64,000 nucleotides of DNA, taken from assembly GCA_018822845.1 (NCBI GenBank), contig JAHJJD010000075.1, forward strand, positions 62,001-126,000. The letters run 5' to 3'. This stretch comes from Gammaproteobacteria bacterium. GTDB taxonomy: Bacteria; Pseudomonadota; Gammaproteobacteria; Thiotrichales; Thiotrichaceae. The notes below the pieces were generated by a model. That model did no database searches and was not told the origin of the DNA. It was given only the letters and a program-made list of their open reading frames with translations. Position numbers and translations under genes: made by a program. Shown here piece by piece: positions 1-64,000 of this stretch; position 1 is the stretch's first letter; the number at the start of each line of letters is the position of its first letter.

Positions 1-1
1 C

Positions 2-2389
2 GAAAAAGCCCGCATGGAACAGCTCGAACGCCAATTGAGCCAGACCACCCAGCGTCTCGAACGCCTGCAACAGGAAGCAGCCAACCTTTCCACCGCCCGT
101 TTCGTCGAGGATGTGCAACTGCTGGAAGCCCGGCTTGCCGAAGCGGGCGAAGCCCATTCCCTGATGGAAGAACAGCTTGCCAGCGTCACCGCAGCCCTCA
201 ACCAGCAACAGCAGGAACAGCGTGACGTACAGGTGCAGCTTGACCAGGCGCGTTCCCGCCGTCAGTCAGCCCAAGGGCGTCTGGCTTCACTGGAAACCCT
301 GCAACAGTCAGGGCTGGACAAGACCAACAAGGCACGCCAGCAGTGGTTGCAGGCCAACGGGCTGGATAATAATGCACGCCTTGCTGAACAGTTGCGGGTA
401 GAAAATGGCTGGGAAAGGGCGGTAGAAACGGTGCTGGCGGATGATCTGGATGCAGTGCTGGTAGAAGTGACGGCTGCGCCGTTTCCCCCCATCCCTAACC
501 CTTCCCCCGCAAGGGGGGAAGGGAATCAAGAGGGTGCTTTCCCAAAAGCAGGCGTTACGTTACTTGCTACGGAGTCGGGTACTCTTACCCCTTCCCCCCT
601 TGCGGGGGAAGGCCGGGATGGGGGGAACGCCGGGGAGTCCGGCGCATCCACTCTTGCCAGCAAAGTCCAATCCCCCATATCCGCAGCCACCCTGTTAAGC
701 AACATCCACTGCGCCGATACGCTGGATGAAGCGCTCGCCCAGCGCCACAGCCTGGCCTCCGGCGAATCCATCATCACCCGCGCTGGCCTCTGGCTCGGCC
801 CCAACTGGCTGCGCAGCCGCCACCGTTCCGACGCCCACAACGGCATGTTGCAACGCCAGCAGGAAATCGAATCCTTGCGTGCGCAGCTCGCCACGCTGGA
901 AACCTCCCTGGCCGACTTGCAGGAACGCAGCGAAGCTTTGCGTGATTCCATCCGCGCAAACGAGCAGCAACGGCAACAGGCACAGGCCGAAACCAACCGC
1001 CTGCACCGGGCAGAATCCGAACACCGCAGTCGCCTGCACGCCTTGCAACAACGTATCGACCAACTGCATTCACGGCGGCAACAGGTGGAAGCCGAACGCG
1101 AAGAGCTGGACGCCCAGCGGATGCAGCAGCAAGAAGACCACCTGATTGCCACCGAAACACGCAACGCAGCACTGGAAGAACTCGAAACTGTACAGACCGA
1201 ACGTGACCAGCTCGCCGAAGCCCGCGAGGAATTACAGCACTCCGTGGCAGAAGCCCGCCGGATCCAGCGCGAATGTCAGGATGAAGCGCAGGATATCCGC
1301 CTCAGTCTCGAAACCAGCCGTCAGCAACGCGCAAACAGCACGCATCAACTGGAGCGTATCAACAGCCGTCTGGAACTGCTCGAACAGCAACGCGATACCC
1401 TGCTGGAACAGATGCACATGCAGGATGACCCCGCCGCCGACCTGCAATCCGAACTCGAAGAAGCGCTGGAACGCCGCGCCGAAGTCGAACTACGCCTTAT
1501 GCAAGCCCGCCAAGCCGTGCAGGCACAGGAAGCCGACATCCGCAGCCGTGAAAACGAGCGTGTACAAGCCGAACGTCTGGCCGAGCAAATCCGCACTGAG
1601 CAGGAAAGCCGCAAGCTCGAATGGCAAACCGTACAGGTACGTGAACAAACCATAGCCGAACAGTTCGCCAAGACTGAATTTGACGCCGCCAGCTTGCAGG
1701 CTGAACTGGCCGGAAACCCTGATCTGGCAGCCTTGCAACAGCAACTCGAATCCACCCGGCGCAGTATCCAGCGCCTCGGTGCCATCAACCTTGCCGCCAT
1801 CGACGAATTCCGTGAACAAAGTGAACGCAAGCACTACCTCGACCAGCAAAATGACGATCTGGTTGCGGCACTGGAAACGCTGGAAACTGCCATCCGCAAA
1901 ATCGACCGTGAAACCCGCGCCCGCTTCAAGGATACCTTCGATCGCGTCAACAGCCGTTTACGCGAAATGTTCCCGCGCCTGTTTGGTGGTGGCGAATGCT
2001 ATCTGGAAATGACCGGAGACGATCTGCTGACTACGGGGGTGGCAATCATGGCGCGCCCGCCCGGCAAGCGTATTTCTACCATCTACCTGATGTCAGGCGG
2101 GGAAAAAGCACTGACGGCGGTCGCGCTGGTATTCGCCATTTTCGAATTGAACCCCGCCCCGTTTTGTATGCTGGACGAAGTGGACGCGCCATTGGACGAA
2201 GCCAACGTCGGGCGCTTTTGTGAACTGGTAAGACACATGTCGGAGCAGGTACAATTCATTTTTATCACGCATAACAAGACCACAATGGAACTTGCCGACA
2301 ATTTAATCGGTGTTACCATGCGTGAACCGGGTGTCTCCAGATTGGTATCGGTAGATGTGGCCGAGGCCGTCAAGCTGGCGAATGGATGA
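2..2389 (+). CDS. smc: Chromosome partition protein Smc, C-terminal part (5' end outside window)
   Basis: The reading frame is open to the left edge, so the N-terminal ATPase half lies upstream. Visible in order: the end of the first coiled coil; the hinge (roughly 300-850), with family-like stretches such as GWERAVETVLADDL and GESIITRAGLWLG; a long Q/E/R-rich second coiled coil; and the C-terminal ATPase head with the ABC signature (MSGGEKAL) and Walker B (CMLDEVDAPLDE). Smc is the ATPase of the SMC-ScpAB condensin that compacts and segregates the chromosome. The neighbouring zipA on the same strand is the usual gammaproteobacterial order. Oddity: the hinge contains two Pro/Gly/Glu-rich inserts coded by palindromic repeats (485-523 and 588-625) that keep the frame. 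Identification is firm; the effect of the inserts is unknown. Confidence 0.97.
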   Translation, partial: EKARMEQLERQLSQTTQRLERLQQEAANLSTARFVEDVQLLEARLAEAGEAHSLMEEQLASVTAALNQQQQEQRDVQVQLDQARSRRQSAQGRLASLETLQQSGLDKTNKARQQWLQANGLDNNARLAEQLRVENGWERAVETVLADDLDAVLVEVTAAPFPPIPNPSPARGEGNQEGAFPKAGVTLLATESGTLTPSPLAGEGRDGGNAGESGASTLASKVQSPISAATLLSNIHCADTLDEALAQRHSLASGESIITRAGLWLGPNWLRSRHRSDAHNGMLQRQQEIESLRAQLATLETSLADLQERSEALRDSIRANEQQRQQAQAETNRLHRAESEHRSRLHALQQRIDQLHSRRQQVEAEREELDAQRMQQQEDHLIATETRNAALEELETVQTERDQLAEAREELQHSVAEARRIQRECQDEAQDIRLSLETSRQQRANSTHQLERINSRLELLEQQRDTLLEQMHMQDDPAADLQSELEEALERRAEVELRLMQARQAVQAQEADIRSRENERVQAERLAEQIRTEQESRKLEWQTVQVREQTIAEQFAKTEFDAASLQAELAGNPDLAALQQQLESTRRSIQRLGAINLAAIDEFREQSERKHYLDQQNDDLVAALETLETAIRKIDRETRARFKDTFDRVNSRLREMFPRLFGGGECYLEMTGDDLLTTGVAIMARPPGKRISTIYLMSGGEKALTAVALVFAIFELNPAPFCMLDEVDAPLDEANVGRFCELVRHMSEQVQFIFITHNKTTMELADNLIGVTMREPGVSRLVSVDVAEAVKLANG
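485..625. repeat. REPIN-like inverted pair of palindromic units inside the smc hinge
   Basis: Unit 1 (485-523) and unit 2 (588-625) are near-identical in opposite orientation. Each starts or ends with a ccccccatccc block next to a short palindrome of the form cttccccc-gcaa-ggggggaag. They are separated by about 64 bases that encode ordinary hinge-like sequence (GVTLLATES). Both units are read through in frame as PNPSPARGEG-like and TPSPLAGEG-like peptides. Related C/G palindromes lie at 17248, 27270 and 51011. Confidence 0.75.
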
Positions 2390-2424
2390 AGACAGATAAC
2401 TAACAAGGATTAAAGGATTTTTGA

Positions 2425-3123
2425 ATGGAACTGGTAAGCCTGATTATCATGGTGTTGGGGCTGGTGGCATTAGTGGCGATTTATGTCATCAGCCGGGTTT
2501 CACGCCGTAATCTTCCACAAAAGCGTGATGAGACTGTACCTGTCCTGCGGAATGCGGACGGGGAGGAAGTATCGTCCGTGCTGGATGATGTTCCGGCAAA
2601 AGATGGCAAGCGCCCATCACCCAATGCGCGTGAAATGTCGGATGTCATGATGTCGAATGTGGCAGGCAAAACAGGGGGAACGTCAACTAGTGGTGCGTCG
2701 GGCCAGCCAAAAAATGCTGTCGTCCTGCCGCCGCAATTGGTGCTGTTCATTGCGGCTGAAGCCGGTGATGGTTTTGCGGGCGATGAAGTGCTTAAGGCGC
2801 TGGATAATGCCGGGTTGGCGTTTGGCGAGATGGGTATTTTCCACCGTGTTATCCTGACCGAACAAGGTGAAACCAACCTGTTTGGCGTAGCAAATGGCGT
2901 GAAGCCGTGGACGCTGGTGCCGGAAGAGCTGGTTGAGCAGTCTACGCCGGGGCTTTCCATGATCCTGAACCTGCCCAGCCCGATCAATGACAATGACGCC
3001 ATTCATGATTTCCTGCGCACGGCGGAGCGTCTGACTGCCGATCTGTCCGGTGTGTTGAAAAACCATGAGCAGCAGCCGGTAACGCCGGAAGTCCGCGCAG
3101 ATTTGCTGGCGCTGGCGGCATAG
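2425..3123 (+). CDS. zipA: Cell division protein ZipA
   Basis: 232 residues. One N-terminal membrane segment (about residues 3-24) is followed by a basic stretch, a low-complexity linker (about 35-95) and a C-terminal globular domain of about 130 residues that fits the ZipA FtsZ-binding domain (PQLVLFIAAEAGDGFAGDEV, FHRVILTEQGETNLFGVAN). ZipA tethers FtsZ to the inner membrane early in septation. It starts 35 bases after smc, so the two are probably cotranscribed. In many gammaproteobacteria ligA follows; here it does not, and a repeat array lies directly downstream. Only the linker is short compared with enteric ZipA. Confidence 0.93.
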   Translation: MELVSLIIMVLGLVALVAIYVISRVSRRNLPQKRDETVPVLRNADGEEVSSVLDDVPAKDGKRPSPNAREMSDVMMSNVAGKTGGTSTSGASGQPKNAVVLPPQLVLFIAAEAGDGFAGDEVLKALDNAGLAFGEMGIFHRVILTEQGETNLFGVANGVKPWTLVPEELVEQSTPGLSMILNLPSPINDNDAIHDFLRTAERLTADLSGVLKNHEQQPVTPEVRADLLALAA

Positions 3124-3278
3124 CTTCGACTCCGCTCAGGGCTTCGACTCCGCTCAGCCACCAAACCTTGCTCCGCTCAGGGCTTCGACTCCGCTCAGCC
3201 ACCAAACCTCGCTCCGCTCAAGGGACATTCCGTTCCCTGAGCGCTTGCACTGAGCGGACTCGAAGTGGAGTCGAAGGG
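3123..3278. repeat. 41-bp tandem repeat and inverted copies of a gcttcgactccgctcag unit
   Basis: The 17-mer gcttcgactccgctcag occurs at 3123, 3141 and 3182. The copies at 3141 and 3182 are 41 bases apart and are followed by the same ccaccaaacc(t)-gctccgctca tail, so they form a tandem repeat. Near the end (3250-3265, and again at about 3268) the unit appears in inverted orientation (ctgagcggactcgaag), so the block can fold back on itself. The same family recurs at 27185-27240. It fills the space between zipA and the convergent glycosidase gene. Confidence 0.85.
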
Positions 3279-3287
3279 CACACTCAA

Positions 3288-5780
3288 TTACTCTCCCAAA
3301 ATGACTCGCCCGAACAGCGATGGGTTGCGCCATGACTCATCTTCACGCGCTTTCCAGGTCAGTTTGCCGTCACGGCCACCGCCATCATCATCATCATCTA
3401 CGTGTACATCGACACCCAGTTGCATACCGGAATGTGGCTGGATGCGCAGCGCATCCCAGGGGATGGTCGTTTCCAGAATGTAGCCCTTGCCGGAACGGGT
3501 GAATTTGTGGTTCATCGCTACGCTGCCAATAGGGGGGGAGTTTTTGCCCAGCGCTACCCGTTCGTCCTTACGGCTAAAGATGAAGTGGAAGTCATTGCGC
3601 TGGTCATATTGCCCATTCAGTGAGCCATCTGCATCAATGTAGACTTCAATGGCGTCGTCTTCCCACGGAATGCTGGAGTCGCCCGCTATACGGTCATCTT
3701 CAACCCCTACCCGCAGGTAGAGGTTGCGCTGGTCCCAGCTTGCCTGCCACAGTGCGGCGAGGTCATTGACGCCATTGATCTGGCCGTTAACGATTGTGCG
3801 TAACTGGTAAGCAGATGCACCTTGCCAGACGTTGCGGGCGTCATGCACCCGGCGGATGATGGCATTGCCACCCATCACATTCTGCCCGTTGGGTGAATTG
3901 CGCATGGAAACCAGAATCCGGCTGTATTGCGGGTTGTCCTGTACAACCGGTGCAGATGCCTGTGCCTGCTGCCCAAACTCTTCTTCCGGAGTCATGTTGC
4001 CCATCGGGAATGGAGGTGCTTCGCCGTAAACCGGTTCGTACATGGGGGCGGTTGCGTCCAGCGGTTCGGACTGGGTTTTCATTGCTTCCAGCGTGATGGC
4101 CGGTTTGGTGTGGCGCACCAGTGTGTTGCCGGAACAGCCGCTCCACCAGCACGGATTGCTGCGGGAAAAGCTGAGCAATGCCTGATGTTTGGGCGCTTGT
4201 GAATCCGCCTGGGTAATGAATTCCTTGGTGCCGAAGCTGCCGTACTTGCGGTAGATACGCGGCGAGCTGAAATGCACGAACAGTTTTCCACCCGCCTGTT
4301 TCCAGCCTTGCAGCAGTTGCTGATAGATGGTGCCCATTTGTGGGTGGCGGTTGGCCTGATAGAACAGGTTGTTGGGATGTTGGGTATCCGATTTGGTGTG
4401 CATGTCGACCAAATGTTGCCCGCCTTCGTAGGCAATCAGGTCTACGCCGTAGCTTTTCGCTATCTCCGCCTGTTTGTTGATGGATTTGATCTCGTTAGGC
4501 AGGGAATGGGCATATTTGGGGTCGGTCATGACGCGGAATACTTCACTCACGCTGCGCGCCTTGCGCAGTGCGGCAAGGTCGCCGTAAACATAGGGGGCCA
4601 CGGCGTAGGCATCGGTGTAACGGTAGGCCCCCTCAAAAGAAAGGATGGTCTTGCTCATCTGCGTGCTGCCAACCAGACCGGACATGACGCGCACCAGCCG
4701 GTTATTGCCGCCGAATACCTGTTCCCACAGGCGGAACACTTCCACCGAACGCCTGGAATAGTATTTGTAAGCCGCCTGATTCGGGTCAGGGTCAAGCCCC
4801 AGTTGCTGGCCGCGCTGTTTGACGAAAGCATGCTGGGTGAAAATACCGTTCCACGCTTCATTGGTGTATTCCACATATACTTTCAGGCTGGAATCGAGAT
4901 GTTGCTGCACATACTCGGCAAAGCGGCGGATGAAGTCGTCACTGGCGGCGTGCGGCAGGGAAAACCATGGGTCGGCGTGCAGGCGGTTGGCCAGTTCCAC
5001 CATCACTTCCATCGGTGCGCCCCGGATGCCTTCCACTCCACCCCAGGTGGCCTGGTCGATGTTGGCACGGTCTTCCCACGCATACACCGGGTTACGGGTG
5101 ATGCCGCTCATGTTCATGAAGCGGATTACGCGGAAATCCTTCATGTAGTTCAGGTAATCCGGGTTGAAAATGATCTTGCCGGAATGTTGCTCAAACGACA
5201 GAAAATCACCCCGGCATTGGCTTGGGTTCGCCACGCGCCGGAACGGGTTGCTGGAACAGATGCCGCCCGGCGGCAGGATGCGGATATTGCGGACTGGATT
5301 GGCCGGGTTGGTGGCCTTGATGAACAGTGTGGCATTCAGCTCCTTGTCCTGGCCCGGTTCCAGAATGATGATGTCACGCCCTGGTTGCTGATTTTGCAAG
5401 TGGGCATCGTTACCGTATTCCAGTTTGCCTTCGCCGTCATACAGTACCGTATAAGGGCCAGCAGGAATCGTACCCGCAGGCAGTTTGCTGACAAAGCGCG
5501 TAGCTGCCTGACCACCGTTGGAAATACGGGTTGGCCAGCCATGGCGGTCATACTGAATATCACCCTTGTTCAACTGGCGGGCTTCGCGGAAAGGCAGGGA
5601 CATTTTCATCAGGTCAATGAAAGGCGCACTGGAGTCATCGTCCATGATTTCATTGGTGTTGGTTCCCAGCGCCGACGTGCTGTTATAAAAGGCAGTGGCG
5701 GTTTGGGTTACTGCCAAGCCCAGCAGTAGTACGAAAGACGCAAGCATGCGCCTTCCCCCGAAGCATCTTACTTTTGTCAT
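3288..5780 (-). CDS. Secreted GH-A-clan-like glycoside hydrolase with C-terminal CBM9-like domain
   Basis: 830 residues with a signal peptide (basic FGGRR, hydrophobic core, likely cleavage after TATA near residue 30). The middle (about 220-560) looks like a clan GH-A (beta/alpha)8 glycosidase: VEYTNEAWN offers the Asn-Glu pair expected for the acid/base and IAYEGGQH the second Glu. The last 200 residues, with NDLAALWQASWDQRNLYLRV and an acidic DDAIEVYIDADGS loop, resemble the CBM9/DOMON-like carbohydrate-binding fold. Substrate is inferred to be a beta-glucan such as cellulose; no family number can be fixed by eye. It is monocistronic and faces zipA. Residues 740-800 contain an Asp-rich VDVHVDDDDDGGG stretch, perhaps calcium binding. 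A start at residue 12 is possible but would lose the basic n-region. Confidence 0.72.
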   Translation of the reverse strand: MTKVRCFGGRRMLASFVLLLGLAVTQTATAFYNSTSALGTNTNEIMDDDSSAPFIDLMKMSLPFREARQLNKGDIQYDRHGWPTRISNGGQAATRFVSKLPAGTIPAGPYTVLYDGEGKLEYGNDAHLQNQQPGRDIIILEPGQDKELNATLFIKATNPANPVRNIRILPPGGICSSNPFRRVANPSQCRGDFLSFEQHSGKIIFNPDYLNYMKDFRVIRFMNMSGITRNPVYAWEDRANIDQATWGGVEGIRGAPMEVMVELANRLHADPWFSLPHAASDDFIRRFAEYVQQHLDSSLKVYVEYTNEAWNGIFTQHAFVKQRGQQLGLDPDPNQAAYKYYSRRSVEVFRLWEQVFGGNNRLVRVMSGLVGSTQMSKTILSFEGAYRYTDAYAVAPYVYGDLAALRKARSVSEVFRVMTDPKYAHSLPNEIKSINKQAEIAKSYGVDLIAYEGGQHLVDMHTKSDTQHPNNLFYQANRHPQMGTIYQQLLQGWKQAGGKLFVHFSSPRIYRKYGSFGTKEFITQADSQAPKHQALLSFSRSNPCWWSGCSGNTLVRHTKPAITLEAMKTQSEPLDATAPMYEPVYGEAPPFPMGNMTPEEEFGQQAQASAPVVQDNPQYSRILVSMRNSPNGQNVMGGNAIIRRVHDARNVWQGASAYQLRTIVNGQINGVNDLAALWQASWDQRNLYLRVGVEDDRIAGDSSIPWEDDAIEVYIDADGSLNGQYDQRNDFHFIFSRKDERVALGKNSPPIGSVAMNHKFTRSGKGYILETTIPWDALRIQPHSGMQLGVDVHVDDDDDGGGRDGKLTWKAREDESWRNPSLFGRVILGE

Positions 5781-5866
5781 GATTAACTAGACCCCAGTTT
5801 GTATTTGCCCGGCCAGCATGCGCCCCCGCAAGTTCTGGCCTGTTCCCCAATCAAGTAAAGGTTTAG

Positions 5867-7261
<1,395 letters not shown>

Positions 7262-7262
7262 T

Positions 7263-7904
7263 ATGAAAAATACATTGACGATTGCGCTGTCGAAAGGGCG
7301 CATATTCAAGGATACCGTGCCGCTGCTGCGGGCTGCCGGTATCGAACCGCTGGACGACCCGGAAACCAGCCGCAAGCTGATTCTCGACACCAATCGGGAA
7401 GACGTGAAGCTGGTTATTATCCGTGCCACTGATGTGCCTACCTACGTGCAATACGGTGCGGCTGACCTCGGCGTGGCAGGCAAGGATGTGCTGATGGAAC
7501 ACGGCGGGCAGGATTTATATGAACTGCTTGACCTGCAAATAGCCCGTTGCAAGCTGATGGTTGCCGGTTTCCCCGACAAACCGTTGCCGGAAGTCGGGTT
7601 GAAAGTCGCCACCAAATTCGTCAATTGCGCCCGTCACTATTTCGCCGAACAAGGCCGTCAGGTTGATGTCATCAAACTGTACGGCTCGATGGAACTGGCC
7701 CCACTGGTCGGCCTCGCTGACTGTATCGTGGACGTGGTAGACACCGGCAACACACTAAAAGCTAACGGATTGGCACCACTGGAACACATGGCGGACATTA
7801 CTTCCCGCCTGATCGTCAACAAGGCTTCGATGAAACTGAAACACGAGCCTATCCGTGACCTGCTGGCGCACCTCCAGTCAGCGGTCGAGCAGAGGAACAC
7901 ATAA
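7263..7904 (+). CDS. hisG: ATP phosphoribosyltransferase, short catalytic form (HisG-S)
   Basis: 213 residues; first enzyme of histidine synthesis, joining ATP and PRPP. It has the catalytic-core motifs ([11 protein letters not shown] near the start, [12 protein letters not shown], and [20 protein letters not shown] in the PRPP site). The C-terminal regulatory domain of the long form is missing, so by family knowledge it should need the HisRS-like partner HisZ, which is not in this window. An ATG at 7254 is also possible. 7263 is chosen because ggtga sits 9 bases upstream and the family alignment starts there. It begins one base after the murA stop codon and overlaps the next gene by one base. 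Confidence 0.95.
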
Positions 7905-8965
7905 TGAAATACCAGACCGACGACCTGCGCATCATCGGTATGCACGAATTGACCCCGCCAGTGGAATTGCATCGTGAATACCCGCTGACGGAAATGGCGA
8001 CCGAAACCGTCTATACCGCCCGGCAGGACGCTCACCGCATCTTGCACGGCGAAGATGACCGCCTGCTGGTGGTGACTGGCCCCTGTTCCATCCATGACGT
8101 GGATGCGGCACTGGAATACGCAGCCCGCCTGCAACACCTGCGCCATGAGCTGAAAGACCAGTTGCACATCATCATGCGGGTGTATTTCGAGAAGCCACGC
8201 ACCACGATTGGCTGGAAAGGTCTGATCAACGACCCCGATCTGGACAACAGTTTCCACATCAACAAGGGCCTGCGCATGGCGCGCAAGCTGCTGCTTGACC
8301 TGAATAATCTCGGGATGCCTGCGGCGACCGAATACCTCGACCTGATCAGCCCGCAATACGTGGCTGATCTGGTCAGCTGGGCGGCGATTGGCGCGCGTAC
8401 CACTGAAAGCCAGGGACATCGTGAACTGGCTTCCGGTGTTTCCTGCCCGATCGGCTTCAAGAATGGCACCTATGGCAACCTGAATATTGCGGTGGATGCG
8501 ATTGGCGCTTCTTCGCGCCCGCACCACTTCCTGTCAGTGACCAAGGAAGGGCGCACAGCCATTTTCGCCACCAAGGGCAACGACGATTGCCATGTGATCC
8601 TGCGTGGCGGGCGTGAGCCAAACTATGATGCTGACAGCGTTGCGGCAGCAGTCGCAGCTTTGGAAAAAGCCAAGCTGCCACCCTACCTGATGGTCGATTT
8701 CAGCCATGCCAACAGTCACAAGGACTACCGTCGTCAAGCGGAAGTCGCCGCCAGCGTTGCGCAGCAGATTGCCGCTGGCAGCAAGGCCATCGCGGGGGTG
8801 ATGATTGAAAGCCACTTGGTCGAGGGCAACCAGAAAGCCGACGGCAAAAAGCGCGAAGAACTGGTTTACGGCCAAAGCATTACCGACGCCTGTATCAACT
8901 GGGACACCACCGACGTTATGTTGCGCCAGTTGGCTGAGGCTGTGGAAAAACGCAGGAGTATCTGA
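7904..8965 (+). CDS. 3-deoxy-7-phosphoheptulonate (DAHP) synthase, type I (AroF/G/H-like)
   Basis: 353 residues. It condenses PEP and erythrose-4-phosphate, the entry to the shikimate pathway. Diagnostic segments are [61 protein letters not shown] and the metal-site [11 protein letters not shown]. The paralogue (AroF, AroG or AroH, i.e. which amino acid inhibits it) cannot be told by eye. Its ATG overlaps the hisG stop (taatg) and hisD follows after two bases, so it is translationally coupled within a his operon, an unusual position for an aromatic-pathway gene. Both pathways draw on pentose phosphates, but any regulatory link is inference. Confidence 0.95.
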
Positions 8966-8967
8966 AC

Positions 8968-10269
8968 ATGCTCAATATCAAGCAATTGAACACCAGCGAT
9001 GCCAGCTTCTGGCAAGAGTTGCAGGATTTGCTGGCGTGGGAAAGCGTCTCTGACGACGCTGTTTTCAACACCGTCAATGGCATTCTGAAAGACGTGCGCG
9101 CCCGTGGTGACGAAGCCGTGGTGGAATACACCAACCGCTTCGACCGTATGAGTGTGGGCAGTATGGCAGAGCTGGAAATCCCGCAGGCCCGCTTGCAGGC
9201 AGCACTGAACAATATCACGCCGGAGCAGCGGACTGCGCTGGAACAGGCTGCTGCGCGCATCAAGGCATATGCCGAACGCCAGAAAATGGATTCGTGGAGC
9301 TACACCGAAGCTGACGGCACACTGCTGGGTCAGCAGGTCACAGCGCTGGATCGGGTTGGCCTGTACGTTCCCGGCGGCAAGGCGGCTTACCCGTCTTCCG
9401 TGCTGATGAATGCCGTGCCTGCCAAGGTGGCGGGTGTGCCGGAACTGATCATGGTGGTGCCGACCCCGGCGGGTGAAGTGAATGAACTGGTGCTGGCGGC
9501 TGCGGCCATTTCCAGCGTTGACCGCGTGTTCGCCATTGGTGGTGCGCAGGCGGTGGCAGCGCTGGCTTATGGCACGCAAACCGTTCCGCAGGTGGACAAA
9601 GTGGTGGGGCCGGGCAACATCTACGTTGCCACTGCCAAACGCATGGTATACGGCACGGTCGGCATCGACATGATCGCCGGGCCTTCTGAAATTCTGGTGG
9701 TGTGCGATGGCAACACCAACCCGGACTGGATCGCGATGGATCTGTTCTCACAGGCCGAGCATGACGAAGACGCGCAATCCATCCTCGTGTGCCCGGATGC
9801 AGATTTCATCGCAGCAGTGAAGGAAAGCATCAACCGGCTGGTGGAGGAAATGCCGCGCAAGGAAATCATTTCCACCTCGCTACAAGGCCGTGGTGCGCTG
9901 ATCCTGGCGAAAGACATGGATGAAGCGGTGCAGGTCGCCAACTACATTGCGCCGGAGCATCTGGAACTTTCCGTGGAAAATCCGCGCGAACTGGCTAGGC
10001 AAATCCGTCATGCCGGGGCGATTTTCATGGGGCGCTATACGGCTGAAGCGCTGGGCGACTACTGCGCCGGGCCGAACCACGTACTGCCGACTTCACGTAC
10101 TGCGCGTTTCTCCAGCCCGTTGGGGGTGTACGACTTCCAGAAACGTTCCTCGCTGATCGACTGTTCGGCGCAAGGCGCTTCGGAACTGGGCAAGATTGCC
10201 TCCATCCTCGCGCACGGGGAAGGGCTGACGGCGCACGCACGTTCAGCGGAGTATCGGATCAAGGACTAA
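8968..10269 (+). CDS. hisD: Histidinol dehydrogenase
   Basis: 433 residues, full length. It oxidises L-histidinol to histidine in two NAD-dependent steps with zinc. Characteristic segments are [24 protein letters not shown], the Rossmann part [30 protein letters not shown] and the Zn/catalytic histidine regions [10 protein letters not shown] and IAPEHLEL. Two bases separate it from the DAHP synthase gene. In related genomes hisC usually follows directly; here hisC lies 7 kb away at 17386, after an accessory block. Confidence 0.97.
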
Positions 10270-10293
10270 ATCCAGCATCCTTCTTGTATTCCT

Positions 10294-10342
10294 GTAGGAG
10301 CCAGCCATGCTGGCGATGATCGCTTGCATGGCAAGCTCCTAG
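10294..10342. repeat. REPIN: two inverted REP units with GTAG start
   Basis: The unit gtaggagccagccatgctgg (from 10294, ending in cgat at 10317) is followed at once by a diverged inverted copy ending agctcctag (10319-10342). Each unit is itself palindromic around gccatg. The form (GTAG, short palindrome, inverted doublet) is that of Pseudomonas-type REP elements. It lies directly after hisD and at the edge of a degraded gene. Confidence 0.75.
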
Positions 10343-10569
10343 ATGAACAAACGGTATAACTGCCGACATCCTCCGGCTCGCTGATCCGGTCGAAAAACGG
10401 CTGGTAGGGGCGTTTGTCCGCCAGCCGGTAACGCACGCCGCGCCCGCTGCCTGCGCTGACGATACGGCCTTGTTGCAGCAGGGTTTCCAGACGGCGTTAC
10501 AGGGTACGGCGGGGTGGATTGCCACCCAATGTCTGCGACAAACGGTCATCCAGATCAATTTACACAGCA
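10343..10569 (-). pseudogene. Remnant of a winged-helix DNA-binding domain gene
   Basis: Read on the minus strand, about 10569 to 10383 gives IDLDDRLSQTLGGNPPRRTL, a TAA, then RRLETLLQQGRIVSAGSGRG and VRYRLADKRPYQPFFDRI. This looks like the N-terminal winged helix found in some Fic/HipA-type proteins. The in-frame stop sits where a Gln codon would be expected, another TAA precedes it, and the frame has no plausible start. The fragment then runs into the REPIN. The rest of 10270-10648 shows no gene. The parent family is not certain. Confidence 0.5.
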
Positions 10570-10648
10570 AGGAAAGCTGGCGTAGCATCATTACCAGCCG
10601 CCAATGGCAGCAATCGTCCGTCAGCCCCCCATGCGATAACAAAAAATA

Positions 10649-12460
10649 ATGGCACAAATATTCAACAACCTTGTCTTGTTCCCGTTCAGTGTACGCCAAA
10701 CTCTCCGCCTGATACTGGCGCTTGTTTGTCTGTGGGCGGTGAATGCCTGGGCGCTCAAGCCGGATTACGGTGAGAATGAGGAAACGCAGCTCATCACGCT
10801 TGACGCCCGCCAGCAAACCCGCATCGCCGTCAACCAGATCGGCTACCTGCCGGATGCACCCAAACGCGCCATCCTGCTGAATGCCGCGTCGCAGGAGCCA
10901 TTGCAACTGGTGCAGACGCCCGACAGGCTTATGCTGGAATTGCCACTGGAACCGGAACGGGCAGTGGACAAGGCGGCGCAGGGCTTGCAGAACCAATGGG
11001 TGGATTTCAGTAAAATCAGGCTGCCAGGTGAATACTTCCTGCGCCAGGGCGAACTCAAGTCTGCTGTTTTCCGGATCGGTGCAGACGTTTACGCCAACCC
11101 TTCATGGCTGCTGCAACGCAGTTATTACCTGCAACGCTGCGGGGTGGCGTTACATGACCCCATCAGTGATCTGGAGCACGCAGCCTGCCATACCGGCGAT
11201 GCGCTGTATGCCCGCACGGATGAGATCAACGCAGCCAACGCGCCGCACGAAGCTGCCGGTGGTTGGCATGATGCAGGCGATTTCGGCAAATACATGGCAA
11301 CCGCTACCGTGACGGTCAACCGCCTGATGAGCCTGTACCTGATGCAGCCGCAACGCTATCGGGATGGCGATCTCTACATCCCCGAATCCGGCAATGGCAA
11401 ACCCGACCTGCTGGATGAGGTCACTTTCGAACTGACCTGGATGCTGAAAATGCAGCGCATGGATGGCGCTGTCTACCGCAAGCTGGCTGGTCCTAAGTGG
11501 GTTTCCGCCCGCAAGCCGGAAGATGATACGGAGCAGCGCTATATTTACGGCGTCACCGCACCCGAAACAGCGAAATTTGCCGCCAGCATGGCTCTGGCTG
11601 CCCGCACTTACCGTGACGTTTCCCTCGAAGATGCCGCACGCTACCGGGTGGCGGCGGAACATGCCTGGGGTTGGCTGGAAAAGCATCCCGCCATGGAGGT
11701 GGACTGGCAGAAAGCGGACGATGGCGGCTCGGGCAAGTACCTGTCTTCCGGCACCGATACCGAAGCCAGTCTGGAGTTCGACGATGACGACCGCCTGACC
11801 GCTGCCATTGAGATGTACCTGACCACGGGTGAAAGAAAGTACCGCGATTACGTGCTGGCGGTTGCGCCCGACATGCCGTACAGCCTGTATGAATGGAAAG
11901 ATGCCTCTGCGCTCTCCCTGTGGCATTTGCTGACCTATGACAAAACCCCGGAACTGGCTCCCCTGCGCAAGGACATCAACAGCAAATTGCTGGCGCGTGC
12001 AGATGACCTGCTGGTGGATGTGGAAAATTGCCCCTTGCGCATGGCCAACCAGCGGCTAGTGTGGGGCTCCAACAAGATGCTGGCGGAAGAGGGGATTACC
12101 TTGCTGCACGCCTGGCGCTACACGGGCGACGAACGCTATCTGGAGGCGGCACTGGATCAGGTCGACTACCTGTTTGGGCGCAACCCGTTTGCCCAATCGT
12201 TCATTACCATGGCAGGGGAAAGCGCTGTCAAAACGCCGCTGCATTTGTGGGGAACCGCCATCAAGCGCACCATTCCGGGTTTGTTGGTCGGCGGGCCGAA
12301 TGTGCTGGCGCAAGATAAGGTAGCTCCACGTGACCAGGGCATTTTCAGCTACGTGGATGATGAACGTGCCTATTCGGTCAATGAATATGCGATTGACTAC
12401 AATGCAGCGCTGATCGGCCTGCTGGAAACGCTGGCGATTTACCGCAGCCAGCCGCAGTAA
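10649..12460 (+). CDS. Glycoside hydrolase family 9 endoglucanase, secreted
   Basis: 603 residues. An N-terminal hydrophobic signal (about 16-35, ending VNAWA) is followed by a CelD-type immunoglobulin-like domain (about 55-145, starting IAVNQIGYLPDAPKRA) and the (alpha/alpha)6 GH9 catalytic domain. The GH9 hallmarks are there: GGWHDAGDFGKY (catalytic Asp 208 and 211), a conserved YLFGRNPFAQSF, and the C-terminal SVNEYAIDYNAALIG with the acid Glu near 579. It would hydrolyse internal beta-1,4-glucan bonds by inversion. It is a lone gene in the block between hisD and hisC. With the GH-A/CBM9 protein at 3288 it suggests cellulose or sheath-glucan processing (inference). Confidence 0.93.
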   Translation: MAQIFNNLVLFPFSVRQTLRLILALVCLWAVNAWALKPDYGENEETQLITLDARQQTRIAVNQIGYLPDAPKRAILLNAASQEPLQLVQTPDRLMLELPLEPERAVDKAAQGLQNQWVDFSKIRLPGEYFLRQGELKSAVFRIGADVYANPSWLLQRSYYLQRCGVALHDPISDLEHAACHTGDALYARTDEINAANAPHEAAGGWHDAGDFGKYMATATVTVNRLMSLYLMQPQRYRDGDLYIPESGNGKPDLLDEVTFELTWMLKMQRMDGAVYRKLAGPKWVSARKPEDDTEQRYIYGVTAPETAKFAASMALAARTYRDVSLEDAARYRVAAEHAWGWLEKHPAMEVDWQKADDGGSGKYLSSGTDTEASLEFDDDDRLTAAIEMYLTTGERKYRDYVLAVAPDMPYSLYEWKDASALSLWHLLTYDKTPELAPLRKDINSKLLARADDLLVDVENCPLRMANQRLVWGSNKMLAEEGITLLHAWRYTGDERYLEAALDQVDYLFGRNPFAQSFITMAGESAVKTPLHLWGTAIKRTIPGLLVGGPNVLAQDKVAPRDQGIFSYVDDERAYSVNEYAIDYNAALIGLLETLAIYRSQPQ

Positions 12461-12473
12461 GCCGTGAGGTTTG

Positions 12474-13943
12474 CTATGGCCGCCGTGGTGGCACGTTGGG
12501 GAATTCACCCAGATATTCCGTTTTCCACCAGTCGCCTGTCTGGGCGCGCTCTGCCGCTGTGGTGAAGCGGTAGCGGAACACCACGACCCGTAATAATTTC
12601 GGCGGTTTCTTGCCTTCAAACGGGTTGTGCGCCAGCAGGTTGGTGATGGCTGGGCGGTTGTCCTGTAATGCCCGCATGAATGGGATGAACCAATAACCAA
12701 CATCTTCGTTTTGCGGGGGAATGAACCACATCATCCAGTCCAGTCGTGGATGGTGCGGCATGATGAAGGCAGGTGCCCTTTCCAGCGCATCAGGCTTGTA
12801 GCGGAACAAATAAGGCTCCCAGTCGATGCCGTCGTAACTGCCCACAATCAGCAGTTCCTGCCGTTCGGTCTGCATGTTCGGGAAGACGTGATAGACATTG
12901 CCGATGCCGTAGCGTGGGCCAAGCGTGGTGAATGTATGCAGGGCGTGGGGCAGGGGGCGGTTGCTCAGCATCGACAATGCTGCGTTCAAGCTGATCGCCA
13001 TGATCAGGATGGCGAATGCGCCTGTCAGGGCTTTCAGCAGCAAGCCGGGTGCGTGAATGCCCGCGCGTATCCTTTCCTGCAAGCGGCTGGACAGCACCCT
13101 GCCGACAATTTTATCGTCCAGCAGGAACAGGCAGAGCAATATGGTCAGCAGGTTGATGAAATTGTGGTTGCTGGTCGCCATGATCAACAGTTGCATGATG
13201 ATGGTGACGATGGCAGCAAAAATGCGGAATGGGCGCGGCAGGAAAATGAAAAATGGCACAATCAGTTCGGCGAAAAAGGCCAAACCCACCCCTGACTTCA
13301 GTAGCCACTCCGGTAACTGGTGTGCATACCATGAGCCTATGTGCGGCAGCGGCTGGGTTTCAAAATAATACTTCAGCGTGGTGAAGCTGCTCCACGACGG
13401 GTCGCCGCTGGCCAGCTTGGAAAAGCCGGAGAGGAAACGCAGCCGGAACAGCAGCCAGTGATACAGGAAAATCACCAGATGGCTGGGTGCATTCAGCAGG
13501 AAAATCGCCAGAAAACCGCATTCCAGCAATAAAAAATCCCACTGGAAACTCATGAATACCTGCCCGGCGTGGTACAGCGACAGATACAGTACGAATAGCA
13601 GAATCAGGTTCAGTCGCTGCATACCCAAGCCCAGCAGCAGGGCAACGGCAAGGATAACGCCCATAATGGCAGCGCCCTGCAAGGCCAGCGAGCTGCTGTT
13701 GAACCAGAACAGGGTTGGCACTTTCAGCCAGGCGCTATAGCCAAATTCCGTAAACAGATGCTTGAGTAATTCGCCGAAAGGCAGAATGCCGTCCGGGCCA
13801 GCCAACCCGTCAATTTGCACGGAGAGTGACAGGAATGCAGCCAGATAGACCAGCGCCAATCCTTTCAGAAATAACCAACTGGTAAGCTGATGATTATTTG
13901 CCGGTTCTACCAGCCAGTCCGGCAAATATCTGATTTTCTCCAT
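12474..13943 (-). CDS. Lipase maturation factor family membrane protein
   Basis: 489 residues with about eight to ten predicted membrane segments. It then has a C-terminal soluble part with YDGIDWEPYLFRYKPDALER and PPQNEDVGYWFIPF. LMF-family signatures are FMSFQWDFLLLECGFLAIFL, RLRFLSGFSKLASGDPSW and TLKYYFETQPLPHIGSWYAH. In animals LMF1 helps lipases fold in the ER; the bacterial role is not established. A good Shine-Dalgarno (ggaggg) precedes the ATG. It converges with the GH9 gene, leaving 13 bases between the stops. Confidence 0.9.
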   Translation of the reverse strand: MEKIRYLPDWLVEPANNHQLTSWLFLKGLALVYLAAFLSLSVQIDGLAGPDGILPFGELLKHLFTEFGYSAWLKVPTLFWFNSSSLALQGAAIMGVILAVALLLGLGMQRLNLILLFVLYLSLYHAGQVFMSFQWDFLLLECGFLAIFLLNAPSHLVIFLYHWLLFRLRFLSGFSKLASGDPSWSSFTTLKYYFETQPLPHIGSWYAHQLPEWLLKSGVGLAFFAELIVPFFIFLPRPFRIFAAIVTIIMQLLIMATSNHNFINLLTILLCLFLLDDKIVGRVLSSRLQERIRAGIHAPGLLLKALTGAFAILIMAISLNAALSMLSNRPLPHALHTFTTLGPRYGIGNVYHVFPNMQTERQELLIVGSYDGIDWEPYLFRYKPDALERAPAFIMPHHPRLDWMMWFIPPQNEDVGYWFIPFMRALQDNRPAITNLLAHNPFEGKKPPKLLRVVVFRYRFTTAAERAQTGDWWKTEYLGEFPNVPPRRP

Positions 13944-14000
13944 GTTGCCCTCCGGGGGCGTTCCCGATGGCTGTATCCTGCCGGTTTCCGGGGTGCGGGA

Positions 14001-14972
14001 TCAAGTGTTTGCAATGAGCTGCCCGCGCAGCCATTGTGTGATGCGTTGTTCCAGCCAGTATTCTGCCTGCCACGGCGTGCTACCACTGACAAAACCGACG
14101 TGCCCACCGTGTGTGGTCAGTTCCAGTGTCACGCTGTCGCTGAGCATGTCTTGATCGGGTGCGGTGGTCGGGTACATGAAGGGGTCGTCTTGCGCATGAA
14201 TGATCAGGGTCGGCGTCTGGATGTGCTTGATGAACTGTGCGGAACTGCTGCGGGTGTAGTAGTCGTGTGCGTCCGTAAAGCCGTTCAATGGTGCAGTAAT
14301 CTGGTCGTCGAAAGCAAAGATCGTTGCCAGTTTGGCGGGGTCGACTTGCAAGGGCTGTTCCCGCTGGCTGAACTTGCGCCGGTAAGCGGCTTTCAGCTTG
14401 TTGGTCAGGCAACGTCCATAAATCACGGAAAAGCCCTTTTCCAGCTTGCGTGCGCATTCCTCAAGCTGAAATGGCACAGAAACAGCAACAACTGCCTGCA
14501 AGCCCGACTCCGCGCCGCTTTCCCCCGCATATTTGAGGATCAGGTTGCCGCCGAGTGAGAAACCGACAGCGGCATCCGGCATCCTGCCTGTGTTGCGCAG
14601 GTGGGCGATCACTTCCGCCACATCCGCCGTCCGCCCGGAATGGTAGCTGCTGGCGTGACGGTTGGGTTCGCCGCTGCATCCGCGCAGGTGCATGAAGACG
14701 CTGGCGAAACCCGCTTTGTGCAGGGCCAGCAGCAGGGTCTGGGCGTAATGCGATTGCAGTGAACCTTCCAGCCCATGGATTACCAGCACCAGCGGCGAGC
14801 CGGGACGTGGGTAGCTGGCAATGTCGATGAAATCACCGTCGGCCAGTTCCACCCGCTCGTGTTGCAGGTCGAGTTTGGGGCGTGGGCGGAAAAATACCGG
14901 CCACAGGGTTTGCAGGTGGGGGGATTTGAGCCACCAGGCGGGGCGGAAGGTGGAGTTGGTTTTCTTGTTCAT
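14001..14972 (-). CDS. Alpha/beta-fold hydrolase, YheT family
   Basis: 323 residues. Starts RPAWWLKSPHLQTLWPVFFR, typical of YheT. The nucleophile elbow is AVGFSLGGNLILKYAGE and the likely catalytic His is in THGGHVGF near the C-terminus; the Asp is probably in IIHAQDDPFM. The oxyanion region is LVIHGLEGSLQSHYAQ. The family contains esterases of unknown natural substrate. It ends 57 bases upstream of the lipase maturation factor gene on the same strand, so the two may be cotranscribed. Confidence 0.92.
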   Translation of the reverse strand: MNKKTNSTFRPAWWLKSPHLQTLWPVFFRPRPKLDLQHERVELADGDFIDIASYPRPGSPLVLVIHGLEGSLQSHYAQTLLLALHKAGFASVFMHLRGCSGEPNRHASSYHSGRTADVAEVIAHLRNTGRMPDAAVGFSLGGNLILKYAGESGAESGLQAVVAVSVPFQLEECARKLEKGFSVIYGRCLTNKLKAAYRRKFSQREQPLQVDPAKLATIFAFDDQITAPLNGFTDAHDYYTRSSSAQFIKHIQTPTLIIHAQDDPFMYPTTAPDQDMLSDSVTLELTTHGGHVGFVSGSTPWQAEYWLEQRITQWLRGQLIANT

Positions 14973-15062
14973 GTGTCAAGTATAACGGTAATCGGTTGGT
15001 ATTTGCGGTCAGGTTTTATGTGTACTAATATAAAGTCCTACATCCTACAATTTGGTGGAGAC

Positions 15063-15308
15063 ATGCAACACATCATTAATTTGCGTGAAGCGAACCAGTA
15101 TCTTTCACGCTATATCAGCCAGCTTAAAACAGGCGATGAAGTCGTGATCACGAAACATGGCAAACCCGTTGCTCGGTTGCTACCTGTTATTGAAGAACAG
15201 GCGTTGTCCGAAGATCAGCAGGCGGCATTGCAACGTCTACGCGCCCGCAGCCGTAAAGGCTATCATCTGGGTGGGCAAGGCGTTGTCAGGGCTGAACTGC
15301 ATGAGTGA
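15063..15308 (+). CDS. Antitoxin of Phd/YefM family
   Basis: 81 residues. The N-terminus IINLREANQYLSRYISQLKT and the motif GDEVVITKHGKPVARLLPV are the DNA-binding fold of Phd/YefM antitoxins. The basic C-terminal tail is the expected toxin-binding part. It would neutralise the PIN toxin coded next and repress the operon. A Shine-Dalgarno (ggtggag) lies just before the ATG. The stop overlaps the toxin start by eight bases. Confidence 0.9.
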   Translation: MQHIINLREANQYLSRYISQLKTGDEVVITKHGKPVARLLPVIEEQALSEDQQAALQRLRARSRKGYHLGGQGVVRAELHE

Positions 15309-15897
15309 GTTCCTGCTGACACTGGATACCAATATCCTGCTGTATTCGGTCGACAAGGATGCAGGTGTGAAGCAATATCAAGCGTTGGAAGTAATTGAGC
15401 GGGCCGCAATTGAGCAAACCGGCGTGTTGACCTTGCAGGCCTTGAGTGAGTTTTACTTTGCAGCAGTGCGCAAGGGCAAGATGCCTGCTGACGACGCGAG
15501 GGCGCAGGTCGAGGACTGGCAGATTCTGTTTCCGACCATTGTTCCGTCCGCGCAGACCCTGGTGAATGCGCTGAAGGTGGTGCATGAACATAACATTCAG
15601 TTCTGGGATGCGATGGTGTGGGCAGTGGCCAAGGAGAATGGAGTGAAAACCCTGCTGAGCGAAGATTTCCAGCATGGGCGCGTGTTGGGTGGGGTGCGGT
15701 TCGTGAATCCGTTTCTGGAAGTGGCAGGGGTGGCAGAACCCATGACTGAGTATGCGGCTCGTGTCATTCATGCCGAAACTGACATTGTACTTGAGGATGA
15801 AACGTTTGAGCGCTTTGTTGAACTTGGCGGGCAGACTACCTCTCCCAGTCGGCCAATTCGGGAAGCCGCCAAGCGCCTTGATGATGAAGGATTCTGA
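15301..15897 (+). CDS. PIN-domain toxin (VapC-like) with antitoxin-like C-terminal tail
   Basis: 198 residues. Residues 1-138 are a PIN ribonuclease: LTLDTNILLYS (Asp9), LSEFYF (Glu50), FWDAMVWAVA (Asp103), LLSEDFQHGR and the end GVRFVNPF. Most such toxins stop there. Here another 58 residues follow (MTEYAARVIHAETDIVLEDE, ETFERFVELGG, RPIREAAKRLDDEGF) that resemble the C-terminal half of a DUF1778/TacA-type antitoxin. The gene overlaps its Phd partner. The tail is either a fusion remnant of a former neighbouring antitoxin or an intramolecular inhibitor; the sequence cannot decide. Catalytic acids appear intact. Confidence 0.85.
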   Translation: MSEFLLTLDTNILLYSVDKDAGVKQYQALEVIERAAIEQTGVLTLQALSEFYFAAVRKGKMPADDARAQVEDWQILFPTIVPSAQTLVNALKVVHEHNIQFWDAMVWAVAKENGVKTLLSEDFQHGRVLGGVRFVNPFLEVAGVAEPMTEYAARVIHAETDIVLEDETFERFVELGGQTTSPSRPIREAAKRLDDEGF

Positions 15898-15975
15898 GCG
15901 TTAGAGGTGTGAATTTTTCCATCCATAAATGCTATCCTTAACCCATCATAAGCCAATGACCCACCCAGCAAGCCA

Positions 15976-17145
15976 ATGCAGCAGATTTTCATCAGTTACG
16001 CCCAGGATCAGGCGCACGGGCAACGCCTCGCGGAGCAAGTGCAGCAGCAGTTGGGCACAGCAGGTTTCGCCGTGTTCCGCGATGTGGGCGGCATTATTCC
16101 CGGCACAACGTGGGCGCTTGAAATTGAACGCCAGTTGAAAGCCAGCAAGCTTGTGGTGTTGGTGGTATCAGCCAAGGCATTGAATTCCAGTTGGGTATTT
16201 GCCGAATACGACATGGCGCTGGAGCATGGCATCCCGATCATCCCTGTCTTTGCTGAAACACTGTCTGCTCCGTTGTGGTTGCGCCATCTTCAGCGGCTGG
16301 ATTTTTCCAGTCAGGCCGATTGGCAGGGGTTGGTGCAAGCAATTAACCAGCATATCCAGCAGCCCAATGCTTCTCCGCAACCTGCACCGACATCGCAGCC
16401 CAAACAGCCGTCATCGGCTTGGGCAAGCGCTTCGGGTGATGACCAGTACGGGCATTATGCTGATTTGAATGTCAAAGGCGTCATCCAGCGTTTCCGCTGG
16501 CTCAGTCCGGGTAAATTCCTGATGGGTTCGCCGCTTTCCGAGCCAGAACGTGGCGATGACGAATTCCTGCATGAAGTCACGCTGAGCCAGGGTTTCTGGC
16601 TGGCGGACACCGCTTGTACCCAGGCTTTGTGGCAAGCGGTGATGGGCGGCAACCCGGCCAAATTCAAGGAAACCCCCAATAATCCGGTTGAAAATGTCAG
16701 TTGGGATGATGCGCAAGGCTTTATCAAGAAATTGAATTCTCTTGCGGCTGGTTTGCACCTGCGCCTGCCGATGGAAGCAGAGTGGGAATATGCCTGCCGG
16801 GCAGGGACGGGCACCCGCTATTCTTTCGGTAATGACATTACAAAGCAGCAAGTGAATTACAATAAAAATGTGGGACAAACTGTCCCGGTCAAATCCCTTC
16901 CAGCCAATCCGTGGGGTTTGTACGAAATGCACGGCAATGTCTGGGAATGGTGTCAGGACTGGTACGGTTCTTATCCGGCGGAGCCGGTAGTTGACCCGCA
17001 AGGGTCACAGTCAGACTTTTTCCGCGTGTTGCGCGGTGGCTCTTGGTTCTACAACGGCAGGTCCTGCCGTTCTGCTGATCGCCACCGCGACGATCCGGGT
17101 TTTCGCCGCAGCCTCTACGGTTTTCGCCTGGCCCGAGGTCTTTGA
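15976..17145 (+). CDS. TIR domain - formylglycine-generating-enzyme-like (C-type lectin fold) fusion; probable DGR target
   Basis: 389 residues. Residues 1-125 form a TIR domain (IFISYAQDQAHGQRLAEQV, LVVLVVSAKALNSSWVFAEY). Glu77 sits where TIR NADases carry the catalytic Glu. A P/Q-rich linker (about 125-150) leads to an FGE-sulfatase/SUMF domain (about 155-389): FLMGSPLSEPERGDDE, PVENVSWDDAQGF, LRLPMEAEWEYACRAG, NPWGLYEMHGNVWEWCQDW, RVLRGGSW...GFRLARGL. This fold is also the usual variable domain of diversity-generating retroelements. The last 34 codons have the matching pattern (see the 17023-17142 entry). Inferred role: a ligand-sensing lectin domain controlling a TIR effector, i.e. a conflict or immunity protein. 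True FGE activity is doubtful. Confidence 0.87.
   Translation: MQQIFISYAQDQAHGQRLAEQVQQQLGTAGFAVFRDVGGIIPGTTWALEIERQLKASKLVVLVVSAKALNSSWVFAEYDMALEHGIPIIPVFAETLSAPLWLRHLQRLDFSSQADWQGLVQAINQHIQQPNASPQPAPTSQPKQPSSAWASASGDDQYGHYADLNVKGVIQRFRWLSPGKFLMGSPLSEPERGDDEFLHEVTLSQGFWLADTACTQALWQAVMGGNPAKFKETPNNPVENVSWDDAQGFIKKLNSLAAGLHLRLPMEAEWEYACRAGTGTRYSFGNDITKQQVNYNKNVGQTVPVKSLPANPWGLYEMHGNVWEWCQDWYGSYPAEPVVDPQGSQSDFFRVLRGGSWFYNGRSCRSADRHRDDPGFRRSLYGFRLARGL
17023..17142 (+). other. Candidate DGR variable region (VR)
   Basis: Codons 350-389 of the TIR-FGE gene. The constant frame is RVLRGGSW - NGR-CRSA-R - DPG-R - GFRLAR. Between the constant parts lie clusters of codons that could all derive from AAC or AAT by changes at A only. 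They are TTC TAC AAC (358-360), TCC (363), GAT (368), CAC CGC GAC (370-372), TTT (376) and CGC AGC CTC TAC (378-381). This is the adenine-specific pattern of DGR mutagenesis. A G/C-rich stretch with a small cgcgc-cgg-gcgcg hairpin follows the stop (about 17189-17203) and could belong to the homing signal. No reverse transcriptase, Avd or template repeat is visible in the window. Confidence 0.65.
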
Positions 17146-17247
17146 GCTCAGTCCGGTCAGGAGCAGGCCAGCAGCCGATTGGGAGCCGCGCGCCGGGCGC
17201 GTGGGGCACAAGCGGGGGATGGACTGCGTGGCCAGTGCGGAGAATGC

Positions 17248-17277
17248 TCCCCCTCGCCCGCTTGGCGGGAGAGGGGG
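17248..17277. repeat. Palindromic C/G repeat upstream of hisC
   Basis: A tccccctcgcccgc - tt - ggcgggagaggggg palindrome, of the same kind as those in the smc hinge and at 27270 and 51011. A second hairpin, gccgccgc-tgt-gcggcggc, follows at about 17293. They fill the 240 bases between the TIR-FGE gene and hisC. Confidence 0.7.
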
Positions 17278-17385
17278 GCGGGGGGTGAGGGTTGCCGCCG
17301 CTGTGCGGCGGCGATTTTGGCGTATGGCAAAACCCGCCTTTCCCCTATATCATCCCCCATTTACATTCCCAAGCCGGAAGCACGC

Positions 17386-18438
17386 ATGAGCCAATACTGG
17401 AGCAAGCTGGTACACGACCTCGACCCGTATGTGCCGGGTGAGCAGCCCAAAGACCAGCGCTACATCAAGCTGAACACCAACGAATGCCCATACCCGCCGT
17501 CACCGCAAGCGCTGGCAGCGATCCACGCGGCGGCAGACGACACCTTGCGGCTCTACCCCGACCCGAACGCGGATGTGCTTAAGGATGCTATTGCTGACTA
17601 CTACGGTGTGACCCGCGCCAACGTATTTGCCGGTAACGGTTCGGATGAAGTGCTGGCACATGTTTTCTGCGGCCTGCTCAAGCACGACAAACCGCTGTTG
17701 TTCCCTGACATCAGTTACAGCTTCTACCCGGTCTACGCCAACCTCTACCAGATAGATGTGAAGCAAGTCCCGCTGCGGGAAGACTTCCGTCTGTGCCTGG
17801 GTGATTACTCGGTAGATAACGGCGGCATCATTTTCCCCAACCCCAACGCACCGACCAGTATGGCGGTCGGGCTGGAAGCAATCGAAGCCCTGTTGCAAAC
17901 CTACCCCGATTCCGTGGTGGTGGTGGACGAAGCTTACGTCGACTTCGGTGGTGAAACCGCCATTCCCCTGACAGCGAAATACCCGAACCTGCTGGTAGTG
18001 CAAACCTTCTCCAAATCCCGCTCGCTGGCCGGATTACGGGTCGGTTTCGCCGTCGGGCATCCCGACCTGATCAATGCGCTGGAACGGGTGAAAAACTCCT
18101 TCAACTCCTACCCGCTGGGGCGCATGGTGATTGCCGGAGCCGCCGCCGCCATGCGCGACAAGGACTATTTCGAGCAAACCCGCCAGAAAATCATCGCCAC
18201 CCGTGAAACCAGCGTGCAGAAACTGATGGAACTTGGGTTCACCGTGCTGCCTTCCGCCGCCAACTTCGTGTTTGCCCGCCCGCCAGCCGGTAACGCTGAA
18301 GAAATCTACCTGAAGCTGAAGCAGCGCGGTGTACTGGTGCGCTATTTCAACAAGCCACGTATCAACGAATACCTGCGCATCACCATCGGCACTGATAAAG
18401 AAATGGCTGAATTCCTGCGGATACTTTCCGACCTATGA
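17386..18438 (+). CDS. hisC: Histidinol-phosphate aminotransferase
   Basis: 350 residues from ATG 17386; the frame continues upstream into repeat DNA and is not coding there. PLP-dependent class I/II transaminase making histidinol phosphate from imidazole-acetol phosphate. Motifs: [14 protein letters not shown] at the start, [31 protein letters not shown] and the PLP lysine in [16 protein letters not shown]. It overlaps the Nif3-like gene by four bases (atga). In relatives it directly follows hisD; the accessory block has separated them, so it probably has its own promoter or reads from upstream. Confidence 0.96.
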
Positions 18439-19190
18439 ACCTCTACGAACTCGAAACCCACCTCAACCAATTGCTGAACATCGGCAAATTCCGCGACTAC
18501 GGCCCCAACGGCCTGCAAGTCGAGGGCAGGGCAGAGGTACAAAAGATCGTCACTGGCGTGAGCGCCACTCAGGAGCTGCTGGATGCTGCTGTCGAGCTTA
18601 ACGCCGATGCCGTACTCGTCCATCACGGCTATTTCTGGAAAAACGAATCGCCGGTCATTCGTGGCATGAAAAAGCGCCGTATTGCGACCCTGCTCAAGCA
18701 CGACATCAGCCTATTCGGTTACCATCTGCCGCTGGATGCGCACCCGGAACTTGGCAATAATGCCCAACTGGCCAAATTACTCGGCATCCAGAACGAAGGT
18801 GTGATGGATGAGCGCGAACTGCAAGGCGTCGGCAATATTGGCTCACTGCCGGAGCCGCAATCGCTGGAAGCTTTCGGTAAACATGTTGCAAACGTATTGG
18901 GGCGTGAACCTTTGTTGATCTCCGCTGGTGATCAGCCCATCCGCCGCATCGCCTGGTGCACTGGCGGGGCGCAAGGCTATATCCAGCAAGCGTTTGATCT
19001 GGGGATGGATGCTTACCTCAGTGGCGAAATTTCCGAACACACCGTGCACAGCGCCCGTGAAAATGGCATCCACTACATCGCAGCCGGACACCATGCAACC
19101 GAACGCTACGGCATCAAGGCGCTGGGCGAATATCTGGCTAAAACCTTTGGTTTTGAGCACCTCTTTCTCGATTTGAACAACCCTGCATAA
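18435..19190 (+). CDS. Nif3-like / YbgI family dinuclear metal protein
   Basis: 251 residues. Family motifs: [58 protein letters not shown] and the late metal-site [16 protein letters not shown]. The conserved histidines bind two metal ions in a toroidal hexamer. It is often annotated as GTP cyclohydrolase 1 type 2, but the physiological reaction is not settled. Its start is coupled to hisC, and petABC lies 284 bases downstream, as in Pseudomonas-type synteny (recalled, not checked). Confidence 0.92.
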
Positions 19191-19474
19191 GACAGGTTAT
19201 TTCAGCTTTTTTGTGCTATCATGCCCGCGCTTTTCCAGTTGAGTGGATTTGCTGAGATTCATGACCTAAATCAATGTGACCTTAGGTGTTGCTATGAGTA
19301 GCGCAATTACGCTTGATTTTGCTCATGAGTTCGGACATTCTACGGTGTCTTTTAGCATTTGCTAATATGGGCATGTGCTGTGCAGATATGCAAAAATTCA
19401 GTGCTTTTGCAAGTGGTTTTTTATCGCGTGCAAGGGTGCATCTTGTGTTTTGATTATTTGGGAGAGAGCAAACG

Positions 19475-20077
19475 ATGGCAAACTCTGGTGTAGACAAGAG
19501 CCGTCGCCGCTTCCTGATTGCCGCCACATCTGTGGTTGGTGCAGCAGGTACGGCAGCGCTTGCGGCCCCCTTCATTGCTTCATGGAACCCCAGTGCGCGT
19601 GCACTGGCAGCCGGTGCGCCGGTTGAGGTTTCAGTAAGCAAGGTTGAGCCGGGCCAATTGATTCGCGTTATCTGGCGCGGCAAACCGGTATGGATTGTAA
19701 ACCGTACCAAGGAAATGCTGGATAGCCTGTCAAGTCTTGATGGCAGCATGAAAGACCCGAATTCCGACAACCTCAAGCAGCAGCCGGAATACGCCAGGAA
19801 TCCTGCCCGTACCCGTGAAGGTAAAGAGCAGTATCTGGTTCTGGTGGGTATTTGTACGCATCTGGGTTGCTCGCCGACTTACCGTCCTGAGCTGGCTCCT
19901 GCCGATCTGGGTGCGGACTGGAAAGGCGGTTGGTACTGCCCGTGCCACGGTTCCAAATTTGACCTCGCTGGTCGCGTTTACAAGAATGTACCAGCCGGTG
20001 CTAACCTTGAAGTGCCTCCGTACTACTTCAAAGATGATAACACTGTCCTGATCGGTGAAGATGGAGGTAAAGCATAA
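19475..20077 (+). CDS. petA: Ubiquinol-cytochrome c reductase Rieske iron-sulfur subunit
   Basis: 200 residues. The N-terminus SRRRFLIAATSVVGAAGTAA is a twin-arginine-type signal anchor that leaves the [2Fe-2S] head in the periplasm. Cluster-binding motifs CTHLGC and CPCHGS are intact. It passes electrons from quinol at the Qo site to cytochrome c1. A strong Shine-Dalgarno (gggagag) precedes the ATG. The 284-base upstream gap has no gene and should carry the petABC promoter; nothing specific was recognised there. It overlaps petB by one base. Confidence 0.97.
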   Translation: MANSGVDKSRRRFLIAATSVVGAAGTAALAAPFIASWNPSARALAAGAPVEVSVSKVEPGQLIRVIWRGKPVWIVNRTKEMLDSLSSLDGSMKDPNSDNLKQQPEYARNPARTREGKEQYLVLVGICTHLGCSPTYRPELAPADLGADWKGGWYCPCHGSKFDLAGRVYKNVPAGANLEVPPYYFKDDNTVLIGEDGGKA

Positions 20078-21507
20078 TGGCAGAGCGTCCGCAACATAAT
20101 TACACAGGCTTCTTGGGTTGGGTCGAAGACCGTTTCCCGCTGATGGAAACCTGGCAAGCGCATTTGGCTGGCTACTACGCACCAAAAAACTTTAACTTCT
20201 GGTATTTCTTCGGTTCACTGGCGATGCTGGTGCTGGTAATCCAGATTGTGTCTGGTCTGTTCCTGGCGTTCCACTACAAACCGGATACCAGTTTGGCATT
20301 TGCTTCCGTCGAATACATCATGCGTGATGTGCCGGGTGGCTGGTTTATCCGCTACATGCACTCCACGGGTGCTTCTGCGTTCTTTATCGTGGTGTACCTG
20401 CACATGTTCCGTGGCCTGATTTATGGGTCTTACAAAGGCAAGCGTGAGCTGATCTGGTTGATCGGTATGGCGATTTACCTGGCATTGATGGCAACGGCTT
20501 TCATGGGCTATTTGCTGCCTTGGGGCCAGATGTCTTACTGGGGGGCGCAGGTTATCATCAACCTGTTTAACACTATCCCGGTAATTGGCGAAGGTTTGTC
20601 TACCTGGATTCGTGGTGACTTCGTACTCGGTGATGCAACCCTGAACCGTTTCTTTGCACTGCACTTCTTCCTGCCTTCCTTGGTGTTGCCTGCACTGGTG
20701 TTCGTCCACATCGTGGCGTTGCACGCAGTCGGTTCCAATAACCCGGATGGCGTTGAAATCAAGAAAGGCCCGAAAGGCAACCGTTGGAGCGACACTGCCC
20801 CGACTGATGGTATTCCGTTCCACCCTTACTACTCTGTTAAAGACATTCTGGGTGTGGTGGTATTCCTGATTGGTTTCTTTGCGATCCTGTTCTTTGCGCC
20901 GGAAGGTGGTGGCTACTTTATGGAAGCCCCCAACTTTGAACCTGCCAATGCGCTGAAAACACCGCTGCACATTGCGCCGGTATGGTACTTCACGCCGTTC
21001 TACACCGTTTTGCGTGCCATTCCTGACCCGTTTTTCGGTACCTTGGCGATGTTTGCGGCGATTGCGGTGCTGTTCGTGCTGCCGTGGATCGACCGTAACC
21101 CGATCAAATCCTGGCGCTACCGTACCAGCGCACACAAGATCAACCTGATCCTGTTTGCTGTGGTATTCCTAGTATTGGGCTGGATGGGTGTTGAGGCGGT
21201 AACTCCGGCCTTCAAGGAACTGGGAACCCGTATGACACAAATCTACTTCATCTTCTTTGTGGTGCTGTGGATTCATAGCAACCCGTCGAAAGCGAAGTAT
21301 GTCATGTGGTTCGGTATCCTGCTGGCGGCTGTAGTCGGTTACGACATCGTGTTCCGCTATACCCCAGGTGATGCCGGAGCGACTTCCCAGATGCTGATGC
21401 AATTCATTTGGCCAGTCGGCTACTTGGCCCTGACACTGTTGCTGCCTGCTTTCAAAGCTAGCTGTAACGAGGAAAAGCCGGTTCCTGAGCGTGTAACAGG
21501 TCACTAA
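20077..21507 (+). CDS. petB: Cytochrome b of the bc1 complex
   Basis: 476 residues with about eight to ten membrane helices. Haem-ligand histidines lie in IRYMHSTGASAFFIVVYLHM and in RFFALHFFLPSLVLPALVFV followed by HIVALH. The Qo-loop motif reads PVWY (APVWYFTPFY) instead of the textbook PEWY. The long C-terminal extension (helices after about 400, LAALVGYDIVFRY-like) is seen in several proteobacterial versions. Start is taatg-coupled to petA. It is the quinol-oxidising core of complex III in the cytoplasmic membrane. Confidence 0.97.
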   Translation: MAERPQHNYTGFLGWVEDRFPLMETWQAHLAGYYAPKNFNFWYFFGSLAMLVLVIQIVSGLFLAFHYKPDTSLAFASVEYIMRDVPGGWFIRYMHSTGASAFFIVVYLHMFRGLIYGSYKGKRELIWLIGMAIYLALMATAFMGYLLPWGQMSYWGAQVIINLFNTIPVIGEGLSTWIRGDFVLGDATLNRFFALHFFLPSLVLPALVFVHIVALHAVGSNNPDGVEIKKGPKGNRWSDTAPTDGIPFHPYYSVKDILGVVVFLIGFFAILFFAPEGGGYFMEAPNFEPANALKTPLHIAPVWYFTPFYTVLRAIPDPFFGTLAMFAAIAVLFVLPWIDRNPIKSWRYRTSAHKINLILFAVVFLVLGWMGVEAVTPAFKELGTRMTQIYFIFFVVLWIHSNPSKAKYVMWFGILLAAVVGYDIVFRYTPGDAGATSQMLMQFIWPVGYLALTLLLPAFKASCNEEKPVPERVTGH

Positions 21508-21520
21508 AGGAGTGCGAAAC

Positions 21521-22282
21521 ATGAAAAAGTTTATTGCAAGTGTAATGTTCGCACTTTCAGCTACCCTGATGGCTACTACGGTCATGGCCAGTGGTGGTGT
21601 GGAACTGGAACATGCGAATGTGGATATCCACAACAAGGACAGTCTGCAACGTGGCGTCAAGTATTATGTCAACTACTGCATGGGCTGCCATTCCCTGAAC
21701 TACAGCCGTTACAACCGTATTGCCAACGATCTGGGGTTGACCGATGAGCAGGCTGCAAAAAACCTGATCTTTACCCGTGACGACAATGGCGACCTGCACA
21801 AAACCGGTGCGTTGATGAAGAACGGTATGTCCCAGAAGCAGTCTGCTGAGTGGTTCGGTGCTCCGCCGCCAGATTTGACCCTGGTTGGCCGTTCACGTGG
21901 TCCTGACTGGATTTACAGCTACCTGAAAGCGTTCTACGTCGATCCAACCCGCCCCATGGGTGTGAACAATACCGTGTTCCCGAACGTCGGTATGCCTCAC
22001 GTCCTGTGGGAGCTGCAAGGCTTGCAGGAAAAGCATTGCACCAAGGAAGGCGAAGGCGAGCATGCTGTCGAGCATTGCGAACTGAAAACGGTTAAAGCCG
22101 GTAGCATGACGCCTGCTGAATACGACCAGACTGCACGCGACCTTACCAACTTCCTCGCGTATGTTGGTGAACCGGCAGCCCTGAATCGTACTACCTACGG
22201 TGTTTTCACACTGTTGTTCCTGGGTTTGTTCGCGATTATTGCGTACTTCCTGAAGAAGGAATACTGGAAGGATGTTCATTAA
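21521..22282 (+). CDS. petC: Cytochrome c1
   Basis: 253 residues from ATG 21521, which has aaaggag nine bases upstream (an in-frame GTG at 21512 is less likely). It has a signal peptide ending TTVMA, the haem motif CMGCH with NYCMGCHSLNYSRYNR, a likely Met ligand in the segment near PNVGMPHVLW, and a C-terminal anchor TLLFLGLFAIIAYFLKKEYW. It accepts electrons from PetA and delivers them to soluble cytochrome c. It is the last gene of petABC, and a terminator follows. Confidence 0.97.
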   Translation: MKKFIASVMFALSATLMATTVMASGGVELEHANVDIHNKDSLQRGVKYYVNYCMGCHSLNYSRYNRIANDLGLTDEQAAKNLIFTRDDNGDLHKTGALMKNGMSQKQSAEWFGAPPPDLTLVGRSRGPDWIYSYLKAFYVDPTRPMGVNNTVFPNVGMPHVLWELQGLQEKHCTKEGEGEHAVEHCELKTVKAGSMTPAEYDQTARDLTNFLAYVGEPAALNRTTYGVFTLLFLGLFAIIAYFLKKEYWKDVH

Positions 22283-22305
22283 TCCTCATCCGGTATAACA
22301 CCTCC

Positions 22306-22340
22306 AAGCCACTCTGTAGTAATATAGGGTGGCTTTTTTA
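22306..22340 (+). terminator. Rho-independent terminator after petC
   Basis: Stem aagccactct / agggtggctt with a 12-base loop, followed by a T run (cttttttat). It separates petABC from sspA. Confidence 0.85.
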
Positions 22341-22365
22341 TTTCCGTTCAGGGAGTCTCGCTTAT

Positions 22366-22995
22366 ATGGCTTCGCTTTCCAGCCGAAGATCTGTAATGAC
22401 ATTGTTTTCAGCACCTGACTGTGCCGACAGTCACCGGGTGCGTATTGTTCTGGCAGAAAAAGACATTACTGTCGATATTTTGAATATCAATCCAGACAAC
22501 AAGCCGGAAGAGCTGGCTGAGTTCAATCCTTATAACACTACGCCTACACTGCTTGACCGCGATCTGGTGCTGTACGATGCGCGCATCATCATGGAATACC
22601 TGGATGAGCGTTTCCCGCATCCACCGTTGATGCCGGTTGACCCGGTAACACGGGCACATTCCCGTCTGGCACTGTTCCGCATCGAAAAGGACTGGTTCTC
22701 GCTGGTGCACGACATTGAGCATGGCAATGAGGCAAGCTCGACGCAGGCACGCAAAATCCTGCGTGAAAGTGTGCTGTCCGCTGCTGAAGTGTTTTCCGTC
22801 AAGCCTTTCTTCCTGAGCGATGATTTCTCGCTGGTGGATTGCACCATCGCACCCATCCTGTGGCGTTTGCCCAAGTACGGCATTGACGTACCGGAGAAGC
22901 AGGGCAAGCCTATCCTGAAGTACATGGATCGTGTGTTTTCGCGGGATGCATTCCAGCAGTCCTTGAGCAAGGTTGAAAAATCTATCCGCCCATGA
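22366..22995 (+). CDS. sspA: Stringent starvation protein A (RNA polymerase-associated, GST fold)
   Basis: 209 residues. The N-terminal thioredoxin-like GST domain starts RSVMTLFSAPDCADSHRVRI. The helical C-terminal half contains FFLSDDFSLVDCTIAPILWR and LPKYGIDVP, typical of SspA. SspA binds RNA polymerase and modulates stationary-phase and stress transcription; it has no glutathione transferase activity. It overlaps sspB by four bases. Confidence 0.95.
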   Translation: MASLSSRRSVMTLFSAPDCADSHRVRIVLAEKDITVDILNINPDNKPEELAEFNPYNTTPTLLDRDLVLYDARIIMEYLDERFPHPPLMPVDPVTRAHSRLALFRIEKDWFSLVHDIEHGNEASSTQARKILRESVLSAAEVFSVKPFFLSDDFSLVDCTIAPILWRLPKYGIDVPEKQGKPILKYMDRVFSRDAFQQSLSKVEKSIRP

Positions 22996-23504
22996 GTACT
23001 ACACCAAAACGTCCTTACCTGTTGCGCGCCTTCTATGAGTGGATCGTGGACAACAATATGACGCCACACATTCTGGTGGATGCGCGTTCCAGCGAGGTCA
23101 GTGTGCCGCGCCAGTTCGTCAAGGATGGCAACATTGTGTTGAATGTCAGCATGACCGCCGCCAACAACCTGATGATGGATAACGACAAAATGACCTTCAG
23201 CGCCCGCTTCGGCGGCAAGGCGTTTTCCATCTGGTTGCCGATGTGGTCGATCATGGCGATTTATTCACGCGAAACGCAGGAAGGTATCAGCTTCCCGCCG
23301 GATGAATACACCGATAGCACGGAATATCTGGCAGATGCTGGTCAAACTACTCCGGCTTCTGCGCCAGTGTCACTGGCAGCTGTCGCTGGTACGGCAGTGA
23401 CGGAAGCAGATACAGGTACGGGAGAGGCTGATGCTGACGACGGTCAGGATGAACCGCCGCCGCCCAAGCCGACCAAACGTCCAGCCTTGCGGGTGGTGAA
23501 ATAG
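22992..23504 (+). CDS. sspB: ClpXP protease specificity-enhancing factor SspB
   Basis: 170 residues. The ssrA-binding fold runs from RPYLLRAFYEWIVDNNMTPH to about residue 110. An acidic, proline-rich flexible tail follows, ending in RPALRVVK, the ClpX-binding (XB) motif. It delivers ssrA-tagged peptides from stalled ribosomes to ClpXP. Coupled to sspA by atga overlap. Confidence 0.96.
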   Translation: MSTTPKRPYLLRAFYEWIVDNNMTPHILVDARSSEVSVPRQFVKDGNIVLNVSMTAANNLMMDNDKMTFSARFGGKAFSIWLPMWSIMAIYSRETQEGISFPPDEYTDSTEYLADAGQTTPASAPVSLAAVAGTAVTEADTGTGEADADDGQDEPPPPKPTKRPALRVVK

Positions 23505-23508
23505 GCTC

Positions 23509-23994
23509 ATGCTGTCGCTGATTGCCGCCATGGCGCACGGACGGGTCATTGGTCTTGATGGTAAAATGCCATGGCATTTACCCGCTGATTTCGCCTGGTT
23601 CAAGCATAATACCCTCGGCAAGCCCATCGTGATGGGGCGTAAAACTTGGGATTCGATTGGCCGGGCGTTGCCGGGGCGGCGCAATCTGGTGATTTCACGC
23701 GATGAAAGTTTCCAGCCTGTTGGGGCAGAACGTGTCGCTTCCCCTGATGAGGTTGAAACGCTGCTGGCAGATGTGCCAGAAATCATGATTGTGGGTGGCG
23801 CACAGGTTTACCAGCATTTTTTGCCCAAGGCGCAACGACTGTATCTGACCCTGATTGATGTTGAGTTGCCGGGCGATACTTTTTTCCCTGATTATGTTGA
23901 GGCTGATTGGTGTGAAGTGTCGCGTAGCGAACATCCAGCCGATACAAAAAACCCTTACCCTTGTTCCTTCCTGATTCTTGAACGGAAATCCTGA
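23509..23994 (+). CDS. folA: Dihydrofolate reductase
   Basis: 161 residues, the usual chromosomal length. Motifs: LSLIAAMAHGRVIGLDGKMPWHLPADF, with the acid equivalent to E. coli Asp27, MGRKTWDSIGRALPGRRNLV and IMIVGGAQVYQHFLP (NADPH site). Makes tetrahydrofolate for one-carbon metabolism. It starts four bases after sspB, so probably the same transcript. Confidence 0.96.
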   Translation: MLSLIAAMAHGRVIGLDGKMPWHLPADFAWFKHNTLGKPIVMGRKTWDSIGRALPGRRNLVISRDESFQPVGAERVASPDEVETLLADVPEIMIVGGAQVYQHFLPKAQRLYLTLIDVELPGDTFFPDYVEADWCEVSRSEHPADTKNPYPCSFLILERKS

Positions 23995-24013
23995 CTCCAA
24001 GGAGACTCTGCCC

Positions 24014-25351
24014 ATGAGTTCACTGCTGATCGTCAACGCAAATCTGGTCAACGAAGGGCAGATTACCAATAGTGATGTGCTGATCCGTAACGGACGCATC
24101 GAAGCCATTGGCAATAACCTGTCTGGCAGCGGTGCAGTCGTGCTGGATGCTGCGGGCCGTTACCTGTTGCCCGGCATGATTGATGATCAGGTGCATTTCC
24201 GCGAGCCTGGCATGACCCACAAGGCTGATATGGCCAGCGAAAGCAGGGCAGCGGTGGCGGGTGGCATCACCAGTTTCATGGATATGCCCAACACCATTCC
24301 GAATACGCTGACCTCCGACATCCTCAACGACAAGAAACGACTGGCGGAAGGCCGTTCAGTGGGTAATTACGCTTTCTACCTGGGTGCATCCAACGACAAT
24401 CTGGAAGCGATCAAGGCGCTTGATCCGAAAGATGCCTGCGGAATCAAGGTGTTCATGGGCGCATCTACTGGCAACATGCTGGTCGATGACCCGGATGTGC
24501 TGGAACAGATTTTTACCCACGCGCCGACCCTGATTGCCGCCCATTGCGAAGATACGCCGACCATTCTGGAGAACGAGGAAAGCTATCGCGGTATTTACGG
24601 CGACAATATTCCGTTCAACCTGCATCCTGTTATCCGCAGCGAGGCAGCCTGTTTCAAGTCATCCTCACTGGCGATGGAACTGGCGCAACGTTGTGGTACA
24701 CGCCTGCACATCCTGCATATTTCCACCGCGAAAGAAGCGGAGATGTTTTCCGACCGACCGCTGAAAGACAAGATGATTACGGCAGAGGCTTGTGTCCATT
24801 TCCTGCATTTTGCCGATGAGGATTACGCAGCCAAGGGAGCGTTGATCAAGTGCAACCCGGCAATCAAGACTGCCGAAGACCGCGCCGGTATCATTCAGGC
24901 GTTGATGGACGGGCGGCTGGATGTAATTGGCACTGACCACGCGCCGCACACCTGGGATGAAAAGCAGAACAGCAGCTATTTCAAGGCTCCATCCGGTCTG
25001 CCGTTGGTACAACACGCCATGCAAACTTTGCTGGAACATTACCACGATGGTATTTTCTCGCTGGAATTCATTGTCGAAAAGACCAGCCACGCTGTTGCCG
25101 ACATGTTCAATATCAAGCAGCGCGGTTACATCCGCGAAGGCTACTGGGCTGACCTGACGCTGGTCGATCTGGAGAAACCGTTCCTCGCTACCCACGCCAA
25201 CAGCCTGTCGAAATGCGGCTGGACGCCGTTTGACGGTTTCGAGTTCCGTTCCAGCATTGCCGCCACCATTGTGAACGGCCAACTGGTATGGAAAGACGGC
25301 AAGCTGATCGATGTTGCTCCGCTGGGGATGGCGCTGGAATTCGACCGTTAA
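24014..25351 (+). CDS. Dihydroorotase (PyrC-type, amidohydrolase fold)
   Basis: 445 residues from ATG 24014 with aaggaga eight bases upstream. Amidohydrolase signatures: the carbamylated-lysine region CGIKVFMGASTGNML, IAAHCEDT, LHILHISTAKE and VIGTDHAPHTWDEK. The N-terminal metal motif, usually H-x-H-x-R-E-P-G, reads DDQVHFREPG, so the first His is Gln59 while His61 remains. I recall the DDQVH form from Bacteroidetes-type dihydroorotases, so the enzyme may still be active. Role: ring closure of carbamoyl aspartate in pyrimidine synthesis; carAB lies 11 kb away. A hydantoinase-like function is less likely. Confidence 0.88.
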   Translation: MSSLLIVNANLVNEGQITNSDVLIRNGRIEAIGNNLSGSGAVVLDAAGRYLLPGMIDDQVHFREPGMTHKADMASESRAAVAGGITSFMDMPNTIPNTLTSDILNDKKRLAEGRSVGNYAFYLGASNDNLEAIKALDPKDACGIKVFMGASTGNMLVDDPDVLEQIFTHAPTLIAAHCEDTPTILENEESYRGIYGDNIPFNLHPVIRSEAACFKSSSLAMELAQRCGTRLHILHISTAKEAEMFSDRPLKDKMITAEACVHFLHFADEDYAAKGALIKCNPAIKTAEDRAGIIQALMDGRLDVIGTDHAPHTWDEKQNSSYFKAPSGLPLVQHAMQTLLEHYHDGIFSLEFIVEKTSHAVADMFNIKQRGYIREGYWADLTLVDLEKPFLATHANSLSKCGWTPFDGFEFRSSIAATIVNGQLVWKDGKLIDVAPLGMALEFDR

Positions 25352-25360
25352 GGTGTTCAC

Positions 25361-25843
25361 ATGACTCCCGGTATCAATGTCGCCAAGCAAGCCAAAATTG
25401 CTTTTCAGGTGCATGAATACACGCATGACCCTGATGCCGAGTCCTACGGCCTGGAAGCTTCCGACAAGCTGGGAATTGCGCCGGAACGGGTGTTCAAGAC
25501 GCTCGTCGTCAGTCTGGATGGCAAGGCACTGGCGGTTGGCGTCGTGCCTGTTGCTGCCATGCTCAGCACGAAATCAATGGCTAGGGCTGCCGGAGCGAAG
25601 AAGGCCGAAATGGCCGACAAGGCCGAAGTGGCGCGTTCCACTGGCTACGTACTCGGCGGCGTCAGTCCATTGGGGCAGAAGAAGCGGTTGAAAACCGTGA
25701 TTGATGCATCTGCCCAAAACTTTCCGACCATTTATGTCAGTGCTGGGCGTCGTGGTCTGGAAATTGAACTGGCTCCGCAGGACTTGTGCAAGCTGACAGG
25801 GGGGCTGTTTGCCGATATTGCGCAACAGGTATATAAGCTCTAA
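25361..25843 (+). CDS. ybaK: Cys-tRNA(Pro)/Cys-tRNA(Cys) deacylase YbaK
   Basis: 160 residues, a complete YbaK/EbsC domain: FQVHEYTHDPDAESYGLEAS, PERVFKTLVVSLDG, a lysine in MLSTKSMARAAGAKKAEMAD, and YVLGGVSPLGQKKRLKTVID. Trans-editing enzyme that hydrolyses Cys mischarged on tRNA-Pro. It starts nine bases after the dihydroorotase gene and is the last gene of the run before an accessory stretch. Confidence 0.95.
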   Translation: MTPGINVAKQAKIAFQVHEYTHDPDAESYGLEASDKLGIAPERVFKTLVVSLDGKALAVGVVPVAAMLSTKSMARAAGAKKAEMADKAEVARSTGYVLGGVSPLGQKKRLKTVIDASAQNFPTIYVSAGRRGLEIELAPQDLCKLTGGLFADIAQQVYKL

Positions 25844-25857
25844 TTTGGCCGTGCCAT

Positions 25858-26472
25858 TTATAGCAAAACGAGTGCGTTATAGACGCCATTAAGCCTTCGG
25901 CCTTTTTGATTCGCTTGCGCATCGCACAGTATGTGACGTTGATCAGTTGGAAGATCTTTCGGTATTTTGCAGAAAATCTCCATCTCAAAAGGATTTCCCG
26001 ATTTCACCCAGTTCTTTAGGTAAATCCATTGTGCAGAGTGGTTTGTTCGCGAAGAGAATATCCCGTAGGAACTGCTTCTGATTTTATTCTGGATTTTACT
26101 GGTGACCTGAAATCTGAAGATTTTGGGGATATTGAACTCAAAGAGAACCTCTCCGCCAAGATCAAGCTCTTGTTGTTTATGCGTGTTAAATGTTGTGGGG
26201 TAAATCCCGAGAAGCTCCATGCCTGTAGCGGGTAGCCTGATCTGGATGAGCACCCGGTCAGCTTTTTGGTAGGTCTTCCGCTTTTCTGTCCATGAAAGAT
26301 CCTGATAATGAAGCAGCTCTATTGGTGCGACTGAGAATAGAAAAATCTCATGGTTTCTTGGATCGAATTTCGTTCCAGTAAATAAAGATGTTTTCATTTC
26401 CTCACTGAGTGTATCAAGATCGACTCTTTGTGCCCTGTTTGATACCTCTAGTTTGAACGGCCCGTATGACAT
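25858..26472 (-). CDS. Hypothetical protein, no recognised family
   Basis: 204 residues, no signal peptide or membrane segment. The gene has a clear Shine-Dalgarno (aaaggag) before its ATG. Composition is mixed with many beta-favouring stretches (VLIQIRLPATGMELLGIY, GGEVLFEFNIPKIFRFQV). A conserved-looking WIYLKNWVKSGNPFEMEIFC segment lies near the C-terminus, and it could bind nucleic acid or form a PilZ-like barrel, but that is a guess. Its base composition is more AT-rich than its neighbours, and degenerate DNA flanks it, which suggests recent acquisition. It converges with ybaK (14 bases between stops). Confidence 0.65.
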   Translation of the reverse strand: MSYGPFKLEVSNRAQRVDLDTLSEEMKTSLFTGTKFDPRNHEIFLFSVAPIELLHYQDLSWTEKRKTYQKADRVLIQIRLPATGMELLGIYPTTFNTHKQQELDLGGEVLFEFNIPKIFRFQVTSKIQNKIRSSSYGIFSSRTNHSAQWIYLKNWVKSGNPFEMEIFCKIPKDLPTDQRHILCDAQANQKGRRLNGVYNALVLL

Positions 26473-27003
26473 GATATGTTTCTCCTTTGTTCGTTAAGCA
26501 ATTTTTGTTGAATCAGGGTGAACACGGTGTCTCCCTACTGGAGTAATTGCCAACACATCGGGTAACGGCATGTCATGATTTATCTACAATGATGAATTGC
26601 GCCGCGAACAAAATACAGCGCCTCCTTTTGCGGCATAGATCATTGCAGGCATGCTCAACGTTCTTTGCTTATAATCAGGTTTGTCCCCAAGTATGAACCC
26701 TTTTCCTGCTGCCACTCACGGCACTTTGCTGCTGCTGCCCTGAGCGGCTTGCCCCTGTTAAGTTTCACTGCTGATGGGAGCATTCTATCGTACACCTTGT
26801 AAGCTAAATAATTTCCGTTTATGGGAATAAGCTGAGGAAGCCTTTGGGGGAACCCTTAAAAAATCTGAATCAGACCAGATATAAAATAATAATAGTCCTG
26901 GCAAAATCTGGTTGTTTCCTTGATTTCCCGCTATTGCTTCGGAAAATCAAGTTGACTAATTTTTATCCTTGCCTTTTGATCATCCAGTGCTGGTCTATCT
27001 GAA
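26473..27003. other. Gene-free, AT-rich stretch
   Basis: About 530 bases with no open frame of note on either strand and no clear RNA gene. It probably holds the promoter of the minus-strand gene ending at 26472, and otherwise looks like decayed DNA. Confidence 0.6.
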
Positions 27004-27186
27004 TTATCGCAATTTATGGTTAAAAACATGCAAATTGCCAATAATCAGGTGATCGGCATGCGGTGCTAACACGGCATCAATGTAGGCTTGATCTTTTACA
27101 GACTTGATCCAGTTAGCGTGTTGTAGCGCATCGGCCAGCACAATCGCGGTGCGGGTTTTGCCGTTGCCTGCGCGGCGGGTGTTGGC
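27004..27186 (-). pseudogene. Remnant of a DEAD/DEAH helicase gene (HsdR-like Walker A region)
   Basis: On the minus strand, 27186 down to a TAA at 27004 reads NTRRAGNGKTRTAIVLADAL, QHANWIKSV, then YIDAVLAPHADHLIIGNLHV. The first part fits the G-x-GKTRT-I-L-D-L-R-ANW stretch of type I restriction/EcoEI-R-like helicases. The frame is only about 60 codons, has no start, and is cut at its 5' side by the gcttcgactccgctcag repeat. The rest of the gene is not in the window. Confidence 0.5.
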
Positions 27187-27298
27187 TTCGACTCCGCTCA
27201 GCCAACGGGTAGTGCCGTTCCCTGAGCGGAGTCGAAGGGAACAGGGGGCAGGGAACAGTTGTTCTTATTCCCCCTCTACCGCTCAGCGGGAGAGGGGG
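27185..27298. repeat. Two palindromic repeats side by side
   Basis: 27185-27237: gcttcgactccgctcag and its inverted copy ctgagcggagtcgaag, the same family as 3123-3278. 27270-27298: ccccctctac-cgc-tca-gcg-ggagaggggg, the same C/G palindrome family as in smc. They sit between the helicase remnant and the 3' end of prpE and may act as a transcription barrier for the prp operon. Confidence 0.8.
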
Positions 27299-27318
27299 CC
27301 AGGGGGGGGAAGGTCTTC

Positions 27319-29208
27319 TTACTGAATCACGCCCTTCTCACGCAGCAGATTCTCAATCTCCGGCATGATGCTCACATCATCAATGGTCGACGGAACCGCA
27401 TACGGCTGACCATTCACCATCTGCCGCATGCTTTTACGCAGGATTTTGCCCGAACGTGTCTTCGGCAGGCGTTTGACGATGTAGGTGTCCTTGTAGCACG
27501 CAATCGCGCCGATGCTGCTACGGATCAACTGCACCAGTTCCTTGCTCAGCGTCGCTTCGTCGATGTCTGCGCCGGTTTTCAGCACTACCAGACCCATCGG
27601 AATCTGCCCTTTCAGGTCATCATCACGCGCTACCACTGCGCACTCGGCAACCATTGGGTGACTGCCCACGACTTCTTCCATCTCGCCAGTAGACAGGCGG
27701 TGGCCAGCAACGTTGATAACATCGTCGACACGACCCATAACGAATACATAGCCGTCTTCGTCGATGTAGCCGCCGTCACCGCTGGCATAATAGCCGTCAA
27801 AGGTTTGCAGGTAGCTGGACTTGAACTTTTCCACGTCACCCCACACGGTCGCCAGACAGCTTGGTGGCAGTGGCAGTTTGAGCGCGATGTAACCCTGTTC
27901 ACCAGTTGGCAGTTCCTGGCCATTTTCGTCCAGAATCTGCACATTGAAACCAGGCGTCGGGACGGTGGAGGAGCCCAGCTTGACCGGCATTGGCTCAACC
28001 CCTTGCAGGTTGGCGGTAATGCCCCAGCCGGTTTCGGTCTGCCACCAGTGGTCGATGACCGGCTTGCCGCTTTGTGCCATCAGCCATTCCTGGGTTGGCG
28101 GGTCGAGACGCTCGCCAGCGGAGAAAATGGTCAGCAGCTTGCTGAGGTCATATTTCTTCAGCATTTCGGCGTTTGGATCATCCTTCTTGATGGCGCGGAA
28201 GGCAGTCGGTGCAGTGAACAGCGCCTTGACGCCGTATTCTTCGCAAATGCGCCAGAAAGCACCCGCGTCCGGGGTCATGATTGGCTTGCCTTCGTACACG
28301 ATGGTGGTGCAGCCGTGCAACAGCGGGCCGTAAACGATGTAGGAATGGCCGACTACCCAGCCCACGTCGGATGCTGCCCAATACACATCGCCCGGCGCTA
28401 CGTTGTAAATGGCGCTCATGCTGTAGTTCAGGGCCACGGCATGGCCGCCGTTTTCACGCACCACGCCTTTCGGCTTGCCGGTGGTGCCGGAAGTGTAGAG
28501 GATGTAGAGCGGATCAATGCCCTTGACCGGTACGCAATCAGCGGGTTCAGCCGTTGCCATCAGCGTGTTCCAGTCGTGGTCACGGCCTTCGATCAGTGAA
28601 GCGGTTGCTTGCGGGCGCTGGAAGATGATGCAGCTTTGCGGCTTGTGGGAAGATAGATCGATGGCTTTGTCCAGCAGCGGCTTGTATTCGATGACTTTCT
28701 TGATCTCGATACCGCAGGAAGCGGTAATCATCACTTTCGGTTGTGCATCTTCAATGCGTTGTGCCAGCTCGGGAGCCGCAAAACCACCGAATACCACAGA
28801 ATGGATAGCACCCAGCCGCGCCGTCGCCAGCATGGAAATCACCGCTTCCGGGATCATCGGCATGTAAATGATGACGCGGTCGCCTTTTTCCACACCCAGA
28901 CCAGCCAGCATCCCGGCAGTTTTGGCGACTGCATCGCGCAGTTCGCGGTAGGTGTATTTGGCTTTGGTGTCGGTAACAGGCGAATCATAAATGATGGCGA
29001 TATTGTCGCCGCGCCCGTTTTCGACGTGGTAATCCAGCGCCATGTAGGCGGTGTTCATTTCACCATCGGCGAACCAGTGGTAAATGCCGTGTTCGTCCTG
29101 TGACAGGATTCTTTCAGGGAATTTGTACCAACTCAGGGATTCGGCCTTGTCTTTCCAGAACCCTTCCGGGTCTTTCATCGAACGTTCGTATTCGGCTTTG
29201 TAACTCAT
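27319..29208 (-). CDS. prpE: Propionyl-CoA synthetase (acyl-CoA synthetase family)
   Basis: 629 residues from ATG 29208, preceded by aggagag. AMP-forming synthetase motifs: YTSGTTGKPKGVVREN (phosphate loop), WWQTETGWGITA, YASGDGGYIDEDGYVFVMGR and the acetylatable lysine in TRSGKILRKSMRQM. Activates propionate to propionyl-CoA, feeding the methylcitrate cycle whose genes lie upstream on the same strand. Acetate could be a side substrate. Context decides for PrpE over Acs. Last gene of the operon. Confidence 0.93.
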   Translation of the reverse strand: MSYKAEYERSMKDPEGFWKDKAESLSWYKFPERILSQDEHGIYHWFADGEMNTAYMALDYHVENGRGDNIAIIYDSPVTDTKAKYTYRELRDAVAKTAGMLAGLGVEKGDRVIIYMPMIPEAVISMLATARLGAIHSVVFGGFAAPELAQRIEDAQPKVMITASCGIEIKKVIEYKPLLDKAIDLSSHKPQSCIIFQRPQATASLIEGRDHDWNTLMATAEPADCVPVKGIDPLYILYTSGTTGKPKGVVRENGGHAVALNYSMSAIYNVAPGDVYWAASDVGWVVGHSYIVYGPLLHGCTTIVYEGKPIMTPDAGAFWRICEEYGVKALFTAPTAFRAIKKDDPNAEMLKKYDLSKLLTIFSAGERLDPPTQEWLMAQSGKPVIDHWWQTETGWGITANLQGVEPMPVKLGSSTVPTPGFNVQILDENGQELPTGEQGYIALKLPLPPSCLATVWGDVEKFKSSYLQTFDGYYASGDGGYIDEDGYVFVMGRVDDVINVAGHRLSTGEMEEVVGSHPMVAECAVVARDDDLKGQIPMGLVVLKTGADIDEATLSKELVQLIRSSIGAIACYKDTYIVKRLPKTRSGKILRKSMRQMVNGQPYAVPSTIDDVSIMPEIENLLREKGVIQ

Positions 29209-29228
29209 CTTTTCTCTCCTCCTCAAAT

Positions 29229-30407
29229 TTAGAAACTGTCGCCCGGAATGCGTACCCAGCCTTCCATCAACACCCGCGCACTGCGGCTCATCACGACTTT
29301 TTCCACTTTCCAGTCACCGTTGGTGGCACTCGCGGCAGCGCCCACTTTCAAGGTACCGGAAGGGTGTCCGAAGGTCACGACACTGCGGTCACCACCACCT
29401 GCGGCGAGGTTGACCAATGTGCCGGGAATGGCAGCGGCAGTACCGATAGCAACAGCAGCAGTACCCATCATTGCATGATGCAGTTTGCCCATCGACAAGG
29501 CGCGAACGTTCAAATCAATGTCGGTTGCGTTGATCTGCTTACCGCTGGATGATACATAGGCTTGCGGCTTGCCAACAAACGCCACTTTAGGCGTGTGCTG
29601 ACGGCCTGCGGCTTCAGCAACATCATTGATCAAACCCATTTTCAGCGCACCGTAAGCACGGATGGTTTCAAACATTGCCAGTGCTTTCGGGTCGCCATTG
29701 ATGGCTTCCTGCAATTCGCAGCCGGTGTAACCGATGTCTGCCGCATTCAGAAATACGGTCGGGATACCAGCATTGATCATGGTAGCCTGGAAGGTGCCAA
29801 CACCCGGCACTTCCAGCTCATCCACCAGATTGCCAGTAGGGAACATGGCGTCAGTGGCGTCCACCGGGCTAATGAATTCCACTTGCACTTCTGCCGCCGG
29901 GAAGGTCACGCCATCCAGCTCGAAATCGCCGGTTTCCTGCACTTCGCCATTGGTCATCGGCACGTTGGCAATAATGGTTTTCTGGATGTTTTTCTGCCAG
30001 ATGCGTACCACGGCAATGCCGTTTTGCGGGACGCGCCCGGCATCCACCAAACCGTTATTGATGGCAAATGAGCCAACCGCAGCGGTTAAATTGCCGCAGT
30101 TGCCGCTCCAGTCGACGAAAGGCTTGTCGATGGCAACCTGCCCAAACAGGTAATCCACGTCATGGTCGGGTTGTTCGCTTTTCGCCAGAATCACGGTCTT
30201 GCTGGTGCTGGAAGTTGCGCCACCCATGCCGTCGGTTTGTTTGCCGTAAGGGTCGGGGCTACCGATCACGCGCAGCAATAATGCATCACGCGCTGCACCG
30301 GGGACTTGCGCCACTTCCGGCAAGTCGGTCAGGTTGAAAAACACACCTTTCGATGTGCCGCCACGCATATACGTAGCGGGGATTTTGATTTGTGGAACTT
30401 GGGACAT
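29229..30407 (-). CDS. prpF: AcnD-accessory protein PrpF
   Basis: 392 residues, full length. PrpF signatures: PATYMRGGTSKGVFF, IGSPDPYGKQTDGMGGATSS, DWSGNCGNLTAAVGSFAI and GKLHHAMMGTAAVAIGTAAA. It has a diaminopimelate-epimerase-like fold and isomerises the trans-aconitate-like product of AcnD. Its ATG overlaps the acnD stop by one base (taatg), so the two are translationally coupled, which matches their shared function. Confidence 0.96.
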   Translation of the reverse strand: MSQVPQIKIPATYMRGGTSKGVFFNLTDLPEVAQVPGAARDALLLRVIGSPDPYGKQTDGMGGATSSTSKTVILAKSEQPDHDVDYLFGQVAIDKPFVDWSGNCGNLTAAVGSFAINNGLVDAGRVPQNGIAVVRIWQKNIQKTIIANVPMTNGEVQETGDFELDGVTFPAAEVQVEFISPVDATDAMFPTGNLVDELEVPGVGTFQATMINAGIPTVFLNAADIGYTGCELQEAINGDPKALAMFETIRAYGALKMGLINDVAEAAGRQHTPKVAFVGKPQAYVSSSGKQINATDIDLNVRALSMGKLHHAMMGTAAVAIGTAAAIPGTLVNLAAGGGDRSVVTFGHPSGTLKVGAAASATNGDWKVEKVVMSRSARVLMEGWVRIPGDSF

Positions 30408-33010
30408 TACGCATCTGCTCCTTCGAGGAAGTCCTGCGCAAAGCGTTGCAATACACCACCTGCGTTGTACACCCGTACTTCCGCCGCAGTATCCAAACGG
30501 CAGGTGACCGGAATGCGCACGGTTTCGCCGTTTCTGCGATGCATCACCACGGTCAAGTCAGCGCGTGGCGCGAGTTCACCTTCCACATCATAGCTTTCGG
30601 TGCCGTCGATGGCGTAAGTCTTGCGCGTTTCACCAGCCTTGAACTCCAGCGGCAGCACGCCCATCCCAACGAGGTTGGTACGGTGGATGCGCTCGAAACC
30701 TTCCGCCATAATCGCTTCGACACCCGCCAGACGCACGCCTTTGGCAGCCCAGTCACGGCTGGAACCTTGACCGTAATCCGCACCCGCCACAATGATCAGC
30801 GGTTGCTTGCGTTCCATGTAGGTTTCGATCGCTTCCCACATGCGCATGACTTTGCCTTCTGGCTCAACCCGCGCCAAAGAACCTTGCTTGACGTTGCCAT
30901 CCACCACTGCCATTTCATTGATCAGCTTGGGGTTGGCGAAGGTGGCACGTTGCGCCGTCAGGTGGTCGCCACGGTGGGTGGCGTAAGAGTTGAAGTCTTC
31001 TTCCGGCAAGCCCATTTTGTGCAGGTATTCACCTGCCGCACTGTTCATCATGATCGCGTTGGAAGGCGACAGGTGGTCAGTGGTGATATTGTCGGGCAAC
31101 ACGGCTAACGGCAGCATCCCTTTCAGGGTGCGCTCACCTGCCAATGCACCTTCCCAGTAAGGGGGGCGGCGGATGTAGGTGGACATAGGCCGCCAGTCAT
31201 ACAACGGGCTTTTTGCCTGTTCGATCACACCGAGGTCAAACATCGGGATGTAGATTTGTTTGAACTGTTCTGGCTTAACGCTGGCTGCAACGATTGCGTC
31301 GATTTCTTCGTCAGCAGGCCAGATGTCTTTGAGCGTGATGGGGTTGCCGGATGCGTCCGTACCCAGTGCGTCTTTCTCGATGTCGAAACGGATTGTGCCT
31401 GCAATCGCGTAAGCCACTACCAGCGGCGGGGACGCGAGGAACGCTTGTTTCGCATACGGGTGGATACGCCCGTCAAAGTTACGGTTGCCAGACAGGACAG
31501 CGGTTGCGTACAAGTCACGGTCAATGATTTCTTGCTGGATAACCGGGTCGAGTGCGCCTGATATGCCGTTACAGGTGGTGCAAGCAAACGCGACGATGCC
31601 AAAGCCCAGTTGTTCCAGTTCCGTCAGCAAACCGGCTTCTTTCAGGTACAACTCGGCAACTTTGGAACCCGGTGCGAAAGACGATTTCACCCACGGCTTG
31701 CGTACCAGACCCAGCTTGTTGGCATTGCGTGCCAGCAAGGCGGCGGCAACCACGTTGCGTGGGTTGGAGGTGTTGGTGCAAGACGTAATCGCAGCAATGA
31801 TGACCGCGCCATCCGGCATTTTGCCTTCAGCTTCTTCGGCTTGCGCCGCTGCCAGATTCACCGCAATGCCGCGTTCTGCCAAGTCAGACGTTGGCAAGCG
31901 ACGATGCGGGTTGGAAGGCCCTGCCATATTACGTACCACGGTAGACAGATCGAACTCCAGTACACGCGGGTATTTTGCGTTCACCAGTGCATCCGCCCAT
32001 AGCCCCGTGGTTTTGGCGTAGTTTTCAACCAGTGCAACTTGCTCAGGTTCGCGCCCGGTCAGTTTCAGGTAGTCGATGGTTTGTTCGTCGATGTAGAACA
32101 TGCCCGCCGACGCGCCGAATTCCGGGGTCATATTGGAAATGGTGGCACGGTCGCCGATGGTGAGGTTTTTCGCTCCTTCGCCGAAGAATTCCAGCCAAGC
32201 GGAAACGACACGCTCTTTGCGCAGGAATTCGGTGATCGCCAGCACGATGTCGGTGGCGGTGATGCCGGGTTGACGTTTGCCGGTCAGTTTCACGCCGATA
32301 ATGTCGGGCAGGCGCATCATGGAAGGTAGGCCCAGCATGACAGTTTCGGCTTCCAGCCCACCCACACCAATCGCGATAACGCCGAGCGCGTCAACGTGTG
32401 GCGTGTGGCTGTCAGTGCCGACGCAAGTGTCAGGGAAGGCCACGCCGTCACGCGCTTGAATCACTGGAGACATTTTCTCCAGATTGATCTGGTGCATGAT
32501 GCCGTTGCCAGCAGGAATCACGTCCACGTTCTTGAATGCGGTTTTCGTCCACTCGATGAAGTGGAAACGGTCTTCGTTACGACGGTCTTCGATAGCGCGG
32601 TTTTTGGCAAAGGCATCGGGGTCAAAACCGCCGCATTCGACTGCCAGCGAGTGGTCAACAATCAACTGGGTGGGAACGACCGGGTTAACTTTCGCCGGGT
32701 CGCCGCCTTGGTCGGCAATCGCGTCACGCAAACCAGCCAGGTCAACCAGCGCGGTTTGACCGAGGATGTCGTGGCAGACCACGCGGGCGGGATACCACGG
32801 GAAATCGAGGTCTTGCTTGCCTTCGATGAGCTGTTTCAGGGAATCAGTCAGCATGTCGGGTTCGCAACGGCGTACCAGTTGTTCTGCCAAGACGCGGGAC
32901 GTGTACGGCAGGGTTTCGTAGCTGCCCGGTTGGATGGCTTCGATGGCGGCGCGGGTGTCGAAGTAGTCCAGCGTTGTGTTGGGTAACGGTTTACGGTATT
33001 GAGTATTCAT
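30407..33010 (-). CDS. acnD: Fe/S-dependent 2-methylcitrate dehydratase AcnD
   Basis: 867 residues from ATG 33010 (the frame continues into palindromic DNA upstream, not coding). Aconitase superfamily with cluster cysteines in FACTTCNGISG and AAITSCTNTSNP, IGTDSHTPHVDALGV-like and YGQGSSRDWAAKG motifs. It dehydrates 2-methylcitrate in propionate breakdown and needs PrpF. The adjacent prpF and absence of prpD distinguish it from AcnA. A perfect inverted repeat lies just before its start. Confidence 0.95.
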   Translation of the reverse strand: MNTQYRKPLPNTTLDYFDTRAAIEAIQPGSYETLPYTSRVLAEQLVRRCEPDMLTDSLKQLIEGKQDLDFPWYPARVVCHDILGQTALVDLAGLRDAIADQGGDPAKVNPVVPTQLIVDHSLAVECGGFDPDAFAKNRAIEDRRNEDRFHFIEWTKTAFKNVDVIPAGNGIMHQINLEKMSPVIQARDGVAFPDTCVGTDSHTPHVDALGVIAIGVGGLEAETVMLGLPSMMRLPDIIGVKLTGKRQPGITATDIVLAITEFLRKERVVSAWLEFFGEGAKNLTIGDRATISNMTPEFGASAGMFYIDEQTIDYLKLTGREPEQVALVENYAKTTGLWADALVNAKYPRVLEFDLSTVVRNMAGPSNPHRRLPTSDLAERGIAVNLAAAQAEEAEGKMPDGAVIIAAITSCTNTSNPRNVVAAALLARNANKLGLVRKPWVKSSFAPGSKVAELYLKEAGLLTELEQLGFGIVAFACTTCNGISGALDPVIQQEIIDRDLYATAVLSGNRNFDGRIHPYAKQAFLASPPLVVAYAIAGTIRFDIEKDALGTDASGNPITLKDIWPADEEIDAIVAASVKPEQFKQIYIPMFDLGVIEQAKSPLYDWRPMSTYIRRPPYWEGALAGERTLKGMLPLAVLPDNITTDHLSPSNAIMMNSAAGEYLHKMGLPEEDFNSYATHRGDHLTAQRATFANPKLINEMAVVDGNVKQGSLARVEPEGKVMRMWEAIETYMERKQPLIIVAGADYGQGSSRDWAAKGVRLAGVEAIMAEGFERIHRTNLVGMGVLPLEFKAGETRKTYAIDGTESYDVEGELAPRADLTVVMHRRNGETVRIPVTCRLDTAAEVRVYNAGGVLQRFAQDFLEGADA

Positions 33011-33034
33011 AGTGTCCTGATTTTTGCTGTCCGA

Positions 33035-33100
33035 AGAGGGCGTATGCAATACGCCCCTACAGGAGATGTTCTGCGTAGGGGCGTATTGCATACGCCCTCT
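33035..33100. repeat. Perfect 26-bp inverted repeat (REPIN) between prpC and acnD
   Basis: Left arm 33035-33060 and right arm 33075-33100 are exact reverse complements; each contains gtaggggcgtattgcatacg. The 14-base loop is 33061-33074. The unit begins with GTAG like REP elements. In the prp transcript it forms a very stable hairpin between the stop of prpC and the start of acnD, where it could stabilise or attenuate part of the message. Confidence 0.9.
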
Positions 33101-33115
33101 TTGCTACGGCATTGT

Positions 33116-34264
33116 TCACCCACGTTCTGCCAGCGGCGCAAACGCCAGATTCTCTGGCCCCACGTAATTCGCACTCGGGCGAATAATCTTGCCGTCTTCG
33201 CGCTGCTCGATTACGTGCGCACCCCAGCCAGTGACGCGGGAAATGACGAAAATCGGCGTGAACATGTCGGTCGGTACACCCATTTGCCCGTAGGAAACCG
33301 CAGAGAACCAGTCGAGGTTCGGGAACATTTTCTTCAGTTCCCACATGGTGGATTCCAGGCGGTCGGCGATGTCGTACATCTTCATGTCGCCGTTTTCTTC
33401 GGCAAGTTGCTTGGCAACGCGCTTGATGACCACGTTACGCGGGTCAGCAATGGTGTAAACCGGGTGACCAAAACCGATGACAATTTCCTTTTTGGCAACC
33501 CGCGCGCGGATGTCGGCTTCGGCTTCATCAGCACTGTTGTAGCGGGTCTGGATGCGTTGCGCTTCTTCGTTAGCGCCACCGTGTTTGGGGCCACGCAATG
33601 CGCCGATTGCACCGGTGATGCAGGAATACATATCGGAATTCGTGCCAGCAATGACGCGGGCGGCGAAGGTGGAGGCGTTGAATTCATGCTCTGCGTACAG
33701 GATCAGCGAGGTGTGCATCGCACGTACCCATGACTCACTCGGCTTTTCGCCGTGCAGCAGGTGCAGGAAATGCCCGCCGACGGTTTCGTCATCGGTTTCG
33801 ACCTCGATCACCTTGCCGTTGATGGCGTAGTGATACCAATACAGCAGCATGGAACCGAAGCTGGCAATCATGCGGTCGATGATATTGCGGGCATCGGCAG
33901 CGGGGTGGTGTTCCTTTTCCGGCATACATGCGCCGAGCACGGAACAGCCGGTGCGCATCACATCCATCGGGTGGGTGGAGGGTGGCAGGGCTTCGAGTGC
34001 TTGCTTGACGGGCATCGGCAGGCCGCGCAGCGATTTCAGCTTGCGCTTGTAAGCTTTGAGTTCGGATGCGTTTGGCAGTTTGCCATGCACGATCAGGTGG
34101 GCGATTTCCTCAAATTCGGCCTGTTCGGCGAAGTCGAGAATGTCGTAGCCACGGTAGTGCAGGTCGTTGCCAGTGCGGCCTACGGTGCAGATGGCGGTAT
34201 TGCCTGCGGCTGTGCCGGACAGGGCGACGGATTTCTTGGCTTTGGGTAAAACTTGCTCTGACAT
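33116..34264 (-). CDS. prpC: 2-methylcitrate synthase
   Basis: 382 residues. Citrate-synthase superfamily: [20 protein letters not shown] near the start, [18 protein letters not shown] (catalytic His), [16 protein letters not shown] (His), and a late [20 protein letters not shown] with the catalytic Asp region replaced in the usual PrpC way. Condenses propionyl-CoA and oxaloacetate. Twelve bases separate it from prpB upstream. Confidence 0.96.
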
Positions 34265-34276
34265 ACTTGCTCCTCT

Positions 34277-35173
34277 TTATTCCGCGCCTTTCTCGGCAAA
34301 CAATTGGTCTAACTTCTGTTCAAATGCGTGGTAGCCGATGGTGTCGTACAGCTCCATGCGGGTCTGCATGGTGTCGATCACGCTTTGTTGCGTGCCTTCA
34401 TTCAGCAGGTGGGTGTAAACGTTTTCAGCCGCCTTGCACATGGCGCGGAAGGCGCTCAGTGGGTACAGCACCAGTTGCACGCCAACCGCAGCGAGTTCGG
34501 TGGTGGTGTACAGCGGGGTTGCACCGAATTCGGTGATGTTGGCCAGTACCGGCACTTTGATCACCTTGGTGAATTCAGCGTACTGTTCCAGTTTGTTCAT
34601 GGCTTCCGGGAAGATCATGTCGGCACCGGCTTCGACGCAAGCCATGGCGCGGTCGATGGCGGATTGCATCCCTTCTACGGCGAGTGCGTCGGTACGTGCC
34701 ATGATCACGAAGCTGTCATCGGTACGTGCATCAACGGCAGATTTCACCCGGTCGACCATTTCTTGCAGCGAAACAATCGCTTTGTTGGGGCGATGACCGC
34801 AACGCTTTTGCATGACCTGGTCTTCAATGTGGAAACCGGCCACACCTGCCTGGATCATTTCGCGGGTAGCGCGGGCAATGTTAAAAGTGCCGCCCCAGCC
34901 CGTATCAATGTCAACCAACAGGGGCGCAGAAGTTACGGCAGTAATGCGCTTGGCATCTTCCAGCACGTCGTGCAGGGTGGTAATGCCCAGGTCGGGGATG
35001 CCCAGTGAGGAAGCAGCGACGCCGCCACCGGACAGGTACAACGCCTTGTGGCCGACTTTTTCGGCAATGATGGCGCTATTGGCGGTTACAGCCCCGACGA
35101 CTTGCAGGGGGTGGTTTTGTTCAACTGCCTGACGCAGTTTTTGTCCGGGAGACAAGTTTTGGTTTGCTGTCAT
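34277..35173 (-). CDS. prpB: 2-methylisocitrate lyase
   Basis: 298 residues from ATG 35173 (preceded by gagga). PEP mutase/isocitrate lyase fold: [60 protein letters not shown] with the KRCGH active-site loop, [13 protein letters not shown]. Splits 2-methylisocitrate to pyruvate and succinate. Its start lies inside the 3' end of the gntR gene (53-base overlap in another frame), so regulator and enzymes share one transcript. Confidence 0.96.
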
Positions 35174-35846
35174 GATCCTCATCCATCATTTCACTGATAC
35201 TTTTCCATGCGCCACTGATATGGCGGCGCATGAGCATTTCGGCCAGTTCGCCATCACGATCAGCAATCGCTTCGACGATCTGGCGGTGTTGCTGCAAGGC
35301 AGGGCGAGTGCGGCTGGCCAACCGGCTGGTGCGGTAACGGCACATACGCAGTAGCTGGTACAGCTCGCCTGCCAGCAGGTCGATCAGCATCTGGTTGCGG
35401 CTCCCCAGTGCGATCTGGTAGTGAAAGTCGAAATCGCCTTCACTCTGTATGTAAATCTGGCCGTCAGTCGCTTCGATCTGTTCTGCATGCTGGCCAAGCA
35501 GCAATAACAGTGTGTTGACTTCTTCGTCTGTCATGCGTTCTGCTGCCATGCGGCAAGCCATGCCTTCCAGCGCTTCACGCACGGAATACAGGTCGGCCAT
35601 CATGTCCTTGTTCAACTGCACGACCCGCACGCCTGCGTGGGGAATGCGCCTTACCAGACGCATGCCTTCCAGTTGGCGCAAGGCTTCGCGCAACGGGCCG
35701 CGCCCGATTCCGAACAGGGATGTCAGCTCGGCTTCATTAAGTTTTTGCCCCTGGATCAGTTCTCCAGTAATAATGGCTTGTACCAGCCGGGTGGAGGCTC
35801 TGTCTGCGAGGGTGCCTTCTTCTACGGATGCTTGTGGTGCTAGCAT
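35121..35846 (-). CDS. GntR-family regulator with FCD domain, likely of the methylcitrate operon
   Basis: 241 residues from ATG 35846 (ggag upstream); the longer open frame upstream is non-coding. N-terminal winged helix [40 protein letters not shown], then an all-helical FCD ligand domain ([60 protein letters not shown] with metal-site histidines). It leads the prpBC-acnD-prpF-prpE transcript and most likely responds to a methylcitrate-cycle intermediate. Two TTGT-N2-ACAA palindromes upstream are its probable sites. Confidence 0.9.
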
Positions 35847-35860
35847 AATGTTATCTCCAG

Positions 35861-35937
35861 ATTGTCGACAATCCATCCTTGAATCATACCACCCATACGG
35901 AATAATGGAAGCCTTACCCTGTATTTTGTAGACAAAA
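35861..35937. promoter_or_regulatory. Two candidate operators for the GntR regulator
   Basis: attgtcgacaat at 35861-35872 is a perfect 12-base palindrome, 14 bases upstream of the gntR ATG. ttttgt-ag-acaaaa at 35924-35937 has the same TTGT-N2-ACAA core. FCD-type GntR proteins typically bind such short palindromes. Their location fits autoregulation and control of the prp genes; the centres are about 64 bases apart. Confidence 0.6.
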
Positions 35938-36087
35938 AGGCTGTGCTGGTTATGTTTTCCATTTGATGGGGGCGAGTTTTGTCCTGATATATTGTGGCAG
36001 TGTAAAATGCTGCGCCGCACATTTAGCTGAAGACGCACATGGACACTCTGCCGGGCAGGGAGTAAAATGCCCCCCTACAAAATTTTG

Positions 36088-36112
36088 ACGGGATGAGCGC
36101 GCCTCATCCCGT
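36088..36112 (+). promoter_or_regulatory. Strong hairpin in the carA leader
   Basis: Perfect 10-base stem acgggatgag / ctcatcccgt with a five-base loop, followed by tttcgc, 26 bases before the carA start. It could be an attenuator or terminator-like element in the carAB leader. A nine-codon open frame including the stop (36039-36065) precedes it, but its translation is unproven. Confidence 0.5.
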
Positions 36113-36138
36113 TTCGCATGTAGACTTCGGAGGTTCTT

Positions 36139-37278
36139 TTGAACAAGCAAGCACTGCTGGTGCTGGAAGACGGGAGTGTCTTCCACGGGCGTTCCATTGG
36201 CTGCGACGGCCAGACCACGGGTGAAGTGGTTTTCAATACAGCCCTTACCGGATACCAGGAAATCCTTACAGACCCGTCCTATTCACGTCAAATTGTTACC
36301 CTGACTTACCCCCACATTGGTAACGTTGGTGTAAACCAGGAAGATACAGAATCCACCCAGGTGCACGCTGCTGGCCTGATCGTGCGTGATGTTCCTGCGG
36401 TTTACAGCTGCTGGCGTGCGGAAGAATCCCTGCCAGACTATCTTACCCGTAATAATATTGTGGCTATTGCCGACATCGATACCCGTCGCCTGACCCGCAT
36501 CCTGCGCGAAAAGGGTGCACAGCGTGGTTGTATCGTTGCTGGTGAAAACCTGCATGAAGCCAGTGCGCTGGAAGCTGCCCGCGCATTCCCCGGCCTGCAA
36601 GGCATGGATCTGGCAAAGGAAGTCACCGCTAGCGAAAGCTATGTATGGACTGAGGGAAGCTGGAAACTCAACCCCGCTGAGCCACGTGCGTCCACTGCCG
36701 AAAACGCCGAGTTCAATGTGGTTGCCTACGATTACGGCGTTAAAACCAACATCCTGCGCATGCTGGTGGATCGCGGCTGCCGCGTGACGGTCGTGCCCGC
36801 GCAAACCCCGGCGAGTGCAGTGCTGGCAATGAATCCGGATGGTGTGTTCCTGTCCAACGGCCCCGGCGATCCGGAACCGTGCGATTATGCGATTGCCGCG
36901 ATTCAGGAAGTGCTGGAACAGAAAGTGCCGACCTTCGGTATCTGCCTGGGTCACCAATTGCTTGGCCTTGCCAGTGGTGCGAAAACCATCAAAATGAAGT
37001 TCGGTCATCACGGTGCCAACCATCCAGTACAAGACCTCGACAATAAACACGTGATGATCAGCAGCCAGAACCACGGTTTCGCCGTCGATGAAACTACCCT
37101 GCCTGACAACGTGCGTGCCACTCACCGCTCCCTGTTCGACGGAACCTTGCAGGGCATTGCGCGTACTGATTGCCCGGCCATCAGCTTCCAGGGTCACCCG
37201 GAAGCCAGCCCCGGCCCGCACGACGTAGCACCCGTATTCGACCGCTTCATTGATATGATGCGTGCCGCAAAAAACTGA
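36139..37278 (+). CDS. carA: Carbamoyl-phosphate synthase small subunit (glutaminase)
   Basis: 379 residues. The start is a TTG with cggaggt just upstream; no ATG fits the N-terminus [21 protein letters not shown]. coli carA is also known to start at UUG. The N-terminal domain covers about 1-150. The C-terminal class I glutamine amidotransferase has [13 protein letters not shown] (Cys nucleophile) and [13 protein letters not shown] (His, Glu). It supplies ammonia to CarB for pyrimidine and arginine synthesis. Confidence 0.97.
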
Positions 37279-37292
37279 TTTGGTGAGAGACA

Positions 37293-40200
37293 ATGCCTAA
37301 ACGGACAGACCTTAAAAGTATCCTGATTATTGGCGCAGGCCCGATCATCATCGGTCAGGCTTGCGAATTCGACTATTCCGGTGCGCAGGCGTGCAAGGCG
37401 CTACGTGAGGAAGGCTACCGCGTCATTCTGGTCAACTCCAACCCTGCGACCATCATGACCGACCCCAACATGGCCGATGCAATCTATATCGAGCCGATCC
37501 GCTGGCAGACGGTAGCCAAAATCATCGAAAAGGAACGCCCTGACGCGATCCTGCCGACCATGGGTGGCCAAACCGCGCTCAACTGCGCCCTCGACCTTTC
37601 CCGCCATGGCGTGCTGGAAAAGTTCGGTGTGGACATGATCGGTGCGAACGAGGTTTCCATCGATATGGCGGAAGACCGTCAGAAATTCCGCGTGGCAATG
37701 GATGAAATCGGTCTGGAATCCGCCCGTTCCGGCATTGCGCACAGCATGGAAGAAGCGCGTGCGGTGCAGGCTGAATTGGGTTTCCCTATCGTTATCCGTC
37801 CGTCATTCACCATGGGCGGCAGTGGTGGTGGCATTGCCTACAACAAGCAGGAATTTGAAACCATCGTGGCGCGCGGGCTGGATATGTCCCCGACCACCGA
37901 AGTCCTGCTGGAAGAATCCCTGCTCGGCTGGAAAGAGTACGAGATGGAAGTCGTGCGTGACCGCAATGACAACTGCATCATCATCTGTTCCATCGAAAAC
38001 CTCGACCCGATGGGCATCCATACCGGTGACTCCATCACGGTCGCCCCGGCACAGACCCTGACCGACAAGGAATACCAGTTGCTGCGTAATGCCTCGCTGG
38101 CGGTACTGCGCAAGATCGGCGTTGACACTGGCGGCTCCAACGTGCAGTTCTCGGTCAATCCGGATAACGGGCGCATTATCGTTATCGAAATGAACCCGCG
38201 CGTATCACGCTCTTCCGCCCTGGCTTCCAAGGCCACCGGTTTCCCGATTGCGAAGGTGGCGGCGAAACTGGCAGTTGGCTACACGCTGGATGAACTGCGT
38301 AACGAAATCACCGGGGGCGCAACCCCTGCATCGTTCGAGCCATCCATCGACTATGTGGTCACCAAGATCCCGCGTTTCACCTTTGAGAAATTCCCCAAGG
38401 CCGACCCGCGCCTGACCACGCAGATGAAATCCGTGGGCGAAGTCATGGCGATTGGCCGTACCTTCCAGGAATCTTTCCAGAAAGCCCTGCGTGGTCTGGA
38501 AACGGGTATTGACGGCCTGAATGAGCGCGTCGATCCGCAAGACCCGGATGCGAAAGACATCCTGCGCCGCCAGATGACGGAAGCCAGTTCCGAACGTATT
38601 CTGTATGTCGGCGATGCCTTCCGCATCGGCATGTCGCTGGAGGACGTGTTCGAGCTGACCAGTATCGACATGTGGTTCCTGGTGCAGATCAAGGAACTGG
38701 TCGACCTCGAAAACAGCCTGAAAGAACGCATCCTCAACGACATCACTGCCGCTGAAATGCGCATGTTGAAGCGCAAGGGTTTCTCTGACCGCCGTCTGGC
38801 CTCGCTGACCCACGAAACCGAGAAAGCGGTGCGTTCTGCGCGTCAGCGTCTGGGTGTGCGTCCGGTGTACAAACGTGTCGACACCTGTGCGGCGGAATTC
38901 GCCACCAACACGGCTTACATGTATTCCACTTACGAGCAAGAGTGCGAATCCAACCCGACCGACCGCAAGAAAATCATGGTGCTGGGCGGTGGCCCGAACC
39001 GTATCGGTCAGGGGATCGAATTTGACTACTGCTGTGTCCATGCAGCGCTGGCCCTGCGTGACGATGGCTTTGAAACCATCATGGTCAACTGCAACCCGGA
39101 AACCGTTTCCACCGACTATGACACCTCCGACCGTCTGTATTTCGAGCCACTGACGCTGGAAGACGTGATGGAAATCGTCGACCTGGAAAAGCCCGTTGGT
39201 GTGATCGTGCAATACGGCGGGCAAACCCCGTTGAAACTGGCACGCGATCTGGAAGCGCTGGGTGCGCCAATCATCGGTACATCCCCGGATTCCATTGACC
39301 TTGCTGAAGACCGTGAACGCTTCCAGCAACTGATCAACAAGCTCGGCCTCAAGCAGCCGCCCAACCGCACGGCCAGAAGCCTGGATGAAGCGGTAAGGCT
39401 GGCGGACGAAATCGGCTACCCGCTGGTAGTGCGTCCGTCCTACGTCCTCGGTGGCCGCGCGATGGAAATCGTTTACCACGAAAACGAACTGCGCCGTTAC
39501 ATGAACACCGCTGTGTCGGTTTCCAATGACTCCCCGGTACTGCTTGACCGCTATCTGGACGATGCAGTGGAGGTGGATGTGGACGCCATTTGCGACGGTG
39601 AAAACGTCCTGATCGGCGGCATTATGCAGCACATCGAACAGGCCGGTATCCACTCTGGTGACTCCGCCTGTTCCTTGCCACCATATTCCCTGAAACCGGC
39701 AGTTCAGGATGAACTGCGCGAACAAATGGTGCGCATGGGCAAAGCCTTGAAAGTGGTTGGCCTGATGAATGCCCAGTTTGCCATCAAGAACGACGAAATC
39801 TTTGTGCTGGAAGTCAACCCACGTGCGTCCCGCACCGTTCCGTTCGTATCCAAGGCGATTGGCCGTCCGCTGGCGAAGGTTGCAGCCCGCTGCATGGCAG
39901 GCCAGACATTGGCAGACCAGAACGCGCTGAACGAAATCATTCCATCCTATTACTCGGTGAAGGAAGCCGTATTCCCGTTCATCAAGTTCCCAGGCGTCGA
40001 CCCGATCCTCAGCCCGGAAATGAAATCCACTGGCGAAGTCATGGGTGTGGGTAAAAGTTTCGCGGAAGCCTTCGGTAAGGCACAATATGCAGCAGGTGAA
40101 AACTACCCGACTTCCGGCGTGGCCTTCATCAGCGTGCGTGAAGCTGACCGCAAGCACCTGGAAGAGGTTGGCAAGCTGCTGATAGGGCAGGGTTTCAAGG

Positions 40201-40514
40201 TCGTCGCTACCCGTGGTACGGCGCGTGAACTGCAAAATGCTGGCATCGAGTGCGAAATTGTCAACAAGATGCGCGAAGGCCGTCCCAATATCGTCGACAT
40301 GATCAAGAACGAGGAAATCGACCTGATCGTGAACACGACTGAAGGCGAACAGTCTACCCGTGATTCTTTCGAGATTCGCCGCGAAGCCTTGCAGCACAAA
40401 ATCACCTACACAACCACAATCGCGGGTGCGCGTGCCCTGTGCAAGGCCATGGCCTACACAGACAGCGAGCAGGTTTATTGCTTGCAGGATCTGCACCGGG
40501 AAATAGCACAATAG
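37293..40514 (+). CDS. carB: Carbamoyl-phosphate synthase large subunit
   Basis: 1073 residues, full length. It has two homologous ATP-grasp halves: carboxyphosphate (about 1-400, [34 protein letters not shown]) and carbamoyl phosphate (about 555-935, [36 protein letters not shown]). An oligomerisation region lies between them. The C-terminal allosteric MGS domain (about 936-1073) contains [16 protein letters not shown] and [20 protein letters not shown]. Fourteen bases separate it from carA. Confidence 0.98.
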
Positions 40515-40523
40515 GAATTGAAC

Positions 40524-41009
40524 ATGAGTATCAGACCACCCATTACTGCCCAAGGCGCGGAGCGTTTGAAAGCTGAATTGCAGCGCCTGAAAACCGAAGA
40601 TCGCCCACGTATCGTGCAGGCGATTGCCGATGCACGTGAGCATGGCGACCTGAAGGAAAACGCGGAATACCATGCTGCCCGCGAGCAGCAAAGCTTCTGC
40701 GAAGGCCGCATCAAGGAGCTGGAAAGCATCCTGTCGATGGCGCAAATCATTGATGTTGCTGTGGTAGGCGCTGCCAACCCCGGCAAGGTCGTGTTCGGTG
40801 CTACGGTTGAACTGGAAGAAGTCGGAACCGGCACAACCATTGCCTATCAGATCGTCGGTGACAGTGAAGCCGATATCAAGCAGAACCGTGTCGGGGTTTC
40901 CACCCCGATTGCCCGTGCCATGATAGGCAAGGAAGAAGGCGATGTGGCGGTGGTACAGGCTCCAGGTGGCGTCCGCGAATACGAAATCATTGAAGTCAGT
41001 TACCAATAG
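40524..41009 (+). CDS. greA: Transcript cleavage factor GreA
   Basis: 161 residues from ATG 40524 (aggaa upstream); a TTG two codons earlier is less likely. The N-terminal coiled coil carries the acidic tip in [20 protein letters not shown], which inserts into the RNA polymerase secondary channel. The C-terminal FKBP-like domain contains [20 protein letters not shown]. Rescues backtracked RNA polymerase. It follows carB by nine bases, a common gammaproteobacterial order. Overlaps the next gene by one base. Confidence 0.97.
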
Positions 41010-41620
41010 TGACAGACAACAGCATTACCCGCATCGGCTTGTTGCAGCACGGCGCGGTGGAAGCCGGGGATGTGTTTTGTGGCGAGCTGGAAACACCCTT
41101 GAGCAAACCGGGCTGGAAGTATCTCAAGCAGCGCTTCGGACGCAGCCAGCCGGAGTGGGATGCTGTCATCACTTCGCCGAAAATGCAGTGCGTCGCTTTC
41201 GCCGAGTGGTTTGCCCAAAAGCATGATTTGCCGCTGATGCGGGATGAGCGCTTGCAGGAAATCCATTTCGGCGAGTGGGAAGGTTGTTCCCCGCAACAGA
41301 TCGTACAGCAGCATCCCGAACAGGTGGCGGAATGGTGGGTGAATCCTGCTCAGGTCTTGCCTGCCGGAGGTGAAAGTTTTGGCGATTTCCGTGCGCGCGT
41401 TCTGGATGCATGGACGGAAATGCCACGCACCTGGCGCGGCGAACGGGTGCTGGTTGTCACGCATGCCATGGTGATTCGCACCATTCTGGCGTATGTCTTG
41501 CAGGTTCCGGATGAGCGCCTGCTGGCATTCAATATCGAGTATGGAAGTCTGACCAGTCTGCGCGTATTGCGTGACCGCAATGGGGAATGGACGAGCCTGT
41601 TGAGCCATGGCTGTGGATAA
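41009..41620 (+). CDS. Histidine phosphatase family protein, CobC-like, with altered active-site arginines
   Basis: 203 residues, GTG start overlapping the greA stop. Phosphoglycerate mutase-like fold: LLQHGAVEAGDVFCGELETP, TSPKMQCVAFAEWFA, RLQEIHFGEWEG and VLVVTHAMVIRTILAYVL. The catalytic His14, acid Glu84 and second His remain. The canonical RHG arginine is Gln13, and the second pocket arginine (family pattern SPL-x-RC) is Gln60. The following cobS gene suggests alpha-ribazole phosphatase (CobC) of cobalamin assembly. Whether the enzyme is active with two Arg to Gln changes is open. Confidence 0.8.
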   Translation: MTDNSITRIGLLQHGAVEAGDVFCGELETPLSKPGWKYLKQRFGRSQPEWDAVITSPKMQCVAFAEWFAQKHDLPLMRDERLQEIHFGEWEGCSPQQIVQQHPEQVAEWWVNPAQVLPAGGESFGDFRARVLDAWTEMPRTWRGERVLVVTHAMVIRTILAYVLQVPDERLLAFNIEYGSLTSLRVLRDRNGEWTSLLSHGCG

Positions 41621-41725
41621 ATTATTGAATTGCAGGCTCCGGACTGGACTTTTTACATAAGCTTATAGAAAAATAACGCTGGGTGGAATTTTCCTGTTTA
41701 TTTCCTTGTACAGGCGCTTGCAGGC

Positions 41726-42463
41726 ATGGTGAAAGCATTCTTTCGTTCTTTTCTGGTTGCAATGGCGGTTTTGACGCGCCTGCCGGTTCCTTCTATCGAC
41801 AGTTTTTCTGCTGAAGAAAAAGGCCGTGGCCTGATCTGGTTCCCTGTGATTGGTGCCTTGATGGGCTTGATTCTGGCGGCGATTGCCTGGCAGTTGCAAG
41901 GTGTCGAGCCAGTGCTTGCTTCTGTCATACTCCTCACTGTCTGGATGTTTGTCAGTGAGTTGCATCATCTGGATGCGCTTGCCCGCAGCATTAGCGCGTG
42001 GTTCTTTGGCGAGGTTTGCGCACCTGCTGAGGAAACTGACAATGTTACGCCTTCTGCTCCTCATCTGGGGGTGATGGGGGTTATGGCCCTGGTCATGATG
42101 GTCAAGTTTGCGGCTTTGTCAGTGCTGATTGAATACAAGGTGTGGCCGTATATTATGCTGGCTCCCCTGACTGCACGTTTGCTGGTCATTGCCCTGATTG
42201 GCTTTACCCCCATTGCCCAGGGTGAGGACAGGGCGCATGAGTTCCGCATTGAGTTTCCTTACATTGCACTGTTCATCTGGCTGTTGATGGCCGTGCCGAT
42301 GGCGCTGGTGGCGGGGGTATCCATGTTTGCGGTATTCGTTACGCTGGTGTTGATCCGCTATCGCATGAAAAGCACCTGCGGCGGGCTGCGCTGGGAGTCC
42401 ATCGGCGCAGCTATCGTCCTGCTGGAGGCTGTCGGCCTGTTCGCGGCTGCGCTGATGGCTTGA
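41726..42463 (+). CDS. cobS: Adenosylcobinamide-GDP ribazoletransferase (cobalamin synthase) CobS
   Basis: 245 residues with six to seven membrane segments. Family pattern: FLVAMAVLTRLPVPSIDSF, RGLIWFPVIGALMGLILA, LHHLDALARSISAWFFG-like motif in place of LDGLADTADG, and KSTCGGLRWESIGAAIVLLE at the end. Joins adenosylcobinamide-GDP and alpha-ribazole in the last steps of cobalamin synthesis at the inner membrane. The acidic first-loop motif is weaker than usual, so the assignment is good but not certain. Other cob genes are not in this window. Confidence 0.82.
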   Translation: MVKAFFRSFLVAMAVLTRLPVPSIDSFSAEEKGRGLIWFPVIGALMGLILAAIAWQLQGVEPVLASVILLTVWMFVSELHHLDALARSISAWFFGEVCAPAEETDNVTPSAPHLGVMGVMALVMMVKFAALSVLIEYKVWPYIMLAPLTARLLVIALIGFTPIAQGEDRAHEFRIEFPYIALFIWLLMAVPMALVAGVSMFAVFVTLVLIRYRMKSTCGGLRWESIGAAIVLLEAVGLFAAALMA

Positions 42464-42469
42464 TCGTTA

Positions 42470-44134
<1,665 letters not shown>

Positions 44135-44170
44135 TTAGGATCAGGCTTGGTCAGGGCTTATTATGGATTT

Positions 44171-44626
44171 ATGTTAGTTAAAGAACAACCCGTTGTGATC
44201 TCCCCTCGCCCAAAATCTTTTGCGGCCTTGATGGAGATGTATGAAATCAACTACATACAGTTGCGCCTGCTATGCGGTGACTTGCGTGTGTTGCCTGCTG
44301 AAACGGTTTCGCAGGTAGATCGCTGTATTCCTGTCGCCCTGCGGATTGTCGATTCCTCCCGCCATACCACGACTGTCATGTTGACCTATATGTTTCAGGA
44401 GGGGGGAAACAATCTTGACAGGGATAGCCGCCCTGACATGCTGATACGGGTTTATCATGATTCCTGTCAGGCGGAAGTCATCAGCCATCGTTGCCGTCTG
44501 TCAGAAGATCCCATCCACTATTGGGGGAGGGAACTCGATACCATGCTCCTGTGCCGCTGGCGCATGAACCGCTTCTTGTACAAATGGACAAATTACCTGC
44601 GTAGGCAAGGCCATAGCTTTTCCTAG
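44171..44626 (+). CDS. DUF1249 (YqiB) family protein
   Basis: 151 residues from ATG 44171. SFAALMEMYEINYIQLRLLC, RHTTTVMLTYMFQ, DMLIRVYHDSCQAEVISH and a C-terminal NRFLYKWTNYLRRQGHSFS match the family layout, which has no known function. Soluble, no catalytic motif recognised. It stands alone between divergent pgm and iscR; the start in the ttatg at 44162 is in another frame. Confidence 0.82.
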   Translation: MLVKEQPVVISPRPKSFAALMEMYEINYIQLRLLCGDLRVLPAETVSQVDRCIPVALRIVDSSRHTTTVMLTYMFQEGGNNLDRDSRPDMLIRVYHDSCQAEVISHRCRLSEDPIHYWGRELDTMLLCRWRMNRFLYKWTNYLRRQGHSFS

Positions 44627-44738
44627 GGTCAACTATATGTCAATGGCTTGTATAGCTTATTGGCATTCAAACTTGTTGTCATATACTTAGTAGAAGATGC
44701 CAAACTATTTTTTGTATAGGTAAAAGTTGTCTAAATTC

Positions 44739-44790
44739 TTGACTAAAGAAGTTGGTTAATTTAGTATGCTGACTAATTTAGTAGGAATAT
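44739..44790 (+). promoter_or_regulatory. iscR promoter with type 1 IscR site
   Basis: A -35 box ttgact (44739-44744) and a -10 box tagtat (44762-44767) are 17 bases apart. Overlapping the -10, 44764-44790 contains gactaatttagt, which fits the core GACT-R-WWW-Y-AGT of the type 1 IscR site. This predicts autorepression by [2Fe-2S]-IscR, as known in E. coli. A weaker gactaaagaagt core lies at 44741. Confidence 0.7.
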
Positions 44791-44826
44791 GTGTAAGGTG
44801 CAGCCAGACTGCAAAGGAGTATTCAC

Positions 44827-45318
44827 ATGAAGTTGTCAACCAAAGGTCGCTATGCAGTCACTGCAATGATGGATCTCGCCATTCATGATCATCAGGGGCC
44901 TGTGACGCTTGCGGATATTTCCCAGTGCCAGGGTATTTCATTGTCATACCTCGAACAATTGTTTGCGAAGTTGCGCAAGGAAGGGTTGGTTGAGGGAGTT
45001 CGCGGTCCAGGTGGCGGTTATCGCCTGGGGCGTCCGGCCAGTCAGATCAGTATTGCCGAAATCATCAATGCAGTTGATGAAAATATTGATGTTACCCGTT
45101 GTTTGGGCAACAAGGACTGCCATGGCGGTGAAAAATGCCTGACCCATCAGTTGTGGGAAGATCTCAGTAACCGCTTGTACGAGTTCCTGGATAATCTGAC
45201 ACTGGCAAGTTTCATCAACCGTCCTGAAATCCGCGAAGTAGCCCGTCGGCAAGATACGATTGCCAGCCGCATTGCAACCATGTTTCCGCCACGCGCAACG
45301 ATAAGCGCAATGATGTAA
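44827..45318 (+). CDS. iscR: Iron-sulfur cluster regulator IscR
   Basis: 163 residues; Rrf2 family. [20 protein letters not shown], the winged helix [33 protein letters not shown], and the cluster ligands in [21 protein letters not shown] (three Cys, plus His). Shine-Dalgarno aaggag nine bases upstream. Normally iscSUA follow; here a terminator and a convergent phosphoesterase gene follow, so iscR is detached from the isc genes. Confidence 0.96.
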
Positions 45319-45352
45319 TCCGGTTTTGGTTTTTACTGTATGGAAAGAATAT

Positions 45353-45379
45353 GGGGCGTTTGATACGCCCCGTTTTTTA
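45353..45379 (+). terminator. Rho-independent terminator after iscR
   Basis: Stem ggggcgt / acgcccc with a five-base loop and a gtttttt tail. It overlaps the last codon of the convergent gene ending at 45377. Confidence 0.9.
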
Positions 45380-46132
45380 TGCGGATTTCTTGAATTGCGG
45401 CATTTCGTGGCGGGTATCCAGCTGATGCAGTTCAAGGGTAGGGTGAACCTGCAACATGGTCAGCTTGCCCAGGGAGTCATCTTCCAGCAGTGAAGCGCCG
45501 GTATCAATGTAGTAAATATTGGCACTCTGTAGCGGGTTCCTGACCGGAGTATGCCCGAATACCGCCAGGGCAACACCTTCCACCGGAGTTGTACGGCCCG
45601 ACATGGACAGGTACTTGAAACGGTTACGCGACCAAAGTGCGTAGTCGGCAACATCTGTATCGTTGTACAGTGACTGTACAAATTTGCTCCATGGCATACC
45701 GGTTGGGATGTCGGCATGTACAACGGCAACTGAACCGATGTTGGTGGTTATTTCAAACGCCAGGGGGAGCTTTTCGATAACCTGGCGGATGCGCGGTTGG
45801 ACGCTGGTTGGAATGCGTTTCCACCAATTGCCGCCGTTGTAACGGATCCAGTTGTCGCGGGCAGATGTATCATGCATGGAATCCAGCAGCATCCTTTCAT
45901 GGTTGCCCATGATGGAATAAAACCAGGGGTTGTTGAGGAACTCAATGACGCGATGGGATTCCGGGCCACGATCAATCAGGTCGCCAACAGAAAACACCCG
46001 GTCATGCTCGGGGTCAAAATTTACCCGCAGCAGCAGAACTTCCAGTGCTGAAAAAGAACCGTGTATGTCACCTACGATGAAATCCCTTCCGCGCAGGTTC
46101 TTGCCAAAAAATTTGAATGGGGTATATGACAT
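45377..46132 (-). CDS. Serine/threonine-type metallophosphoesterase (PphA-like)
   Basis: 251 residues from ATG 46132, which has ggaaga upstream. Calcineurin-like motifs in order: FIVGDIHGSFSALEVLL, VFSVGDLIDRGPESHRVI, YSIMGNHERMLLDSM, VAVVHADIPTGMPW and LAVFGHTPVRNP. These bind two metal ions; the family acts on phosphoproteins or small phospho-compounds. Substrate unknown. Single gene, divergent from nothing obvious upstream. Confidence 0.9.
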   Translation of the reverse strand: MSYTPFKFFGKNLRGRDFIVGDIHGSFSALEVLLLRVNFDPEHDRVFSVGDLIDRGPESHRVIEFLNNPWFYSIMGNHERMLLDSMHDTSARDNWIRYNGGNWWKRIPTSVQPRIRQVIEKLPLAFEITTNIGSVAVVHADIPTGMPWSKFVQSLYNDTDVADYALWSRNRFKYLSMSGRTTPVEGVALAVFGHTPVRNPLQSANIYYIDTGASLLEDDSLGKLTMLQVHPTLELHQLDTRHEMPQFKKSA

Positions 46133-46320
46133 GGCATCGTCTTCCAATGATTCCGACTCTAATCAAATGAATTTATTCAGGGCTTGGAAAACTAATTTTA
46201 TTGTGACACCCGACTATAAAGCTCATCAATATTCACGTTCGCTTTGTGAATACAAATATTTTAGCCAGAATAAGGAAAAAATGTGGGTTTATCCAAATTG
46301 AAAATATTTATATTCAAAAA

Positions 46321-46692
46321 CTACTTTTTGATGAGGAATAATAACAGGAATAGCCACCCCATAATGAAAGCTGTCCCGCCAAGTGGTGTGATTACGGCGA
46401 TTGCTGTTATACCGGTCATTGCATAGGCATAGAGGCTTGCAGAGAACAGCAGCACGCCAAGGGTAAAGGCATAGCCAGCATAGTTGAGCAGCTTGTGGTT
46501 ATAATGCTCGCGCAGCAGCCCGGTAGCCAGCAAGGCGAAGGCGTGGTAGAACTGATATTCAACCCCTGTGTGAAAACGTTGCAGCATTTTGGCGTCGAGC
46601 ATTTTTTCCAGGCCATGTGCGCCAAATGCACCCAGAATGACCGCAAACATTCCCAACAGGGCACCAATTATCAGACAATAGTTTCTCTTCAT
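46321..46692 (-). CDS. DUF423 (YgdD) family small membrane protein
   Basis: 123 residues, four membrane helices. NYCLIIGALLGMFAVILGAF, GAHGLEKMLDAKMLQRFHTG, EYQFYHAFALLATGLL and TPLGGTAFIMGWLFLLLFLI are typical of the family. Function unknown. It lies 57 bases after rsmJ on the same strand and may be the last gene of an argG-slyX-rsmJ transcript. Confidence 0.92.
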   Translation of the reverse strand: MKRNYCLIIGALLGMFAVILGAFGAHGLEKMLDAKMLQRFHTGVEYQFYHAFALLATGLLREHYNHKLLNYAGYAFTLGVLLFSASLYAYAMTGITAIAVITPLGGTAFIMGWLFLLLFLIKK

Positions 46693-46749
46693 TATACATC
46701 CAATTTATTTATGAATACGCATGCGAGACGGCAGTTATATAGAGTGATT

Positions 46750-47478
46750 TTAAAGACTATGGCCTGGCTTGGGATAGTCTTCCTGATGCTGGTTTTCCTG
46801 CGCAGTTGCTTTGCCTAAATATACGTCATAACGCACGGCTTTTCCGCTAATGACGAAAGCGGGTTTGCATCCGCCCAGTTCGGCGGCGTGGCGTGGGCGT
46901 TTCACCACTACACGGTGTTTGGCATACTGGCGGGCAATGTCCAGCAGTTCGCTGCTGTCCGGGTCTTCACCTACGATTTGGTGGAAAAAGCGCATCTCTT
47001 TTTGCACCAGCGCCGATTTTTGCCGTTCCGGGAACATCGGGTCAAGGTAGATTACGTCTGGCAGGGTTGCAGAGGAAAGTTTGGGCAGCCAGTCGTGAGC
47101 GCTGGTGTGATGAAGGGTCATGCGGGCGGCGATGGCTTGTACTTCGCTGTCGCCGCTTGTACGGGCGCGTGCAAGGCCATCTTGCAGGAGGGCATGGATG
47201 GTGGGGGAACGCTCCAGCAGGGTGACAGTGCATCCCAGGGTGGCCAGAACGAAGGCTTCGCGGCCTAGTCCTGCGGTCGCGTCGATGACGTGCGGATTCC
47301 TGAGTTTGTGCAGGCCGATGGCTTTGGCGATGTCCTGGCCTTTGCCGCCGCCGAATTTACGGCGGTGCTGGGCTTTGCCTTCGAGGAAGTCGACGTAAAC
47401 GGGGCCGACCCTGGGGTCTTCGGTGTCGTGGAGTTCCAGCCTGGCCGGAGTTTGTACCAGTTGGTAACGTTCGGGCAT
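46750..47478 (-). CDS. rsmJ: 16S rRNA (guanine1516-N2)-methyltransferase RsmJ
   Basis: 242 residues. SAM-binding GLGREAFVLATLGCTVTLLE preceded by NPHVIDATA, the catalytic-type motif VIYLDPMFPERQKSAL, and the N-terminal VYVDFLEGKAQHRRKFGGGK are characteristic of RsmJ (YhiQ). Modifies 16S rRNA late in 30S assembly. Start overlaps the slyX stop by one base. Confidence 0.95.
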   Translation of the reverse strand: MPERYQLVQTPARLELHDTEDPRVGPVYVDFLEGKAQHRRKFGGGKGQDIAKAIGLHKLRNPHVIDATAGLGREAFVLATLGCTVTLLERSPTIHALLQDGLARARTSGDSEVQAIAARMTLHHTSAHDWLPKLSSATLPDVIYLDPMFPERQKSALVQKEMRFFHQIVGEDPDSSELLDIARQYAKHRVVVKRPRHAAELGGCKPAFVISGKAVRYDVYLGKATAQENQHQEDYPKPGHSL

Positions 47479-47681
47479 CAGTAGTGCGGGGGCGGCGGCT
47501 CATCGGCAGCATTGCCGACCAATGCGGGTTCCAGTGCCTTGAGCTTGTCGTTGAGGCGTTCGATTTCCCGCAGGGCTTGGGTGATTTCCTGTTGTTGCAG
47601 GTAAATCTGCTGACTCAGTGCTTCCAGCGTTTGCTCCTGTTCCATGAACAGGAGCTCCAGTTTTTCCAGCCGTGCTTCCAT
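47478..47681 (-). CDS. slyX: SlyX family coiled-coil protein
   Basis: 67 residues: ARLEKLELLFMEQEQTLEAL is a heptad coiled coil, followed by a second helix and the typical C-terminal EPPPPHY. Function unknown. Six bases downstream of argG and overlapping rsmJ. Confidence 0.93.
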   Translation of the reverse strand: MEARLEKLELLFMEQEQTLEALSQQIYLQQQEITQALREIERLNDKLKALEPALVGNAADEPPPPHY

Positions 47682-47687
47682 CAGGAA

Positions 47688-48908
<1,221 letters not shown>

Positions 48909-49023
48909 GTCTGTTGTTCCCGTAGGTAAATCGAAACGGGGGATTATATGCCTGTTGCAACGCCAAATAAATGCGCCCGTGCTATGCTTGCGCGCAGTTT
49001 TAGGCAGATGAAGTGATTGGTTG

Positions 49024-50025
49024 ATGTTCATTGCACCCGATTTCGAAACGTTCAAGGCTGATTTTGCGGCAGGTTTACAAGCCATGCTCACGCCTGACGG
49101 GCTGGGCGCTTTCATTCTGGTGCTGGCCAACAGCATGCAGGATGCGCAACTGCGCAGCTTGTTGAAAGGCGACCTGGACAGGGCGTTTGCGCAATTGCTG
49201 GCGGCCAGTCCCGATGGGCCGGAAGATGACCGCACGGTATTCGCCGCGCTTGCCGCAACCGGCATTGACCGGTTGGGTTGCTGGGAAAGCTGCCCGCAGG
49301 GGCCGTGGGAGCTGGTCATCAACCCGCTGCGTTCGTTGCGCCCGGCGCGTGTTTCCGGCGAAGTTTTCAGTGAAATACAACGGCCATTCGAGCCCGGCAA
49401 GTTCCATTTCAACAAACCGTTCCTGCGCCCGGAAATCCTCTGGGATGGTGCATGGCAGGGCGGGCAGCTACGGGTGCTGTACAACAAGTTTCCGTTTGCG
49501 CCCTGGCATTTGCTGGTGGTGCCGGAGCCTGAACAGACCCTGCCGCAATTCCTGACCCATACGCACCATGCCCGCATGATGGAACTGGTGGCGGCGCAAG
49601 CGCAGGTGCTGCCGGGTCTGGGAATGGCGTTCAACAGCCTTGGCGCTTACGCATCCATCAATCAACTGCATTTTCAGGGGTTTGTGCGCGAAACGCCCCT
49701 GCCACTGGAATCCCCGCGCTGGGCGCATAACGGTGGAGAGGAAACCTATCCGCTGGCCTGCTTCCGCACGGATTGCATGCAGGATGCATGGCAGATCATC
49801 ACGCAATGCCACGCCAGCAACCAGCCTTACAACCTGCTATACCGGGCCGATGCCTGTTATATCCTGCCGCGCCTGGGGCAGGGGCTGGTAGCATTGCCGG
49901 ACTGGGCGCAGGGGATCGCATGGCATGAAATCTGCGGTGTTTTCACCATTCCGGATCGTGCCTCACTGGATGTTGCTACAGCAGAAGGTATTTATCAGGC
50001 GCTGGCCAGACTGGCTGTCGGTTGA
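49024..50025 (+). CDS. HIT-superfamily nucleotidyltransferase/phosphorylase-like protein
   Basis: 333 residues from ATG 49024. The segments [20 protein letters not shown] and [14 protein letters not shown] resemble the GalT / Ap4A phosphorylase / GDP-sugar phosphorylase branch of the HIT superfamily, where the histidine of the second segment would be near the nucleophile. The N-terminal third (1-110) has no recognised match. The substrate cannot be named. It is divergent from argG with about 115 bases of shared upstream region. Confidence 0.65.
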
Positions 50026-50149
50026 TAGCTAATATTGATCGGCAAGGATGAAAGTTGTACGGCTAAATGCTTGTGAGTATTAGTTTTTGCTTATATACTT
50101 TGCCATGTTGCGAAAATAACACAATCGTGTAATCGAGGGGGCGGAGATA

Positions 50150-50998
50150 ATGATGATGAAAGCCATACCACAGTCCATGAAACGAACCACCACCAAAACC
50201 AAACAGGCCAGCAAACTTTCCGTTGGTCTGGACATCTTTGGCAACGCTATCCCGGAAGTGAAATCAGCGCTGGTGGAAGGCACCGGCAAGGCCCTGCGCA
50301 TCGTGCGGCGGCAGGATGTGATCGTGAAGCCAAGCCGCAAAAAAGCGGTGGCGAAAGCCAGGGTAGTTACCAGGAAAACCGCACTGGTTGCAGCCAGCCC
50401 GACCTTGCTGGGTCGCCTGATCCCATGGATCAAGCCGGTGGAGCAGCCGCATAAAAAGCCTGTAGCGAAAGTTGCCCCTGTACAGCGCAAGCACGACACA
50501 CAGGCGCACCCCGATGGTATCGGCGAGCGGCTGGAATACGCTTTCCGCCGCCTGCACCAGGAATTCAACGAGCGCGAGCAGCAACTTGAAGCCAAAATGC
50601 AGGAGCTGAAACAGCAGCACCAGCACACCCTGGCGGGCAAGACCAAAAGTCGTGCCTGGCTGGCACCCGTGGCGCTGGCGGCGGTTGGCGTGGTGGGTTA
50701 CATGATGTACGTCATGACCAGCATGCAGACTTCCATGACTGCCATGTCCGGCAATATCAACACCATGAACGGCCACATGGGCGTGATGGCGGGCGATACC
50801 CAGGTGATGTCGCAAAACATCCAGACCATGAACCAGTCCATGTACTACATGAACAATAATGTGGCCTACATGAGCGGCAATGTGGCGCAGATGAACCAGA
50901 AAGTCGGCACCCTTGCCCAGGCTGCCCAGCCAATGGGCGAAGCAGCTTCGGCGATTAGCCCCTTTACCAAAATGTTCAAGTCATTCATGCCGTTTTGA
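50150..50998 (+). CDS. Membrane-anchored protein with methionine-heptad coiled-coil tail
   Basis: 282 residues (start could be any of three consecutive ATGs; 50153 or 50156 are better spaced from ggag). Residues 1-115 are basic with A/K/V-rich stretches. A coiled coil (about 125-160, RRLHQEFNEREQQLEAKMQE) is followed by one membrane helix (about 168-188) and a Met/Asn/Gln-rich tail. In the tail every seventh residue from 192 to 248 is Met (nine in a row), and the position four after each is I, V, M or T, i.e. a d/a coiled-coil core. No family recognised. The tail presumably oligomerises on the far side of the membrane. Confidence 0.75.
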   Translation: MMMKAIPQSMKRTTTKTKQASKLSVGLDIFGNAIPEVKSALVEGTGKALRIVRRQDVIVKPSRKKAVAKARVVTRKTALVAASPTLLGRLIPWIKPVEQPHKKPVAKVAPVQRKHDTQAHPDGIGERLEYAFRRLHQEFNEREQQLEAKMQELKQQHQHTLAGKTKSRAWLAPVALAAVGVVGYMMYVMTSMQTSMTAMSGNINTMNGHMGVMAGDTQVMSQNIQTMNQSMYYMNNNVAYMSGNVAQMNQKVGTLAQAAQPMGEAASAISPFTKMFKSFMPF

Positions 50999-51010
50999 TA
51001 CATTTTCTTG

Positions 51011-51043
51011 CTCCCCTCCTTTGCAAAAGGAGGGGGTGGGGGA
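51011..51043. repeat. Palindromic C/G repeat
   Basis: ctcccctcctttgc-aaaaggagggggt, the same family as in smc, at 17248 and at 27270. It sits between the stops of two convergent genes and may serve as a bidirectional terminator. Confidence 0.7.
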
Positions 51044-51060
51044 GGATTTTCTTCGCCGGT

Positions 51061-51753
51061 TTACGGCAACAAACGCGCCCCTATGATTTTGTAGGTTTCC
51101 GCGCTAGTCAACGTATCCCAGAACGGCGCAGACTCGGGCGCAACCGCCCAGGCGATGATGGTCATGCACACCAGCGCCGTCGATTTCTCCCGTTTTTTCG
51201 TATCCAGAATTTTTAGCGCAGTACCAAACGACTTCTTGAGCCGGGAATTCATGAAATCCACGCTGTACAGCTCGTCCAGCAGCAGATGCAGCACAAACCC
51301 CAGGAACACGAACAAACCCATCAGCCAGGACACGAACGGGGTCTTGCCCATGATGTAATGGCTGAAACTGGTCGCCAGAAAAGTGAACAACAAGGCGGCG
51401 ACCAAGGTGTGTATGGAACCCCGGTGAGTCGTGTATTGGTGGAATATTATCCAGATTGGCCAGCGGATGGCGGCGAATACAGTCAGGCCGATGCCCCACA
51501 ACTCAACGATGGAACGTTCGTTCTCGATAGAAAATATCACCAGAAATGCCGCCATAATCCCGAATAGCGAAAACATGATGCGGCTGGGATAAGCATGTTG
51601 CAGATCAATGTCGGGTAGAATGCCGCCAATGGTTCCCATCAGTGCCAGCACCAACGCCTCGCGCGGTTCGACCAGCCCCACTTGCAGGCACAGGACAGAA
51701 AGCAACCCGGCTCCCGCCGCTGCCAGGGTAATGTGTGTATGAAAGTTAGCCAT
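51061..51753 (-). CDS. Inner-membrane metal-dependent hydrolase, YdjM-like (DUF457)
   Basis: 230 residues with about five membrane segments. Family residues: MANFHTHITLAAAGAGLLSV (early His), GGILPDIDLQHAYPSRI, HQYTTHRGSIHTLVAALLFT and GFVLHLLLDELYSVDF, a set of His/Asp that may bind metal. In E. coli YdjM is LexA-regulated; no SOS box was recognised here. Function unknown. Confidence 0.85.
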   Translation of the reverse strand: MANFHTHITLAAAGAGLLSVLCLQVGLVEPREALVLALMGTIGGILPDIDLQHAYPSRIMFSLFGIMAAFLVIFSIENERSIVELWGIGLTVFAAIRWPIWIIFHQYTTHRGSIHTLVAALLFTFLATSFSHYIMGKTPFVSWLMGLFVFLGFVLHLLLDELYSVDFMNSRLKKSFGTALKILDTKKREKSTALVCMTIIAWAVAPESAPFWDTLTSAETYKIIGARLLP

Positions 51754-51817
51754 GAATCTTTTACTTATTCCGCTGTCTGGTAAGAGGCCGCATAGGCTAT
51801 AAAAAGGGAGTCAACTA

Positions 51818-52744
51818 ATGCAAGGATTACCGATGTTGAAACGACGTTTCGCGCTTCTGCTGGCCACACTTGCCGTTACTGCGGTAGCGCACGGCAGTAT
51901 CTATGACCGTCAGCCGACTTTTTGCGACGCTTATGCCACCAAAGCGGTTAGCCAGAACCAGACGGCGCAGGCTGCCCGCTGCGATCTCAGCGGGTTGCGC
52001 TGGAGCGATGATTTTGAGGGGCAGAAACAATGGTGTGTTACGGTGCGCGAAGATGTTGCCCAGCGTGAAACCCGCGCCCGCACCGAAGCCTTGCTGCAAT
52101 GTTTCGGCAATGGGGTGGAATTGAATGCCAGCGACTTGCACCTGATCCCTGACGATCTGGGGGCGGAAATGATTGGTGCAGTGCGCACAGGAACATTTCC
52201 CCGCGTCCAGCAATTGCTGGCGGCTGGAACTGATCTCGACTACGAAGGGATGCAGGGCAATGACGGCAAAATCCTGTTCGTCGCCATTGGTGCGGAAAAC
52301 GAGGAAATCATCCGCTTTTTCATCAAGCTGGGCATGGATCCCAACGCTACTTTCAACGGCGGCTATAGCCCGGTTGCCATGATGGTGAGCAACCATCGCC
52401 TGCTGGAATACCTGCTGGACAATGGCGGCGACCCCAACAATACGGGCGAGTTGTATGATTTCAGGCAGTTACCACTGGTGTTTGCCATCCAGGCAAAAGA
52501 CCTGACGGCAACCCGAATCCTGATCAGGCATGGCGCACGGGTACAGGTCGACGAAATGATGGGTGAGTGCACGGCCAATACCTTGCTGGATTTGGCCATC
52601 AAGCAAGGCACGCCAGCCATTGTGGCCGAACTGCGCAAGGCCGGGGCGCAAACCTGGCAGGAATGCGCCCCACAGACTGTTGCACCGCCTACTGATCGGT
52701 CAACCAGTAAAACCGGTAAGGCGGAATCACCAACTCTTCTTTAA
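51818..52744 (+). CDS. Secreted or periplasmic ankyrin-repeat protein
   Basis: 308 residues from ATG 51818 (gggag upstream; a second Met at 51833 is possible). Signal peptide about 8-26 (RFALLLATLAVTAVAHGS). Four cysteines in the first 100 residues hint at disulfides. Ankyrin-type repeats span about 115-270: GTFPRVQQLLAAGTDLDYEG, ENEEIIRFFIKLGMDPNATF, HRLLEYLLDNGGDPNNTG, DLTATRILIRHGARVQVDE. It is a protein-interaction scaffold of unknown partner. The last 18 codons overlap the 3' end of the amylosucrase gene on the other strand. Confidence 0.85.
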   Translation: MQGLPMLKRRFALLLATLAVTAVAHGSIYDRQPTFCDAYATKAVSQNQTAQAARCDLSGLRWSDDFEGQKQWCVTVREDVAQRETRARTEALLQCFGNGVELNASDLHLIPDDLGAEMIGAVRTGTFPRVQQLLAAGTDLDYEGMQGNDGKILFVAIGAENEEIIRFFIKLGMDPNATFNGGYSPVAMMVSNHRLLEYLLDNGGDPNNTGELYDFRQLPLVFAIQAKDLTATRILIRHGARVQVDEMMGECTANTLLDLAIKQGTPAIVAELRKAGAQTWQECAPQTVAPPTDRSTSKTGKAESPTLL

Positions 52745-54644
52745 ACATCGCTGGCCGTTCGCCTGAGTACAGGTCACGCACGGAGGCGTTACGGAAATAG
52801 GCTTTGCGGCCAATATCTTCCAGATTCAGGTGTTGTGGTGAGTTGTCGAAGTTGGCGACTACCAGCACCCGCCTGCTGGGCTGGAGATGCTCGAAACGCG
52901 CAAACACGAACAGGTGCGGATTGCCCACATCCAGCAGTTCGCGGTTGTTGAAATCGGCAAAAGCGGTCACTTCCTTGCGTACCGAGATCATTTTCTTCAG
53001 GGCGGTGAACAGGCGGTATTCGATGCTTCCCGGCGTATTGCGCAATTCCGCCCGATCCCAGTTGATGCGCGGGCGGTGCGCCCAGCGGCTGTCATTGGCC
53101 TTGGCAGGGTCATCCAGATAGGTTTTGTCATTCAGCGTGCCGATTTCATCGCCGTAATACAGCAGCGGAATGCCACCGAATGAAAGGGTCATGCCGTGTA
53201 ACAGCAGGATAATCTTGATGGCAACATCAATCTGCTGCGGGTCGTCGGACTGCATGGCGCTTTCCAGCCCTACCAGCGAAGCCAGCGAGCCGGAAATGCG
53301 GGTGTCGCCGGTTTTGTTGTTATACCCGAACGGCAGGCCGCGCGCCGGGGAGGCGGCGTAGCTGCCGGTGTAATAGTCGATCAGGAACTGGCGATGGGCA
53401 TAAGGCTCGTAACCAACCGCGCGGATGTCGTTGTCATCAAAACCCAGCCCGATGTCATCATGGCAACGTATATAATTCAGCCAGGTGGCGCGTTCCAGCT
53501 TGTCGGGCAGGCTTTTGACGCCCTGGGTCAGCAGTTTGGCATTCTTGGTGGCGACCGCATCCCATAGCAAGGCCATGAAGGTGGCGTTATAGGCGATTTC
53601 GCATTCCTTGGCGTTGATCGCGTCTTCGCCGAAATACTTGATGATTTCGACCGGGGCGACGATGGCTTCGGCGATGAACAGCACGCCGGGGGCGCTGACC
53701 TGACAGCAGTCTTTCAGCAATTGCAGGATAAGGTGGGCTTCGCGCTCATTCTGGCAAATGCTGCCGATCTTTTTCCACAGGAAGGCGACTGCATCCAGCC
53801 GCAGGATGTCGACGCCCTTGTTCGCCCAGAACAGGATGATGTCGAGCATTTCGATGAATACTGCCGGGTTGCTGTAGTTCAGATCCCACTGGTAGCTGTT
53901 GAACACCGTCATCACCCATTTGCCCATTGCCTCATCCCAGGTGAAATTGCCGGGCGAGGTTTCGGGGAAGATTTCCGGCATGGTGGCTTCAAACATGTCC
54001 GGCACTTCGCGGCTGGCGAAAATGTAGTAGTAATCCTGATGCTGGAGGTCGCCTGCGCGTGCCTGTTGCGCCCATGCATGTTCGTCGGAAGTATGGTTCA
54101 GCACCACGTCCAGGGTCAGCAGGATGTTGCGCTTGCGCAGTTCATCCGCCAGCGTTTCCACATCGTCCAGCGTACCGAAACGGGCATCGATCTGGCGGAA
54201 ATCGCTGATCGCATAACCGCCGTCACTCGCGCCCCTGGGGCATTGCATCATGGGCATCAGGTGCACCATGTTGACGCCCAGTTCCTGAAAGTAATGCACC
54301 CGCCCTGTCAGGTCTGGCAGGTTTTTGGCGAAACCGTCAGCATACAGCGCCATGCCCACCCATTCCTGGCTGAGGAACCAGTTGTGATCCTTTTCGCGCG
54401 CAAGGTCGGAATCACGCAGGTATTGCGGGCGTAACAGATACTGCCGCGCCATGGTTTCCACCAGATGCTGAATGTGTTCGCGGGAGTCGTCGCGTTTGCC
54501 GTAGAGGATGCAGAACAGCGAATGGATGGAGTAGAAATTTGCGCCCAGCCGCGTGTAAAAGTGGCGTAACCCTTCGCCCTTGATGGTCGGGTCAAGCTCA
54601 ATCATGATGTCATTGAGGAGGGAATGGGAAACCTGTTCGTACAT
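52689..54644 (-). CDS. Amylosucrase (GH13, subfamily 4 type)
   Basis: 651 residues from ATG 54644 with a ggagggg Shine-Dalgarno. GH13 regions: LLTLDVVLNHTSDEHAWAQQ, GVDILRLDAVAFLWKKIG (nucleophile Asp), LFIAEAIVAP (acid Glu) and IRCHDDIGLGFDD (third Asp). N-terminal helical domain (FYTRLGANFYSIHSLFCILY) is typical. Transfers glucose from sucrose to alpha-glucan and frees fructose, which the fructokinase next door can phosphorylate. Sucrose hydrolysis is a usual side reaction. Last gene of the sucrose operon. Confidence 0.93.
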   Translation of the reverse strand: MYEQVSHSLLNDIMIELDPTIKGEGLRHFYTRLGANFYSIHSLFCILYGKRDDSREHIQHLVETMARQYLLRPQYLRDSDLAREKDHNWFLSQEWVGMALYADGFAKNLPDLTGRVHYFQELGVNMVHLMPMMQCPRGASDGGYAISDFRQIDARFGTLDDVETLADELRKRNILLTLDVVLNHTSDEHAWAQQARAGDLQHQDYYYIFASREVPDMFEATMPEIFPETSPGNFTWDEAMGKWVMTVFNSYQWDLNYSNPAVFIEMLDIILFWANKGVDILRLDAVAFLWKKIGSICQNEREAHLILQLLKDCCQVSAPGVLFIAEAIVAPVEIIKYFGEDAINAKECEIAYNATFMALLWDAVATKNAKLLTQGVKSLPDKLERATWLNYIRCHDDIGLGFDDNDIRAVGYEPYAHRQFLIDYYTGSYAASPARGLPFGYNNKTGDTRISGSLASLVGLESAMQSDDPQQIDVAIKIILLLHGMTLSFGGIPLLYYGDEIGTLNDKTYLDDPAKANDSRWAHRPRINWDRAELRNTPGSIEYRLFTALKKMISVRKEVTAFADFNNRELLDVGNPHLFVFARFEHLQPSRRVLVVANFDNSPQHLNLEDIGRKAYFRNASVRDLYSGERPAMFKEELVIPPYRFYWLTDQ

Positions 54645-54649
54645 GCTTG

Positions 54650-55558
54650 TTACCCCTCCCCCCAATCTTCGATAAATGCCCGGTAAAAATCCCGGTTTTG
54701 CGTGGTTGCGCCGCGTAAACCGACAACCGCGCTGGCGAACTGCTGGGCGCGTTGCAGGGTTTGTTCCATCGGCCAGCCATGCAGCAACCCGGTGATCAGC
54801 ACGCTGCTGAAAGAGTCGCCCGCGCCGACGGTATCAACCACTTGCCCCGCCAGTTGCGGCCTGACTTGCCAGCGTTCGTTCTGGTTGGAAACCGCCAGCG
54901 CGCCTGCTTCGCCCTGGGTGACCACCAGCCATTCCAGCGGCAGGGAGCAAAACAACTGGCGAATGCGTTCGTCAAGGCTTGCGGTTGGCGGCGCGAGCTG
55001 GGTCAGCTCATCGGCATTGATTTTGAGCCATTGCACACCTTCCAGCATGAGCAACACGGTTTCCCGGCTCCACCAGGGCGCGCGCAGGTTGATGTCGATG
55101 AAACGCCGTGTGCCTGCCTGCCGCCGCAGGCATTCCCAGGCACTGCGCGAAACCGGCTGGCGCAGGGCCAGACTGCCGTGATACAGCAGGCAATTGGCAG
55201 GCAGGGCAGGCAACTGCTGCGGCTGGATGAAATCCCAGGCACTGTCGGGTACGATGTGGTAGTGCGGCTCACCCTGGTGGAAAGTCACATCAACCGCACC
55301 TGTCGGGTATTGCTGGCTGGTTTGCAGGCCGGACAAATCCATCCCCCATGCCTGCATGCTGGCGCGTACCTGCTGACCCAGGGCATCAGCGCCGATGCTG
55401 GAAATGAACAGTGGTTGCAGGCCGAACGCTTGCAGGCTCCAGGCAACGTTGAACGGTGCGCCACCGAGGACGACAGTACCATCTGGAAAACGGTCAAACA
55501 GGACTTCACCAAAAATGACGGGGCGCAGGTGGCTGCCTGCTGTTTCCTTTGTGTCCAT
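54650..55558 (-). CDS. Fructokinase, PfkB/ribokinase family
   Basis: 302 residues from ATG 55558, overlapping the preceding stop by one base (tgatg), with ggagga upstream. Ribokinase motifs: VLGGAPFNVAWSLQAFG at the N-terminus and the catalytic VDTVGAGDSFSSVLITGLLH (Asp base). Sugar identity is inferred from its place between a sucrose-phosphate phosphatase and amylosucrase: fructose released from sucrose is returned to fructose-6-P. Confidence 0.92.
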   Translation of the reverse strand: MDTKETAGSHLRPVIFGEVLFDRFPDGTVVLGGAPFNVAWSLQAFGLQPLFISSIGADALGQQVRASMQAWGMDLSGLQTSQQYPTGAVDVTFHQGEPHYHIVPDSAWDFIQPQQLPALPANCLLYHGSLALRQPVSRSAWECLRRQAGTRRFIDINLRAPWWSRETVLLMLEGVQWLKINADELTQLAPPTASLDERIRQLFCSLPLEWLVVTQGEAGALAVSNQNERWQVRPQLAGQVVDTVGAGDSFSSVLITGLLHGWPMEQTLQRAQQFASAVVGLRGATTQNRDFYRAFIEDWGEG

Positions 55559-56403
55559 CAAGCTTCCTCCAGCCATGTGCCGACTTCGGGGTGGTAGTGA
55601 ACAATGCCTTCCAGTATACCCGCTGCGTAATTGCCGTTCATTCCGAGGAAACCGCCCTGGGCGAGGTAAAGCGCCTGTTCCGTGCCGCTCATGCGGGCCA
55701 TTTGCAGGGCTTCCAGCTTGATTTCGCGGCTGGCGTTATTCACCAGGGTAGCTGGAATGGGGCTGATCAGGACTGGCAGGTCGTTGCCGCTATCACCGGA
55801 GAATACCGTGGTTGCCAGACTGAAACCCTGCTTTTCCAGCAGGAATTCGATGGCGTGGCGTTTGCTGGCGCTGGCAGGCAGCACGTCCAGCAGGCCAGTG
55901 TTGGCAGGTTCGTCGATGCTCCAGATCAGGCTGGCGTGGATGCCATGTGCTTTCAGCAGCATCTGCATTTCATCCATCAGGTAGGTGTGGTTGAGGCTCA
56001 GATCGACGTAGTAGCTGAGTTTGTGGGTGTTCTGTTTGGTATTTTCCTGCAAGCGCAGGCCGTCGAAACCGTCTAACAGCGCCGCCAGTTGTGCGTGGTC
56101 GCGCCCACCCCAGTCGGGGGCAATATGTGCTTCCCATGCACCCCAGCGCTGCCATTCCTTGCCTTTACAAGCGTAGATGGTGGAACCAACGTCACCCAGC
56201 ACGAAATCAGGTGGAGGCAGGTCGTATTGGTGGATGGCCTCGCGCACCAGTGCCGCATGCCGCCCGGTGACGTAGGCGAGGGTGATTTCCGGCATTTCCG
56301 CCAGTTTGCGGAAGTATTTGCGTGCCTTGGGTGATTCCGGTTCATCCCCGTTGGGGATCAGGGTGCGGTCGAGGTCGGTGCAAATCAGCAATGCCGTTTT
56401 CAT
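55558..56403 (-). CDS. Sucrose-phosphate phosphatase (HAD Cof/SPP type)
   Basis: 281 residues. HAD motif I LICTDLDRTLIP (DxDxT), motif III region SKRHAIEFLLEKQG and motif IV VFSGDSGNDLPVL are intact. The cap domain (about 90-190) fits SPP. Removes phosphate from sucrose-6-phosphate made by the sucrose-phosphate synthase immediately upstream (atga overlap). Confidence 0.9.
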   Translation of the reverse strand: MKTALLICTDLDRTLIPNGDEPESPKARKYFRKLAEMPEITLAYVTGRHAALVREAIHQYDLPPPDFVLGDVGSTIYACKGKEWQRWGAWEAHIAPDWGGRDHAQLAALLDGFDGLRLQENTKQNTHKLSYYVDLSLNHTYLMDEMQMLLKAHGIHASLIWSIDEPANTGLLDVLPASASKRHAIEFLLEKQGFSLATTVFSGDSGNDLPVLISPIPATLVNNASREIKLEALQMARMSGTEQALYLAQGGFLGMNGNYAAGILEGIVHYHPEVGTWLEEA

Positions 56404-58550
56404 GCTGGCTGTACCTCGCAGGTCTGGAGGAAATCGTAGTGCTCGATGGCTTCCAGAATGCCTTCCGCATACGGGCGGGTGGCGAAGAAAATGCCTTCGG
56501 CGTTGGCCAGTTCGGAAAGCTCCTCATGGTGGCGGTTGGCGACCACGACCGCCAGTGTGTTGCCGCGCATCATGTCTTCATCGGCCCCCGAGCCGCCTGC
56601 CGTCAGGATGCGTTCCAGTGGAATGTCGCGGCGGTCGGCAAACCAGCGCAGCGCCAGCCCCTTGGATGCGCGTACCGGAATGATGTCGAGATATTGCCCG
56701 AATGACAGTATCACATTGGCAGCCTGCCCATGCTGATGCAGCAGGCTGGTGATGTGTGGAATGTCGGGCGCAATCTGCGGGTCGATGTAATAACTCAGCT
56801 TGAAACGGCTCTGCTCGCTTCTGGGTTGCAGTTTCAGCCCCGGCAGCTCTTGCAGCAGGCGGCGGATGATGTGCGGGTTCCACAGGTAGTCGATGTGTAT
56901 TTCCCAGGCACTATCGGGGACGAGGTTGGGGGCGTAATGGATTGCGGTGCCAAGGCTGGTAATCAGCACATCCGGCATCGGGATGGCGTGTTTCTTCAGT
57001 GCCTGCCGTGCGGAATCCAGCCGTCGCCCGCTAGCAATGCCAAACAGTACGCACTTGCGGTTGGCTTGCAGGGTTTCGATGAAAGGCGCGAGTGCTTCGG
57101 GTTTGCCCAGCAGGTTCTGGTCGAGGTCGGAAAACAGCGCCCGGTCGTGGTGCAATTGCTGGCGGCGTTTGGCCCGTAGTGGCGGGGAAGCTTCCGCCTG
57201 TTCCAGCAACGGCTGGATCACTTCCAGGTATTTTTCCACATGCGCGGGCCAGGAATAGTGCTGGCGGACACCGTGCAAACCGTTGCTGGCGAATGCTTCC
57301 CACTGCGCGGTTTCCGTCAGGATGCGCAGCAGTTTGGTGGCAATGTCGCTGCGGTCGAGCGGGTCAATCAGGTAGCCATTCTGGCAGTTGCCGATGATGT
57401 CGGTAGGGCCGCCGTCTTCCGTCGCCACAATGGGCACGCCGCAGGCAGCGGCTTCGATCAGGGTCAGGCCGAAAGGTTCGGTGAGCGCGGGGTTGACGAA
57501 GACGCCCTTGCTGAGCGCGGCCAGCCGGTACAGGGTGGGGACTTCGGCTGGTTGGTGGTGTTTGGGGTAGGCGACTTTGCCGTACAGGTCGTACTGGTCG
57601 ACGAGTAGCAGTATGTCATGCAGCACTTCCTGCGCGCCGCTGTCCATGTCGCTGATGTCGTCCCGGTTGCCTGCAATGACCACCAGGTTGGCGAGTTGCT
57701 GGAGTTCGGGCGATTCACCGTAGGCGCTGATCAGTGCGCTGATGTTTTTACGCGGGTCGGGGCGCGAAAGGGCGAGGATTATTGGTTTGCCGGGGTCTTG
57801 CAGGAAGCGGGCAACTTCGGCGGCAATGCTGCTGTTGTATTCGTCACCGGCAGGGGCGTGGAACAACTGCAAGTCGGTTCCCGGCGGCACTACGCGCATC
57901 CGTTCCGGTTGGTAGTGGTCGTAGAGGGCATATTGCTCCACGACTTCCTGGCGGGTGCTGGTGATGACGCGCTCGGCTACGCCCAGGGTGGTTTCCTCGG
58001 CTTCGATGCGGCGGGTGATGTTGTAGCGGGCTTCCAGTGCTTCCTTGCTGTGCCCGGCGGCCAGCAACTGGCGGCGCTTGCTGCGCCCGAGTGAGTGGCC
58101 GGTATGTACCAGCGGAATGCCCAGCTGGTTGGAAATGCGCGTGCCAACGTAACCGGCATCTGCATAGTGGCTGTGGATGATGGCGGGGCGGTGGGTTTGC
58201 TGCCTGATGTGTTCCAGCAGGGAATCGGCGAAGTTGTCGATGCTATCCCACAGTTGCTCCTTGGGCAGGTAGGCTGCTTCGCCGCACTCGATGCGCACGA
58301 TACGGGCGTTGGGGGAAAGCTGCTCGATGGGTTGGGCGTAATCCTCGCTTACAGCGGAGTCGATTACCCGGCGGGTAACCAGGTCTACTTGCCCGATGTC
58401 GGGGTGTTCGCCCAGCGCGCGTGCCAGTTCCACTACGTATTTGGTCTGGCCGCCAGTGTCGGCGTCACGCCCGAGTTCCATGTCTTGACCGCGAATTAGC
58501 CCGTGTACGCTGATCAGGACGATATACGGTTTGCTGTCGTCATTTGCCAT
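56400..58550 (-). CDS. Sucrose-phosphate synthase, bidomain (GT4 plus HAD-like C-terminus)
   Basis: 716 residues from ATG 58550 with ggagaac upstream. GT-B/GT4 part (about 1-450): ISVHGLIRGQDMELGRDADT, GGQTKYVVELARAL, IIHSHYADAGYVG, TGHSLGRSKR, LALSRPDPRKN, FVNPALTEPFGLTLIEAAAC. The C-terminal part (about 470-716) is HAD/SPP-like, but motif I reads DLDQNLLG (Asn for Thr) and the last motif GGSGADED lacks the usual GDSGND. It is therefore probably inactive as a phosphatase, and a separate SPP gene follows. Makes sucrose-6-P from UDP-glucose and fructose-6-P, a likely osmolyte or storage route. First gene of the operon. Confidence 0.92.
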   Translation of the reverse strand: MANDDSKPYIVLISVHGLIRGQDMELGRDADTGGQTKYVVELARALGEHPDIGQVDLVTRRVIDSAVSEDYAQPIEQLSPNARIVRIECGEAAYLPKEQLWDSIDNFADSLLEHIRQQTHRPAIIHSHYADAGYVGTRISNQLGIPLVHTGHSLGRSKRRQLLAAGHSKEALEARYNITRRIEAEETTLGVAERVITSTRQEVVEQYALYDHYQPERMRVVPPGTDLQLFHAPAGDEYNSSIAAEVARFLQDPGKPIILALSRPDPRKNISALISAYGESPELQQLANLVVIAGNRDDISDMDSGAQEVLHDILLLVDQYDLYGKVAYPKHHQPAEVPTLYRLAALSKGVFVNPALTEPFGLTLIEAAACGVPIVATEDGGPTDIIGNCQNGYLIDPLDRSDIATKLLRILTETAQWEAFASNGLHGVRQHYSWPAHVEKYLEVIQPLLEQAEASPPLRAKRRQQLHHDRALFSDLDQNLLGKPEALAPFIETLQANRKCVLFGIASGRRLDSARQALKKHAIPMPDVLITSLGTAIHYAPNLVPDSAWEIHIDYLWNPHIIRRLLQELPGLKLQPRSEQSRFKLSYYIDPQIAPDIPHITSLLHQHGQAANVILSFGQYLDIIPVRASKGLALRWFADRRDIPLERILTAGGSGADEDMMRGNTLAVVVANRHHEELSELANAEGIFFATRPYAEGILEAIEHYDFLQTCEVQPA

Positions 58551-58679
58551 GTTGTTCTCCGGTTTGCACACGCAAAGGCTGGCGCGCATGGAGTTTGTCT
58601 GAGGGTGTGGGGGCTATTCTAGCATGGATGAGGGAAGGGGGGGTATTGTGGGGGGATTGTATGGCATTGCGGCGCAGCC

Positions 58680-58710
58680 CTTCATGGATCGGATAAGCCA
58701 ATCCATGAAG
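58680..58710. repeat. Inverted repeat between gfa-like gene and the sucrose operon
   Basis: Exact 10-base arms cttcatggat / atccatgaag around an 11-base loop. Without a T run it is not a typical terminator. It may end the minus-strand gene stopping at 58722 or act as a regulatory site upstream of sps. Confidence 0.55.
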
Positions 58711-58721
58711 GCACGGCCTGT

Positions 58722-59399
58722 TTAATTAACATTGGCTTTTTTACTTTTGGCAACATGGGTAGCAATAGCGTCCATTAACGGCGGAGACAAGCAATCATAA
58801 GGCTCTAAACCCAGCTCGCGAATACGCCCGCGTATGCTGGCCATATCCGCTGGATTAGTGCCCGATTCAATTAATGAGGAAACAAACGCGGCGAAATTAA
58901 CCGGATCCCAACCTTTTTGCCCGGATAATTCAGTGTGAATGAAATCCAGGCCATAGAAAGGATGGGTTTTATCCTCAATACGCCCGTACATATGCGTACC
59001 GCATCCTTTGCAAGCATGACGCTGGATGCTTTGTGTGGGGTCAACTATGCTGAGTTTGGATTCATTAGCCGTGACTTTTACCTTATCCCGACTAACTACC
59101 GCGACTTGAGAAAACAGTGCACCTTTAGGCTTCCAGCATTGGGTGCAGCCGCAGATGTGGTTGTGCGCGGTTTGCGCGGAAACTTCCACCTCGACTTTGT
59201 CAGTAGCGCATAAGCACTTTAAAGTACCCCCATTAAATCCGGGGGTGGCCTTTCCCACCCCATTATCCACCGCTGGGTGTAGCTTGACCTTACTATAATG
59301 AGTGCTTGATGCGCTTGCCGGGGATACGTGAACGGATTCGGGCGCGTCTGAATCGGTTTGCCCTGCCAAGGCAGACAGCAGATTACTGAAATAACTCAT
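58722..59399 (-). CDS. GFA-family protein, S-(hydroxymethyl)glutathione synthase-like
   Basis: 225 residues. A 55-residue N-terminal extension precedes the zinc fold with structural and catalytic cysteines in [34 protein letters not shown] and [18 protein letters not shown]. The [13 protein letters not shown] segment and C-terminal region match Gfa-type enzymes, which speed adduct formation between formaldehyde and glutathione. Whether it does so here is not shown; no adhC neighbour is present. It marks the border to the AT-rich mobile region. Confidence 0.88.
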
Positions 59400-59815
59400 G
59401 GGACATCCTCCTTGCGCGTTTACAGTAAACTTTTTGAGGTAACAAGCGCGCAGTAAGTAAAAGTTATGAGCTTGTTTATTTAATTATTAGAACTATATAG
59501 TTATAACCTGTCTGCCGATTATAATTCAAAAATGAACATTCATTCTATGATTTAAATGGACAATGATTCTACGCTACTAAGGGTTCCCTCTGTGTCAACC
59601 TAGCAGTTCCACCGTTGCGGGATGGGGTGTATCGTTAGCACGGATTCACATATCACCGTTGCCAGTGGTGCATATGTCCCTGCACTCCTGAATTAGTGAT
59701 CTTCACTTTTTGGGCCAATGAGTTTGAGTTGTGGATAGTAGGTATTATATTTGGCGGGGTCTCTGGTTATTAGCTCAAATTGAGTTGACGCATGAGTCTA
59801 CAATAATACCGTTCA
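59400..59815. other. Gene-free AT-rich stretch
   Basis: About 415 bases with no convincing gene or RNA. It should include the promoter of the GFA-family gene (minus strand). Confidence 0.6.
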
Positions 59816-59998
59816 TTATGACTCTCTTGTAAGATCCATGATCTGGTCTGTTGACATTTTAGCCGTTGCTATGCCTCTAAATTTGTGGAATTTTCTTGTG
59901 ACTGTGGGTTCATCAATCCTGACTATGTAGAACCTTCCGTTTTCTTGGCACTGTGCCAGATGTATGCGCTTTCTTGCCGGTTGCTTTGAACTTGCCAT
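59816..59998 (-). CDS. Small hypothetical protein
   Basis: 60 residues: basic N-terminus SSKQPARKRIHLAQ, then GRFYIVRIDEPTVTRKFHKF and GIATAKMSTDQIMDLTRES. The last part resembles tails of small antitoxin-like proteins, but no family is certain. No good ribosome-binding site. A 16-base piece of the palindromic repeat (60003-60018) lies directly before the start. It follows the VapC-like toxin gene on the same strand. Confidence 0.4.
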   Translation of the reverse strand: MASSKQPARKRIHLAQCQENGRFYIVRIDEPTVTRKFHKFRGIATAKMSTDQIMDLTRES

Positions 59999-60002
59999 GA
60001 TG

Positions 60003-60018
60003 CCGCGTCCGTCGTCGA
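60003..60018. repeat. Partial copy B of the variable-core palindromic repeat
   Basis: ccgcgtccgtcgtcga is identical to the right end of the repeats at 61361-61422 and 63891-63952. The left part is missing here. Confidence 0.7.
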
Positions 60019-60035
60019 ACCACTCGTTATCTGTA

Positions 60036-60464
60036 TTATTCTTTGTATTCCCAAGGATTGAATAGTTCTGCTGTGCTTTGTTCCATATCTGAGGTGTTTC
60101 TTGTGGCTATAGTACAATTATAAGTTAGTCCTGAGACTGCTATAAGCCCATCTAGGGTTGGCATTGTTCTCCCTGCTAGTTCTGCCAAACCTTGAATAGA
60201 ACCCCAGTTAGTAACAACTTTTAAATCAATAGGGATAATTCGATTTTCAAAGCGTTTTTTTAAGTCTTCCTCGACCCATATTTTTAATTTCCTTTTTCTA
60301 TTCTGATCTATGTCTTTTTGAATGCCTTTTTGTATTTCACCAAACGTCAATATGCTCAAAAATAAATTATCTTCATCTTGAGCTTGTAACCATGAAATAA
60401 CATTTTTATTTGGTTCTCTCTTTATAACCTCAGAGATAACACAGGTATCTAGTAAGTACTTCAT
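60036..60464 (-). CDS. vapC: PIN-domain toxin, VapC family
   Basis: 142 residues. MKYLLDTCVISEVIKREPNK (Asp6), LSILTFGEIQKGI (Glu43), MPTLDGLIAVSGLTYNCTIA and TRNTSDME give the acidic metal site of a VapC ribonuclease. The partner antitoxin gene overlaps by four bases. Codon use is AT-rich compared with the backbone, which fits a mobile module. Confidence 0.9.
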   Translation of the reverse strand: MKYLLDTCVISEVIKREPNKNVISWLQAQDEDNLFLSILTFGEIQKGIQKDIDQNRKRKLKIWVEEDLKKRFENRIIPIDLKVVTNWGSIQGLAELAGRTMPTLDGLIAVSGLTYNCTIATRNTSDMEQSTAELFNPWEYKE

Positions 60465-60715
60465 AGTTCAATATCTCTTGGCATATCTTTATTTCTTGAA
60501 AAATCAAGTTCACTTTCTGCCAAAGGCGAGTTTCTGAAGAATGACACTAAATCATCTTTTGGCTTGATAAATCTTATATAGTCTTCAAATGAAATGATAA
60601 CAACAGCATTGCTCCCATGCTTGGTTACAAATTGGGGTCTGTGGTGTATTGCACTATCAACTAATTGACTAAATTTGCTTTTTGCATCTTGAAGTTGCCA
60701 TATGTTCTGTTCCAT
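60461..60715 (-). CDS. Antitoxin of Phd/YefM type, partner of the PIN toxin
   Basis: 84 residues. IWQLQDAKSKFSQLVDSAIH and PQFVTKHGSNAVVIISFEDY form the Phd/YefM fold. The tail (about 55-84) would bind the toxin. It is the first gene of the two-gene operon. Confidence 0.9.
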   Translation of the reverse strand: MEQNIWQLQDAKSKFSQLVDSAIHHRPQFVTKHGSNAVVIISFEDYIRFIKPKDDLVSFFRNSPLAESELDFSRNKDMPRDIEL

Positions 60716-60789
60716 AGCTTTAATCTCAAGTTAAACCGGACAGACTAGACAGTATTTTCTTTTCTGAACTTTGTCAAGTATGTGAGGAA

Positions 60790-61350
60790 CCTATGTGCAG
60801 ATCCGGCGTAGGAACGCCCGTTACCGGGCTTTCCCAACCGCTGACTACTATGCCCCATAAGACACCCCATGGGCTTGTGGCGGTTGCCCGCCTACCTGTT
60901 GGTTCCCTGTGTCCACCATCCACCCGGACTTACGCCGTTTCGGGGTTCATCACCCCACCTGTGTCCCATTCCTTGACGGTTTCCGGTGTCCACTTCCTAC
61001 AGGAGCCGTTGGGGCTTCCTGGGTTCCTCGTTGCATCTCTACCTGCATACCACGGCCTGAAGACTCCGCCGGATCGCCACACCCTCACCAAGACGGGAGC
61101 GGCTGTGTTGCCTTCGGTGTACGTTAAGACCCTCGGCATCCGGGATGACTCTATCGAAGCTGTACCAGCACTTCAGGGAGCGCGGTCTCCCCTGCGGTCT
61201 ACAGGATTCTCTGTGTACGCTTACCCTACCTTGTTGTTCGCCGTTACCGGCTCCGCAGTAGGATCAACACTCGATACGGGTGGGTGGTTAGCCCTTTCCC
61301 GGCAGGGACTTTCACCCTGCAAGATGCACCGGGCTTCGCCCAGCGCGATA
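60790..61350 (-). mobile_element. Probable group II intron fragment (domain I region, no RT)
   Basis: Read on the minus strand from about 61350 the sequence is highly structured and non-coding. It has ctgggc-gaa-gcccgg, then gcagggtgaaagtccctgc (a hairpin with the ggtgaaagtccc motif I associate with group II intron domain I), then further purine-rich linkers such as ggatgccgagggtcttaacg. At its far end a frame opens (atggggtgtcttatgggg) but closes after about 40 codons, so the reverse transcriptase is missing. The element abuts the hairpin repeat at 61361. Family call is from recalled motifs only. Confidence 0.45.
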
Positions 61351-61360
61351 ACGTCATGCA

Positions 61361-61422
61361 TGACGGGCGCGGCGGGGAGTAAGCCGTTAAAAATCGCGGG
61401 CTGTCACCGCGTCCGTCGTCGA
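61361..61422. repeat. Copy A of the palindromic repeat with variable 13-nt core
   Basis: A 20-base left part (61361-61380) and a 29-base right part (61394-61422) are identical to copy C at 63891-63952, but the 13 bases between them are completely different. The outer parts gacgggcgcgg and ccgcgtccgtc pair with one wobble, so the element forms a long hairpin with the variable bases in its apical part. It is bordered on one side by the intron fragment and on the other by the insertion sequence. Confidence 0.85.
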
Positions 61423-61500
61423 ATGATGGAATGGCCTCCACGGGTGCAGCACGGCATCATAGTGCCACCCAAATCACTGCAAACACCGAGGAGGCCAAGC

Positions 61501-62535
61501 ATGAAAAATACCATCATCACCATTGATCTTGCAAAGTCCGTATTTGAGTTGGCGGTAGCCAACGCCCATTACCGTATCACCCAGCGCAAACGGCTCGACC
61601 TGGCAGGGTTTACGGAATTCATGCACCAGCAGGAACCCGCCACCGTTGTCATGGAAGCCTGCGGCACTGCCCACCACTGGGGACGGCAATTCCGTGATGC
61701 AGGGCATGAAGTGGTGCTGTTGCCCGCGCAATACGTGCGCCCTTACCGCCGCCGCAACAAGACTGACCGTGCCGACTGCGAAGCCCTACTGGAAGCCTTC
61801 CGCTGTGACGGGTTGAAACCTGTCGCGCTGAAAAGCCTGGAACAGCAGGAACTGCAACACATGCACCGCCTGCGTGAACAGTGGAAACAAACCCGGCAGA
61901 AACGGATGAATTTCCTGCGTGGTGTGTTCCGTGAACAGGGCATCCCGTTGCCGTTGGGCGACGCTGAAGCATTGCGCGAAGCCAATACCCATGTGGAAAC
62001 ACTGTCATCGCTGACCTTGCACCTGCTCCAGCCACTGCTGGACGAACTGAAGGGGCTGGAAGAATCCATGCACACCCTGGAACAACAAATCGTCCAGGCC
62101 ACCCGGCATAACGAAGCCGTTGCCTGCTTGCAGACCATCCCCGGTATTGGCCTGATCACCAGCACTGCACTGGTGGCGGCGATTGGCAAACCGGAACAGT
62201 TCAAATCCGGTCGGCAACTCGCCTGCTGGCTGGGCATCACCCCGCGCGAAAGCAGCAGCGGCAACCGGCGTCATTTGGGCAGCATCACCAAAAAGGGCAA
62301 TGTCTATTTGCGCACCTTGCTGGTCCACGGCGCACGCTCTGCGCTGGTGTCCGCCAAGCGGCTGGCGAAAGCGGGCAAACTCCCCAGCCGCCTGCAACAA
62401 TGGGCTATCCAGCTCGAACAGCGGGTAGGGCACAACAAGGCTACCGTGGCACTGGCCAACAAGTTGGCGCGGATCGTCTGGGCGTGCTGGAAAAGCGGCA
62501 CGCCATACCAGCCGGGGCATTGCCCGGCCTGACAA
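61501..62535 (+). CDS. IS110-family transposase (DEDD recombinase), IS1111 group
   Basis: 343 residues from ATG 61501 with gaggagg six bases upstream; upstream in-frame codons belong to other elements. The N-terminal DEDD domain has ITIDLAKSVFELAV (Asp), TVVMEACGTAHHWGRQF (Glu), RRRNKTDRADCEALLEAFR (Asp, Asp). The C-terminal Tnp20-type domain has LQTIPGIGLITSTALVAAIG, LACWLGITPRESSSGNRRHL and LRTLLVHGARSALVSA. Recombinases of this family are guided by an RNA coded at one end of the element. It looks full length and intact. Confidence 0.95.
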
Positions 62536-62985
62536 GGTTTTTCCCTTCCTGATCTTGCGTTGACGGTACGACGTTCATGGTTTGACAGGTTAAACCAGTA
62601 GCAGGACAAGCCGACAACAAGTATGGCGCGTCACAGCCCGCTCGAATGAAAGGCACCTGCTACGCGGTTTCCATGATGGCCCGAAGGCAAATGCCTTCCC
62701 GAAAGAGGCCGGATATATGAATGCATTTGATCTGTTCAACACCTGTCCGTGGATCGAAGGCCAGAAAAGGGCAACATCAGGGATCATACAATTTGGAATA
62801 ACAAGCCCCGGAACAGGATGCCTTCCACTCCGGCATTGTCAAGGAGCTTCCCTTCGGGACTCCTCCTTGACAATCCCTCCGTTACAGGCGGAATGGGTTG
62901 GCATGGGCTTGTTGTATCAAAAGGCAAACGGCGTTTGCCTTTATGGAAAGTTATTGGTTGGGGGTTGACTGTGGAGGCCATATAG
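62536..62985 (+). ncRNA. Long non-coding 3' part of the IS, candidate guide (bridge/seek) RNA region
   Basis: About 450 bases without a gene but with several strong hairpins. These are gaaggca-aa-tgccttc (about 62681-62697), 12-base perfect arms attgtcaaggag / ctccttgacaat (62835-62846, 62863-62874), and aaaggcaaac-ggc-gtttgccttt (62920-62942). The last is terminator-like and ends just before the right inverted repeat. In the IS1111 group the guide RNA lies downstream of the transposase gene, which fits. Exact ends unknown. Confidence 0.5.
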
Positions 62986-63320
62986 GCTTGTTGGCGCATT
63001 ATTGAAAATCACCAACAAATCGCTTCTTTATCACCTTGGCTTCTCCAATTTTTTAAGGGAGGTTTGCAGCAGTCACTTTCTTAGGTTGATTGGATATGAA
63101 TTCATTTAGTTTCTATCCTAGTAAATAATGGTTATAATTGTGAAGTTGTTTTTACCTTAATTAATCAAATTGAGTAAAAATATTAAAGCATATTTATACC
63201 TATCGGCAATTGAATTTTTTGTTTTGCTATTTTCATGAATTTATTAATTATTAATGAGTTATGAATTTTAAGAAAATTAAATTTTCAGTTATTATTGACA
63301 TATCTTTATAGACTTACTTA
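62986..63320. other. Gene-free, very AT-rich stretch
   Basis: No convincing gene or RNA on either strand. It lies between the insertion sequence and the small membrane protein gene. Confidence 0.6.
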
Positions 63321-63722
63321 TTAGTCACTACTTTTAATAAAAATACTTGTTGTATATCCTACAATTGCCCCCACTATTAATCCTCCTATAGCAGAAAATA
63401 TTGTTCCTGCTCCATAATACCCAATCGTATATGCATCACCATGGGCATTGATTTTTTGAGAGATTTCTCCAGAAAAAGTATTCAATATTAAATATCCAAT
63501 TGCTCCACCGTATAGACCATATTTTCTCCACTTTCTCCTCCACTCTTTTCTTAAATTAGCATTAGAGGTAATATTTATTGACTTTACATTACCGATTGAC
63601 TGCATATTTTCCAAGTTTTGCTGTTGTTTCTGTAAGTCTCTAGCTTCTTTAATACCAAAGAATGCTAAAATTGCAAAAATGGTGGCGACAACACTAGATA
63701 TTGACTGAATTAATTCATGCAT
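63321..63722 (-). CDS. Hypothetical small membrane protein
   Basis: 133 residues, with aggaag upstream of the ATG. An N-terminal hydrophobic segment (about 8-24, SVVATIFAILAFFGI), a short charged helix (KEARDLQKQQQNLENMQ), then two more membrane segments (about 70-85 and 105-125, SAIGGLIVGAIVGYTTSIF). Strong AT bias separates it from the chromosomal backbone. No family recognised; could be a cargo gene of the mobile region. Confidence 0.6.
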   Translation of the reverse strand: MHELIQSISSVVATIFAILAFFGIKEARDLQKQQQNLENMQSIGNVKSINITSNANLRKEWRRKWRKYGLYGGAIGYLILNTFSGEISQKINAHGDAYTIGYYGAGTIFSAIGGLIVGAIVGYTTSIFIKSSD

Positions 63723-63890
63723 TTTAACTTCTTCCTAATTCTACTACGTAATTTCCAATTAATATAAAAGCAATATTTCGATTTTTATATTTGATGTGAT
63801 ATTTTCTAAGTTAACGTAGATAAGTCTATTATTTCCCAATCGTTAATTTAACACGGCATTTTGTGCTTTTATATCCGCCAACGTCTCGTG

Positions 63891-63952
63891 TGACGGGCGC
63901 GGCGGGGAGTCGAATGGGCGGAGTCGCGGGCTGTCACCGCGTCCGTCGTCGA
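63891..63952. repeat. Copy C of the palindromic repeat with variable 13-nt core
   Basis: Same 20-base left part and 29-base right part as copy A, with an unrelated 13-base core (cgaatgggcggag here, aagccgttaaaaa in copy A). It lies in AT-rich DNA with no insertion sequence attached. Confidence 0.85.
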
Positions 63953-64000
63953 CACACTTGTATGGATAATAAAGCCTTGAAACGGGTAAAGTGAGCCCCG

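Follow-up and report, generated by a model that had tools for sequence, protein, structure and literature searches.

A gene on the forward strand of the 64,000-nt stretch of DNA analyzed here (the window) encodes a membrane protein in which methionine occupies position d of ten consecutive heptads (residues 185, 192, 199, 206, 213, 220, 227, 234, 241 and 248 in the translation of 50150-50998). Codon comparisons indicate that methionine is selected at d in the orthologue group of this protein: across ten d layers in a row, selection retains Met rather than Leu despite saturating synonymous divergence. The usual residues of coiled-coil cores are Leu, Ile or Val, and the protein is a natural test case for the role of methionine in such a core. 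Targeted literature searches found no description of methionine-core coiled coils.

Architecture of the methionine-heptad protein

A sequence-only reading of the window had noted methionine at every seventh residue from 192 to 248, with I, V, M or T at the partner positions. The translation agrees exactly, and with Met185, where the membrane helix ends, the run grows from nine heptads to ten; the residues at position a (M196, I203, M210, T217, I224, M231, V238, V245 and V252) match as well. Position 255 is Leu, while Met262 is again in phase with the d stripe. When the 78-residue region was shuffled 100,000 times, no run of nine or more and two runs of eight were obtained. No second methionine run of at least four heptads was found in the window's open frames of at least 60 codons. 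A relative (L044:1441-2136 / L090:6326-7021) contains 18 consecutive methionine heptads and a second-phase methionine stripe of 12 heptads.

Coordinates of the gene and its parts are collected in Table 1. The top hydrophobic 19-mer of the protein begins at residue 171. Alignment of the orthologues revealed invariant residues in the juxtamembrane helix (F132, L135, H136, E138, F139, R142 and E143) and nearly invariant final residues in the C-terminal motif SPFTKMFKSFMPF. Longer paralogues at L022:538-1707 and L240:6866-7936 appear to carry several copies of the cytosolic juxtamembrane module (F..L....n.R[DE]), of which the window protein has one. An antisense open reading frame with histidine heptads (50264-50815, minus strand) is an artefact that mirrors the methionine stripe, because ATG reads as the His codon CAT on the opposite strand.

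Table 1. Location of the methionine-heptad gene, its upstream signals and the parts of its predicted product
Feature	Position	Strand	Description and basis
Promoter-like site TTGTGA-17-TATACT	50071..50099	+	5′ of the gene; match to consensus only
GGAG	50143..50146	+	Upstream of the gene; possible starts are ATG 50150, 50153 or 50156
Whole gene	50150..50998	+	Encodes 282 aa, a membrane protein with one pass and Met heptads; ORF and translation, orthologues full-length in most same-genus genomes
Residues 1-120, basic N-terminal region	50150..50509	+	Poorly conserved (56% mean pairwise identity in genus), predicted cytosolic; low-confidence model
Residues 124-160, conserved juxtamembrane helix LEYAFRRLHQEFNEREQQLE	50519..50629	+	Alignment; helix in models
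Residues 171-189, transmembrane helix	50660..50716	+	Basic residues N-terminal to it (N-in, C-out); hydropathy, helix pLDDT about 90
Residues 185-254, ten heptads	50702..50911	+	Met at every d, a = M/I/T/V; translation, orthologue alignment, codon comparison
Residues 255-269, Ala-rich rod end	50912..50956	+	Conserved P261, M262, G263; orthologue alignment
Residues 270-282, C-terminal motif SPFTKMFKSFMPF	50957..50995	+	Hallmark common to the wider family: P...F/M...xP[F/W]

The coiled-coil periodicity proposed by the sequence-only reading was found in the window protein. Its hydrophobicity shows a spectral peak at 3.5 residues and almost none at 3.6, which is the seven-residue period expected of a parallel left-handed coiled coil, and the same holds over 126 residues (18 heptads) of a relative. 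Together with insertions and deletions in whole-heptad units, this period fits a supercoiled helix. The period also argues against a straight, surface-lying amphipathic helix, which was rejected on this ground. The region after the membrane segment is probably a supercoiled helix with a methionine-held d layer, and the C terminus is probably periplasmic. Single-chain AlphaFold2 models consist of one long helix, confident to and through the membrane segment, with a methionine region that is helical at low confidence (mean pLDDT 54 and 67). The non-core positions are rich in S, N, T, G and Q, a composition seldom seen in stable helices. No significant match was found among solved structures, either by sequence or by fold.

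Beta-branched residues at a combined with unbranched residues at d favour parallel dimers, as in GCN4 variants. The window protein shares this pattern and the 3.5-residue period with the leucine-zipper parallel coiled coils of GCN4 and tropomyosin, but it has Met instead of Leu at every d and few charged residues at e and g, and it is membrane-anchored and probably periplasmic. Methionine has been rated a stabilizing core residue (PMC3924298), so an all-methionine core need not be weak.

Constancy of methionine among orthologues

Full-length orthologues sharing 63-69% identity were found in 13 of 15 genomes of the same genus, and more divergent ones in the taxonomic family. Among 14 genus sequences, including that of the window, the ten d methionine codons differed in none of 910 pairwise comparisons, while 54% of the fourfold-degenerate sites differed. 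Mean identity within the genus was highest at d (1.00), followed by e (0.92), g (0.90), b (0.86), a (0.83), f (0.68) and c (0.65). A change from ATG to a Leu or Ile codon needs one base only, yet the in-phase methionines were never changed in the genus sequences. Those lying off the stripe (186, 189, 210, 231 and 275) are replaced by Leu, Ile or Ala in orthologues; in the C-terminal half, drift affected five of seven non-d methionines versus 0 of 11 in-phase ones (P=0.002). Across 17 alignable orthologues, a single Leu was present among 146 residues at the nine d positions named in the sequence-only reading. Length changes in the rod comprise whole heptads, with seven residues added in L003 and L009 and 7, 14 or 21 residues missing in L015-L017.

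The comparison of homologues suggested by the sequence-only reading therefore gave, within this orthologue clade, the predicted outcome of conserved d methionines and drifting other positions. The same reading held that Leu or Ile at d would mark methionine as incidental. Such residues are absent from the orthologues apart from the Leu mentioned above, but they do occur in distant paralogues, in which Ile, Leu or Val make up about 30% of the d residues; within the genus, a second paralogue has orthologues whose d methionines are exchanged with Ile and Leu. Methionine is thus selected in the orthologues but not required by the family fold, which accepts other hydrophobic residues, and its strictness is a property of the orthologue group of the window protein.

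A DNA-level origin of the pattern was also considered. Outside the ATG codons the 21-nt units of the methionine run are 38% identical, and Tandem Repeats Finder (TRF) detected no 21-nt tandem array. What maintains the pattern is therefore the protein, not slippage of a repeat, and a DNA tandem repeat was rejected as its source on these grounds. As a control, nine ATGs at heptad spacing were searched for across 85,000 species, with all figures referring to the matches listed. Among these, nearly all readable matches outside the methionine-heptad family were tandemly repeated DNA or reading frames interrupted by stop codons, an outcome that would suit a chance or low-complexity artefact of slippage or composition. 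Only two of the 80 loci read from the matches listed had clearly diverged units (about 50% identity), namely those of Ca. Parabeggiatoa and of a Chromatiaceae genome. For the window gene such an artefact is practically negligible: in addition to the diverged units and the missing array, its methionine codons show zero changes despite saturated synonymous divergence, by which this explanation is already refuted.

The wider family and its gene neighbourhoods

A family profile (A2) was built from 19 divergent methionine-heptad proteins. Of the 369 genomes sampled from the class, 81 (about a fifth) have members. Members were also detected in every genome of the same genus and, within a second class belonging to this phylum, in many of the genomes sampled from several families; because the seeds were chosen for their methionine heptads, compositional likeness may inflate some of the distant relationships. 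The C-terminal motif and the operon context shared by members were not among the seed selection criteria. Members are built from one membrane helix, a methionine-biased rod of heptads with essentially no cysteine, and the motif P...F/M...P[F/W] at the C terminus. The window protein has both an N-in membrane helix followed by methionine-biased heptads and the C-terminal motif. Among 134 non-redundant members, the part of the chain beyond the membrane helix contains 14.5% Met and 0.006% Cys, the d layer is 59% Met and 30% Ile/Leu/Val, and position a is 37% Met and 44% Ile/Val/Leu. The K/R bias is 3.1 on the N-terminal side of the membrane helix and 1.0 on its C-terminal side, and an xP[FWLMIP] motif, most often of the RPM.F.N.FMPW type, lies within the last 25 residues of 98 of the 134 proteins.

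No Pfam or NCBIfam model reached its cut-off with the methionine-heptad proteins, in agreement with the earlier description of a membrane-anchored protein of a family without a name, and PADLOC and PHROGs gave only sub-threshold or weak coiled-coil matches. The family, present in two classes of the phylum, is thus one that lacks a model in both collections. The top weak profile matches were DUF948 (PF06103) and DUF1664 (PF07889), coiled-coil families whose function is not known and in which a membrane helix is likewise followed by heptads. The window protein scored 20.8 bits against DUF948 (curated cut-off 37.2 bits), and its methionine core, cytosolic module and C-terminal motif fall outside both models. 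For several relatives the best weak NCBIfam match was IcmG/DotF of type IVB secretion (NF038218), an N-in single-pass protein with a coiled coil. The window protein scored 14.1 bits and the tested relatives no more than 29, against a cut-off of 200, and no Dot/Icm genes were noticed nearby.

No neighbours of the window gene were consistently conserved across the genus: a gene encoding 406-412 aa lies upstream in some genomes, and a YdjM-like gene lies downstream in others. This copy stands alone, outside a cluster that surrounds a paralogue in the same genome (L237, G000:C68:1-7584) in the order RND pump, ParA ATPase, TPR protein, methionine-heptad protein, dynamin-like GTPase and ApbE lipoprotein. 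The paralogue is flanked by the TPR membrane protein and by the one protein in this genome whose Dynamin_N match is near-complete. The cluster was also observed at L238, L239, L242, L245, L248, L314, L325, L339, L341 and L344, other families included.

In 40 further loci, chosen before their neighbours were inspected, a ParA, dynamin or RND gene was located within four genes of the methionine-heptad gene in 17 cases. A dynamin-like gene directly adjoined it in 11 of the 40, and all 12 nearby dynamin genes were on the same strand (neighbours were labelled by BLAST to seed proteins, of which Pfam confirmed representative ones only). Cluster membership is common in the family, though not universal. 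There are about eleven RND genes in the window's genome, which places these neighbourhood links well above chance. The second class has ParA/methionine-heptad pairs as well as operons consisting of HlyD, RND and two methionine-heptad genes; at L279, L287, L288, L289 and L290 of this class, a HlyD adaptor and an RND pump are accompanied by one or two methionine-heptad proteins per operon. Paired methionine-heptad genes directly following a gene for a dCache sensor-domain protein were seen at L241:4887-7095, L247 and L347.

The GTPase adjacent to the paralogue shows weak matches to LeoA/LeoBC of the bacterial dynamin-like LeoABC system. The arrangement differs from that of LeoABC in the presence of the RND pump, ParA, TPR protein, methionine-heptad protein and ApbE. 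No named system corresponding to the cluster was found, and targeted literature searches returned no description of a ParA/dynamin/RND cluster. An operon combining an RND pump, a ParA ATPase and a dynamin-like GTPase constitutes a concrete, testable system.

A proposed envelope scaffold and other readings of the methionine core

We propose, at somewhat better than even probability, that the protein is an inner-membrane, single-pass, homo-oligomeric coiled-coil scaffold of the cell envelope. The cytosolic juxtamembrane helix and the membrane helix would lead into a rod that spans residues 185 to about 260, which amounts to about ten heptads and roughly 115 Å; in this rod d is methionine, and a is mostly a beta-branched residue or methionine. 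We infer from the charge bias around the membrane helix that this rod is periplasmic. The helices would self-associate, most likely as a parallel dimer because a is beta-branched and d unbranched, and a short conserved hydrophobic motif at the rod tip, PFTKMFKSFMPF, may dock on an envelope partner. The rod could thereby act as a tether that organizes machinery of the envelope, for example RND pumps. The window copy lies outside the pump/GTPase cluster, so a functional link of this gene to pumps or GTPase is suggested by paralogy only. The scaffold is favoured by the constancy of the d methionine codons, heptad-sized indels, 3.5-residue period, K/R bias, near-zero cysteine content, C-terminal motif and paralogue operons; the low pLDDT of the methionine region, the S/N/T/G/Q-rich non-core positions, the solitary window gene and the methionine-seeded profile count against it.

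Methionine also offers a flexible hydrophobic surface, and with small, polar residues at the non-core positions the region might be an amphipathic helix or an open groove of methionine bristles, either resting on the membrane or accommodating hydrophobic clients, similar to the M domain of SRP54/Ffh. This is improbable, since an exact 3.5-residue period maintained over 10-18 heptads would rotate the stripe of a straight 3.6-residue helix by about 20 degrees per heptad, through a full turn of the face, and the window protein has no SRP match in Pfam. That the conserved d residue of the clade is methionine, and not merely hydrophobic, would suit an oxidation sensor in which sulfoxide formation at d dissociates the periplasmic coiled coil and MsrP repairs it. 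Oxidation of core methionines disrupts a model coiled coil, according to the passage of PMC9936496 that cites Garcia-Echeverria 1996. The window's own genome has msrP, and the gene co-occurs weakly with the family (49 of 81 family-bearing versus 111 of 288 other genomes; odds ratio 2.4, P=0.0006, kinship ignored). However, MsrP is missing from 32 of the 81 family-bearing genomes, the paralogues replace d methionine in the proportion given above, and no genes related to oxidants were noticed near the orthologues; we regard such a switch as unlikely. Its extension, a genus-wide, strictly conserved all-methionine periplasmic zipper that is reversibly oxidized and through which the family would link the redox state of the envelope to RND pumps and to a membrane machine of the ParA/dynamin kind, is more doubtful still.

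The sequence-only reading had also considered a metal-binding core. A methionine-rich, cysteine-free and probably periplasmic rod could in principle bind Cu(I) or Ag(I) in the manner of SilE, through MXXM/MXXXM sites made up of methionines at a and d, and MXXM pairs do exist in the window protein (186/189, 189/192, 196/199, 210/213 and 231/234). Only 196/199 is invariant, whereas orthologues have Leu or Ile in place of the methionines at 186, 189, 210 and 231; about half of the a positions are Ile, Val or Thr, cysteine is absent as a possible ligand, and no copper genes were noticed beside the window gene. The pairs are not kept, which makes metal binding very improbable, and this part of the earlier reading was not supported. 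While composition, location and MXXM spacing recall SilE-type periplasmic binders, the conserved unit of the window protein is one methionine per seven residues. The all-methionine core is most likely a specific, adaptable self-pairing surface.
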